Shown in pieces: positions 1 to 64,000 of a stretch of DNA of 64,000 nt. How positions within the stretch are numbered: the stretch's first letter is position 1; each line of letters begins with the position of its first letter. Made by a program: the position numbers and the translations under genes. The DNA lies in assembly GCA_025917655.1 (NCBI GenBank), contig CP084620.1, positions 434,001 through 498,000 on the forward strand. Reading direction: 5' to 3'. The notes under the pieces are model-generated. The model did no database searches. It was not told the DNA's origin and saw only the letters and a list, made by a program, of their open reading frames with translations. The stretch comes from Chlorella sorokiniana (Eukaryota > Chlorophyta > Trebouxiophyceae > Chlorellales > Chlorellaceae).

Positions 1-3000
1 CTCACCAGCGTGCTCGCTGCTGCCCGCCTCTCACTGGCCCCTCTGCACGATGTGGCCACCTCCCCGAACTCCGCTGCTCGAGCTGGGCAGCCGCAGGGTG
101 GCCCACCTCGCTGCATCAGCCGTTGGGTGCTGTCACCAACGGTGCTCGCTGGGCTGCATCAGCTGGCCAGCAAGCGTGTGCCTTCCCTGTGCTGCAGGCA
201 AAGTCGCTGTCAGTGGTGGCAGCCAAAATCGCGCAGTTTGGCCCGCTGGCATACCAGTACATGGACGCCGCGCTGGGCTTCCCCAGGCAGACGCGGCTGG
301 ACGAAGGCGCAGACCGCGAAGTTGCGGCGTGCGCAGGTGGGCAGCAGCTGCGACCTGGCGGCTGCGGGGCAGCGGGACGGGGCGTAGGGGCGTGGTTGAA
401 GCGTATTCAGTTGTGCGCCCGCGTTGCAACGCAGACGGGCGCGACTTTGATGCCAACCTGGACAGGGAGCACCTCAGAGGGATGACGGAGCGGGTGCGCT
501 GCCGCCGCCAGCATGCAGCTCCTGGCGTCCCCTGGCTCATGTGTGTGTGTACGTGTGTGTGGGTGTGTGGGTGTGGGTGTGTGGGTGTGGGTGTGGGGGG
601 GGCGGCCTGCCGCAACCGCCGCCGCCCAGAGCGTGGCGCAGGTGGACGCTCGCTTGCAAGACGATGGCCAGATCCTGCAGTTTGTGCGCTTCGCTGCCCT
701 CAAGTGTGGCCTCAAGGAGGAGGAGCTGCTGCCCTCGGTGAGGGCAGCATGATGCGGGCGGCGTGCCAGCCACTCTCAGCGCTGGCACAGGCGCCGCGAG
801 CGCACGAGCAGCGCGAGCCATCGCCCGCCGCTGCTGCACCCCCGTGTTGCGACCGGGGCGCTTGTCCTCTGTGCTGGTTTGCGCTCTCGGCCTGCAGGGG
901 CTGCCGATGGAGCCCACCTCCTCACGCGTGACGCTGCCCACCGTCGCCATGCTGGCTCCTTACGAGGCGGCGGCTGGCGAGGCGGGCCTCGACCCTCCAG
1001 CAGCCGCCCTGCTGTCACTGGCCGACTATTTGGTCGCCCTGCTGGAAGGCCCGGCAGAGCCTGCTCCCGGCTGCCAGGAGGAGTGTGGCGCAGCGGCGGG
1101 CGCGGCCGAGGAGCCCCCGCCCGGACACAGCACCCAGCCGTGGGGGAGCTGGAAGACTTGGCGCACCGCCTGCTGCTTGCCTCAGATCTGGCAGGCAAGC
1201 CTGCATGCGCCCCCTCGCTGCTGCATCGGCCGTGCCGCCTGGGGCCCTCGTCGCCCTGCCGCCATCTGCCCCCGGAGCCTTACCCCTCAGCCCAATCCAC
1301 AGTGCACCTCGCAGCCACTCACACGTAACCAACTCCCACCTGTAGACTGCCTGCTTGAGGTGGCCGTCCCGGGGCAGGCTTGCAATCGGTTGAACCTCAA
1401 CGTCCGATCAATGCAGCGAGCCGCCGCACATGACTTGGTGCGCCGCTTGCGTGGCATGAGCAGGCGGGGCTGTGGCAACTCGTCTTGGTCGGGATGCTTC
1501 TTTGTCGCAGCTGGGATGCCAGCTGCCTTGCGGCTTACCATTCAGCGTCTCCTGCGGTTGCAAACCTCACCCCCTCGTGCTGCAGCTGGAAATTGGGCTC
1601 GCGGCGGCGCTGCGGGGCCACCTGCTGCTCCAGCTGGTGCACCGTGCAGCCAGCGAGAAGCTGGAGGGAAACTGCGCGGCGCTGCAGGACCTTGTGCGCC
1701 CGCTGCAGCTCGCAACGGCCGACCCCTCCACCGCCGCCAGGGACCTCGGAGAGCTTGCCGGCCTGCTGGTGGGCTTGAGGCTGCGCCGCACTGGCTTGCG
1801 TGAGCAGCAAGCTGAGGCTGGGCTAGCCGGCAGCGCTCGCGCGCAGCACGCTATAAGTTGTTGCTGAGCGGAGCGTTGGTCATAAACGGAAATAGAAACA
1901 TGTGCTCCCTCCCTGGTGGCCTGCCATGCTGCTGTGGGCATCCCTTCTCTGCGTTGGTTCCTCTGCCTGGTGTGGGAAAGTGGTCAGCTGTGGCAGGGCC
2001 GGCGGATAACCCCCCAAGCCATCCCTTGCTGCAGGCTGGTGCACCACATCCGGCCACCGCAAGGCTGCTGGACCTGCTGCTGGGGCCCAGCTCTGGCGGC
2101 CGGCGTGTGCTTCATCTGCAGATGGCGGCGCTGATGTACCTGCTGGCTGCTGAGCCTGCAGTGGCCGGGAGGTGCAGCGCCAGCCACTGCGGGCGCACGG
2201 CTGCCGCTCGGCTGGCAGCAGCGGTCTAGAAGCTGGCAAGGAGGGGATCGCGGTCAGGTCCGGCAGCGTGCCTGGCGGCAGCGATATAGCAGGCACAGCA
2301 ACAGAGGGCGGCAACGAGGCAGGCGGCAGCGGGGCGGGCGGACCCTTTAGGTCTGCGGGGCTGCAGGGAGCAGCGCTGTGCGTGGCGCCCCGCCAGCACC
2401 TGTTGGCCTCCCGCATCCTGCTGGCCTTGCGGTGCATGCAGCGGCGGCGGCGGCTGCGCCACCGTGTGCTGGATGCTGTGATGTGCTGCCTGCGCAAGCA
2501 CCTGCGGAGGCAGGCTGTCCAGCCTTCCTCCTCCGGCCCCGGCGATTCGGACCTCCACCTGCTGTGCCAGGTAGGTTGTTCTGCCAGGGAGGGCCGCTCT
2601 TCCTGCACGGAAGGTGCACCCGCAGTTGCAGCCAGTGTGGCAGTGGTCGCGGCGAGATTCAGTGTTCTCAATACCTCCCTTGCAGTTTGTATCTTGTTCC
2701 TCACCCCTTCCCCATTGCAATGTCCATCTTGTTGTTTTAACCTCGTTCATGCAATGTTTGTCTTCTTTCTCAAACTCTCGGTTGCCCCTCAGGCCCACCT
2801 CTCTCCACCCTGGAGCCCATCCCTGTGCAGCTGCCCCTGCTGCACGCCGACTGCCTGCTGGCGCTTTACACCTTTGTGGCGGCGGCCTTTGGGAGGCCTT
2901 CCGCACGCCCGAGGACCTGGGGGGCCTGCTGAGGCGGGAGACTGGCCGTCACAGATGGGCGGCGCCGATTTCGCGGTGCGTGCACGCCGCGGCGGCACCC

Positions 3001-5756
3001 CACCCTCTCCCATCCTTTCGCGTTTGGCCCTGGGCTGCACAGTTGCGATGGCAGCGGCAGCGCCTCTGACCGCGCTCTTTCCACGCCCATTTGACGGTTG
3101 TGCAGGGCGCGGCGGCGCTGGCCAGCAGCGGGCTGTCTTGGGAGCCCGCTGCCCAAGGGGCCACCCGTGGGGAGCACAGCCACGACGACGCGAGGCTGCT
3201 CCTCGGCCCCTGGGCGGTGCAGTCGGCGCTGCACCGGCAGCGGCAGGTGCCGCGACTGACGGGCCGTGCACAGGCCCTGCTGCAGCCGTGCCTCACTTGC
3301 CTTTCCAGCACTGCTGCAATGCGCAAGCCCGTGCCAGTCTGCGTGGTTGCAGTCCCGTGCCCAGCCACCTACGCACCTGCGCCGCTTGTGGCTTCCCCGC
3401 AGGCCGAAGGCGGCCCTTTTGAGCTGCACCTTGTGCCCGTTTGGTGTCCCTCCTGCGGGGCGCTTGTGCCTCCCGCCGGGCCGCCGCCGCCTGCCCGCGG
3501 GGGCTGGCCGAGCTTGCTAGCGGGCTGAAGCTGATGCCGGCGTATGAGCAGCCCAGGGCGGAGGGCTCTTCGCTTCTGGCCCAGCAGCGGCTGTTTGACA
3601 AGCAGCCCGTGCTGCCGCGCACAGGGCATGCGCAGGTGCGGCGTGGTTGCGCCCCCGCCCCCAAGGCTGCCTGCATCGGAGGCAGGCAGCTGGGGCGGGT
3701 GGCTGTGGGATGGCAGGTTGTGCACTTGTGGTGTTTGCAATGGCCAAGGCGTGCCTCGTTTTTGCGAGGAACCGGCCAGAACCAGCGGCGGCGCCCCATT
3801 GTTCGCACAGCAACCAAGCAGGGAGCCTCCAAAGCAACCTTGTTGATTACTTGCCTTTTGCCCTGCTGCACAGCTGCCCCGCCTCGGGCTGGATGCTGAC
3901 ATGGCGCTGCTTGCGCTGGACACGCTGTGCTGCGCTGTGAGTGCCCGCAGCGTGCACCTCGCCGCGCAGCCCGCTCTCGCTGTCTCCTGCTCCAGCCTGC
4001 CAGCGCCGAGAAGGCCGGCTGCAGCGCTGGTCGGCATGCCCCCGTGCTTCAGCGCGCGCGCAAGGCCCCGCTGCATGCACGCTGTGCTGGCGCTCCCCGC
4101 TGACCGGATCCGCACGATGTGGCACACGCAGGCGCGCGCCTTCGCAGCCATGTCCCACGTTCTTGCTGGGGAGTTGAGGGCCTTGGAGGGAGGCCTTTGG
4201 AAGCTGGAGCGGTGGGAGCTGGAGGAAGTGGTGTGTCTCTGTTTGGTTGAAAGGGGGGGGGGCACAGCGCGGGAGCTGTGGCTGCTGCAGCACACACAAG
4301 CAGCGCTTGCGCGTGATGTTGTGGCTGCTGCTGAATGCGTTTAAAGACACCCAGTGATTAATTTCCCCTGCCATTGGGCCTTGAAATTTCGTGCAGCTGG
4401 ATGCTGGCAACACGGATGGAAGGAACGTTTTCCTCGACTTGTTGGCGGACTACCGGGGTGCGCCTCGCGTCCAGAGAAGCCTGCTGCGGCTGGTGGCTGC
4501 CTCATGCTCTGCCGCAGCAGCCAGCCAGGGCGTACTAGGGGTGTCCTCTGCTTTGCAAGCTGAGCGGTTGCACGGCGCTCTCCATCGCTTTTACGCCCTC
4601 CCCCAAACACACAAACACACACACACACACACACCACCACCACCACCACCACCACCATTACCACACGCACAATCATGGGTAATGAGAAGAGCAGACCATC
4701 CACCGCTGCTTCACCCTTACTGTGAAAAGGGTGCACACGGTGCATGCGCCCAATCCGATTCTGTGCTGGCCTTTCCGTTGCAGGTGCGGCCGAGAGCGCA
4801 GTGTCAGCCCAGTATGTGCTGCTCCGGATTGAGATAGTGGCCCTGGACAGGCGTCTTCAGGCCTTGCAAGGACACCTGCTGCCCGACGAGCTGCTCAGCC
4901 AGCGCCCGCCCAGGTGTGCTGCCCATCTCCCCACCGCCCGGCCTGGCGCCGCCGATGGGCGCTGTGCCCACTCTGCTGCAGCCTAGCAGCTGCGACCTTG
5001 GCTCGGGCCCGGCGTGTCACGCGGTGTGCACGCTGTCAGCTGGGCGTGTGTCATGCACCCCAAGACGGCGACTCACTCTGCGTGCTTCTCGTTTATGGCT
5101 TTCTGCAGGCTGGCCGAAGCGGTGGAGGGGCTGATGCTTCGCGAGGCTGACAAGCTGCAGGGACGGCATAAAGCCGCTGCCGCCAAATATCAGGAGGCGG
5201 AGGATCTCGCCCGTGAGCTGGTTTGCGTGTCAAGCTGTAGCAAGGGCGGCTGCAGACAACTGGATGGGCAGCGGGCATTTCTCTGTTCTTCCACCAGGCT
5301 GACTGGATGCCGTGCTGAGCACGCCCACACCTGCACTCTTGTGGGGGACCTGCCGCCGATGAAACTTCGTTCGCACACGCCGCCACCACACCACTCCACC
5401 CATCGTGTGCACGTCCGTTGCAGGCGGCGAGGGCAGCCAGGACCCATGTTCCTGGATCCGGGACATCCTCGCATATGTGGACCACTGTGCCGCGCACCCT
5501 GAAGACATGTCCCGGGACGAGGTTGTGTACGTGCTGGATTACGCGGAGCGCGAGGTGCATGGGCTGTGTGAGATCGTGGCGGGTTTGCAGGCGCAGCTGG
5601 ACTGGGCAGCCGCGGCACTCCACTGGCGCGCGCTGGATGTGATCAGGTGCGGACCGGGCGCCCTGCGACAGTGACAGTTGTGGCTGTGCGCACGAAGCAT
5701 GCGCCTGCCGTCCATGCTGTGCATCCTGAACCCCCCCCACACACACACACACCACC

Positions 5757-5813
<57 letters not shown>

Positions 5814-8800
5814 CGCCTGTTCCCCCTACCGCCCTTCTCTGCATGCAGCCAGCTGCGGCAAGCATGCACTGTGCAGCTTTCGGCGCCACTGGAGGAATTT
5901 GTGGCGCAGCACATGCTGGGCACGACCTGGGGGCAGCAGGCTGAAGGTGCTGGCACACATGGGGTGTAGGTTGCATCAACCGCCAGCATGTCTACTAGAC
6001 TGCCATAGGGCTCGCTGAAGGGCTTGTCTTCTGCAGGGCCGTTGCTGCGGCAGGCTGAATCGTGCTGTGCTCTGTTCTGCCCTGCTTGCTGCTGCAGCCG
6101 CAGCTGATCCTGCGCTGCACGAGGCTGAACTGCAACGGCGCGAGGAGGAAGCGCTTGCGGTAGCCCAGCAGCTGCTTGAAGAGGAGGAGGAGCGGGATGC
6201 AGAAGCGAAGAGGAAGCAGCAGCAGGAGGAAGAAAAGCGGCAGGCGGCGGCGGCGGCGGCGGCAGCAGCAAGCGGAGGAGCGTGCTCGCCGCAAGCAACA
6301 GCAGCGGAAAGAGGAGGCGGCGCTGAGGAAGAGGAAGCAGGAGGAGGAAGCGGCGGCACTGCGGCGAGAGCAGCAGCGGCGAGAGGAGGAGGCAGAGCGA
6401 CGAGAGCAAGAGCGGCGCGAACAAGCGGCCATGTTGCAGCAGCAGCAGTGGCTTGCAGCCGACGCCCCTCCAGGTGGGCAGGAGCAGGGGCGCCTTGCTG
6501 CAATCAGCATGGCGCCTGACCGTCCGCCCAGCCAGCAGCCTCCGGCAGCACTGCAGCCTGCCTCTGCAGCGCAGCAGGAGCGGGCCTCAAACCATCAGAG
6601 CCAGCAGCAGCAGATGCCGCGGCAGCAGCAGCTGCCGCGGCCCTCGGCTCTGGAGCCGCACTCCAGGGGAGCAGGTGCCAGCCAACCAGCAGGGGAGCAG
6701 CACGGCGATGAGGCAGGGAGCCGCCCTGCCAGCTGCTCCACAGCAGGCGATGCACAGCGGTCGCATCACGCGCGGCAAGCAGCAGCGGCGGCAGCACCAG
6801 CGTGGGCACTACCAGCGGTGGAGCAGCCGGCGCCGTTCTCACTGCGGCCCACAGCCGACACATTGGCAGCTTCAGGCTCAGCGCACGCAGCGGTAAAGAA
6901 TGCTGAGCTGGAGCGGGCCATGCTGGGGCTGGGGCTGGGCAGCAGCGAGGCGCGCCGCCGCCGCCGCAGGACCCGCCCGCAGACGGCTGGGCCGACCCAG
7001 CCACCGCGCTGCGCATCGCGGCACAAGCGGCTGCCCACAGGCTGCTGCCGGCACTGGAGCAGCCCCCGCTGCCAACAGCACCCTCTGATGCGGCCTCATG
7101 GGCCGCTCGAGGGCACAACATTCCACCTGACGAGAGGCCAGCTGGGCAGCATGCCGAGGCACCACTGGCAATGTGGTCAACTCCAAGCGAGCAGGGCAGC
7201 CCGTCGCCCGTGCGCACCCCAGACCCCACGCCCGCAGAAGCAGCAGCAGCCCGGGCAGCGACGGACTCGCTGCCGTTCCCGCCAGCCGCTGGGGCCACAG
7301 CTTGTAAAAAGGCCGCGGCGCTGGCGCTGCCGGGCCTGCGCAACGAGGCCGGCGACTTCAACTGCTTTCTCAACGTGGTGCTGCAGTGCCTGTGGCGCTG
7401 CGCCGACTTCCGGCGGCAGGTGGGAAAGCGCGAGGAAGCCTGCCACTCTGACGCCATCCATCATGCCTCGCTGAGTGGTGTGGGCTTCATCTGCTGCCGT
7501 GAACTCTCTGCTTTGCATTTGGCCCCCACCCCATCCCCCAACCTCGCCATTCCCACCCAATCCCACCACCCCTCCTGGAGCGCAGGTGCTGTCGTGGCCC
7601 CCTACTGTATATCGAGCAGACCCTGTCTTGCTGAACTTAGCGACACTGTTCCAGGAGCTGACGCGTGCAGACAGTGGCACATCCTCAGGCAGCTTGGTGC
7701 GGCACCAGCACGTCGTGATTGACCCCACGCCGTTGCGGGAGGCCATCAACGCGCTGCCTGGCCAGGAGTTCAAGCTGGGTGGGTGTTCAGGGCTTGCAGA
7801 CTGTTGATGATTCCCCTGGTTCTGCTGCCTTGCGGTCGTCCAATGTTCTGCATTCTCCTCGTTGGCAGGCGAGATGAGCGATGCCGGCGAGCTGCTGCTG
7901 GTGCTGTTTGAGCACATGAAGGGCGTGGCGCCAGCGGTAGCAGGCACTGCTGTGGATGCCGTGTTTGGGCTGCGTGTGGCAGAAGTGGTGGAGTGCCAGA
8001 ACTGCGGGCGGCAGACGCAGCAGAGCAACTACACCCAGGTGGGTATGCATGGGAGTGAATCAACAATCACTAATCAAGCATTGTTTGATACAAACTGATC
8101 CATCAGTGTTGCCCCACTGCAGTACTTCTTCAACACTTTTGCTGCTGCGCTGCGCTCTTCGTTGGCGGCTGGGCCAGACCCTGGCTTTGGCGCCCGCCTC
8201 CGTCGCATTGAGGATGAGCAGCTGAAATCGTGCGACACGGATGTTGGTGAGAGGAAACTGCAGCAGCATTTGGAAGGCGTCAGGATTGCGCAGATATAAT
8301 GTCTGATCATTTGCACCAGAGCTGGCCTCCGTCGCTGCCCTCCTGCCACAGGCGGCTGCGGCACGCTGCACCCCGTGCGACAGGAGCTGGAAGGGGATCC
8401 GCCCAAAGTGTTCACGCTGCAGCTTGTGTGGGAGAGCCACGAGGAGGAGCCTGGCGCTATCAACGCCACTCTTGCTGCCGTGGCCGAACAGGTGGGTGGG
8501 GGCTGCACTTGAGGGGCGTTTACGACTGACTGCGAACTGCTGCACTTCTGCACTTCTGCGAACTTCTGCACTGCTTGCTGCAGACCACTGCTTGTCATGT
8601 TTGCCCCCACCCCCCACCTCCCATCCCTGCAGATTGACCTGGGCCAGCTGTATGCCGACCTCATGCCCGGCACCTTGTACCGCCTGCGGGCCATGGTGTG
8701 CTATTACGGCCGCCACTACTCGGCCTTTGTGCACCTGCCGCAGCTGTCGCGGTGGGTGACGTTTGACGACAGCTCTGCTGGCTCTATCGGTACGTGGTAT

Positions 8801-8869
8801 GATGTTAGGCAGCGGTGCGAGAGCGGACGCGTGCAGCCCAGCGTGCTGGTTTACGAGGCCGTCAGCTGA
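1..8869 (+). CDS. USP53/54-type ubiquitin-specific protease-like protein, tandem copy 1 (5' end outside window)
   Basis: Multi-exon gene whose last six or so exons encode a USP (peptidase C19) fold. The Cys box GLRNEAGDFNCFLN lies in the exon at about 7315-7422 (catalytic-type Cys codon 7363-7365). A CxxC pair (ECQNC) is near 7990, and the His box YYGRHYSAFV has its His codon at 8714-8716, followed by FDD and the stop at 8867-8869. The stretched Cys box and the YYGxHYSxF form resemble human USP53/54 and Arabidopsis At3g47890/At3g47910 rather than canonical USPs. Upstream exons (about 180-5940) encode a poorly conserved helical region. Exons near 6100-6900 encode a long Glu/Arg/Gln-rich coiled coil and a low-complexity linker. 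Each recognisable exon has a counterpart in the next gene; copy 2 starts 5' of the first exon visible here, so this copy begins left of the window. Several exons need one-base frame slips (for example near 1130, 2200 and 2900). Activity is unproven, because relatives were long thought inactive. Confidence 0.85.
540..603. repeat. GT/GGGTGT microsatellite in an intron
   Basis: Intronic run of GT and GGGTGT units between two exons of the first USP-like gene. Open frames here on both strands are Val/Cys/Gly or His/Thr/Pro artefacts. Confidence 0.9.
4605..4657. repeat. (AC)n-(ACC)n compound microsatellite, intronic
   Basis: An (AC)n run followed by (ACC)n in an intron of the first USP-like gene, downstream of the exon that ends near 4535. 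Confidence 0.9.
5739..5812. repeat. (CA)n microsatellite, intronic
   Basis: Near-perfect CA repeat of over 70 bases with one CACCCCCA interruption. It sits in the intron before the exon encoding QLRQACTVQLSAPLEEF. The second gene copy has no such repeat at the matching position (about 15040-15225). Confidence 0.95.
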
Positions 8870-9120
8870 GAGCTTAGACGGCGGTGCGAGCTGGCGGACA
8901 GCCTGGCGGCGCCAAAGACAGAACGATATCTCCGTATGTTTGGTCGCCTGATTCGCGTTTGCCGCGACTGTAACACCAAATTGGCTCCCGATTGTTACAA
9001 CCCATTACAGTGACTGTCAAGATCACCTCTCTTGGGCCATCCGACTCCTCTCGGCACCCGGTTAGTCCTTGTCGCAACATTTAGCCACATGAGAGGTTCA
9101 AACTAGCTCGCCTGACCCTA
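8870..9120 (+). promoter_or_regulatory. Short spacer: 3' end of copy 1 and 5' region of copy 2
   Basis: The 251 bases between the two USP-like genes hold TGTAA at 8969-8973, the green-algal poly(A) signal, 100 bases past the first stop. The rest must contain the promoter of the second copy. No TATA box is obvious. Confidence 0.6.
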
Positions 9121-12100
9121 ATGCCGAGGGGTGGACGGAAGGGTGGTCGCGGAGGCAGGGGTGTCCAAGCAAAGGTGCGACTGCATGTTCATTTGATTAA
9201 TGCAGTTGATCTGGATCGGGTGCGCATAGCGCTGAGACATAGCGTCGCCGACCCACGTATCTGGCACGCCGCCAGAGGCCGCCGCCCGTGTCGTCCCACT
9301 TCAGCTTTTGCACATGTAATGCAATGCCACCGTCTGTTTCGTGCAGGACAATGGGAGAGACGTCAAAGTGCCATCTTTTCCTTCGTCCGATGCACAGCGC
9401 GGAAGGGTGCAGCTGGTGAGGCTCCTGCCTGTGCTTGTGGTGGGTGCTCCCAGCTGTGCCCGCTCTCACCCAGCACCTGTTGAACACCAGCTGCCACTCA
9501 TGCGCGTGTTTGCAGATCAAGGAGTACCTCCAGGGTCGCCTGCAGCAGGCGCAGGATAGCGGCGCCGGCTGCAGCAGCGAACAGCACACGCTCCCTGGGG
9601 CGTCCCCGGGGCAGCTGCCCTGCACCTGCTGGCACCGGAGGCCCGTGTGCCGCTTGCTGCCCTGCCGCAAGCAATCCGGGCTGCCAAGGAACGGGGAGCC
9701 TGCAGAGCAGCCAGGTGGGAGTCTTCCGTGCAGCTTCCGGCTTGTCCAGCTGGGTCTGGTGGCCGGTCAGGGCGGCTCGCTAGCCAGGGCTCTGCCGAGG
9801 ACCCCCTCGGCCTGCAGTTTGCACTGCCAAATGATGCGCAGCCCCCGCCTGCATGCGTCGTCCCACAGGTGGCGCGCTTGCTAGGCTGCGTCAGCCTGCT
9901 GGAGCAGCACGGTCCGGTGGCGTACCAGCCGCTGGGCGCCTCGTTGCCCATCAAGGGCGTGCCTGTGGAGAGGGGTGCCCTCTTCGGTGAGCCGCTGGCG
10001 CCCTGCAGAGACGGAGCTCCCCGGCCCTTCCAGGATGCCTTCCCCTGCCTCTAAAGGCTGATGCCCGGGCCTGGCAGCGCGCTTGGCTGCACTCTGTGCA
10101 TGCTGTTGCAACCAGGGGCTGCACACTGTCCCGACCAGGGCGGGTGGGCAGTCGCAGAGAGCTTCCCTGCAGAGAGTTGTAGCAACCTGCTTCACGCCGC
10201 CCTGCAGATGGCGCCCTCTTTGATGAAGACATCGAGGCACGCCGCTTGGCGGGCTCCAGGCTGGTTGAGCAGGTGTGTGTGTGCCAGTGGGGCGCCGCCA
10301 GCCTCCATCGTGGAGCCGTTTGCCCGCGCGCGCGCCCCGCACCCTTTTCTCCACCCCACCCACCCGCCCACCCATCCACGCACAAACATGTACACGACCC
10401 CTGTTGGGACTGCCCATGCCAAGTGCTGGTTCGACTTGCATTCGGCTGTTGTCTGTCGCTTGTCTGGTGCACGCGCAGATAGCAAGGCACCATGAGGACG
10501 GCAACAAGGTGGTTGGGGTCCTGCGGGAGGCGGTCGAGCGCGTTGGGCTGAGCTGGCAGGATGTGGCAGGCCAGGTGGGCTGTGCGTGGCGCCTGTGCCT
10601 GTTGGGCTTCCCAGCACCCCTGCAACAACAGCTGCCCGCCATGGTGCGTGCTGCTGGAGAGCTGAGCCTAGAACTTGGAACAGGCGGTGGCAGTGGATCA
10701 GACTGCAGATTGCTGCACGCCCTTGCTGCTCCAAAACGCGCCGCCATGTTCTCCCACTCACCTTGCAGGGCGCGGGTGTTGCGGGCCTGTTTGACACGCC
10801 GCTGACGCCAGTGAACAGCCTGCAGCGCGCCGAGGAGCGGGGCCACGCGGCGGCGCCCGCGATGAGGCGCTCGCTCGGCAGCAGCTGATCAGCCTCGCGG
10901 AGCAGCTGTGGGAGGATTTTGGAAGCGTTCGGCACAAGGAAGCGGCAGAGGGTCCGCTGCTGCGCGGGCTGGCAGCGCCCGGGCGGCTCTGGGCCCTCGC
11001 CCGAGTGAAGCTGCGATGAACGCTGACGTGGCCGCTCTGTCTGACGTGGCGGAAGTGTTGCTCTATGGGAACCCAGCCGGTGTGGAGGGCGGCTTGCGCT
11101 TGGCCGGCCAGCCCTGGGACATAGGCGCATGCGCACGCAGGACTGCTGGCCGTGCGTGCTTGGAACGCGCACCCTTCCATCCACCCACCCCCACGACCAC
11201 CCCCACGCCCGCCCATGCCCCACCCCCACTCATGCGCCGCGTGCCTCTGTCCATGAGCACGGATGGCGCGCTGCAAGAAGATTGCCTTGGCGACTCAGTG
11301 TGCGTGTGTTTGCGATCCGTGCGTTGCTGCAGATGCCGTCGTCAACGTGGCTGTCCCTGGCTCCATCCCCCACTGATGCACAGCAGCTTGCTGCTGCCCA
11401 ACTTTCATGCGGTGGGGCTGCTGTGCTGTGCTTCATTAGAGGCGTCGAGGGCCCCAGCACGCAGCTGCTTCCATTGTTGAGCGCACACCACGCTGCTTCT
11501 TTTGTGCCGCTTGTACTGCACTGCCTGCACTGTGCTGCCTGTAGTACGCTGCTTCCGAAACGACACCGGCACTGGACTGCCTCCATTGTGGCGCCAGCAC
11601 CTGGCCCCTCACCCCGTGCCCCTTCTGCTGCTTCCCCTGTGCAGCAAGAAATGTTTTTTGGTGCACTGCTGCGAGGCCACCTGATGATGCAGCTGGTACA
11701 CCGCGTGTGGGCCGACGGGCTGGAGGGCAACAGCCCAGAGCTGCAGGACCTGGTTCGCCCGCTGCAGGCGGCTTGCGCGGATCCATCGCTGCCGTCCGTG
11801 CGCCTGATTGAGCTGGCGCCCATGCTGGTGAGCCGGCGGCCCTGTTTCGTGGCAGCTGGCTGCCACACACCACACTTCTCGCGGCAGCTGGCAGCCGCAC
11901 ATCACACGGCAGCAGGGCTGCTGTGGAGCAGGCGTGAAGCCCTGCTGCCACGGGCCTTGTTTTGCCGCTGTTTTGCAAGGATTCTGGTCTCTTGGCATCG
12001 CCTGTGGGCCGCCGCGGCCAGCAGGCGGCCCCTGGCCGAGCAGCCCTGTTCTGCCTGATCAGGCAGGGCTGAGCCATGCGGCTGAGCGTGCTGCCCCCGC

Positions 12101-15100
12101 CCCTGATTTCTCCGTCCGCAGCTGGGTCTGCCCACAGAACCGACGGCCGCGCTGGCCAGCGGCTTGCTGGAGGTCGTCCACATCAGCGAGGGCTGCTTTA
12201 CGAGGCAGATGCTGCTCACGCTGCACCTGCTGTCGCTGGAGCCGCGCATGCCGTGCAGCCCCTGCCGCGGCGCCGGTGCAAAGGCCGGTGGCGGCAGCAC
12301 TGAGGAGGAACTGCCGGATGTGGATGGAGCGCGGGGCGATGAGCGCGCTGCCACAGACAGCGGCTGGGGCGAGGCGTGGTCGGCGGCGGCGGCGGCCGCG
12401 CGGCGCAGCGCGTGGCGCCGCGGCGGCGCCAGCTGGCGGCCCGCATCCTGCTGGCCCTGCACCGCCTGCAGGCGCGGCGGCGGCTGCCCGCCTTTCTCAT
12501 GGATACAATCCTGCCGTGGGTGCTGCTACAGCTGGGGGAGCAGGGGCCGCAGCCCACAGCTGGCGATGCTGATGTTGAGCCGGCTGTCCTTGAGCGGGTG
12601 GGCAGAGGCCTCTTCGGCTGCGGGAAATGTGTCAATGCAAGGGGCCGCAAGCAGGGAAGCCGGCCGCCAATGCTCCCGCTATGGATGCCTCTGGCACACT
12701 CAGCCCTCTCGTTGTCCCCCTCTGCAGCTTGCGCTGCTGCCGCCCGACAGCCTGTTGGCGCTCTACACGCTGGTGGCGATCGTGTTTGGCGGGGCCTTCC
12801 ACGTGCCAGAAGACCTGGGCGCCCCGCCTCCTGCACAGCATGCTGGCCGCTGGGATGTGGGGGCGGATTTTGCGGTGAGACGGACGCCCGGCAAGCGTCC
12901 ACGAGGGGTTGGTTTGGCGAGGCGAGGCGTTTCTTTCGGCTGTGTTTGTTTGTGCGGCGTCACCATCATCGCGAGGCACCCCTCCCCTTTGCTGACACGC
13001 CGCAGCGCGCGGCAGTAACGGCGGCAGGGGGCTGTCCTGGCACGAGGCTGCGGCCGATGCAGGGCATCAGCCGCCTGGGGGCGCCCCTTCCGGCGAAGCT
13101 GGCACAGCCTTCAGCGTCGCCTGCCTGGGCGTCAGCGCTTTCGCGGTTCAGCTGGGCCTGCATCAGGTGTGCCTTGGGACAGCGCCTGAGCTGCGAGGGA
13201 TGCCCCTGGTTGCCTCGGCAGTTGGGCTGCTCATTCACCTGCTGAAGGCAGCCTGGACCCGCCCCCTGTTGCGGCCGCTATGCAGGTGCAGACAAATCCT
13301 GCAGAGCCGCAGGGTGTTGCAGTCAAACCGCCCGAGGCACATGTACTGCCAGGGTACTGCGCTGTGTGCGGCGCCTGTGGTGCCGCGCAGAGCACCCCTG
13401 ACTCCTGCCTGGACGTGCTGGCAAGGCTGGCGACTCGCGACTGCCGCATGCCCTCAGCCCTCAGCATGCCGCATGTCCAGCAAACCTCGGTTTCTGCTTA
13501 CGACCGCCTGAAAGTGGGGCAGCCTTTGCTGATTCGGGGAAGCACACAGCAGGTGACAGCACTGTCTGCTGCATTGGGCCAGTTGACTGCAGCGCCTGGG
13601 TTGGCGTGGTGTCCGTTTGGCCTTCCTTTCCTCCTTAGACAAACAGGTCTCAACTTGGATTCTGCAGCTCCGCATCGGCTCAACTCCTGAAGAAGCCATG
13701 GCGATGCTTGACATCCTGTGCTTTGGGGTGAGGGGCGCCTGTCCTTTGCATTGCGCCTTGTGTCAAACCCCTAGCTGCCAGCGCATCAGTAGCGCTGAAC
13801 GGCAGCCAAGCTGGGTTCACTGTGCTGCTAGAACCGCCGCTGTTTCAAACGCTGAGCACATTGTCGGTTGTTGGGTGCTGTGCAGTGTGCCGTATTCTCA
13901 ACCTTGTTAGAGAGAATTGAGGAGGCATGCATCAAGAATAAGGAGACTTTTGAGCATCTGGAAGACATGGCTGACTGTGTCACAAAAGTGCGCAAGGGCT
14001 GAGTTGGAAGCCCTCCCGCACCCCCACCCCATCTCACCTCATCTTGGTTGGGTTGAGGGGACGGCGAGGGCGCATGTGTGTTTGGAGGTGGGGCGGCGGC
14101 GTTTTGATTTGACCAATTGCTTGTCTTATCACAGTGTGTTCCTCCGATGTGTCATTCAGTCCCAACAGGAATCTGCCCAGCCCTGGATCGTGTTTGCGAG
14201 TGCAGAAGATGCTGCTGAAATGATCAGGACTTTAGAGCAGTGTGCAGGTGAAGAAGACGATCAATGCTGCTGCTGCTTTCAAACCATGCTATGTATGCTT
14301 TCGAGCTTCTGGCGCCTGCCTCCTTGCTGCCCTGCTGCCAATATGCAGAAATGCAGAGAGATATGATCGCCGCAGTATGCATGATGCGAAAGCTATACAT
14401 TCAGGGAAGTGCAGTGGAGCTGGCTTGCCTGAACAGCATGCAGCCACGGCTGCTCACCGAGCGCTCGTTCACGTGAGGCCACCTGCATGTGCCTGCTCGC
14501 TAGTGAGCGGTGTTGTGTCACAGGCGCCTGCCTCGTTCCGATGCCATCGCGCTGCTCCCCTTGCTTCTGCTGATCTCGAGGGTGGCCTGCCTGCGCGGGC
14601 ACACGTGCTGCAGGCAGCTGGATGCGCGGCAAGTGGCGGCGACGGTGGAAGGCTACACTGCTCATCTGCAGCAGCTGAAAGACGAAGTCGACAGGTTACA
14701 GGCCGACCTTGGTGAGGAGGGCTGCCAGCAATGTGCGTAGCTGGCGGCGCTGCTGAGAAATGCCCCTTTCCTGCCCACCCCTCATCCTGGTGCCTGTTGT
14801 GTTTGATGGCTGCATGCAGAGGTGCCGGCCCAAGAGCTGTGCCCATGGACCGTCCCCGCTCTGCGGCTCCTGCGCGCGCAGCAGGCGCAGGGCCACGTGC
14901 ACCCCTTGCCGCTGAGCCAAGCCCTGCAAATTGCGGCCCTCAACTCGCGCCGCCTGCTGCACACCTTGCTCCACGTCGGCACCCGGCTGAGTGCAGGCGC
15001 TTCCACGCTGCGCTGGCGGGCCTTGGATCTCGTCAGGTGCGCTTCCTGCCGCTCCTGCCCTCCCCTCCCCACAGCAGTGGCCACCTGGGGGCACCACATG

Positions 15101-18100
15101 CGCGGCGTTGCTTTGCACGTGTGGGCGGGTGCCCTGTGCCTTCCAGCTCAGTCCATCCACCCACCCACACAGCAACCGCAGCACAGCGGCACCCCTATCC
15201 CACCACAACCCCGCCGTGCCCGCTGCAGCCAGCTGCGGCAGGCCTGCGCGGTGCAGCTGACGGCGCCGCTGGAGGACTTTGTGGCGCAGGAGGTGCTGGG
15301 CACGACCTGGGGGCAGCAGGCTGCAGCAGGTGCGCCGCGCTTTGCCTCCACACGGCAGCTCAACAGTCCATTCAGCATGCGCCAGGCTGCCTGGCCGCCA
15401 TGGCTGGCTTGAAGCAGGGATTCGGCTGCCTGCTGCTGCCATGCCGTCGCTCCACCCTTGCACCGCGTCCTGCTGTCGTGCAGCCGTCGAGGCGCGGGAG
15501 CATGCAAAGGCTCAAGCGGCGGCCAGGGAGGCTGCAGCGGAAGCGCAGAAAGCAGAGTCCGCCGCGCTGGCCCTGCTGGCGGAAGAGGAGGAGGAGCTGG
15601 CAGCCCAGCAGCGCAAGCAGAAGAAGGAGGAGAAGCGGCGGGCGGCAAAGGCGAGGCAGCAGCAGCAGCGTGAGGAGGAGCAGGCACGGCGGCAGCAGGA
15701 GGAACGGGAGAACGAGGCTCGGCGCCAGCTGCAGCAGCGCAAAGAGGAGGAGGGCGGCGCGGCTGCCTTGCGAACAGCAGCAGGCAGAGCTGGCGGTACC
15801 AGCGAAGCGTGACCAACACTACAAAGTGGACGCAGCGGCGGGCGGGCAGGACCGGGAGCGGGGCAGGCGGAGATCCCGTTCCTAGAGCAGTCAAGCGGCG
15901 TTCGCCGCCGCGTCAGCAGCAGCCCCCGCAGCAACACGCACCGTCGCTGCAGCAGCAGCAGCAGCACCAGCAACAGGCACCGCCGCATCAGCAGAAGGGT
16001 GCCCAGCAGCAGGAGGCCCAGAGGGAAGGGCGGCTGCTGGTGGCTCCGCCGCAGCCCCCGCTGCAGCCACAGCAGCAAGCGCCGCAGGGCAGGCGCAGCG
16101 ACAGGGTTGCCCACCAGGGGGAGGGGCAGCTGTTTGCGGCAGGCAGTGTGGCCGCAGGCCAACAAAGCTCCAGCTCGCGGGCCAACGGCCGCAGCCGCGG
16201 CAACGACACACGTGCGGTGCAGCCGACTGCTGAGGCTGGCAGTTCCCCAGCCCATGCTCCCCTCTCAGGCCCCTCGGTGCCTTCCCAGCAGCAGCCCGGT
16301 GCACCAAAGCAGCTCCCAGCTGCTGGCAACGCTCCCCAAAGGCAGCTGGCCGAGAGTGGCCGCCAGCTGTCCTGGGCAACAGTCACCAAGCAGCACAGCA
16401 AAGCGGCAGCTGTGCAGCCGCGCCCAGCCGCCCAGGCTGGCAGAGCGCATAGCAGTGGCGGCGACGTTCCGGGCGTCGCAGATGGGGCCCGCCTAAGCGG
16501 CAGTGAAGCTGGTTCGCAGCCCCGTCATGCTCCTGTTGCTGGCCGCCGCCGTGCCGCGCGCGACGCAGCCCCGTTTCCCACGACGCTTGCGCGGTCTCGT
16601 CCTCGCCCCATGCCACAGCAGCAGCAGTTGGAAGCGGACCGACTGCAGACCCAGCGGCAGCAGCAGCGACCAAATCGGCTGCCACAGCAGCAGCAACGGG
16701 AGGGACTGCAGGTGAAGCAGGGTCAGCACTCGAGGCCATGGCGGCGGAGGCGGCAGTCATTGCAGATGCTGAGGCGCCAGTCATCGAGGCGGCAGCAGGA
16801 TCTTTACCTGCAATGCAGGCAGCGCCAACGCCGCCAGCAGCACAGCCCTCGTGGGGCCCGGACCCCGCGCAGCCTTCAGAGTGTCCAGATCTTGCGGCAG
16901 TGGAGGAAGCAGAACTGAAGCTGGCTCTGGCAGGGCTCGGGTTGGGGGCTGATGGCAGCAGAGACAGCAGCCCGCAGCCAGCTGCAGGCCTCGCATACGC
17001 CGCCGCTGCAACCTCGCCGCGCAGCGGCCAGGAGGCGGGGCAGGCCCCAGCGGTCGTGTCCGAAGCGCCGCCAGCTGGACCCCCTCCTGGCTCCTGGGCC
17101 GCTCGCGTGGCCAAGCGGCCAGGGCTTGCAGCTTTGCGCTCCACAGCAGGGCAGCAGGTGCCAGCCGACTCTGGCTGGTCGTTTGTGGGCGAGCAGGGCA
17201 GCCCGCCCCGTGTGCCCACCCCGGAGGTCGTCCCCACAGAAGCTGCAGCGGCAGCCAGGGCAGCAGGCGAAACGCTGCCGCTGCTGCAGCGCGGCGCAAC
17301 CGCAGCGCGTGGCGGTGCGGAGCGCTCCAAAGGCCCATCGCTGGCGCTGCCGGGCCTGCGCAACGAGGCCGGCGACTTCAACTGCTTCCTCAACGTGGTG
17401 CTTCAGTGCCTGTGGCGCTGCGCCGACTTCCGGCAGCAGGTAATGGGCTCCCACCCCTGCTGTGTTTCCTCGCTTTGCAGCGGCCTCCAGTCCCCGTGTA
17501 TTGACAGTCTCGCGCCTTCAGGCTGTGAAATATTCCATTTGCCCAACCCTATGCGCAGGTGCTATCCTGGCCGTCCGAGGTTTACTGTGCAGACCCTGTG
17601 CTGCACTCGTTTGCGGCACTGTTTCAGGAGCTGACGCGTGCAGATGTTGTTGCCGCCACCAGCAGCGTTGTAGAGCAGCAGCACGTCGTGATCGACCCAA
17701 CTCCGCTGCGGGAAGCCATCAATGGCCTGCCCGGCCAGGAGTTCAAGCTGGGTGTGTGCCTGCTCGGCTTCGAAAGCATCAAAGCTGCACCTTATGTTTG
17801 TCAGAGTTGATTGCTTGCCGCCTTCCCACACCCCTGTTGTTCTGGTTTGTGCAGGGGAGATGAGCGATGCCGGCGAGCTGCTGCTGGTGCTGTTTGAGCA
17901 CATGAAGGGCGTGGCGCCAGCGGTGGCAGGCGCTGCTGTGGATGCCGTGTTTGGGCTGCGAGTGGCAGAGGCGGTGGCCTGCCACATGTGCGGGCGGGAG
18001 ACGCAGCAGAGCAGCTACACCCAGGTATGCAGAGGAGTGCATCTTTTCCAAACGTTTCCTAACAAGGTATACACGAAGTACCACGTCAAACTTCCTTTGT

Positions 18101-18823
18101 CCGCAGTACTTTTTCAATGCCTTTGCTGCTGCGCTGCGCTCCTCGCTGGCGGCTGGGCCAGACCCGGCTTTGGCGCCCGCCTGCGCCGCATTGAGGACGA
18201 GCACAAGAAGTCGTGCGACACGGATGTTGGTGAGAGGGAGGTGCAGAACCCTGTAGCCGGTTTGAGAACTGCGCTGGCAGAGATTTCGAAGGGTGCAGAA
18301 TCACTGTTGGCCGTCGTTTCCCTCCCGCCGCAGGCGGCTGCGGCACGCTGCACCCCGTGCGACAGGAGCTGGAGGGGGAGCCGCCCCGTGTGTTTACGCT
18401 GCAGCTGGTGTGGGAGAGCCACGAGGAGGAGCCCGCCGCTATAGGGGCCACCCTGCGTGCAGTCGCGGAGCAGGTGGAAGACTCCTGAGCTGCTCAAATT
18501 GTCTGCTCAGAGTTCGTCTGCATGCCCTCTATCCTGTTTTTGCAGCAAAGGATTTCAATGTTCCTCTTCTCGCGCCATCCCTGCAGATTGACCTGGGCCA
18601 GCTGTATGCCGACCTCATGCCCGGCACCCTGTACCGCCTGCGGGCCATGGTGTGCTACTACGGCCGCCACTACTCGGCCTTCGTGCAGCTGCCGCAGCTG
18701 TCGCGGTGGGTGACGTTCGACGACAGTTCAGCGGGGTCGATCGGTGCTTGGTACGATGTGCGGATGCGGTGCGAGAGCGGGCGGGTGCAGCCCAGCGTGC
18801 TGTTTTACGAGGCCGTCAGCTGA
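9121..18823 (+). CDS. USP53/54-type ubiquitin-specific protease-like protein, tandem copy 2
   Basis: Second, apparently full-length copy. It starts with a Gly/Arg-rich leader (MPRGGRKGGRGGRGVQAK, donor GTGCGA). Exons parallel those of copy 1: the LRWRALDLVR exon (14819-15035) matches LHWRALDVIR (about 5425-5645), and QLRQACAVQLTAPLEDF (15229 on) matches the exon near 5850. A coiled coil (Glu/Arg/Gln-rich, 15480-15780) and a Gln/Pro/Ala-rich linker (15900-16900) precede the USP domain. The Cys-box Cys codon is 17383-17385, CxxC (ACHMC) is near 17983 and the His codon is 18668-18670; the stop is 18821-18823. The family cleaves ubiquitin from proteins or is a catalytically weak ubiquitin binder; Cys, His and Asp positions all look intact. 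N-terminal exons have diverged strongly from copy 1, the catalytic ones hardly at all. Apparent frame slips occur near 9610, 11008 and 12385. Confidence 0.88.
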
Positions 18824-19208
18824 ATTTTGTCTACATTTTATCTTCAACCATATGTTCATGTACAGCAGCATGCTCAGGCGCCTTGTGTGCCAACGATTCC
18901 CTTGCACATAACTAAGCCTTGTATCACAACGCAACAGCTCTTGTGGTCGAGCCACGCAGGCAGTACATAGCAGCGTCCCGCAGGACTGGCTGCTGGCCTC
19001 GCCAACAGGCAAGCAGGCACACTGGCAACAGCAAAAGGTAACTTCAGCTCCAGCAGAGAGAAGGACGTAGTGAAACAAGCAAGGTTGACAAGGCGTGCTA
19101 CATTCAAGGCACTCATGGCAGGGATGGGCGCTGCCCGGGCGGGGGACGGCGCAGCTGGGGACTCGACAGCAGCGCCCCTGCAGCGCGACCAGCGCAGGCC
19201 AGACTGGC
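18824..19208. other. Convergent 3' spacer
   Basis: 385 bases between the stop of the second USP-like gene (+) and the stop of the NAGS gene (-). No gene, RNA or clear TGTAA signal was seen. It should hold the 3' UTRs of both transcripts. Confidence 0.5.
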
Positions 19209-22200
19209 TCAGAAGCCGATGCGCTTGCCCGGTTTGGCCTCCACCGACGGGTCGAGCTCCAAGATGGGCTTGACCAGCAGCTGGGCGGGCGCCGTGGCGG
19301 GAGCGGCGTCGGCCGCGGCCTGCAGCTCGCGCTGCCGCCACGCTGGCAGCAGCACCGAGGAGGCGGCGGGGCCGACGCGGGCAAAGTCGCGCTGCGCATG
19401 TTGAAGAGGGGGATGGGGATTGTGTGTGTGCGTGTGTGGTGTGTTTGGGGGGGGGATGGGTTGCCAGGCTGACCAGCCACTCAGCACAGCAAGCAAGCCA
19501 CCAGAACACCCTCGCACCCACCGGAACTCCTTGCCAGCCAGCCAGCCACCCATCCGCATCCGAACGCTCCTTGCTTCCCACCCCCACTCACAGCCCACCT
19601 CTCGCCCGCCCCGCCCCCGTCGGCGCACCTGCGCAAACCACTCGTACGAGCCCTCCGCCGCCACGATGGCCACCCTCCTGAAGCCCCGCTGCCGCGCCAC
19701 CTGCTCCACGTAATCCAGCAGCGAGTCGCCAAAGCCGGCGCGGCGGTAGGCCGGGTGCACGCAGAAGGTGGCCAGCTCGGCGACCGTCACGCCGTCCGGG
19801 GCCTGGCCCAGGTCACAAACGACGGCACAGCCCAGCATCTGCGGGGGTGAACAGATGATAAAAGTCATACAGTACTTGGATCATTACCAAATACATGCGT
19901 GCATGGGAGGTGTGGCTTGGCGCGGAGAGGCAGGCGGCGCGGAGGGGCAGGCGGGCAGGAGGCGGGCAGGATGCTGGCTCGGGGGCTTGGCGACGGCGCA
20001 GGCATTGAGTTGCCCGACTGTCAGCAGCACAGCCGCCTTGCCGGAAACTCTGCACAACCGCACCTCACACCACGAAAACACGCACACACCCATACGCCTC
20101 AAATCCCCACAAACCTTGCCCTCCCGCTCGATGGCGGTGATGTCCGCCAGGCGCTGCGGCAACTGCTCCAGGGGGAAGGGCGGCGGGAAGCCCTCCTCCG
20201 CCAGCAGCCCCAGCAGCTGCTGCAGCCCCAGCACGTCCCGCGCCTCGGCGGGCCTGCAGGCAGGGCGGTGTGGCGGTAAATGAGCGGGTTGGCGGCAGGC
20301 GGGTGGCGGCGGGAATCACAGAGGGCAAGGGGTTCCCCCTCCCCCTTTCCCCCCCACACACACCACCACCACCCACAGCCCGCTCACCGTATGCCCTCAT
20401 ACAGGTCTGCGGCGATCATGCACACGCCTGGGGTGCCGTCCCAGTGTACATCTCCAGCAGAAGGGCGCTGGGGGGGGGGGGGGGTGGGGGCGAGGCACAG
20501 GGGTCGCGTGGTGGGTGTGCGGGGGAGGGGGAGCGGGGGGCAGCGGTGCACAGGGGCCAGGTGGTGGATGAGTGTTGTCCGTGGGGGCGGGGCGAGTGGG
20601 AAGGAAAAGGTGGGGGAGGGGGAGGGGTGCGAAGGACAAGAAGGGAACAGAGGGAGGCAAGGCCAGCGGAGCGGGGAGTGCTTCGTTGGCTGCCCCACCT
20701 GTGGTGGAAACGACATGCCGTGCCTGGCACCGGGCAACAAGGTCCGATTTGTGGGTTTGGGGGCGTTGGCGCAACTCCCGCTGCCCACCATTGCTCCCGC
20801 TCACCCGTCGCTTTCGCAGTCGATCAGGTGGGCGCGCTTGACGCCGTTCTTAAGGGCCACCACGGCCGCCAGCACCGCATTGGGGTACCCCACGCTCTGC
20901 CAGCTGTCCAGGTCCAGCGCCAGCTCAGCGCCGCCGCCCCGCCCCCCCCCCCGCCGCCGCTCCCCGCCGCCGTCGCTGCCGCCGTTGCTGCTGCTGCTGC
21001 TGTGCGCGCCGTTGCGGCTGCCTGCATGGGTGCTGTACTCGCAGTCCGCCTCGCTGTCGCTGTTCCAAGCCGCACCGCCGCCGCCGCTTGCCAGCCCGCC
21101 GCCGCCCTCCGCAGCCTCCCATTGGCTGCCGTCCCAGCTGGCGCTGGGGCCCGCCGTGCCGCCCTGCTCGCCGCTGCCGCCGTTGCTGCCGCCGTCTGGC
21201 GCCCGGCCGCCAGCGGCTGCCGCAGCGCTGTCGCCGTTTGCAGCCGCTGCCTGGCCCAGCTCCTCGAGTGACTGAGTGGAGCAAGGCTCTTCCCAGCACA
21301 CATGCTGGCTACAATCATCTCCTCTGCATCGTCCTATACAACCGCAAAGGACGGGGGACAGACCGAAGGGGCAGCCGTAAGCTCTATAACAGCCCAGCCT
21401 GGCAGGATCATGGGACCGCCGCCGCCGTCCGGCAACAAGGAGGAGAGGGGCGAGGCCGCACGCCAGCCAGCAGAACACGGCAGCAGGCAGCAGGCCCGCG
21501 GCCGCTGCCCGCACAGGCAGCAGCCGCACGGCATGCCGACGTGTTGCAAGGGGCGGGATGGCAGGAAGCATGTCTGACGCCATGCCCCCCTCCCCCTTTC
21601 CCCAGCACCCACCCACCCACCAGGGGCAGGTAGTGTGGCAGGCCCAGCGCCCTCACATCCTCCCCCGTGATGAGCAGCAGCTTATCGGCCCGCAGCTCCA
21701 CTGCGGCGTGGGTGGCCACCTGCCACAGGCGCACGAGGGGGTGGTGTGTGGGTAGGTGTGTTTGTGGGTGGGGTGTTGGGGCGGTGTGGGTGGGTGGTCG
21801 GGTAATGGTGGTGGTCGTGTGTGTGTGGAGGGGGGGGGGGGGTCCCTCGGATCCCCAGAAAACAGCAGGGGGCAGAGAGGCTTGGAAGGAGCCCGGACAG
21901 CTGCCTCCAAGGTAGCACCCGGTCAGCCCCCATCCACAGCTGCCCCCCGCGCTCCCCGCCGCTCCCCACACTCACGTCGAAGGCGTTGCAGTTGAGGAGC
22001 TCGCCCGAGGAGGAGACGCCGATGTTGGTCAGCAGCACCAGGCTGCCCGCCGCCAGCTGCCGCTGGATGGCGCCGCTCTGCACGAAGCGAACCTGGCCCA
22101 TTTGGCCTGCGGGGGCGGCGGGGCGAGGCACAAGCAAGGGGTGGGGCGAGTGGGAACGGCGGAGATGGCAGGTGACGGGACGGATTGGTGGCGATACAGC

Positions 22201-22971
22201 CCCCATACAACACAAACACCAATAACAGTGCAGAAATGCAAGGAAACATCCAGCGAGGCGCCCCGGTGCCGCACCAAAGTCGACGCCGTTGACGATGCCC
22301 CGGCGCTTGGCCGTCACGTAGTTGCCAGACACCACCTGGACGGCCGGGGCAAAGTGGAACTGGCCGCCGTCGCTGCGCGCGTGGCGACGCACCACTGGGA
22401 TTGCGGGGGCCTGCGGGGTGGGGGGACGCGTGAGTGGTGGCGTGCTGCGAGGGGATGGCCGGCGGGGAACGTGGCTGCACACAGACCACACCAAACGTGA
22501 GGCCCCGCAGATCACAGCGGGCGACCATCGGGAGGCCAAACCGCAGGCCCACCGATGCCGCCGCTTCCTAGCAACTGACAGACCCCACTCCCCAACCACA
22601 GACACATGGCTGGCAGAGTGGGCCGGCTCTTCATGGAGCAGAAACCACGCCCTCACCCAGACTCTCTCATTCCCTCTCTCATGCACACGCCCCCACCCCA
22701 GCCACCCACCTATCCACCAACCCACCCCAGCCACCAGCCACCCAGCCAGCCACCCTGCCGCCCACCTTGGACAGGAAGGCTGAGACGAGGGTGGTGATGG
22801 CCCCCGCCGCCTCCACCGCCCCCGCATGGCCACCTCGTCGGTCACCCGGTACGCGCCCACCAGCTGCGCCGCCCGCCCCCTCTCCGCCAGGTACTCGCTG
22901 ATCTGCTGGGCCGCGCCGCACACCACCACCAGGCGCACGCCCAGGCCGTGCAGCAGCAAAATGTCTGTGAG

Positions 22972-23010
<39 letters not shown>

Positions 23011-23753
23011 GGGGGGGGGGGGGGGGCAGGCGCGAGCGCTCTTTGGTACGGTGCTTCCAATGAGAAGGATGTCTGCCCGTCAGGCAGAGGCAGGGCTGCG
23101 TGGGCAGCACACTCGGCAGGCAAGGCGGTGCTGCAGTGTTTCTGGCGCTGCGGCAAGGGGGCTGGGCAGCAGGCGCGCTTTCTCCTCGCCCTCAGTCACA
23201 CAGGACAATAAACCTGCACAAGGTGCACATCGCCCACACATCGCCCACCTTCCAGCAGCGGATACAGCAGCTCACGCCGCGCCACCACATCCCCAGGGAT
23301 GGTGACCACAAAGGTGCGGCCGCGGTGACCGGACACGTAGGGTGAGGCCATGTGTAGGAAGCGCACAAAGAGGCTGCAGAGGAACCGGAATGCGGCGGCG
23401 ACACACAAGTAGCAGGGGATTACGCTGGGTGCATTCACCCCAGCAGCATCATTCTGCCAGGCAAGCCAGCGGCAACTCTCGAACAGATGTTGGAGCAGCA
23501 CTGTTGAGCCGCGCTGTGCTCACCCGTAGTCTTCCTTTGAGATGGCGTCGCCGCGCGAGCTGGCAGCGGCACCGCTGGCGGCGGCCGGCGCCGCAGGGGC
23601 GCGGCGATCATGCGGGGTTCTTCCCCCGTCTAGGGGGCATCGGCGCGTCGGTCTCAATTGTCTCGATGTTGAGCAGGGCCCCGCATCGCTGCCGCGCTTG
23701 GCAGGGCGGCAACTAGGGCACCACCGACTGGCTGCAGCTGCAGTGTGGCGCAT
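19209..23753 (-). CDS. NAGS: N-acetylglutamate synthase, chloroplast (amino-acid kinase + GNAT)
   Basis: First enzyme of arginine synthesis: acetyl-CoA plus glutamate gives N-acetylglutamate, in the plastid in plants and algae. The start at 23753 (MRHTAAAASRW) gives a Ser/Ala/Arg-rich leader like a transit peptide. Order on the minus strand: YVSGHRGRTFVVTIPGDVV (about 23385-23255), LLLHGLGVRLVVVCGAAQQI (about 22965-22900), SGNYVTAKRRGIVNGVDFG (about 22340-22280), VLLTNIGVSSSGELLNCNAF (about 22050) and LLLITGEDVRALGLPHYLPL (about 21690-21630) build the amino-acid-kinase domain. The GNAT domain follows: DVLGLQQLLGLLAEEGFPP (about 20230) and the acetyl-CoA loop RRAGFGDSLLDYVEQ (about 19730), ending SVEAKPGKRIGF at 19209. 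A Gly/Ser/Asn-rich insert encoded at about 20950-21290 sits before LDLDSWQSVGYPN and is not usual for the family. Frame slips are needed near 22820 and 20445. Confidence 0.92.
22974..23026. repeat. (GT)n plus G16 tract, intronic
   Basis: A GT microsatellite (22974-23007) followed by four T and a run of sixteen G (23011-23026) in an intron of the NAGS gene, just upstream on the minus strand of the LLLHGLGV exon. Confidence 0.9.
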
Positions 23754-24126
23754 GAAAAAGCAAACGCGACGGCCGGACCAATCCAATTTTGCAAGCCGCC
23801 GATGGAGACACTCCAGCATGGGGCAGGGGGCCGAGGTCCACGCTGGCCCACGCTGCCCTGCCCCGCGCTCAGCTACCAAGGATGCACTCTCAACCTTACT
23901 CTGGCCCATCCCAGTGTGCACTGCCTGGCTTGAAGGGCAACTGTGGTTCCATGCAACGATGCTTAAAGCCGGGGCATCCAGTTCAGGACGCGCTCGCCGT
24001 TGCCGCCACCTTCGCTCCGTTCCGCATCCCTTCTCACAACACATTAATTGTTGCAGGGGTTGCCCAAGTGGTCACGCCCAAGGGCTGCCAGATCTTACAC
24101 GCACACTGACTGCATCATAGCCTGGC
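23754..24126. other. Spacer 5' of NAGS
   Basis: 373 bases between the NAGS start and the end of the LRR gene, both on the minus strand. It must contain the NAGS promoter and the LRR 3' UTR. No gene was seen. Confidence 0.5.
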
Positions 24127-27100
24127 TCAGCCGCCGTCCCGAAAGACGAGCTTGGCGCTGCCCAGGGCGACGCGCCACTCGGCTGCCCTGTGACTCGCGC
24201 TCATGGGCAGCTCTACAAGGGTCAGGGCCCCGGGAACAGAGATCCTCGGGCTGGCGGTGCTGCCGCCGCCGCTGCCTTGCTGGCCTGTGAAGGCTGTGCA
24301 CGGGCCGCCGATGCGCTGGCATCCACCCAGGTGCAGCTGGCGCAGGTTGGCGCAGGCGCGCAGGGCTGCTGCAACAGCGGCGGCCGTCAGCAGGCGGCAG
24401 CCGCGCAGGGAGAAGACCTCAAGGTGGGGGCAGCAGGCGGCGGCCGCCGCCGCCGCTGCATCATCCAGCGCCGCGGCGCCGTCCAGCCGCAGCGTGCGCA
24501 GCACGAGGCTGCCGCCGCCGCCGCTGCTGTCGGCATCTGCACAGAGCTCCCTGAACGGCGCCCGCTGACGCCCCGGCACCCCGTCGCCTCCAGCTGCTGC
24601 AGGCCCGGCAGTCCGCGCAGCAGCAGCGCCAGTTCTGCATCCCCCACATGCGTCGCGGCCGCCAGGGCCAAGCGCGTGAGGCCCGCGCAGCACGCCGCCA
24701 GGGCCGCGCACAGCCCAGGCCCCGCCGCCAGGCCGCAGCCGCCCAGCTGCAGAGACTTGAGGCGGGGGCAGCAGGCGGCCAGAATCGCCAGGTCAGCTTC
24801 TGCCAGGCTCTCGCAAGACGCAAGCTCCAGCCGCAGCAGCGGCGACAAGCCGTCGGGGCCGCGCAGGGCGGCTGCACCGCCGCCGCTGCTGCCGTCGCTG
24901 CTGCTGCCGTCGCTGCTGCGGGCTTGCCCCGCCAGCCAGGCCAGCGCCTCTCGCGTGCAGGCCTGGCGGGGCAGGGCAGCCCGCTGCAGCCGCGTGGCGG
25001 CGGCGGTGGTGACCGCGGTACGGAAGCGGGACAGGGCCGCCCGCTGCGCTCCATGCCAGGCCTCGCCGCTGCCGCTGCCGCCGTGCGCCGCTCCCAACAG
25101 CTGATGCTGCTGGTGCTCCTGCTCGGGCGCCACCGCTGCCCCCTCCTCGCTGGCTGGCAGCTCTCCCCACGCCCCGCCGCCCGGCTGTGGACCCAGCGAC
25201 TGCCTCCCCGCCTGCCCCTGCTCCTGCTGCCGCTGCTGCTCCTGGGCGTGGCCAGGGAAAGGCGTGTAGCAGCCCAGCGCTGCCGCCGTGAGCTGCGAGC
25301 AGGCGGCGACGTCCAGCCGGGCCAGCTGGGTGCAGCGGCTGAGCACCTGCAGCACGCCGCTGTCGCTCAGCCGCTTGCAGCCGCGCAGCTGCAGGCTGGA
25401 GAGGCTGCCCAGGGCGGCGCAGCGCAGCAGAACGGCATCCGTTATCGACAGGCCAGAGGCGTTGAGGGCCGCCACTTCGCACGGCGGCGGTGGCGAAGGC
25501 GGCAGCGGCGTCGGCAGGAGCCCCCGCTCTGCGTGGCTTGGTCGCCGCCGGCCGTGCCCAGCAGGCACAGCGCGTCGTCGCCCACGCCGCCCTCCCGCAG
25601 CCGCGGTGCCTTGCCGCGCTGGAAGCGCGAGCCGGGCGGCTGCGCCGCACGCCGGAGCAGCCGGACAGGTCGAGCTCTCGCAGGCGCCGCAGCGAGCGCA
25701 GAGCTGGCGCCAGGCTGGCGTCGTCCAGCCCCGTGCAGCCCGCAGCGCGCAGCCGCTGCAGTGACCTGCGGTGTGGATGTGTGTGGGGGGGGCATTGCCT
25801 GGCACTGTGTTCCTGCCGCAACACAGGACGCTCTGCTTGGTAGCAGTGCGGCAGAGTCTGCGCGCTAGCCGCATATCAAAGCATTTACTGGCATACACAG
25901 TAGAAGGAAGGAGAAGGAGAGCCGAGAGCTCGCCTGCAGTGGGCCGCCGCCAGCTCAGCGATCTCTCCAGCCCCGGACGCGCCGCTGACGTCGAGCGCCT
26001 GCAGCTGCGCCAAGCCGGCGGGGCCCAGCGAAGCCAGCACACCAGCCGGGCTGCCGGGCGGCCACTTGTCGCCGCCGGCAGCAGCGGGGGAGGCCCCCAC
26101 GCGCAGCCGCCTCGGCCATGCCGTCGCAAGCGGCCAAGCAGCGCGGGCAGGCGGCGTCCGGGGGCGGCGAGAGCAAGCTGAAGGGCAGGGGAGGCGGCGG
26201 CGGGCGGCCGGGAGCCGAGGGGGTGCAGTTCGAGGTGGCCGCCCAGGGCAGCCTCCCAGTGGCCCTGCAGCAGCGGTACAAGCAGTACATGTCTGCTGAC
26301 CGAACAATACAAGCGGCGGATGCCCAGCCAATTGGTGCGGCTGCGCAGCCAGGCGCCAGCGCGTGCCGCCCGTGCCGACAAGGTGGAGTGTAAATGCCTA
26401 CTACCGTCACAAGCAAGGGCCCTGTAGCTTCTTGTACTGTGATGATTAAAGAGCGCTTGGCCCCAGCCCCTGCCCCCACCTGGACCTCTCTCAGCTCCGA
26501 GTGCGTCAGCAGCTGCTGCGCGGGGCCATGCCCAGAGCAGCGGGGCCCCCAGCTGCTAGCTCCAGCAGGGGCAGCACCGCCGCATCTTCACCGCCGCCGC
26601 CGCCGCCGCCGGCAGCCGCGCTTTCGCCAGCCGCTGTGCCGGCCGCTGCACCCGCCGCGTCAGCACCCGTCGCCGGACCGGCCGCAGGGCAGCGCTGGAG
26701 GTGCAGCAGCGAGCGCTTGGCGCGCAGCAGGGCCGCCAGGCCCAGGCCGGTGCAGCGGCTGCCGCTGGCAACCAGGCGCTGCAGGCGGCCGCAGCAGCGC
26801 AGCGCCAGCCACAGCAGCAGGCAGTCGCCGGCGGCGGTGCCTGAAACGTCCAGGCATCGGAGCTGCAGCCCGTGGGATGGGTGAGGAGGTGGGACGGAGG
26901 GTGAACAAGAGGGTGGTCATTGGGGGTGGCTGGCAGACCAAGGGTGAACAACATGCAAGGTGCCGATTGGGCGTTTAAAAAAAACACAAAACAGGCGGGG
27001 CGCAAACCAGGTTTGGGAGCGAAAGGGTCGCAGCGCGGTGCAGACGGCGGCGCACGGCTCTGCTCACCCGCGGCAGAGCCAGCCCCTGCAACGGGAAGCG

Positions 27101-28370
27101 CAGCTGCTGCGGCGCCCCCGCCGCCCGCTGCCCCTCCCTCGCCGCCCGCCGCCGCATCATCAATCCAGTGCCAATGCTCCTGCGCCTGCTGCCCATCTCC
27201 TATACCAATACCACCAAAAGCCGGGCCCTGGCCCGCGGCAGCACCCATGCCGCCGTTGAGAGCGTCGTAGGGCCCAGCGACGGCCCCATTGCCGGCAGGG
27301 CGCCGGGCGGCAGGCTGGCAGTGACCAGGACGCCGCAGGACAGCCGCAGGCAGCCGCTGAGAGTGAGCTCCTCCAGGAGGGGCGTGCTCGCCAGCACCTG
27401 CACTTGCAAACCAGAGATATCCGTGGTCGAAATGCATGAAGAGCTGCAAGGAAGGCTGCAAAAGGCAGGCAGCCGGTGCGGGCCGAAGCAAAGGCGGCGG
27501 TGCGGGGCGGCAGCGGCATCTCGCCTGGCGTACGGTGCGGTCCCGCAGCTGCCAGCAGCCGCCCAGGTCCAGGGCCGTCAGCTGGCTGCAGGCCTGCAGC
27601 CCCGGCAGCGAAGACAGCTGCCAGCAGCCCGACAGCGAGAGCGAGCGCAGGGCGGGGGCGGCGGGGCCGGCGGTAAGCGCCGCCACCGCCGCCGTCGTGA
27701 GGCGGGGGCATTTGCCCAGGTCAAGCTGCTGCAGCCCCGGACAGCTCAGCGCCAGCATGGCGACGTCTGCGTCTGCAAGCCGGGCCACGCCCGCACGCTC
27801 AGCGTGCGCAGCAGGGGCAGCGGCGGGCGCAGCAGGCGGGCCAGGCTGGCCCGCCCCAGGCGGGCGCAGCCGGCAAAGCTGGCGGCCGCGGCGCCCGCCA
27901 GCACGCCTTCCGCATCCTCCCGGTCAGCAGGGCACAGGTGAAGTTGTCCAGAAGCTGCCAGCTGGCCAGCAGCAGCAGGAGCTCCGCACGCAGCTCCTGA
28001 GGCAGCGCCGCCGCTCCCGCTCCCAGGCCGCCTGCATCTGCGCCGCCGCAGCCAGTCCCCGAGCCGGCCCCGCATTGGTGTCGCACCAGCGCACTGGCAA
28101 CCACACGCAGGCAGCGCTGCCGCAGCGGCGGCAGTGGCGGAGCTGCTGCCGACATGCCGCCAGGCCAGCCTGCGGAGCTCAAGCCTGGGCTGCACCGCTG
28201 CTGCTGGGCGCTGGGCTGGGCGCCTGCTGCTGCTGCTGCTGCTGCGCGTCCAGCCGCCGCTGCTCCTCCTCGAAATGCTTCTTCAACGGCTCGTTGAACA
28301 AGTAGAAGCCGCTTGAGGCTCCTACCCTGCATGGGCATTGGGGGAAGCAGGCCAGGCAATCCGTCGCCAC
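24127..28370 (-). CDS. Leucine-rich-repeat protein of the cysteine-containing (AMN1 / F-box LRR) type
   Basis: At least sixteen LRRs of the Cys-containing class typical of F-box/LRR adaptors of SCF ubiquitin ligases, in order on the minus strand: LQQLDLGKCPRLTTAAVAAL (about 27740), LTALDLGGCWQL (27570), LEELTLSGCLRLS (27380), LQALDVSGASGAG (26000), LRELDLSGCSGV (25680), LSSLQLRGCKRLSDSGVLQV (25390), LARLDVAACSQLT (25320), LLRLELASCESLAEADL (24830), LKSLQLGGCGL (24750), LEVFSLRGCRLLTAAAVAAA (24410) and LRQLHLGGCQRIGG (24330). Upstream, PPLPPLRQRCLRVVASALV and ALPQELRAELLLLLASWQLL (about 28120-27950) could be a degenerate F-box-like or RAD7-like cap, but I cannot confirm an F-box. The start at 28370 is the least certain part. 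The frame slips several times (near 27790, 27280, 25670 and 24580), so the protein is composite. The substrate or partner is unknown. Confidence 0.75.
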
Positions 28371-28750
28371 CAGGCTGCTGCCAGTTTTTGCCGCTGGGAA
28401 GCGCCCAACCCCAGGAACCTCGTTGTCGGCGCTCGACAGACAAAAAGCGGCGCACTGTGCTCACACGACCGCAAAGAAGTAGTTGAGGGCCCGGTTTCTC
28501 TGGAGAGCGCGAGCAAAAGACATATCGGTGCGTTCTCCTCTGCGGCGCTCCTGCACTGATCCTAGCAACGATACGTGCGTGTAAGTAGCAGGCAATTACG
28601 ATGTGCGGGCCCACCCTGCTGTGCTAGCTTGCTGGCCAAGCTGCCGCCAGGCGGTGCACTCCTGGCAGCAGAATGCGCTCGACCGTCGACCATCCCCCCA
28701 GCATGCATGCCGGCTTGACGGGTGACAGAAGCCTCCATTACAATACCAGA
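28371..28750. other. Spacer 5' of LRR gene, with TTACA near oxidoreductase stop
   Basis: 380 bases between two minus-strand genes. TTACA at 28738-28742, the complement of TGTAA, lies about 10 bases past the oxidoreductase stop and may be its poly(A) signal. No gene was seen. Confidence 0.45.
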
Positions 28751-30394
28751 CTACTTGCAAACATCGCTTGCCATCTTCCAGCGCAGCAGCTCCGGCGGCA
28801 GCGCCTCGTCGCTGCCCGCCGCCACCGCCGCCGCAACCAGCTTGCCCAGCCAAGCATGGTAGACGAGCCCCCTGGCCCCCAGCCCGCCTACCACCCAGCA
28901 GCTGGGCAGGTCCTCAGCGGCAGGCAGGCAGCCCGCGTATGGAATGGCGCCGTCCGAGCCGCGGGTGGGCAGCGCGCGCACGCCGGCCCGCACACGAGCC
29001 ACCCTCCATCCCGCCAGCGGCGGCCACAGGGCGGCGGCGGCGGGGAGCAGCGCGTCTGCCGCGGCTGCTGCCTCGCCTGCATCAACCACCACGGCCGCAC
29101 CACACTGCTGCAGTGCCTCCTCGGGGGTCACGCCGCACCGCTTTGTAGCGCCCACCACCAGGCTGCCGCTGCCGTGGGCGGCGATGTAGGGAGAGCCAAG
29201 CAGGCTGGGGCCGCCCTCTGGGTAGCCTCCGCCAGCCACGCCGCCGCTGCTGCCAGGCTCGCCGCTGCCGCTGCCGTGACTGCCGCCGCTGCTGCTGTCG
29301 TGGCTGCTGGGCTGCATGTCCAGGGAATGGCCGTGGCACAGCTCCAGAGGCAGCACGCCCTGCAGCTCCGCGATGCTGCCCGCAGCGGCTCCCGCCGCCA
29401 CCACGATCGCATCAAAGGGCCCCTCCTCCGCCTGCAGCTCCTGCAGGGACCGCACCTCCCGCCGCCGCAGCGTGGCTGCAGAGCCGGGGCCGGCGGCGGC
29501 GGCCGCCTGCTGGCACGCCAGCCACAGCGCGCGCATGTAGCTGCCAGGGTGCACCGTGGCGCCGGCGCCCACCATGAGCCCGACCGCAGGCGGGCCTGCC
29601 GCAGCCCGGCTGCCCCTGCTGCGGGTGCCGCCGCCCGCGCGAGCTGCTGGAGGTGCTGCTGCTGCCACCTGTTCCAGCTGCTCAGCGGGCAGCAGCTGCT
29701 CAGGCTGCAGGCCGGGAACCAGCGCAGCCAGGGCGGCCGGATCCGTCACAGCCGCTGCCCCGGTGGCGGCGGCGGCAGCCGGGTCTGCAGGAAGGAAGCG
29801 CGCAATGTCTCGCGCCTGTTTGGCTGACCTTGCGGGTCGCAGCATGCCGTGCCGCCACACAAAGGGCCGACGCACGCCGCGCGCCTGCTCGGACGTTTCG
29901 GCTGCGATCGCAGCCTCTGCCGCCTCCAACAGCACCAGCGCCTCTTGAAACGCCTCTACGCCCCGCCACAGCACCTGTCAGCAAGTGGCAGATACAGCAA
30001 TTGCTGGAGTGCCTTCCTCTTTCCCCTTACACAAGGACCAGGCCTCACACAAGGACCAGGCAAGCCACCGGAGCGGCAGGGCTGCTCACCTTGCCGCGTG
30101 GCGTGAAGGGATGAAGCAGCCCCGCAGCTGCGCGCTGCCGCCGGCTCCCAGCCCAAACGCGTCAAACAGCTGCAGCTGCATGGAACTGCCAGCCTGCTGC
30201 GCTAAACCCAGGAGGTGCCACGATGCTGCAAGCCCTGCAAAGCCTCCTCCAATCACAGCCACGCGCTGCGGGGGCCGGAGCTGCCTGCCTGCAGGAGCTG
30301 CCGCCACCACAGCGAGCCGCCATTGAGCACCTGCTGCTTGCCTGCAGTGCATCGATATCGGCGATCGGAACATTCGTGGGCTGTCTCGTTGCAT
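28751..30394 (-). CDS. FAD-dependent oxidoreductase, plastid, At5g48440-like / DAO-MnmC superfamily
   Basis: Two-exon flavoprotein of the D-amino-acid-oxidase/MnmC superfamily. It begins with a Met/Ser/Arg/Ala-rich leader (start 30394), followed by the dinucleotide-binding fingerprint VAVIGGGFAGLAASWHLL (about 30265-30212). The family signature AAAGLLHPFTPRGK spans the end of exon 1 (about 30130-30090), but it is in a different frame from the fingerprint, so there is one apparent slip near 30135. Exon 2 is a clean 407-codon frame from VLWRGVEAFQEAL to the stop at 28751. Later motifs are VGLMVGAGATVHPG, FDAIVVAAGAAAGSI (FAD domain return), GSLVVGATKRCG, VRALPTRGSDGAIPYAG and the C-terminal FAD loop VVGGLGARGLVYHAWLGK. 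The glycine-rich loop and the C-terminal G-x-G are intact. Members oxidise secondary or tertiary amines. The substrate of the plant and algal proteins is, to my knowledge, not settled. Confidence 0.88.
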
Positions 30395-30708
30395 TGGAGC
30401 AGCAAGCTGCAGAAGAGACGCGAGCTGAGCTTCCGCTTCAAAGACCAGTTCGTGACCACACAGACCTGCTGGCGGTCGGAGCTTTCAGAAACGATTTTAC
30501 AGGTGCCGATGAAACGCCGATGCAGCAGGTGGAAGTTCCTGAGAGGCACCCCCGTAACGAAACTCGGCCGACGCAGCTATGCATCGTGCATGGTGATTTA
30601 TAATCAATCAGTGTTGGGCAATGTAGTTTCAAGATGTCGATAGACCAGCGAAATGGCGCAGCTGGACACCCGCTGACACTGCCAGCGGCTGCGGCACGCT
30701 GTCCCCGC
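30395..30708. other. Spacer 5' of oxidoreductase gene
   Basis: 314 bases between the oxidoreductase start and the VASt-gene stop, both minus strand. It is clearly more AT-rich than its surroundings at 30340-30640. No gene was seen; likely promoter and 3' UTR. Confidence 0.45.
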
Positions 30709-32664
30709 TCACGCGCCAGTCTGGTAGCGCCTCCGGCTCCACAGCAGCGCTGCCGCCGCCGAGGACGAGGCCAGCAGCGCGGCTCCCAGCAGCGCCTGCC
30801 GCGTGCTCACTGTATCGGGAGGTCGGGCAGCCAGCGGCGGCGGCGGCGCTGCTGCTCCGCCGCCGCCCGCAGCTCCGCCACATCGCTCTGCAGCCTGCGC
30901 AGCTCCGTCTCCAGCGCCTGCGGGGGTGCGGGAATCCGGTTTCAATCTGAAAGACATGCGGAAGGATCATTGCCACGAAAAAGGCACCGAGGGGACACAA
31001 ACCCAGTCGGCTGCCTGGCCCTTGGGCCTCCTGGGCAAAATCAGCCGCTGGCCCGCCGCCGAACACATGCAGCCCAGCGCGGCAGCCCGCTCGCCTGCAG
31101 CAGGCCCACGGTCTGGTCGCCTGAGCGGCACATGTACCGCAGGTACAGCAGCGCAGAGTCCTCGAAACGCATGCCCGCAGCCGGCAGCGGGGGCTCCTCG
31201 GCGTCGAAAAACTGCTCGGCGGGCTCCACATGTTGCAGCTGTTCTGTGAAGGGGGCTCGGCGGGCGGTGCAGCCGCCGCAGCAGCTGTGTCCTGTGAGGG
31301 CGGCGGCGTGACGGGAGCGGGCGCCGACGGCGCCGCGGCCTGCAGCGAGTTGTAAAGGGAACCGAATTGCCGGGTGGCAGCGAAGGCAGCGTAGCGTGGA
31401 CCTGCGCCTCAGCTGAGGGGGGCAGCAGGCAAGGCATGCCCTTGCATGCAGCAGCTCCCACCTGGGCGTACTGCTGTACTGCTGCCAGGAACTCCTGCAG
31501 GCTCTTCCGGCCGGCATCCGCCATGAACGACTCTATGGCGGCTGGCACGCGTCCAAGGGAAGAAGCAGGGTAAAGAAGGCGATGAGGAGCACGTCATGGC
31601 CACCCAGCAGGCGCAGCAGTTCAGGGAGGGTGAAGGTTTGAGCAGCGGTTCAGCAGCTGTCGACCAGGCGCAGCCAGCAGAGAGCTCTGCTGGCGCTGCA
31701 GCAGCTGCACACCTGTCAGGCCGTATGGTCCCGCCGCGGAGCAAGTCACAGTGGCATCGATCTGCGGGAAGAAAGGAGACGAAAACACAGGGCTGTGGCT
31801 GCCACGATCAACGCCTCGCAGCCACACAGTCGCCCCTTGCTGCGGCGGCAGTCAGGAGGCTGGCACATTGAGCCGGCGTGCAGTCAACCAGCCGGCGTGC
31901 CGGCCCAGACGTCAAGCTTGCACGTCAGAGCAAAAACAGGAGCAAGATGCAACCCTGGTTCGCGACACCAGAAAGTGTGTCGCCCTGCCCGCCCGCCGCT
32001 GTGCCACAGCACACACCTGGCATGCGCCGCCACCCGGCGCTGTTCGGAACGTCAGCACCGCTTGCGCCGCAAACTTTGCGCCACCCGGCATGTCGGGCAC
32101 GGGCGTGCTAGACAGCGTAGCAGAGCCGTCTGCGAGCCGCTCCCGCCGCTGTGTCTCCACCACCCGCATGGCGTCCCTTCCAATCACGCGCTTGATGAAG
32201 GCGGGGGCTTCCACGGGGTGGTGAAGTCAACGGTGCGCTCATTGCCCTCCCAGTCACCCACACTGGCATCTGCGCGGTGGGCCGTTGCGACCGTCAGCTT
32301 GCGCAGCATTGGCAGGGAGGATGGCAGGTCTAATGCGATCATGCCAGCATCACCGATGAAGAGGGCGGCTGCATCAGAGCGGGTTTGGCAAGCGCCGCAG
32401 CTTGCGGTGACGGCCGCAGGCAGAGCGCCTCCGGCAGCTCACTGGGGTCTTGGTTGACAGTCTTGTGGAAGTGACGCAGGAACTCGCCATTGCCGCCGTA
32501 CACCAACTCAAATAGCGCCTGCAGATATAAAGGATTGGAAGGCGAGGAAAATTGACTTGCCGTCTGCCTGCAGGTGTGAGGCGGTTGTGCTGCCGAGACC
32601 CCTTGCAGCGCACCTCGGCGGTGTAGCCGTCTAACGTCACTTGTAACTCTACTATCTTCACCAT
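30709..32664 (-). CDS. Short VASt-domain (Aster/Lam-type sterol-transfer) protein with C-terminal membrane anchor
   Basis: VASt domains form a StAR-like lipid pocket and move sterols at membrane contact sites. The minus-strand start at 32664 gives MVKIVELQVTLDGYTAE, then GT donor. The next exon opens ALFELVYGGNGEFLRHFHK and continues to WEGNERTVDFTT, followed by APAFIKRVIGRDAMRVVETQ and the diagnostic VPDMPGGAKFAAQAVLTFR (about 32080-32035). Then come QIDATVTCSAAGPYG (about 31765-31710) and IESFMADAGRKSLQEFLAAV (about 31540), the usual tail helix. A coiled-coil exon (LETELRRLQSDVAELRAAAE, about 30918-30860) precedes a hydrophobic anchor TRQALLGAALLASSSAAAAL and a basic end RRRYQTGA. No GRAM or C2 domain is visible upstream, unlike yeast Lam and plant VAD1 proteins. 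Frame slips lie near 32215 and before the anchor (about 30805). The exon at about 31320-31085 is less certain. Confidence 0.78.
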
Positions 32665-32973
32665 GTGCACGGAATAGGACCCTACCGGGTCTTGGCGAAC
32701 GCACCTACGAAGACTGGCGTCGCAGAGCTGAGCACTTTTTCATTGAGCGCTGTCCAGTTGTCGTGTCAATATCCACATGACTCAGGACTGATGAAAGAGG
32801 CGCAAACAGCTGCGAAACAGGTTGCAAAGAGCCAACTCGAACCACGTGGCAGGGATGATGCTGAACGGCTAGGGGCATTACCTACGCCCATTACCGTCGA
32901 GGACGACATATAGCGATTGCACCTAGCGCCAGGCAGGTCATCAGCAACACCGGTCTAGAAGCAGCGTAGTTCC
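32665..32973. promoter_or_regulatory. Divergent promoter region between VASt and mTERF genes
   Basis: 309 bases separate the two inferred start codons, which point away from each other, so both promoters and 5' UTRs must lie here. The stretch is less GC-rich than the flanking exons. No TATA box was seen at a convincing position. Confidence 0.55.
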
Positions 32974-34617
32974 ATGGCAGCGTTCACAGTGGCTGTTGCG
33001 GGGCCCATGCTGGCCCGTCACTCTCGCATCAATCCTACGGTTCAGGGCAGGCAGCGCCCTGCCCGCGCCGCCAGGTACACCTCGCTTCCCAAGGTCTCCA
33101 CCCTCTGTTGGTCCTTCCCGAATGCAATGTGCTAGCGCAATATACACAAACACAGATGTAGTACTAAAAACATGTGGCCCTTCGCCCGTTGCAGTGCCGT
33201 GGTGCGCGCGGTGGCAGCGCCGGTTGCCGCCGACCTGCAGGCAGAGCTCAGCAGTCCTTCCGCCGTCCGCAAGGTGCCCTGCCGGCTGTCTCCTCGCAGC
33301 GCCCCAGACAGCCTGTTGGGTGCTGCCAATGCTGTGATCAGTATGCTCACCTGGGGTATGGATGGTTGCCCTTCCTCCTTCTGTATGCTTCAGGCGCTGC
33401 TGGCCCGTGGCTGGGACCTGGCTTGGGTGGACGGCGTGACGGCCGAGGTGCAGAAGCGCCGCCTGCAGGCCCCCATCTCCCAAATCGAGGCAGTGGTGCG
33501 CTGCTTGGCTGCTGCCGTTGCGGAGTACGTTCGCCTTAGCGCCTGGCGTCGGCACCATGCACATTTGAAGCGCGCTTCGGCGGCGGTCGCCACATCCCAC
33601 CGTCTCTTTTTTTCCGTGAGCTTTCTTTCCTGCCCGCAGATTGACTACCTGGAGTCCTTGGGCATCCCGCCCCGCTCCGTGGAGAACATGGCCTCCATCA
33701 ACAAGGCGGTGAGGCGGCGCCCGCTGCAACCCCCATCCCTGCCTGTCCCCTTCCCTTCTTGCTGCCGCTGGGAACCACGGTGGCTGTGTGTGCTGGGCGC
33801 ATACCTCACCTTCAGTGAGCCTAGTGCACAGCCTGTTGCTTGTGCTGCGTTACGCGGACCCAAGTGTGATGTGGGGAGGGCAGCAGCGGAACAGCCCTGG
33901 GGTTCTACGTGCCTTGCGGGGCCGCAACCGCCGCTGCCTCGCCGCCGCCGCCGCAGATCCTGGGGCAGCCCGTGGATGCGCTGCGGGCGGTGGTGGACTA
34001 CGCGCAGCGGCAAGGCGTCAGGGGTGAGTTTCCACTATCTTTCTTTGGAAGCAAAAGCCTTTGAGCAGTGGTGTGTGCGTGTGTGTGTTGGGGGCTGCCC
34101 TGCGGCACGGTCATCGTACTGCTCACGGGTTGCAGCCACACGCGTTGGCTGAATGCGAAGGCAAGGGCAGGCTGGGGGGACATGCCCTGTCGCTTGCCCC
34201 ATATTTTGGCCGTGCACCGGAGCTGGATCAAGAGCGGCCAGCCATGCCTCCTGCATCATGCAGCCGGGCGCTGGATGCAAGCGTTTGCTGGGTGGCGTGC
34301 ACCTGCCGCAGCGCGCGGCTTCCGGGACGCTGTTGCCGCCCAGCGCCGCTGCGCCCCCTTTTGCTTGTTGTGCCTGCTGAATGCCTTTCCTTGGTGCCCC
34401 CTGCAGGCGAGCGGCTGGCGGCGCTGCTGGAGGCCCACCCCGGCCTGCTGGCGTACGGGCTGTCCGCCGACGGCAGGCAGCTTGAGAAGGGGGCTGCCCG
34501 CGCCTCGGTGGACCTTGCAGAGCGCGGCGGCCGCCAGGTGGCGGGTGTCAGCTACTGGCGGGAGGGCGCCGCCTTCCAGGCCTCCCCGTGGCGCCCTACA
34601 GGCCCTCTGCGCTGTGA
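32974..34617 (+). CDS. mTERF-family organelle transcription/RNA factor, plastid-type leader
   Basis: Six exons join in frame with GT-AG introns: 32974-33074, 33195-33273, 33394 to about 33528, 33640-33708, 33957-34023, and about 34407 to the end. The N-terminus (MAAFTVAVAGPMLARHS then Arg/Ala-rich) looks like a transit peptide. The body carries mTERF helical repeats: IDYLESLGIPPRSVENM, ILGQPVDALRAVVDYAQRQG, LAALLEAHPGLLAYGL and VAGVSYWREGAAFQ. mTERF proteins bind nucleic acid in chloroplasts or mitochondria and affect transcription termination, splicing or translation; this target is unknown. The end is ambiguous: the frame as read runs to 34840, but allowing one missing C in CCCC (34584-34587) gives SPVAPYRPSAL and a stop at 34615-34617, which looks more like the family's usual ending. 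Confidence 0.8.
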
Positions 34618-35557
34618 GGCGCTTGGAACGCTTGGCTGCACCTGTCTGCTGACGGGTGCTGGGGCAGCCCCTCTTACCCGCCTGCTGATCTTTGACGGAG
34701 CCCCGCCGGCCTGCCCCAATGACATTGTCTGCACGGAGCACCACCCTGTTGCCTTGGATTTCATGTTGCGCTGCACTGTGAGCACACTCGCACCGGGTCG
34801 CCAGCAGCTGGCGAGCCGCCGCGGGACCACCGCCGCTTGAAACTCTCCCACCGCTCACCCAGCCAACTGCGGGCCTCTCGCGGTGTAAGGGGTCGTGGGT
34901 TGGTGCCAGGCGTCGAGCTTGGGAGGTGGAAACGAGAATCTGGAAGTCTACCACCAGGAGAGGCGGGAGACCGAGCGAGCGGCTGCGGCAGTGCTGTGCA
35001 GTGAGCGGGCCAGCCCACCTGCACCTCACGAGAGTATGCCCGGTCCGGGCGGACTGCAGCGCTACCCTATATGCGGTAGTAAGGGTCGCTTAAACGCCAT
35101 CACGGCCGCAAGAAGCGCAGGGTGTGTGCGCAAACTGGGTTCCCCGGCAGCTTCAAGGGGGTCGCACGTCCAAAGCTCCCCTCGCCCCCAATTCGGCCAC
35201 AAACGGCAGCAATGGCCCAATGTACCCTGACCATGCGCGAAACAGCAAGACGGAAGTCGGCAACTTTCGTGGACAAGGCTTCCCTGGCAGCTGAACATGC
35301 TCATGACCCAGGGGCTCGAGAGTGGTGGCTTGCCCCCGCCATGAACGGCGCCGCCTGCTCGCCATCTCGCACTCACGCGATCCTGTGAGCTTGAAAAACG
35401 CGCCAGGAAGCTCTCGCAGTGGCTGTGGCGAAAGCTAAGGGGAAGCCCCTCGGCCAGCAGGGCTCACAAGACACCCTCTTCGCGGGCTCTCTGGGGATTC
35501 GACAGGTAGTGCTCCCGACAAGAGGCGGCGGAGGGCCTCGACGGGCCCCCATCAGCA
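34618..35557. other. Spacer upstream of CCM1
   Basis: 940 bases without a recognisable gene. It should hold the mTERF 3' UTR and the CCM1 promoter and 5' UTR. Open frames here are short and biased on both strands. Confidence 0.5.
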
Positions 35558-38065
35558 ATGCCCAACACCGGGAAGCGGGCTGACCCGCCCACGGAGGAGG
35601 AAGGCCAGGATAGTGACAGGACCCGATCCAGACAGGTGAGAGGCCTACAGCGGGGGCATGGCCCACACTAGCCGCAGAACAGGTTACCTCACGGAGAGTG
35701 TTCTTTGCTGAGCCCTCCCTCGCTCTTGCCCGCTGCTGCACGCAGGTTCTACTGCCCACATCCTGGTGAGTCAACGAGCCACGGCGGCGGCGCTGCAAGC
35801 CACCAATTTGAGGCTGTGGTCCCTCCAAAGAGCCCAGCCCACTTGTTGGTTCATAGCAGCTTGCGGGCCCCCATTTCGCGCCCTGACGGCGGCCAAAGCA
35901 TTAATCGGCGCCTGTCCTCCTCCCCCGCCCGCAGGCTGCAACCGCAGCTTTGCCGAGCTCTGGCGGCTGAAGGTGCACTTCCGCGCGCCCCCGATGTTCG
36001 CGGCTCTGGCAAGGAGCGCGGCCACGGCACTGAGCTCAAGTTCTGCCCCAAGTGTGGCAAGGACCTGCGCCCCGGCAAGCACCATGTGGGCTGCTCTGCG
36101 GGCAAGAGCGCGCCGCGGCAGGCGGCCAAGCGGCAGCGGCAGGTGCGCGCACGCTTGGCATTTTGGCGCGCCAGAGAGGGCACCCTTCTCCGTGCCGCCG
36201 TGCTGCCAGCGCCCGCATCCTGCTGGGAGTCATCTGCTGGCTTTCACGCGGAGCGGAGCTGGGTGCTCCGCATCGCTCGGGATCGCTCGGGGTTGCTGCA
36301 CGTTGCTGACCAGGCGTCCGCCCCGCGCCCGCGCGCACCCCCTCTCCTTCCCCTCTGCAGCAGCAGATGTCCACGACAACAGAGAGCGCGCAGGGGGTGA
36401 CCGCGGGGACCACCACGGAGCAGACGACGAGCAGCTGGGAGCAGGCGGTGCGGCGCCAGGCGGCCAAGCAGCGCCAGGCCAGCGAGGCCGAGTCGACCCA
36501 GCGCAGCAAGCGGCTGGAGGCCTGCCGCATCGAGACGCTGGTGCAGAACCTGGATGCCCAGCACACGGGAGACCTGCTGTTCCGGTCCAACGCAGCGGCG
36601 GCGGCAGCCGGGCCGCGGCCGCCGCACGCGCTGGGCGACGGCGGCGCCCCCGCCGCAGCCGCAGCAGCACTTTTTCGGCCACGCCCAGCCCGGCATGGTG
36701 CCGCAGCAGCAGGCGGGGCTGCTGCCCGCGCACCTGGGCGCGCAGCAGCAGCACGGCGGGCACGCGGGGCAGGGGCAGGGCGCGCCGGCGCAGCTGCCGC
36801 ACCTCGACCTGCCGCAGCACGGCGAGCTGGCGCACCGCCCGCTCTCGCCCTCCCCGCTGGACCTGTTTGGCGACCCGTTTGGTGCCAGCAACGGCCACGG
36901 CGGCGGCGGGGGGCCGCCGCTGGGGCGCACCAAGACCCCTTTGGCGGCCACGGAGACGAGCTGCGCATCCCGTCGCCGCCGCCGCTGCCCGCCGACTGGG
37001 ACGTCGGCCCGCGCTCCGGCCTCCTCTTTGACTTTGACCAGTTTGACGCCAACAAGCGGCACCAGGTGCGCTCCCCGCCTCCCAGCAATCGGCGGCTTTG
37101 GATGCCTGGGGCTGCGGCGGCATGGGCTGTCCCCCTCCAACAAGGCCTCGGAACGGCAGGCGTCCAGCCCTTCTCCCTCCCCGTCCTCCCTCCTCCTCAC
37201 CCCCTCCCCCTCTCCCCCACCGGAAACCAACTGGACCGCAGGCGGGCACGAGCGCTCCCCTGGTGACGGTGACCACCGCCATGAACCCGGTGGACATGCT
37301 CAACCCGTCTGACGACTACATCTGGCAGATCCTGTTTGCGGGGAGAACGACGCGGTGCCCAAGCGCGTCACGGGTGAGCCCGGCGCTCACCACGCTCACC
37401 AGCCTGGGTGCCTGTTTTGCGACGCCACCGCGCCGCACCCGCTGGCGCTGCCGCCGTGGCGGCGTACCTTCGTACCAGCCAACGGGCTGGCCGCCTCCTG
37501 ACGCTCCCCGTGGCTCACGCATCCCGCGCTCCGCCTGCTGTTGCCCCCTCTGCCTGCAGCGCACTTGCACCACCCGCCTTCGGCCTCACTGAGTTACCTG
37601 GATGAGGCGGACCCGCTGCTGGACGCGATACTGTCTGAAGACCTGGGGCCGCTGCCGCAGGCGCCACATCAGCAGGCGCAGCACGCGCAGCAGCAGCACG
37701 CGCAGCACGCGCAGCAGGGCCAGCAGGGGCCGCCGCAGCAGCAGTACGCAGCGCAGGGCGGGCACGGGCATGGGCACGGGCACGCGAACGGGCATGTGCA
37801 CGGTCTGAGCGGGGGCCTGGACCCTGTGGGCGACCGGCTGGTGCCCATGGGCAACGGCTCTGCGGCGCACCACCTGCACCACGCTGCGGCACAGCAGCAG
37901 CAGCAACAGCACATGCACCCCAGCCTGGGGGCCGTGTTCCAGCAGCACCAGGCGGCGGTCGCGCAGCACGGCGGCCAGGCGCAGCACCGCAACGGCTACG
38001 GCCCACACGGGCCCGGCGCCGAGCTGGCGCCGCCGGCGGTCAAGCTGGACAGCACGTTTGTTTGA
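35558..38065 (+). CDS. CCM1: CCM1/CIA5 homologue, zinc-dependent master regulator of the CO2-concentrating mechanism
   Basis: In Chlamydomonas CCM1/CIA5 switches on low-CO2 genes and binds zinc through C36, C41, H54, C77 and C80 (from memory); cia5 carries H54Y. Here FYCPHPGC spans exons 35746-35765 and 35935-36142 with Cys codons 35753-35755 and 35937-35939 (C-x4-C). SFAELWRLKVH places His at 35976-35978, thirteen residues after the second Cys. VRGSGKERGHGTELKFCPKC gives Cys codons 36044-36046 and 36053-36055. Spacing is C-x4-C-x12-H-x22-C-x2-C, identical to CCM1, if one base is allowed for in the C5 run at 35988-35992 where the frame shifts. Later exons are Gln/Gly/His-rich (37600-38000), like the long low-complexity body of CCM1, with conserved-looking VTTAMNPVDMLNPSDDYIWQ (about 37270-37330) and the end VKLDSTFV. 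Exon 1 (35558-35635, MPNTGKRADPPTEEEG) has a plausible start but joins exon 2 out of phase as read. More slips lie in 36600-36960. Confidence 0.9.
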
Positions 38066-39576
38066 GAAGATAATTTCATGGATACTAAGCGGCGGCCGTC
38101 AGCCAGGTGCGCGGCGCCGCAGTGGGCGCCCCACGTAGCCCCGTGCACTGCACCCCCGTCAGCCCGCTGGTGCGACGCGTGTGCATCGAGCTGACCCCCG
38201 CCCATTTTGGTCCTGTGCCGCAGGCTGCGGCGATCGCGCTGCTCCTGGCCCGGCGGGCCCCGCCCTGTTTCATTGCGATTGAATTGACATTCTTACCGCC
38301 GCAGCTGGCTGCCCTCGGGCGCCGCCAAAGCAGAGCCGACTCCGCTTCCCCAGCTGTGCGGCGGGCGCCTTGTGCTGTGTTGTCCCTCTCTTACTTCTAA
38401 CCATCCCCGCTGTCTCAGCCGCTGGCCGGCCTGCGCAAGTTGGGGCGAGCGCAGCGCGGCGACCCTCAGGCGCCGCCACGCCTGCGCACTCCGCCAGCCG
38501 CAGTCGCCGGCGGCCTTACTAGTGTGACTGCTGCTGTCTCGACCGCCCCCCTCCCCACTAAGATCAGATGTTTTCCCTGCTCCTCGCCCCTACCTGCAAA
38601 CGCACAGTGCTTCACCCCAGCGCATGTATCCCGCTACACCGTTATATTTCATTACCCGCCGCTGCGCTTCCCCCACTGCCGGTTGCCGCGCCACGCCCCG
38701 TCGCCAGGGCTGCCTGAGCGCGCGAGCCTGAGCTTTCCCCACCTTTCCCCTCTCCACGTCCTCTCTTTTCACCCTTTGAAGAGGCCATTTCATTGCGCCT
38801 GCTCCCCCATGGCGGCACGCGCAGCACCGCTCTTATTGCGCCCTCCCTTTGCGCGTGTGCACCTGCTCGCCTGCCTTTGATGCGGAGTCTCTGTGCGCTG
38901 CCGCAGGCCGGCTCCCCTGCAGCACCCCACCGCTGCCCCCACTCACACGCCACCCGATTCGGATTTGAGGCGCGCGCAACTGTTTTGCCTCCTGGCTTGC
39001 GCGCGCGCTCGCCTCTGCCCCAGCCCCGATTGAGCTGCGGGGTGCCCAGGCGGCGGCTCCCTGCCCGCCCCGCCGTGCCCCGCATGCGTCCAGCCGCCCG
39101 CCACCCCCTCCCCTGCCGCCCACATTGATGATTCACACCGCGCGGTTTTGGCCCTTCCCTTCTTTCATTCATGCCATCGTCCCTTTGCTCCGTCCCTCCC
39201 GTCGCTTGTACGTCCCTGCAGCACCGCAGAAGCCCCAGGCTGTTCTGTACCATAAGGGGCGCCGCTCCCCTTTTGTCCGTCGCAGGGCCATCAGTCTAAT
39301 ACGCTTGCGCCGCACCCCCACGCCCTCCCCCTCTCCCCTTACTACTCGCCTGCCGCAGGAAGCCGCTGCTGTGACAGTGACGCTGTGTAAATACTGCAGA
39401 CCCCACACGGTGCTCACAGGCTGGGAGGAGGGTGCATGGGGTGGAAGACGACAGGGGGTGACAGCTGGCATGCCTCACCACAGCACGGCGAGCAATGCCA
39501 CGAGTTTGGCCCACACATTTGTCCGTCTCTGCCTCTGATCATAGCACACTGCACGTGAGGTAAACCAGCAAGCAAA
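38066..39576 (+). other. Long CCM1 3' region with TGTAA at 39386-39390, then AKR 5' region
   Basis: The first clear TGTAA poly(A) signal after the CCM1 stop is at 39386-39390, which would give a 3' UTR of about 1.3 kb, rich in C/T stretches. No coding exon was recognised. The last ~190 bases before 39577 should hold the promoter of the aldo/keto reductase. Confidence 0.55.
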
Positions 39577-42195
39577 ATGGCGGCTGCTGTGACCACCTGC
39601 AACTTTCAGTCCAGCGTAGGCCGCTTGCAGGCCGGAAAGGGGGCTGCAAGCATTCCCGAAGGGTTCCAACTGTCTGTAACAGCGCAGTTCAGACCCCTGT
39701 CGGCACCACAGACCGCACCCAGCTTGGAAAATCAGGTGAGCTGCTGACGCTTGTTTACGCAGCGGTATATACTTGTGCCATCGCACTGCAGGCCGTGTCT
39801 TGTGAGCAGAAGGCATCAATGTGCTCCGTGCCTCACCGAGCACCGGCGGCGCCTCTCCCCCGCCTGCCCTTGTGTGCAGGTTTGGAGGTGTCCTCGCTGG
39901 GGCTGGGAGCCTGGTCATGGGGCGATCGCAGCCGCTACTGGCAGAACGAGCTTGACAAGCCATCGAACAGAACGGTGGGGTCCTGGCGTGCCTCGGTGTT
40001 TCCGGCCGGCCGCGTCGCGCAGCACCCAGCTCGGCCCCAGCCGCCTAATAGCCAGCTGGCCGCTCCCACCCCCTGCCGCCGCTGCTTCCCCCTCTGCAGG
40101 CGTACAAGGCAATGATTGACTCCGGAATCGATTTCCTGGACACCGCCGAAGTGTGCGTGAGGGTGGGACGGAGGGCCCCCTGGCCGCACAGGTCCCCTCA
40201 CCCCACCTTTGGGTGCCTCCCGGCCGCCAGCCGCCAGCCGCCCCAGAGTGCCAGCCAGCACCGCCTTCTCTCTGATCCCAACCTTCCCTCCTCCCCCTTT
40301 GCTTTCTGCACGTGTTCCTGCGTTCGTGCAGGTACGGTTTTGGGTACAGCGAGGAGTTCGTGAACGAGTTCATGACTGAGACCGGCACCAAGGGCAGGGT
40401 CGTGGTTGCCACCAAGTTTGCGCCGCTGCCCTGGCGCCAGACCCCCGGCAGCCTGGTGGGCGCGTGCCGCAAGAGCCTGCAGCGGCTGGGCCTCCCCAAG
40501 ATGGGGCTCTACATTCAGCACTGGTGGGTGGGTGGTATGCTTGTGTCGGGGTGTGGGTGGGTGGTTGTGGGGCGGTGTGTACAATGTGCCGCTGGTAGTG
40601 AATGTAGTGCTGGCTGTTGATGTGGGTGTGTGAGTGAATTTGATGGGGTTGAGGGGATAGAGCGGGGGTGGCGTGTGGGAGGCGGGCGGGCATTGGGCGG
40701 GCGCCGCCCAGTGTGACGGCAGTGCGCTCCGAGCACCCGCCTTAGCCTTGCGCCATCATGCCACACACGCTGCCATGCCCACATGCCCCTGCCCTTGACC
40801 CTTCTGCCCCACCTCCACCACCCGCCCTCCCTCCCGCCCCTGCCCTACCTCAGGCCTGGCTTCTTCCTGAACGCTTTCGCAAACGACGCCTACCTGGAAG
40901 GCCTGGCGCAGGTGTGGGGCTGGGGTGGCTGGTGCCGAGCGGTGTACCTGGCTTACCTCTGCCGAGACCTCGCGAGGGTTGCTGAATGTTGTGTTGTGAG
41001 TATTTTTTTTTTTTTTTTTTCCTGCTCCCAGGTGAAGGAGCTGGGGCTGGCGGATGCGGTGGGCGTCAGCAACTTCAACGAAGCGCGCGTTCGCAAGGCG
41101 GCAAAGGTGCTGGAGGCGCGGGGACGTGCCTGTCTTCCAACCAAGTGCAGTACAGCCTGCTGTACCGCAAACCGGAGACCAACGGGGTGATGGAGGCCTG
41201 CAGGCGGGTCGGGGGGGGCGACGGGCCGAGGGGCGGACGCTGCGCGCCCTTGTGGGGCCCTCGGTTATCTCCTGACTTGGCATCTGCGCCGGCGCTGCGT
41301 GGCCGCTCGGCGGCCGCCCGCGTGCAGGCTGCACGATGGTACCATCACAGCCTGGGCTGGCTGGGGGATGAGGCCGCACAGGCTCCCCGCCGCAGCCCGG
41401 CCCCTCCAGCGACCTCTTCAGTGGCGTCACCTTCCCTTTCTGTTTTTGCGGCTGCTTTCCCGCCTGCAGGGAAGCGGGCACCACGCTGGTGGCCTACTCC
41501 CCGCTCTGCCAAGGCCTGCTGACGGGCAAGTACTCCAAGGACAACCGCCCCAGCGGCCCCGCGCGCAGCTGTTCACCGAGGAGCGGTACCGCTCGGTGCA
41601 GGTGCGCTGCAGGGTGGCGCTCCTGTCAGCGTGGTGCAGATGTCGGGGCAGGCATGCTGCGAGCGGGACCTGAGCCATCGCACCCGGATAGGGCCTGGAG
41701 CAGCCTGCAGACCTTCCCCGCTGTAGCGCCCCCAACAGCCAGCTGCCCCTAACCTGAACCTGCTCTCCGCGCGCGCACCCCGCCCGCCCCCTCCCCCCCC
41801 CCCCAGTCTTTGCTGGATTGCATGAAGGCCATCGCCGAGGATCAGGGCGGCAAGACGCTGGGGCAGGTGCACTCGCGGCCACGCTGGCGGCTTGCCGCCG
41901 CTTGCATCGGCGCCTCCCGGCACGAGTGCCTGGTCCTGTCGCTGCCGGATTTCTGCCAGCCCTTCCTGCCGCCCGCTGTTCGGCTCAATCCAGCAACCTT
42001 TTGTTGCTTCCAGGTGGCCATCAACTGGACCATCTGCAAGGGTGCCCTGCCCATCCCCGGCGCCAAGAACGCGGCGCAGGTGTCGGAAGCGGCGGGGCGC
42101 TGGGCTGGCGCCTGAGCGAGGCGCAGGTGGCTGAGCTGGACGCGGTCAGCAGCCGCATCCCCAGCTCCACAGGGGCTCCTTTTGAGAACTGGTAA
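39577..42195 (+). CDS. Aldo/keto reductase, chloroplast, At1g06690-like
   Basis: NAD(P)H-linked oxidoreductase of the AKR (TIM-barrel) superfamily. Exon 1 (39577-39735) encodes a leader starting [20 protein letters not shown], plausible as a plastid signal. The barrel follows: [18 protein letters not shown] (about 39890), [20 protein letters not shown] (catalytic Asp and Tyr, about 40105-40345), [13 protein letters not shown] (Lys near 40415), GLYIQHWPGF (His near 40520, across an intron), [39 protein letters not shown] (about 41140-41200), [20 protein letters not shown] and [11 protein letters not shown], ending STGAPFENW at 42195. The order and wording match Arabidopsis At1g06690, whose substrate is not established. 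All four catalytic residues are present. Frame slips occur near 41120 and 41137, and near 42090. The exon 1 to exon 2 junction is out of phase as read. Confidence 0.9.
41003..41020. repeat. T18 tract, intronic polypyrimidine
   Basis: Run of eighteen T just before the acceptor of the [12 protein letters not shown] exon of the aldo/keto reductase. It probably acts as the polypyrimidine tract of that intron. Confidence 0.85.
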
Positions 42196-42342
42196 GCCGC
42201 AGGGAAAGCCGATAGTTGGACACATGTTGGAGCTGGATGCTTCGTTGAACGCACGAGTGCGAGACGAGTCGATCATTCCTCTGTCCCCAACGCGGTGGGG
42301 GCTTCTGATGCCGTCATGTCTGAGAACGAAACCGCTGCCATT

Positions 42343-45300
42343 TCATTTACTTGAATGTACCACCCCCAGCTGTTGTGCCTGTTCAACCGTGTTGCACGCA
42401 CATTGGTGTAAAGCAGATGTTGAAGCGAGCAGTGCAGGGTGCACCAGCGGCGCTGCAGGCAGCGCATGGCACAGCAGGCCGCGCCGGGCTGGTTCAGCCT
42501 TCCAGCCCGGCGGGGGAGGCTGCTCCAGCAGCTCGGGTGGCAGCCGGCCTCGCAGCGCTGCGACCCCTGATGGCAGCAGCTTCCCGGCACCTTCGGAGAG
42601 CTCCAGCAGAGCTTGCAGGCTGTAGCTGCGGCGCTGCTGCTTCGACGCAGCTTCCGTCACCTGCGCAACACCGCTGTGCAGGTCGGCAGGCAGCTCCAGA
42701 GCCCTGCCCACGGCAGAGGGGCTGCTGGCAGCAAGCGCCAGCAGCTCGCCGGCAGAATAGCGCTGCCGCGGCAGGCCGCCAGCTGCCGCCTCCACTCGTG
42801 GTGCCTCGGGCTGCCCCCTGCCGCCGCTGGCTGCCGCGGCTGCCGCTACGACTGCCGCAGCAGCATCCACGCCTTGAGTTGCCGCAAGCTCCGCAAGCTC
42901 AGTCTCCGCAGCTTCCAGCTGCTGCTGCAAATCCTCACGCTGCTGCTCAGACAGCGAGCTGCCCAGCGCACCCAGCGCGCGGCGGCAGAGCTCAGCGGAA
43001 GCAGCGGCCGCACCCGCGCTGCCTCTGCTGCGCAGCGTGCCTGCCGCTGCGGCCCATTGTCTGGCGGCAGCATAGTGGGCAGCCGCCCGTTCCTGCTGCC
43101 CTTGGCTGCTAAGCTGGGCGGCGTATGCGGCATGGAGCTCCTGCAAGCACAGGGCATCAAGCAAGGCTCAGTCAGGCTCTGACGCTGATATCGACGCTCA
43201 GCCTTTCTCGCTTCGAGCCAGCATCTTGCTCTGAAGCTGCCACCCAGCCATGCAGCCAGGCCAAAGGCACGGCGCACCAGCAGCAGCGGGTGGCCGGGCA
43301 GCAGCCGGGCAGCGGCCAGCGCCAGCGCCTCTCGCAGCAGCCCTGCACGGTACACACCTGCGGTACGGCAGGCACACAGACAAGCGGGCACCGCCATGAG
43401 CCAGCCGTGAGCAACCCGACGGACGGATGCCGCTGATGCGCACAAGCGGAGCACGCAGGCGGGTTTGGGGCTATTTCTTTGTAAGGTTGTCAGCCAGAAC
43501 TGGCTGCAGCTGCATGCAAAGCATGCCCAGCACGAAATGAAGCAGCCCAGCGCGCCGATCGTCACCTGCGCCGCCCCCTCGGCGTCCCCGACGCCGCCAG
43601 GTGCAGCGCCGCCAGCACCGGCTCGCCCTGCTGGCGCTCCAGCTTGGCGGCGTAGGCGCGGGTGACTGCCTGCCAGGCAGCGGGGCCTGCAGGGGAGGTG
43701 GCGAGGTTTGTGTGCGTGGGGAGCAGGGTGTGTGATGGGCTGCGTGAAGTGTCTGTGTGGCCTGTCGGAAGGGCGTGTGTGGTGGAGGCAGGGCAGCTGT
43801 GTCCCGGCTGTGGCGTACTGGCAAGAAATACAGGCGTACTGGCAAGAAATACAGAAGCTTGAGGAGTAGGACGACGGGTTTGCTTCAAGCAAGACTGCAT
43901 CTTTGCGGGAAGCTGGATGGCAGTAAGCAATAGGTGTGTGGCTCACCGGCGGCGGCGCTCATGCTGACGAAATCGGCGGTGAGGGCGTCGTGGTCCAGCA
44001 GAAGCTGCACGGCAGCTGCCACGTCCCCGCGCATGAGCGCCGCCGCGGCGCCCCGCTGCGCCAGCGCCGTGCGCACGGCGCCGCTGCTCGCTCCCGCGGC
44101 GTCGGCGCCAACGCCGCCGCCTGCTGCTGCAGCGCCAGCGAGGCTGACAGCGGGTCGGCGGCGCAGTCCAGCAAAAGGGTGGCCGCAGGGATGAGCGGCG
44201 GCGGCAAAGGCGGCGGTGGTGGTGGCGGCGGCACGGTGCCGTCGCCCTCTGCTGCAGCCTTCGCTGGCGGCGCCGAGAGCAGCTGTGCTGCCAGCTGCAG
44301 GCAGGCACGCACCGCATCCTGCTCCTGGCCGCTGCCGGCATCAAGCGGCGGCGGCGGCGGCGGAAGCACCGCGCGGCCGCCCATCGAGGCAGCCGCCTTC
44401 TTCTTGCTGGAGGGAGCCGGTGCTGCGGCCGGCCTCGCCGCCGCGTCGAACGTTGCCGCAGGCAGCGGTGGGAGCGGTTGGGAGGGTGGCGGCGGGGGCG
44501 GCGGGGCTCAAGCAAGCCTGTGCGTCCGCACTTGATTGCTCAGATTCCTGCCCAGCCTGCTGTTCCACTTTCTCTTGCTGCTCTGCTGGCGGCACTGCAG
44601 ACGCAGCAACCGAGGCTTGGACAGCCTGCGGCACCTCAGCGGCCGGCGACGGCTCAGCGGCGGCGGGCGGCGGCGGCCTCTGCCGCCTCAGCCGCCTGCC
44701 GCTGCTGCCAGGCCTGCAGCTGGCGGCGGACGTCCCACAGCCGCACCGACTGATCCTCCGAGCCGGACAGCAGAAAGAGGCGGGGTGGCAGCGGCTGCTG
44801 GGGCGGCTGCGGCTCAGGCCCTGCCAGCTCACCCAGCGGCGGCGCAGTCCCCGCCTCCGCCTCTGCTGCCTGCCCCAGCTGCAGCCCCCTTCCGCGAGCT
44901 GCCCAGCCAGCTGCTCTGCTCCTGCCGCAGCTTCCGCCGCGGGCGGACCGGCAGCATCCTTATGCGCGACTGATTCCGAGGCGCTTCGAGCATCCGTCGC
45001 AGCTGCGGATGCTGCGGCAGCTGCTTCAGCCGTCGTGGACCCTGTCTCAGGTGCGGCCTCTTCTTCCGGCTCCGGCTCGGGCGGCAGCCAGGCCAGGCAG
45101 CGCACGACGCCGGAGTGCCCCCGCAGCAGCGCGGTGGGGACCGCCGCCAGGCTGGCGCCGCCGCCAGGCTGGACCGAAAGGAGCTGGATGCCGCCGCCCA
45201 GCAGCGCTGCCGCCAGCACCCCCTCCCCCGCCTCGCCACAGGCAGGTGCCCCAGCCACCGCCCCAGCCGCGCTGCCGCCACAGCAGGCCGCCCAGGCCAG

Positions 45301-48300
45301 GGCGGTGGCCGCGGTGGTCAGCTGAAGCGTGGCTGGCGCCGTTGAGGCAGCCGTCGCAGGGCGCTCGGCGCGGGGCATGCCCGGCCGCTGCGCCAGCCCC
45401 GCCTCTGCCGCCCATGGGTGCAGGGTCAGCAGGCCGGACTCTGCCGCCGCTGCCAGGTGGCGGCCATCGGGGAGAAGCACAGGTGGCTGCATAAGAATGC
45501 AAGGTTAATGTCGGGACGACAATCGCAGCCGGTAGTTGACAAGCAGCGCGATTCAGGCACTGGAACACACGCAGGCGGTACAAAACTGCAGCGGCCGCAC
45601 GTCACCCACCTCACGGTGCCACTGGCAGTCAGGGCGCCGCCGCCGCCGCCCGCCGCCCACAGAACGCGGAGCGCCACCTCGCCCGCCGCCGCCGCCGCCG
45701 CGGTGGCCGCTGGCGCCGCAGCTGCCTGCAGCACGGCCAGAGCGCCGCCCTTGGCAGCCACCGCCAACAAGTGGCTGGCTGCGCTGTCGCCGCCTGCAGG
45801 CGCTTCTGCTTCCGCAGCCAGCAGGGCTGGCAGGCTGCCTGGCGGCGGCAGCGCGAACGCGGCGAGCCACGGCCGCCGCTGCTCGCTGCCCAGCCAGGCG
45901 GGAGCGTCAGGAGGCACCCCAGGCGCGGCCGCCGCAGCCGCAGCAGCAACGGCGGCGCCCAGCTGGCTGCCGACATCCAGGGGGCAGCCAGCGCGGCGGC
46001 CAGCCTGCCGCCCCGCGGGCCCCAGCCGCCGCCGCCGTGCTTGCCGCCGGCGGCAGGGAAGAGGTCGGCGAGGTGCAGCGGCAGCGGGGGCCACAGCAGC
46101 AGCGTACCGTCAGCAGACAGGCTGTACAGCCGTGCCGTGGGCTGCTGTACCGCCTCGCTGGGGGCAGTCAGCGGCGACCAGCGCACATCCAGCACAGAGC
46201 CCTGTTTGGGAAAGGGGATTGCAGGATTCAGGACACAACGATCAACACATATGCGCATTTTTGCTCGGTCTGTCTGGCTTGCAGCTTTGCCATAAGCAGC
46301 AGGCGGGGAGGCGCCGCGCAAGCAGCAGCTCCTCTGCTTCCACCGCTTGGCAGCGCCCGCGGCAGGCTCGCCTGGTGCTTGATGGGCATCAGCAGCGCCT
46401 GCTCTCGGCTGGGCAGCAGCAGCCCCAGGCTGCCGTCCTCACACCCAAACGCCAGGGCAGCCGACGCCGCCGACGCCGCGGGCGCGCCGTCGGCGCCGGC
46501 CTCGGCGGCGGCGCCCGGCGGCGGCAGCGGCTGCCACGCGGCGGCGGTGGGCTTCTCGCCGACGCCCTGCCACAGCACGAGCTGCTGGTGCCGCGCGTGG
46601 TCGGGGGAGCGGCGGGCGGCGGCTGTGGCCGCCAGCGGCTGCACCCGCACCGTCTTGTCGCCGCAGGCCGCCGCCAGCAGGAGCGGGAGCGGCGGCTGCT
46701 CGTGCGCCCCCTGGCTCCTGCTGGGACTCCTCCTGCTGCTGCTGCTGCTGCTCCTCACCGTGAATCGCTTCTCTCCCTTGCTGCTGCTGGCCCTGCTCCT
46801 GGGGCAGGGGGTCATCAACAGCGAGGCCCTCGCTGGGCGGCGGCGGCGGCGGCGGCGGCGGCGGCACCTCGCCGCCCCCTCGCCGGTTGCAGGGGAGTCG
46901 CTGAAGACTGAGCCCACGCTCTCGACTGCTGGCGTGGAGGGCGCTGGAGGAGGCGGCACAGCACCCTCTGGCAGCTGCCCCTCTTGCTGCTCATCCTGCC
47001 CTGCTGGCGGCGGCAGCCGGGCGGCACGGTGGGCGGCACCAGCAGGCTCAGCGCATACGCGTGGCCCCCAGCCCCGTCAGGCGCCACGCCACCGCCGCCC
47101 GCCTCCAGGCAGCGCTGGCAGCGCTGGAGCCGGCCGCTTCGCGCCGCCAGGACCCCGCGGGCTCTTCGGCAGCGGCGGTGGCCGCTGCAGCTGCTGCTGT
47201 GCCGGGGTGCAGCAGCTGTGCAACCGTCACCGATCGGTCCATGCTGGTGCTGATGATCTGCAGCAGCGGCTGTGCCTCAGCCTGGCCGCTGGGCTGACCC
47301 TCCTCACCGCCACCAAGCGACGGCGGCGGCAGGGTGGCGACGTGCAGGAGAAGACGGTGCGGGCGTGCTGGCTGGGCAGGCTGATGGGGGCTGCCGCTGC
47401 TGCCTGCGGTGCTGCGTTGGGTGCGCTGCTGGATGAACGGCGCCAGCTGGCGGCCGCTTCCGCCCGCCCCGCTGCTGGCGGCGCCGCTGCAGGCGGCGGG
47501 ACCGCAGGGGCGCAGCGGCGGCGCCGTCAGCAGGCAGGGCCACCCGCCACGCGAGGATGCCGCCGCCATGGCTCGTGCTGAGAACCCACACATGCTGCTG
47601 CTCCTGCTGCTGGGGGCTTGCTTTGCACCTGTTGGCTGTCGCCCGCCCCCACGCTTGCAGGCTCTGCTGCCTCTCCTGCTGCAACTGTTGCCAACGGCAG
47701 CGGCGGCGGCGGGACCACAGCCGCAGAGAGCCACAGTCGGCTCGTCTGGCTGGAGGTCAGGCCGCCGTGGGGCTTGGGCAGCCGCAGGGTGGCCGCCAGT
47801 CGCGGCTGGGGCTCGCCGCCGCCGCCGCCGCCGTCGAAGGGCGGCGGTGCCGCTGGCGGCAGGCAGTAGACCCGCAACGCACCGTCGGCGCCGCTGGATA
47901 CGAGCACCTCCCACGCAGGCGGCCCAGGGAAGGCCTGCTCAGCTGCCGCAGCCGCCTCCACCAGCTGCTGCTCGGCGTGAAGCGGCGCTGTCGCGGGCGG
48001 CGATGCCTCTACAGCATCCCCAGCTGCTGCAGGCTCGGGCGGCGGCGGCGGCGGCGGCGGCGGCGGAGGCTCCTCGGCGGCAGCAGCGTCGCTGCTGGCT
48101 GGGGCCTGCTGGGCCGGCTGCTGCCCAGCTCCACTGGCACCGTCTGGTGCACTGCTGCTGCCGTTCTCGTTCCCAGGCGCGGCTGATCCCGCTTCGTCGG
48201 GCAATGCTGCAGGGCTGGGAGCAGCCGGCGCTGCCCCCGCCGCCATGCTGGCGGCCGCCGCCTGTCGGGGTCTGGCGCGGCGCACCAGCGCACGCAGTGC

Positions 48301-49098
48301 ACCTCCCGGCTGTGTCGCTCCAGCCCGCGCAGCACCCGGTCCTGCCGCCAATCCAGCAGCAGCACCGAGCCGTCGGCACAGCCCGCCAGCACCAAGCCGC
48401 TGCCGCCGCTGCCCTCGGTGCCGCTGCCAGGGGCGGCGGCCAGGCATGTGATGGCGGCTGCTTGCTTGCAGCCGGGAAGCCTGGCGGGCTTGGAGGAGGG
48501 CTCGCAAAGGTCCCAGGCAAAGAGGCTGCCCGCCTTGTCGCCAACCAGGACGGTGCGGCCGTCGCTGCAAAGCGCGCCCAGCACGGCAGAGCGGCGGCAT
48601 GTCAGCATGGGGTTCAGCCAGCGCAGGCGAGCATCGAGGCTGACGTGGCGCCGTCGCAGCCCTCACCTGCTGGCAGCCAGCGCCGTGACTTCCGCGGGGC
48701 GCTTGTACAGCACCCGCTGCCGCTGCATGGCGCCCACGTTCCACAGGCGGATCGTTTTGTCGGCGGCGGCCGTCGCCAGCAGCGGCGGCAGCTCCGGCTC
48801 GGCGCCCTCGCCAGCCCTGCTGGGTGCTGCCGCAGCGGCCAGAGCAGACCCGGCAAATGCTACAGCAGTGACCCTGCATCACATGTGGCCAAGTGCTCGG
48901 ACATGCAGGCATGAAGGCACCGGACTCAGCGTGGGGTAGGCAACGCAGGGGGCAGCACCTGTTGGTGTGGCCCGCCAGCATCGTCCGCACCACAAACGCC
49001 CGGGTGCTGAGCACAGCAACCGAGTTTTGGGCGGCATAGGCATACAGGCCCAGCTCGGGGGCCCAATCAGCGGTATGGGATCCATACCTGCAAGGCAA
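42343..49098 (-). CDS. GEMIN5: Gemin5-like protein: twin WD40 propellers plus TPR-like C-terminal region
   Basis: Gemin5 recognises snRNA and the m7G cap for the SMN complex and also regulates translation. On the minus strand the protein opens YGSHTADWAPELGLYAYAA (about 49087), with AFVVRTMLAGHTNR next. WD repeats follow: LLATAAADKTIRLWNV (48750), VLVGDKAGSLFAWDL (48540), LVLAGCADGSVLLLDWRQD (48390), VLVSSGADGALRVYCLP (47900), VWVLSTSHGGGILAWRVAL (47590), TSMDRSVTVAQLL (47240), LAAACGDKTVRVQPLA (46670), SVLDVRWSPL (46190) and LLSGSEDQSVRLWDVR (44770). The C-terminal part has DVAAAVQLLLDHDALTADFV (44020), WQAVTRAYAAKLERQQGE (43660) and LALAAARLLPGHPLLLV (43320), then AAYAAQLSSQGQQERAAAHY (43130), matching the Gemin5 helical dimerisation region. 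Long Ala/Pro/Gln linkers separate repeats. The true first exon lies upstream of 49098 and was not found. The C-terminus carries two YxxxxLL motifs. Frame slips are frequent. Confidence 0.78.
42407..42411 (+). terminator. TGTAA poly(A) signal of the aldo/keto reductase
   Basis: TGTAA 212 bases past the reductase stop. It lies inside the last coding exon of the opposite-strand Gemin5-like gene, whose stop is at 42343, so the two mature transcripts would overlap tail to tail. Confidence 0.5.
43812..43854. repeat. 21-bp tandem duplication, intronic
   Basis: The 21-base unit beginning GGCGTACTGGCAAG occurs twice head to tail with no mismatch, in an intron of the Gemin5-like gene. The perfect match suggests a recent event. 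Confidence 0.85.
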
Positions 49099-49578
49099 GG
49101 CCTAGTCAGGCCGCACCCAAGTGACAAGAGCGGCCAGCGGCAGTGGCGGCAGCGGCGCCAACGTCAGAATTGGCAGGCATCGTGGCGACATATATGTTGG
49201 ATGCAATGGCACAGCCATGTGTATCTTTTGCGCACCAGTTTGGGGACGGAGGCACAACCACCTGCTGCATCCTTCACCGATCCCCAGGTGATGGCACAGG
49301 GCTAGGCCGCTGCAGCTCAAAAAACGATCAATCCAGAATTAAGCATGAGAATTGACAGTCAAAAGCTTTCCACGTTCTGCTATTGCCCCAGGCACACTGC
49401 AGCATGCTGTGCCCTGCTTTGCTCCAGTTTGTCTATGAATGCCGCAACAACGAGCTGCGGACATTCTTGGCCCGTCGGCCGTCAGGCCCCAATCGGTAGA
49501 TACATCGCACGCGTCTATTTTGGCATTGCACGCTGCCAGGGTGCGCTTGATTTGATCGCGTTTCCCGGCAAGCCCGCA
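49099..49578. promoter_or_regulatory. Divergent upstream region of Gemin5-like and GRF/CCHC genes
   Basis: 480 bases between the first recognised Gemin5-like exon (-) and the start of the GRF/CCHC gene (+). It should contain the missing Gemin5-like first exon and both promoters. One minus-strand ATG at 49214 opens 39 codons, but its join to the next exon is not in phase as read. Confidence 0.45.
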
Positions 49579-51821
49579 ATGGCTAGCTACGTGGGCGTCA
49601 GGCCCTCGGAGGAGTCGTGGGATGACTATGGCGACGCCCAAACCGAGATGAGCGTGGCCCGCGGCGCGCCGCGGGGCGGTGTGGAGGCGCACAGCGGCCG
49701 CGGCCCAGCGGCACGTTCTGGCCCAACGGGCGGCTACACCGAGGAAGAGCTCGCCGCTCTGGCTGCCCAGGAAGATGACGGTGAGGGACATGGAAAGCCC
49801 AAACCCTCACACCATCCCGGGCGTCGCGCCTAAAGTGCATGAGCCTCTAGCCAGCAGCGCTCACGCCAGGTTTTGTGCTGTTGCTTGGCTGCAGACTGGG
49901 GCGCTCCGCCCGCCCCGCGCAACCCGCCCTACGGCGCAAGCAACCCCCCACCGCGGCGGCTATGCCGGCAGCGGCTACGGCGCCGTGCTGCCGCCTGCCC
50001 CGGCGCAGCAGGGCCCGCCGCTCGGCGTCGGCGAGCACCCGTGTCCCAAGTGCAGCGCCGCCTGCGTCCAGCGCACCTCCAACACCCCAAAGAACCCGGG
50101 AAGGTGATACAGTGCACGGAGCAGTCTGAACAGGATGGCATGCCGCTGCAGATGAATGCAGCACCCTTCCTGCTTGGCTCAACCTTGTGCCCCAGAACTG
50201 CTGGCGACGTCACTCTTCCTGCACCTCCTCCTGCTGCCGCTCCCACCCCGCAGGCAGTTTGTCAAGTGCCCCAACGAAGGCTGCGGCTACTTCAAGTGGA
50301 CGGATGAGCTGGGTGCTGACGGGCCTGCCCCTGCTGGCGGCGCCGGCTATGGCGGCTACGGCGGCGACGCCGGCCATGGCTCTCCCTCTGCCAAACGGCG
50401 CATCACCGGCTACACCGGCGCCCAGGCAAGTAGCTGAAAACATGCTCCTGTGCAAGCTTCTTTGCAGCAACCACATCACCATTTTTATGATGTGGGTGCT
50501 GCAAAGTTTCACTGGTTTCCTGTGTGCCTGGCTGCGGGTGCACCCCCAACCCAACCCATGGTGCCGCCCCCCCCAACCCCGGCCTGCAGGGCGGCAGCCA
50601 GGGCGGCTACAAGGCCGGCTACGGCTACGGCGGGCGGCGAGGCGCCGCCCCCGTCCCCGGCTCCAACACGCTGCAGGCTGCGGCCGACGGCGGCGTGCTG
50701 CGCGACCGCAGCAACGACACGTGCTACAAGTGCAACGGCACCGGCCACTGGGCCTCCAACTGTGAGCTTCAAGCTGGAGCAGCTGCCTGCTGTTGACTGC
50801 TGCGGGAATGGTTGGTCCAAGCAGCGCACAGCTGACACCTCCCTCTGCCACTCCTGCTCCTGCAGGTCCCAACCAGCAGGTTGGTGCTGGGGGTGGCGCC
50901 TATGACAGCGCCGGCGGCGGCGGCGGCGCCAAGTCGGGCAGCTGCTTCAAGTGTGGCCAGGACGGGCACTGGAGCAGGTGGGTGTGCGTGGCAGCCCCCC
51001 GCATTCGCGGAGCCTGCGATGCTGCCCCTCTCTTTCCAAGCTGCACTGTGGTGCTGTCTGCTACGGCCGACCCATCGTCAAAAGCTGTGCCCCTGCCTGT
51101 GCGTCGGCTGGCATGCAGGGACTGCCCCAACCAGGGCGGCGGTGGGAGTGGCAACTATGGCGGCGGAGGGGGCGGCTATGCCGGCAGTCGATACAAGGCG
51201 GATGGTGGCGCCGATGGGGCTGGCTATGGCGCAGGTGGCGGGGCGCCTATGGCGGCGGCGGCGGGGGAGCCAAGTCGGGCAGCTGCTTCAAATGTGGCCA
51301 GGACGGGCATTGGAGCAGGTGAGGCATGGTTTAAGCCGCCGGATGCTGCCCTGCACCTTGCGCTTTGCTGCTATTGCCCCTGTACCGCCTTGATTCCCGG
51401 CTCGGCCTCTCAGCTGCCAGCCTGGCCACCTCCTGCAGGGACTGCCCCAACCAGGGTGGCGGCGGCGGAGGCGATGGGGGCTACGGCGGCGGCGGTGGGG
51501 GCTACGGCGGTGGCGGTGGGGCCTACGGCGGCGGCAGGGGTGCCGGTTATGGCGGCGGCGGCGGCGGTGCCAAGTCGGGCAGCTGCTTCAAGTGTGGTCA
51601 GGACGGGCACTGGAGCAGGTGAGGCATGTTGTGCGCCCAGCTGCCCTCTTTTTGCAACTACCCTCAGGCTTTGAGCCTCTCTGCAGCTGCTGAGTCTGCA
51701 CGACTGTGTCTGCAGGGACTGCCCCAACCAGGGTGGCGGCGGCGGGGGTGGCTACGGTGGAGGCGGCTATGGCGGCGGCGGCGCCGCCGGTGGCAAGCGC
51801 AAGTACGGCGGCGGCTACTGA
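49579..51821 (+). CDS. GRF zinc finger plus four CCHC zinc knuckles, Gly-rich nucleic-acid-binding protein
   Basis: Start MASYVGVRPSEESWDDYGDA at 49579. A GRF-type finger follows: HPCPKCSAACVQRTSNTPKN, then the GRF core PGRQFVKCPNEGCGYFKW, split by an intron at about 50105-50255. Next comes a knuckle CYKCNGTGHWASNC (about 50720) and three nearly identical ones, CFKCGQDGHWSRDC, at about 50940, 51290 and 51590, each split by an intron after HWSR. The spaces are Gly/Tyr-rich and the end is AAGGKRKYGGGY (stop 51819-51821). GRF plus CCHC occur together at the C-terminus of topoisomerase 3-alpha and in other single-stranded nucleic-acid binders; no topoisomerase core is present here. The protein is probably an RNA- or ssDNA-binding factor. 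Its partner is unknown. One frame slip is likely near 49955, at the change from SNPPPR to GGYAGSGYG. Confidence 0.85.
51118..51821 (+). repeat. Triplicated zinc-knuckle exon module
   Basis: Three consecutive exons each begin with GGACTGCCCCAACCAG after a CAG acceptor and run through Gly-rich codons. The first two end at TGGAGCAG before a GTGAG donor, which splits a knuckle at the same codon; the last unit carries the stop. Starts are near 51118, 51439 and 51717. The intervening introns differ. Confidence 0.8.
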
Positions 51822-52197
51822 TGCAGGCCGCAGCCGCACCACCATTGCTTGTGAGCCGCTAAATGGGCGACAGCTCTGGTTTGCTTTGCAGAAACTGCCA
51901 ACACTTGTGCAGCAACACGAGCATGTGAGTGGGGGTTATTGAGAAACCAGGAACGATCGGCAAGTATTGGACACAACAACACCAAGGGCAACAAGAACAA
52001 AGCGTGTGAGCAGAGGCGCAAGCCATGAGGATGAAGCAAGAATGCAAGGGTCAGCAGGCGTCACAGCAGCCTGCCTCGCGCGTCTTTGAACACCGCCGCT
52101 GCACCCTGCGACGCGGAAGGCCAGCAGGGCAAGTGAGCATGGCTGCTGCTTTGGCAGGTGGCCCTGCACCCCGCGTAGGCTGCCTCTGTCTTCCCAC

Positions 52198-53126
52198 CTC
52201 TTTGTAGTAGGTGTGGAAGGCATGCTGCGGGTCGTCAAGGGGGCAGGGAGGTCTGGCACGTCCCCAACGTATGCCCTGCACGGGGGACAGGGCAGGCACA
52301 GGACAGGGGAGCGCCCAGGTTGATCCTGAGCGCCGCTGGCCAGGCATGTGGTTGCAAACCCAGGCACTGCAGCATCACTATGCTATTGGGCCCGTGCGCT
52401 GTCCAGCCTACCCGTCTGCGCCTGTTTCAGGCTGCAGGCCCGCGTGCGCCAGGTAGGCAGCGTGCTGCTCGAGCGGGACGCCGATGCCGTACCGCAGGGA
52501 AGCCCCGTGCCGCTCGTACGCTCTGTCGCCGCCGTGCATGCGGCAGTGCCGCGCCAGCTCCGCCCACTGCCGGCGGCTGGCCTGCAGGGGGTCACAGATG
52601 TATCGATCGGGACCGACAAGGGTGGTACTTATGATGTTCGGGGCCCAGGCTGACTGGCATGCATGACCCTGCTGCTGCACTGAGCTGCCAGCAGGTTGTG
52701 CGGCCGGGCACCGCCCCGCTCACCACGGCATGCGGGTTGGGCGGCGGGCGCTCTGGCCGCAGGCTTCCGTCGGGCCACCGGAAGGTGCGGGGCCGTGCTC
52801 TCGCAGCCGCTTTGCGTACTCTGCTTCAAGCTTGGCCCCCACCGCTTCGAGCTGCAGCTCTGGTTGCGCACGGGCCCCGCCATCCCCCCGACGTGCTGCT
52901 GCTGAAGCTGCTGCTGCTTGCTATGCTCTGGCTGCTGCTGCTGCTGCTCCTGGTATGCGAGATGGGTGGCTGCATGCTGCTGCTGCAGGCGTGCTTGCTG
53001 CTGGCCCTCTTCCCTCCCTGCTGCTGTGCCGCCTGGCTGCGTCCCCAGCTGCAGGGCGGCACCACCCTGGGCAGGGGCCAGAGGCGTTTCGCCCGCTTGC
53101 GACACATACGCGCTGAGCTTTGGCAT
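52198..53126 (-). CDS. Unidentified Gln-rich protein
   Basis: I do not recognise this family. A minus-strand start at 53126 opens MPKLSAYVSQAGETPLAPAQ, then a Gln/His/Ala-rich stretch to about 52870. Next comes a charged helix LEAVGAKLEAEYAKRLREHG (about 52860-52800). FRWPDGSLRPERPPPNPHAV ends that exon at about 52730 with a GTGAGC donor. The next exon (about 52590-52440) reads QWAELARHCRMHGG, YERHGASLRYGIGVPLEQHA and YLAHAGLQ. A further exon at about 52275-52198 may contain AFHTYYKE. The frame changes by one base within the CCCC run at about 52795, between HGP and RTFRWPDG. Codon use and the splice signals argue for a real gene, but its 3' end and function are unknown. It is head to head with the AP2 gene. 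Confidence 0.5.
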
Positions 53127-53986
53127 GCCTCGAGGGGCCTTAGAAGCCGGCGGCAGAGCAGCAGAGCTGCCCAAGTGGGAGCCGAAGACGCAGGGGCTGC
53201 TTGGCAAAGCTCCACTTGCAGCGCCAGATCGTGCTGCCAATCAATCTTTTCATTCGATCGGAATGAAAGCTCGTAACGTGCGGCCCGTTTTCCGGCTTGC
53301 CTGCGAGCGGTCAGAGGCGGCCACGTCAGGGGGAGGGCGCGACAGTTTGTGTGCTGTTGTGGCTTGCCCCCAGTCAACACGAGTCGGATCGCTAAACTAC
53401 AAACCTGTTCCGCAATCCAACCTGCCTGAGAAACTCATTACCGGGCCGACTGTGCGGTGTGGCTGGCGCCGGGCGCTACAAGCTCCCTGGGCTTTTGAAA
53501 GGCCGAACCACTCCTATAGGAATGTCAGTAAATGGAGATCAGCCTATATCGCGCACCTTTTCAAGTGAGGCAAAGGGCTGGCGCCCGCCCACTGAGGGCC
53601 CGGCCGCTGTGTTGCCCACCACAAGCCTCGTTGCCAGGTTTTGAGGTTGAAAACCGCGCCGCTCAGCCTCCAAGGCGCCTCTGGCGACCTCTGGTCCGCT
53701 TGTGTCCAGCCGCTCCCCCTGCCCACCAAACCTGAGGCCGGGCCTGAGCGGGCACGTGCAGGCATTGACGACGGCCTGAATGTTCTCCTGGCCGAACTGA
53801 AGCAAGAGGATGGCGTCTTGGCCGGAAAGGAGGTGCGCCAGCTGCGCCACCGCGACCATCAAGACACCGCCATCAAGACACCGCCTGCCGCCCCTACCTC
53901 CCGTGTGTGGTGTCTTACGCGCTGCATGGCCCCTTCTGATTATGCAGGTGCCCTCCGCAGTGCAAGGCTTCACTCCCTTCTTGAAG
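53127..53986. promoter_or_regulatory. Divergent spacer before the AP2 gene
   Basis: 860 bases between the unidentified minus-strand gene and the AP2 start. A possible extra upstream AP2 exon reads GIDDGLNVLLAELKQEDGVL (53763-53822) and is followed by an intron ending TATGCAG at about 53947, so the true start may lie further left than 53987. Confidence 0.45.
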
Positions 53987-56900
53987 ATGGCGTCGCTCGA
54001 CGCTGAGCCGCCTGGCGGGTGGCTGGCCTCCACACCTGGCGCTGTCGTCGCCGCCACGGGCCCGCTGCTTGCCACTGCCAGCAGCTACACCGTGCTGAAA
54101 GGGGCGGGCTCAGCAGCCACCCCGCTCGTGCTGCCCAACACCTTCATTCCCGTGCCCACCGCCGCCGGCATGCGGCCGCTGGGCGGGAAGCTGCGGCCGG
54201 GGGCGGAGCGCCGCCGCTGCTTGCCCACCAAGCCAGCGGCGGCTTCACCATCCCTGCGTACGGCCGCCCCTTCACGCAGCTAGACTTCCTCACCACGGGT
54301 GAGCTGCCCTGCAGGGCTGCCGGCATGCTGTCGGGTGCATCCCACCGGTTACGCCGCGGCCCCTGCCGCTGTCTTGCTGGCCTCTGATCCACCCCCGCCT
54401 GCGCCTCAGATTGCTGCGGGCTGTTCCTCAGAACAGGCACATCCCTGTGATTTGAGGATTTGATCTCCTCCACCATGCCTGTCTCGCAGACGAACTCGAA
54501 GAGGGCGGCGGCGCAGCACACGCCCACGCAGCCTTCTTTGTCGGGGCAGGCAGCGGCGCCTCGTGCGCCACCGCCCGCTCCGGGCTGGCAGACCTGGGGG
54601 AGCTTGCAGACGAGAGCCGGCTGGGCGAGCTGCCCAGTGAGGAAGACCTGCGGCTGTCCCTGTTTGACCACGCCAGCCTGGCAGCGGGCGGCGGCGGCCG
54701 GCTGCCGCAGCAGCTCCGCTCGCTGCAGCTGCTGGGCCACAGCCAGATGAGCAGTCACGCCGCCGCAGCGGGCTACGAGGGCGTCTGGCCGGCCGGCATG
54801 GTCGTTCTGCAGCAGCAACACCAGCACCAGCAGCAGCAGCAAAGGCAGCAGGAGCAGGTGGGGCCTGGCCGTGCGGTGCCAGTGCTGCGCATCCGAACAG
54901 GTGCCGGGCGCCGGGCGGCGGCCGAGCGGCGGCATCTGGGGACAGCAGCAGCCCCAAGCGGCGAGCAGACTGGATGGACCTGGACCGCATGTCGGCAGAC
55001 AGCCCCCGCAGCGGCAAGCGGCACAACAGCAGCGCCGACGGAGGAGGCAGCATGTGGTCGCAGGGGTCCGAGGGCGGCGAGGCCGACACGCCCAGCAGCC
55101 GCTACGGCGCCGCCGCTGCAGCCCTGCAGCCCGCCTGGCTGGCTGGGGGCCAGCAGCAGTGGGCTGCGGCCGGCCTGCATCAGTCACGGTTCGGACAGGA
55201 GCACAGCCGCCGCGGCTGGGGCGGCGACGGCGGCGACGACCCGGCATATGCCCCGGCGAGCGACCGTGGTGCCCGAGGCGGCGGCGGCCGGCAGCAGCGG
55301 CAGGCCTCCCGCAGCAGCAGCAGGCGGGGCGGGAGGGGGAGGAGGAGGAGCGGCCGCAGCAGCAGTTCCGCGGCGTCAGCAGGCACAGGTGACCGCGGCA
55401 GCTGCCCTAAACCTGCCTCCCTGCCTCCCTGCCTCCCTGCCTCCAACAAACGTCCCCTCCCCTCCCTGCTCACGCCTGCTCATGCACCCCGCTGGGACTG
55501 TGGCGCTGAACCAGAGCTGACCCCAGAGCTGAGAGCTTCGCGTTTTCCCCTGCCTGCGCCGCAGGCTCACCCAGCGCTGGGAGGCCTCCCTGTGGCTGAA
55601 CGGGCGGCAGCTCTACCTGGGAGGCTTCAATTCACAGGCACGGTCTCCGCGCTGCTGCAGCCGCTGCCGTCCTTCTGCTGCCCCTCTGCTGCCGCCCCGC
55701 CGCCCTTCTTCCCGGTCGCTGCTGCCGCCGCCACCCCGCCGGCCCAGCCCTGCCTGCGGCAGGAGCCGCTGCGGCCTGCCGCCCCGCAAGCCGCTCCATC
55801 ACCCTTCCGTCGTGAAGCGCCGCCACGCCCCCTACCTCTGCCGCGCTTGCTCCCTGCAGGAGGATGCCGCGCACGCGCACGACCTCGCCGCCCTGGCCTG
55901 CAAGGGCCTGGACGCCCAGATCAACTTCACTCCAGACTCCTACGCCGACCAGCTGCGCGAGATTGCGGGCTTCTCTCGGGTGGGTGGGCGGCTGGGGGCG
56001 GGGCGGGGCTGCCGGCGAAGCGCGGCGCTGCTGAAGACTGCAACGACAGGGACCCTGCTGCCGCTGGAGGGGGCAGCAGCCCTGGAGCAGCTGCACCACA
56101 TTCTCGCCGGACTGACATCCACACCAGACTCCCATGCACCCCCCCCTTACACGCACGCACATCACTGCACACATGCGCGTACCCAGGAACCACCACAAAC
56201 ATCCCTAGGCAAACCTGTCACCCTTCCCTCCCTCACCAACAGGACGAGGTGGTGGCGTATGTGCGGCGCCGCTCTTCCGCCTTCTCCCGCGGCAAGTCGC
56301 GCTTCCGCGGCGTCAGCGGGCACAGCGGGCGCTGGGAGGCGCGCATCGGCTCCTTTGCAGGCCGGAAGAACGTGAGGAGTGTGTTTGTGTGTGTTTGTGT
56401 GTGTGGGGGGTGCGGGGGCTTAGACAGGGCGGGGGGCGGGGGCGGGGGGGGTGCGGGGGAGCGGGGAACGCAAGCACCAGGCTCCACGTGTTTGCTTTTC
56501 CATGATTTGTTCTGGATTCTGGAGGCAAACACCTTCACAAGCACGCTCTGAAGGTGTCCTGGAAGCTTGGGTTGTACTGAACCCTCGATACGCCCCCTCC
56601 CCCCAGGTGTCCTTCGGCGTGTTTGAGACAGAGGAGGGGGCGGCAAGGCAGTACGACCGCGCCCTCATCCTGGAGAAGGGCCGTACCGCCAAAACCAACT
56701 TCCCCATCCGGGACTATGAGGCGGAGGCCGAGGAGTTTGAGCGGTACCTGCACGCCACGTGAGCAGGGCCACCTCCCTGCGGCTTGCGCTGCTGCTTGAC
56801 ACAACTGACAGGGCGCAGAGTCACCCGGCAAGGGATACGGAGCCCTTTGACCTGTTGTCAAAGCGCCTGCTAGTTCGGCTCCTCCCATCCCTGGAAAGAA

Positions 56901-57135
56901 GCCCGCCCTGCCAGCCCCTCAACTGCCGTAACCTGCGCCCCCACTCCACCCCACGCACAGGTGCGGCTCGCTGACGGGACCTGCTGCGCAGCGTGAGGCG
57001 CTGACCGTTACGCTGCCCCGCAACCGGGAGGCTACAGCCGATGAGAAGAAGCGGTCGGCGGTGATCTACGCGGATGCGCTGATGCGGGCGCTGCGGCAGG
57101 GCAGCGTGCAGCAAGGTGGGCGCAGCGGCCGGTAA
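53987..57135 (+). CDS. Double-AP2-domain transcription factor (AINTEGUMENTA-like layout)
   Basis: Two AP2/ERF domains in the R1-linker-R2 order of the AP2/ANT subfamily. R1: QQQFRGVSRHR (end of exon near 55390), LTQRWEASLWLNGRQLYLGG (55563 on, after an intron), then a GC-AG intron and EEDAAHAHDLAALACKGLDA (55859 on). Linker: EVVAYVRRRSSAFSRGKS (about 56244-56300), the typical conserved bridge. R2: RFRGVSGHSGRWEARIGSFA (56301 on), VSFGVFETEEGAARQYDRAL (about 56608 on) and TAKTNFPIRDYEAEAEEFER. A last exon (about 56961-57135) encodes LTVTLPRNREATADEKKRSA and ends GGRSGR. The start MASLDAEPPGGW at 53987 is chosen as an in-frame ATG before conserved-looking text, but an upstream exon is possible. 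The N-terminal half is Gln/Gly/Ser-rich. A frame slip lies near 54200. DNA-binding specificity cannot be read from the sequence. Confidence 0.88.
55413..55446. repeat. CCTGCCTC octamer repeat, intronic
   Basis: Four head-to-tail copies of an eight-base CTGCCTCC unit in the intron that splits the first AP2 domain. Confidence 0.8.
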
Positions 57136-57626
57136 GGCCCGGTGGCAGCGCTGATACCGTCAGCTGTCCCGCTGGCCCGATTTTCTCATGGTTCAAGCAG
57201 CGCGAAGCAGCCAGCAGCCCTCCCCTCTGCCACCTGCCATCATTTTCCCTGCCCATCACGGAGGCAGCACATGCCGCCTCGACAACAGGCCAGCCACACC
57301 CAGCTACAGCACCAATCCTGTGCTGCAACACTGCCATTTAATTCAGCTTCTGATTTAGTGCACGAAGCTGCTCAGCCCAATGTGTGTGAACAGAAACACT
57401 CCCTGATAAAGCACGGAAGGACAACGGGCTTCAAGGCCAGCCTGGCGGCGCCGCGCTGGCTGTCACCTTGGGAGCTGGGCGTGGGGCTTCTGGTCGCCAA
57501 ATTATTCACCTAGGCATCTACCGGGTATCATCAAGGCGCCAAAAGTTCCTTCACGTTCACCTTTGGGCACTTGACATCGCGCCTGCCGGCAGTCCGAAGG
57601 CTGTGCGTAGTGGCAGCCCAGAAGCG
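57136..57626. other. Spacer before the SAYSvFN gene
   Basis: 491 bases between two plus-strand genes. They hold the AP2 3' UTR and the promoter of the next gene. An open frame runs through 57468-57627 but lacks family similarity, so I start the next gene at 57627. Confidence 0.5.
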
Positions 57627-58420
57627 ATGCAGCTCACCATAGTGACGGCAACGGGCAAGCGGCAAACGCTGGCGCTGCCTCCTGACGAGCCTCTGACTGC
57701 GGCCCGCCTGCAAGCAGCGGCGGCACGCAGCCTGGCGCTCCCGCCAGGGGCACTGCTGCGCCTGGTGCAGGGAGGGCAGCCGCTTGCAAGCGATGAAGAT
57801 GTGACAAGATTGAAAGATGGAGGTGAGGCTTGCAGCACAGCCATGTGGCTTTGGCCCGCCATCATCGCCGCTCGACGCCTCTTTTATGCTGCCAACGAGC
57901 TGCCACGCTGCCGTACGCCCCCTCTGATTCCCGCCCGTCTCTGCGTCCCCCACGCCTGCGCTGCAGACACGGTGCTGGCAGCAGTAGCGCCCGCGCGCCC
58001 CCAAGGAGCTGCGGGATGCTGTAAGCGGCGGCGGCGGCGAGGACGAGGAGGAGGACGAGGCGGAGGCCCTGCTGCGGCTGCGCCTGCCGCCCGATGCCCC
58101 CGCTGGCGCGCGGCGCTGGCCCACCTGCTGCACCGCCGCCTGCGCCTGCCAGAGGCGCTCGTCGCGCTGCTGCTGGCGGTGCGGGGCCGCGTGTGGCTGG
58201 GCCTGGCGGCCTGGATGGCGGGGCGCGGCTGGCGGCCGCCGCCGAGCTGGGGCCCCTCTACATCATCTCCACCCTGTTTGCCGGCATGCTGCTCAACCTG
58301 GGCCAGCGCAAGGAGGGCGAGTGGAGCGCGTACAGCCTGTTCAACCGCGACTTCCGCCGCCTGCCGGGGCAGATGACGGCGGAGGACCTGGATGCGGCGG
58401 TGCGGCGGGGCCAGCTCTGA
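57627..58420 (+). CDS. Ubiquitin-like plus SAYSvFN-domain protein (SAYSD1-like)
   Basis: Exon 1 (57627 to about 57822) encodes a ubiquitin-like fold: MQLTIVTATGKRQTLALPPD, ALLRLVQGGQPLASDEDVTR, then a GTGAGG donor. Exon 2 (57967 on) has TVLAAVAPAR, an acidic stretch, a hydrophobic region LPEALVALLLAVRGRVWLGL and the diagnostic ELGPLYIISTLFAGMLLNLG, GEWSAYSLFNRDFRRLPGQM, ending AAVRRGQL at 58420. The SAYSvFN domain defines animal SAYSD1, an ER protein linked to UFMylated ribosomes and translocation quality control; plants and algae carry versions with an N-terminal ubiquitin-like domain. The frame changes three times in exon 2: in the C5 run at 57998-58002, in the C5 run at 58097-58101, and in the GC repeat at about 58231-58244. 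The model is therefore certain in family but not in exact sequence. Confidence 0.85.
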
Positions 58421-58519
58421 GCTGCGGGCTGCCCCGGCACGCCTGCTGGGCTGCTCAACGACGCTGAGCGCCTGCCAGCCGCCCTGGGCTGGCTTCCTCC
58501 GCAGCTTGTGCCAGCAGCC

Positions 58520-58524
58520 TGTAA
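58520..58524 (+). terminator. TGTAA poly(A) signal
   Basis: TGTAA 100 bases past the SAYSvFN-gene stop, the usual place for the green-algal signal. Confidence 0.6.
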
Positions 58525-58914
58525 CAAACGGCTGTGTGTGTGTGACGCGTAGATTACAGTGGGCTGATACAGGAAGCCCACATACGGATGCACAGCATGC
58601 ATCCAGCAGGCTGTAGGAGGAATTGCCACCGCACTCGCCCTGCAGCATTCCATTCCAGATGCCTCTCCCACGCATGTCCCGGAACCCTAACCCATCCCGC
58701 TGCACTCAACCACACCCCCACAGCTAGAAACCAACAAAACCCTGCCCTCAACACCCACACCCGCACCGTGCTCTTACAAAACGGCCCTCAGCACCAGCAA
58801 CAGCACCGCGCGCTTGCAGACAATGTCTCAGAACCAGCTGCTGCATGCCGCCACTGCTGCCGTCACATATTCCAGGCTTGGTGGTGTTGAATAACACCGG
58901 TGTGCTCGGCGACC

Positions 58915-59088
58915 GAGCCGGAGGGGGAGGGAGGGAGGGAGGAGAGGGAGGGGGAGGGAGGGAGGAGGGGGAGGGGGATGGAGGGAGGGAGGGGAAGGGG
59001 GAGGGAGGAGGGGACGCGCGGGGGGGGGGGAGGGAGGGAGGGGGTGGGGGGAGGGGAGAAGGGACTGGGAGGGACCTTGAGACAGAAG
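58915..59088. repeat. Polypurine (GGGA/GGAGG) tract
   Basis: About 170 bases almost entirely G and A on the plus strand, built from irregular GGGAGG units with one ten-G run near 59022-59031. The 'proteins' read from it on the minus strand are Pro/Ser artefacts. Confidence 0.9.
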
Positions 59089-59469
59089 CTTGCACTTCGG
59101 GTGGACCATGGATTGTGCGCGCTCATCAGGCTGCGCCACTGGCCCAGAGGGTGTCGATGCAAAATGGGGCATGATGCAGCAGGGCAAGCACGATGCCAAA
59201 TAGGACAAGGGCGGAGATCTCACAGCACCAGAAACCAAGTTGAACTTGAAGAAGAAGTGTGCAGCTGGCGGGACTGACTGCAGATTGCAAGGGAGTGTTA
59301 TGGAGGCAGAGCACTTGCAGGCAGGCAGGGCGGGAACTATACCGTCAAGAGAAGTAGAAGGAGAGCGGGGAGACCGAGGGCGGCTGAGCTGGGGCTGCAG
59401 GGAGGGTGCTGGGGAGGGCAAGGCGCGCCAAAGGGTGCAAGCACAGCACGCAACTGGGCGGATTTCACG

Positions 59470-60580
59470 GCACCTGAGTGCTGGACCTCAAGCTGGATAT
59501 TGGGCTGGGGCTGGGTGGGATACTGAATGATTTGCCAAAGTCCTCGCTGAAACAAGCTGCAGCGGTCTGGCACAGTTAGCGGGAGGGGCTGGCGCCGCAA
59601 AGCACGCACACACAGCCGCACACTGCCACGCTGTAGGCTGCGGCATTTGGCCGCGGCTTACTGATGCACAGGGCAGATCATGGATAATGAAGGTTCCGGG
59701 GTGGGGGGTGAAGGGGGCTCCAAGGCACCAGCGCTCGGCAACTGCACGTTTTGGCTGGGGCCAGGGGAGAGAGCTGCTGCCGCTGCCGCTGCTGCGGCCT
59801 CGCTGATACTGACAGCAAAAAGCAGGCAAAGGTGCAGCTACCAACAAAAAGCTCAACTGTCCTTTTTAAGGTGGGCGTCACGCAGGGAAGTGGCCTCTTA
59901 GCTGGCTGCATCGAGGTCAACTGTTAGTGCTGGCGGCTGGCACACCCAGCAGTTGCCGCACAAAGACAGCAAATTGGCATTGGGGGTGGGACACCTTGCC
60001 TGGCTACACGGGCGAGCCCATGAGGGTGACGGAAACCAGAAGTTGCAGGCCACAACAAAGCCAAGTAAGAGTGCACCCTGAGCCACCATTGCAAAACCAG
60101 CAAAGACGCACGGACAGAATCTTCGTGAACACTTGAACAAAGCCCCAAAGAAGTTACCAGACACTTGAGGGGAGGTGAAGGGCTTGGGAGGGCAGCCAAC
60201 GTTGCGCGCCAGCAGGAGGAGCTGCAGAGGGTGCCACACTTGAGTGCTGCCCGGCTGCCGCTGGCTGGCTAATGCAGGGAAAAGTACAGTGTAGGCGTTG
60301 CGGAAATCTTAGCTTGCGTTCCGGGCCGATGTGGAGGAGGAGGAGGTGCAGGAGCAGTGCGTGCCGCAGGTCCAGCGGAACTGGCTGCAACGAGGCCAAC
60401 ACGTCAGTGCTGCCTGCTGCCGCTGGCTGCTGATGCAGGGCTCAGGTGAAAGGAAGCTCAACCAACATGGACCGCAGGCGAGAGGGAGCTTGCCGGGTGA
60501 GGCCAGGGCGGAGGAGGGGGCACGGGGCTGGGCGCGAGGTGACTGCAATGAGGTGCACTGTTAGCGCTGCCCGCTGTCCA
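59470..60580. repeat. Degenerate repeat with a GTGCTG...GCCGCTGGCTG core
   Basis: A core resembling AGTGCTGCC(C/T)GCTGCCGCTGG recurs near 59912, 60248, 60403 and 60560, with weaker matches near 59478. Spacings are close to 160 bases or twice that. The bases between cores are poorly conserved. I judged this by eye only. Confidence 0.4.
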
Positions 60581-62691
60581 GCATGCACAGAAATGCAATC
60601 CAACAAACAAAACCCAAAACGCAGGCACCTGGGCCATCAGCCGCGAGGGGGAGCTGGCAGGGAGAGGGCACGAGTCCATCTTGAGGCTCAGGGGCGGGCG
60701 CGCAGCAACCAAGGAGCTTGAGGAAGCGCAGCAAAACCCGGGGGCGATGTTGGCGAGCGACGAACGGCGGAGCAGACCATCGGCGCGGGCAAGCCATCAT
60801 CAAGCCGTGAACGGAGCCAAGGACTCAAGTGCGCGGTGCAGCAGGCCGGAGCCAAGGGACAGCAGTGGTGGGGCGGTGAGGGGAGCAGCAGCGATGGGGA
60901 CGCGCGCACAACCAAGCGCCAGCTGTGTTCTTCGATGGCGGCTTGGCGCCTCAGCCCGGGGGTAGGGATGCCCAGAAGGTGGCGACAAAGGAGGCGGGGC
61001 TGCAGAGACAGTGCTTACACAAACAACACACTGCACCTGGGGCAGGCAGGCAGTGCATGCAGTGCAAGCTTGCAGTCACCCGTCACCTGGGCGCGTCGTG
61101 GCGTGTTTGCAGCGCGCACGCGGGTCCCGTCAAGGTGAGATAGTGGGGGTCAGGGCAGCAGGGAGAAAATAGCGGGTGCGGGCAGCAGAGCTGGCAGGCT
61201 GGTGCGCGGATGTTGCGTGGCCGAGCTGCTGGGGCTGGGGCCGCAGAGCGCAGGGCAGCGGGGCGCGTTGGCGCGGGCAGGAGGCAGGCTTCAACAGCGC
61301 GCGGCTTCATCCCAGTGCGGCGGCGGAGGAGCGGAAGACCACGGGAGCGCACGGAGACCACGGTGGAGCCAGATGCCAGACCCATCCAATACTCCATGAA
61401 CCAGGGAGACACGCCGAGCCAGCCAAGCAAGCGGCACGCCAGAGGCAGCGGACGCCGGGAGCAGAGCGCAACCAGGAGAAGCGGAGAGCGAGGACGACGG
61501 ATCGAGGTGCCGGAGGTGCGGGTGCCGCAGGAGCGTGAAATGGACGTGGCAGGGGCGGCGGCGGAGGGCTTCACGCGCAGGCTCCAGGGCTCAAGGTGGA
61601 TAGAAGCCGGGAAGTGGCGGAGGTGCAGCGGTGCAGCTGGCGCAGAACGCCATAACGAAGAGTGGTGTGGAGATGAAGAGGACCAGACGAGGCTGGAGTG
61701 TAGACGAGAGTCGGATGGCCAAAGACTGGAAACGGACGAAGAGAAGGGGGAGGGGCCCACCCAACCTATCTGAGTCCACGGCGACGTCACCACAAGCTAG
61801 ATGCAGAGAGGCGAGATGCACGGGCGTGGGCCTGCGGCGAGGGCGGAATAGTGGCGAAACAGGTGAGAGGAGGCAAATAGAGGCCTGAACGGAGGCGGAG
61901 AGGGTCCGAGTCCCAGCACAGGCGACACCGCCCAAGCAGCTTCTGCAGGCACGCCGAGAGCGCGCTGCACCGCGCTTCACACGTTTCCGGACACGGTTGG
62001 GCTGAAGCAGGGCTGCGCAGCTGGCGGTTCGCTCACCGCGTGGGGGCAGGTCTACAGCGTCCGCCCTTCGGCCTTCTACACCCTCACATGCCGCGTCTCG
62101 CCCCTAGGGCCTGGGGAGGGAAGGAGGGAGGAGGAAGTGGCGGCAAGGTGCGCGGTGCGCGGTTTTTGAGCATGGCGGCACTACAGCACTACAACCTGCA
62201 TGAGAAGCAGGAGCGAGCGCCTTGAAGCCGCGCATCTTCTTCTTCCTCTTCTTGTGATTTTTCATAAGCATTTTTAGGCGGATGGCAAGTTGCCAGACTG
62301 CCAGCAGCAGCCTGCCGATTCCTGGGCTGCACTGCGCCCAATTTTAGTTGCTGTTTCTCCAACCCTCATAGCCATACCATCGAGTTATCCCTCAGCAGAG
62401 TATCCAGCATTCACGGTCACAGGGAGAGGCAGGGACAGCAGTTCTGAACCGCCCAAAGCCAATGTGTGCTGCAGCAGCAGAGCGCAGCGTGCGTGCCAGC
62501 AACGGTGGCAGAGCAATGGGTGAAGGTAGGGGATTGAAAGCCGGGGGAGAGAGAAACAATAACAGCGGGTGGGGGCTGCAGGTTGCGGGTGTCGTAGGGG
62601 CGTTTGGGGGCGAGGAGCGGAAAACTTTGGGTTCTTTGGGAATCGGGCACATCGCCTGGGAGTCCAGGGCTGGCAAGCACTCTAGTAGCGG

Positions 62692-64000
62692 TCATGCTGC
62701 GGCGGGTGTGGCCTGCCGGTCGGCGCCGCTGTCCGAGATGGGGACGAGGGACGTCTTACGGCCGGGCGGGCACGGCGCTTGCCGCGCCCCTGCTCCTCCA
62801 GGTTGCGCAGGTAGGCCTCGTTGATGTCGCCAGTGACGTATTTGCCTGCAACGAATGTGAAGTTGGCGAGTCAGTGGCGGTCTGTGACGCGAGTGAACGC
62901 ATGCCTGGGAGGAAAGGAGAGCCAGCAGCTGCGAGTGCCCCCCACCCCCCACACAAGCGCCTTCTGGCACCAACACCAACACAGACACAGCTGCAGTCTC
63001 TGCCCATAGCACACCCGTAAAACACGAGTCGTCAAAGACAGAGATGTTGGGGTTGAGGTCACGCCCGCAGTCCACCAGGTCAGCCACATCCTGCGGGCAG
63101 CGGCGCAGCAGCGGCATGCAGCCTTGGAGGACCCCGTGCGGGGGTGCACCGACGCTGGGGCGGGCAAGCCGGCTGGAGCTGGCGGGAGGGACGGACCAGG
63201 GGGCTGGAGCGCGGGAGCAGCTGGCGCGAGAAGCCGGGCGGGCACCAGAGCAGCGGGGCGCACCTGGTAGATGAGCCCGTCGGCGCCCAGCACCTGGCAG
63301 ATCTCCTCCTCGGTCAGCCCGTGCGCCACAAACTCGCTGCAGCGGGAATTGGGAAGGCAGCAGGGGTGGGGATCTCAGGGAGGCGGGGGGCCGCTCAGGC
63401 CGCGGTGGGACGAAGCCAGCGCAGCAGGAAGCAGCGCAGCAAGGCGATTTCTTCAGACACAAACAGCATTGGTTGCAAATGCAGCATATGCAGAAGCAAA
63501 CGTGAAAGCCTTGCTATGCTACGGAAAGTGCCCCGGAAAAGAGAGGGACAGGATGTGGCAAGGCTGGCACTCGCACCTGCGTGTGGGCATGTCCACTCCA
63601 TAGACGTTGGGGTACCGCACGGGAGGCGAGGCGGAGGCGAGGTACACCTGCAGTACAACAGGGGCAGCAGCACATCGCAGCCATGAAAAGGGGGTGCGCG
63701 CGGAGCATGGCGTGGTGGCGTGCTTAATGACACCGCCCCAAGGCCCCATGCCCAAAGGAGTCAACCAGAGGGCCCAGCTGCCCACGCCGCACAGGAACCC
63801 GCCCTCCTCTCACCTTCTTCGCCCCAGCGTTGCGCACCATGTCCACGATCTGGCTCATGGTGGTGCCCCGCACAATGGAGTCGTCAATCAGCAGCACGCT
63901 CTTGCCCGCAAACACCACCGACATCGCATTGAGCTTGCGTCGCACCGACATCTGCGCGGGTGGCGGCAAGCGAGCTGGGGAAGCTTGAGCGCTGCGCAGA
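62692..64000 (-). CDS. PURF: Amidophosphoribosyltransferase (glutamine PRPP amidotransferase), 3' part
   Basis: Committed step of purine synthesis: PRPP plus glutamine gives phosphoribosylamine, in plastids in plants. Only the phosphoribosyltransferase half is in the window; the N-terminal glutaminase lies beyond 64000. Minus-strand order: [20 protein letters not shown] (PRPP motif, about 63910-63850), [33 protein letters not shown] (about 63650-63590), then [20 protein letters not shown] (about 63335-63275), [20 protein letters not shown] (about 63085-63030), [17 protein letters not shown] (across an intron, to about 62815), and an end at 62692 or in the neighbouring frame. The C-terminal text resembles the E. 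coli/fungal form (LIDAVRAENPDI..., YVTKDV) and lacks the CGQC iron-sulphur ligands of the B. subtilis/plant form. Confidence 0.92.

Follow-up and report, generated by a model that had tools for sequence, protein, structure and literature searches.

A probable CCM1/CIA5 orthologue with a putative two-zinc module and acidic-hydrophobic clusters in a compact algal genome

Known CCM1/CIA5 proteins

CIA5/CCM1 is described as lineage-restricted in the available part of a 2026 review (PMC13389267), which gives a Volvox orthologue with 51% identity, states that the function of the protein in Coccomyxa is not demonstrated, and mentions recent work in which CIA5 bound a GC-rich promoter motif in vitro. 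As for Coccomyxa subellipsoidea C-169, the accessible portion of PMC3446292 lists CIA5/CCM1 in this alga, a trebouxiophyte orthologue known here by that listing; the host of the gene described below probably belongs to the same class, judging from the size and base composition of its genome and from its CCM1-, CBP1- and LCIB-type genes. Regarding the Chlamydomonas protein, an excerpt of PMC13368412 describes zinc sites at two places, with a C2H2 finger spanning residues 35-70 and a further site within residues 70-100, and identifies the change of H54 to Tyr as that of cia5; its activation region is placed in the last 130 residues by the consulted part of another review (PMC8320531).

The gene under study lies in the window C4:434001-498000, a stretch of 64,000 nucleotides with a GC content of 62-75% (2-kb steps), which belongs to a 38.8-Mb genome assembled in 15 contigs; no published account of it was found in the literature searched. 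It apparently adds a member to CCM1/CIA5, from a compact genome that also carries genes of partner and target type.

Gene structure

The gene is spliced and occupies positions 35558-38065 of the plus strand; in these coordinates, in the strand and in the presence of a C5 run at 35988-35992, it is as the sequence-only reading had described it. It encodes about 551 residues in six exons, with the stop codon ending at 38065 (Table 1). The five introns are 110-218 nt long, each with a GT donor and a CAG acceptor, and their phases are consistent at every junction from exon 2 onward; exons 1 and 2 are in a phase conflict of one base, which implies either a further slip in exon 1 or a start elsewhere. 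Long open frames of the minus strand run across the gene; these were discounted because the codon map retains only plus-strand segments there.

Table 1. Exons of the CCM1-like gene (positions within the window)
Feature	Position	Strand	Content	Flanking sequence
Exon 1, as modelled	35558..35635	+	MPNTGKRADPPTEEEGQDSDRTRSRQ	donor GTGAGA
Exon 2 (20 nt)	35746..35765	+	first zinc Cys (FYCPHPG)	GCACGCAG and GTGAGT
Exon 3	35935..36142	+	remaining zinc module, then basic stretch ending KRQRQ	
Exon 3, order of elements	35935..36142	+	C35, H48, frame break 35988-35992, H64, C71, C74, H83/H84, C87	
Exon 4	36361..37065	+	low-complexity linker, acidic-hydrophobic clusters PLDLFGDPFG and LLFDFDQFDAN, one PPLP motif	
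Exon 5	37242..37373	+	VTTAMNPVDMLNPSDDYIWQILF..ENDAVPKRVT (block singled out by the sequence-only reading)	donor GTGAGC at 37374
Exon 6	37560..38065	+	top-scoring acidic-hydrophobic cluster YLDEADPLLDAILSEDLGPL, then Q/H-rich tail up to the stop	

Zinc module

The ligand spacing claimed for the N-terminal core, C-x4-C-x12-H-x22-C-x2-C with the His affected in cia5, was found once the C5 run is read through, and corresponds to C30, C35, H48, C71 and C74 (read-through numbering, X standing for a single residue where the frame breaks). The core is invisible in any raw frame because an intron splits it between its first two cysteines, encoded by exons 2 and 3; the five-ligand pattern had no match in the six raw frames of the window and none in 30 mononucleotide shuffles. 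The chance expectation per six-frame window, calculated from residue frequencies and ignoring the freedom that splicing and frame breaks allow, is 0.025 matches for five ligands and about 2.5e-6 for eight. In Chlamydomonas CCM1, the ligands corresponding to these five are H54 and the cysteines that we take to be C36, C41, C77 and C80; each number is six lower here if exon 1 is as modelled.

The description of the module as a full five-residue zinc site was an understatement: H64 would close the first site, and H83 or H84 with C87 the second, so that the candidate ligands are eight and not five. Site 1 would be a C2H2-like finger made of C30, C35, H48 and H64, in which the distal His replaces the usual second one, while site 2 would have the form C-x2-C...H..C, with C71, C74, H83 or H84, and C87. 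As regards layout, the first 110 residues present two groups of candidate ligands (30, 35, 48, 64 and 71, 74, 83/84, 87), and the two zinc sites published for Chlamydomonas CIA5 accommodate the additional ones, H64 being equivalent to position 70. We infer that the N-terminal module binds two zinc ions; by analogy with Chlamydomonas, the stability of the protein would depend on zinc.

The same finger could belong to some other algal zinc-finger regulator, of C2H2 or C2HC type, that has this spacing by chance or through remote relationship and does not control the CO2-concentrating mechanism (CCM). Among PDB sequences, finger 1 is indeed best matched by C2H2 fingers, those of ZNF410 (E 1.8e-7) and YY1 (E 8.5e-6), with which it shares the C-x4-C-x12-H half, and Pfam gave nothing but zinc-finger matches below cut-off (zf-C2HC_2 with E 1.6e-4, zf-C2H2 with 17 bits against 25.2). 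However, ZNF410 and YY1 have their second His 3-5 residues past the first, and at this distance none is present here: H48 is followed by FRAP, the next His comes 16 residues on, and its place would have to be taken by the distal H64. In addition, the spacing as a whole, up to and including the second site, agrees with CCM1, and the genome contains partner-type domains; such a regulator is regarded as very unlikely.

Identity and copy number

Judged from its sequence, the gene is probably the CCM1/CIA5 of a trebouxiophyte alga. This identity, already put forward by the sequence-only reading, is backed by the ligand spacing, the N-terminal position, the two-site layout, the lack of a second copy in the search described below, and the CBP1/ZNG3-type domains and LCIB-family genes of the same genome; what that reading understated were the ligands, given as five, and the frame breaks, given as a single slip. 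Compared by layout with Chlamydomonas reinhardtii CCM1/CIA5, the protein has the same spacing, including the cia5 His, and the two sites within about the first 100 residues, followed by a long remainder of low complexity, as is presumably the case in Chlamydomonas; it is shorter, about 551 residues against what we take to be 699.

As for further copies, none was found in the genome among the best candidates scored: the zinc core returned its own exons and one weak match (E 0.5), and the downstream block matched itself only. No relatives of the zinc core were found in IMG/VR (viral) or GTDB (prokaryotic), and none of the downstream block in GTDB, two collections that are uninformative on algae.

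Taken as a whole, the gene very probably encodes a CCM1/CIA5 orthologue with a two-zinc module and activation clusters, which would be nuclear, bound to a partner and able to induce the CCM. The functional part of this reading follows the analogy with Chlamydomonas: the protein would be nuclear, accompanied by a partner of CobW/WW type (CBP1/ZNG3), and at low CO2 it would switch on CO2-concentrating genes; its partner binding and its target genes are those expected from the Chlamydomonas protein.

Frame breaks

The slip at the C5 run is present, but it is not the single one that had been allowed for: four in-exon frame breaks were read by hand (35988-35992, ~36645, ~36938 and ~37340), each placeable at a G/C run, and to these must be added the disagreement in phase of exon 1 with exon 2. 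Such an accumulation in one gene could denote a decaying CCM1 pseudogene, whose breaks are real and whose host has lost the regulator; the hand-counted density, four breaks per 1.65 kb of exon, is higher than in a control based on conserved domains, although the latter is a less sensitive test than reading by hand. In this control (102 rows of Pfam matches to four families, covering 18,273 bases and leaving out one lone LCIB row below cut-off at C4:825773), four adjacent pairs shift frame with no more than 20 bases between them; LCIB copies account for two of the pairs, an HSP70 and the CBP1-type gene for one each, and the gaps leave no room for an intron. The breaks in this HSP70 and in the CBP1-type gene also show G/C runs. 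Over 300 aligned columns, no substitution separates the three LCIB copies on C2, but single-base indels occur at three of the columns, of which two lie in C runs.

In 23.1 kb of sequence predicted as coding, a codon model placed 23 breaks, 2 of them in the 1.15 kb of the CCM1-like gene and 21 in 22.0 kb elsewhere in the window. The model is crude; it handles each strand separately, with some places giving a signal on both, and of the four breaks that hand reading found in this gene it recovers two. With three settings, it placed 21, 23 and 17 breaks in the window, and two in the CCM1-like gene each time. Moreover, the splice sites, the ligands and long open coding stretches of the gene are all intact, and a pseudogene is considered most improbable. 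Sequencing or assembly errors are favoured over decay because the frame breaks are not peculiar to this gene, with the reservation that the controls are imperfect and that its hand count is high.

The codon model also predicts frame breaks in other genes of the window, for instance at 24586-25665, 27794-27926 and 46556-46714; therefore, gene models taken from the present assembly need care.

Downstream block and acidic-hydrophobic clusters

Downstream of the zinc module the protein is of low complexity, rich in G, A, Q, P and H, and the sequence-only reading had singled out one block of it, encoded by exon 5, VTTAMNPVDMLNPSDDYIWQ (VTTAMNPVDMLNPSDDYIWQILF), as a possible second conserved element, perhaps a region for activation or partner binding. 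The clusters of this part were scored as the sum of hydrophobic and net acidic residues in 20-residue windows from residue 101, a simple count and not a trained predictor: 61 of these windows pass, where shuffles give 17.8 on average, and none of 2000 shuffles reached 61 or attained the top cluster score. The top clusters are YLDEADPLLDAILSEDLGPL, DMLNPSDDYIWQILFXENDA and DWDVGPRSGLLFDFDQFDAN. The block does exceed the shuffles, but it is neither the sole cluster of this kind nor the strongest by score. Its role as an activation region is to be narrowed in the same way: as one cluster among several that go beyond the shuffles, it is plausibly part of such a region, and the acidic-hydrophobic clusters together, the block included, would form the transcription-activating part of the protein.

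Their position differs from that of the activation region placed at the C-terminal 130 residues in Chlamydomonas: the strongest clusters of the present protein are about 135-235 residues from the C-terminus, upstream of a final stretch of 130 residues rich in Q and H. For the block and the next cluster, a search of PDB sequences gave no match with E of 10 or less. As for short motifs, no PPxY was found in the protein, and PPLP occurs a single time, as SPPPLPADW, in exon 4.

Partner-type and target-type genes

The available part of PMC12891040 confines WW-domain CobW proteins to Chlorophyceae and Trebouxiophyceae, mirroring CCM1, gives the domain and motif features of CBP1, and reports that this protein represses CCM genes at high CO2. 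An excerpt of PMC13368412, which gives the GCxCC motif for ZNG3, disagrees on the role of the partner, as central CCM genes are mostly unchanged in zng3 mutants. CBP1 and ZNG3 seem to be one protein, because the ZNG3 paper (PMC13368412, in the part consulted) refers to the CBP1 study for the mutants that it uses.

In the present genome, the CCM1-like gene co-occurs with domains of this type: matches to cobW, CobW_C and WW follow one another in this order within 2.3 kb, at C2:3300618-3302861, together with the motifs GFLGAGKT, GCVCC, LLETTG and NKID. The locus has in common with CBP1/ZNG3 the three domains in order and GFLGAGKT, GCxCC, LETTG and NKID, a comparison made by features, in which the order and spacing of the domains are read as one protein. 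Regarding the LCIB family (PF18599), its domains were found at four loci above cut-off. Three of these are near-identical genes within about 29 kb (C2:1816538-1845140), one of them on the opposite strand, and the fourth locus is on C7; the trio may reflect amplification of a CO2-concentrating gene at this place or, in part, a duplication introduced by the assembly.

A broader scheme is offered tentatively and is, on balance, unlikely: the zinc-linked CCM1-CBP1 switch would work outside the Chlamydomonas lineage, with the two-zinc module and the acidic-aromatic clusters as the parts that matter, and the WW domain of the partner would dock on PPLP (SPPPLPADW), masking the adjoining clusters when CO2 is plentiful. 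Since CBP1/ZNG3-type domains and genes of the LCIB family accompany what appears to be a CCM1 in this compact genome, the question could be addressed in the alga itself.

Other genes in the window

Two genes on the plus strand, 7309-8770 and 17266-18814, are similar to each other, as judged by eye from their translations, and lie about 10 kb apart; the second has a Pfam match to the ubiquitin hydrolase family UCH. The next gene downstream of the CCM1-like gene, at 40336-40524, is aldo/keto reductase-like (Pfam Aldo_ket_red, one exon).
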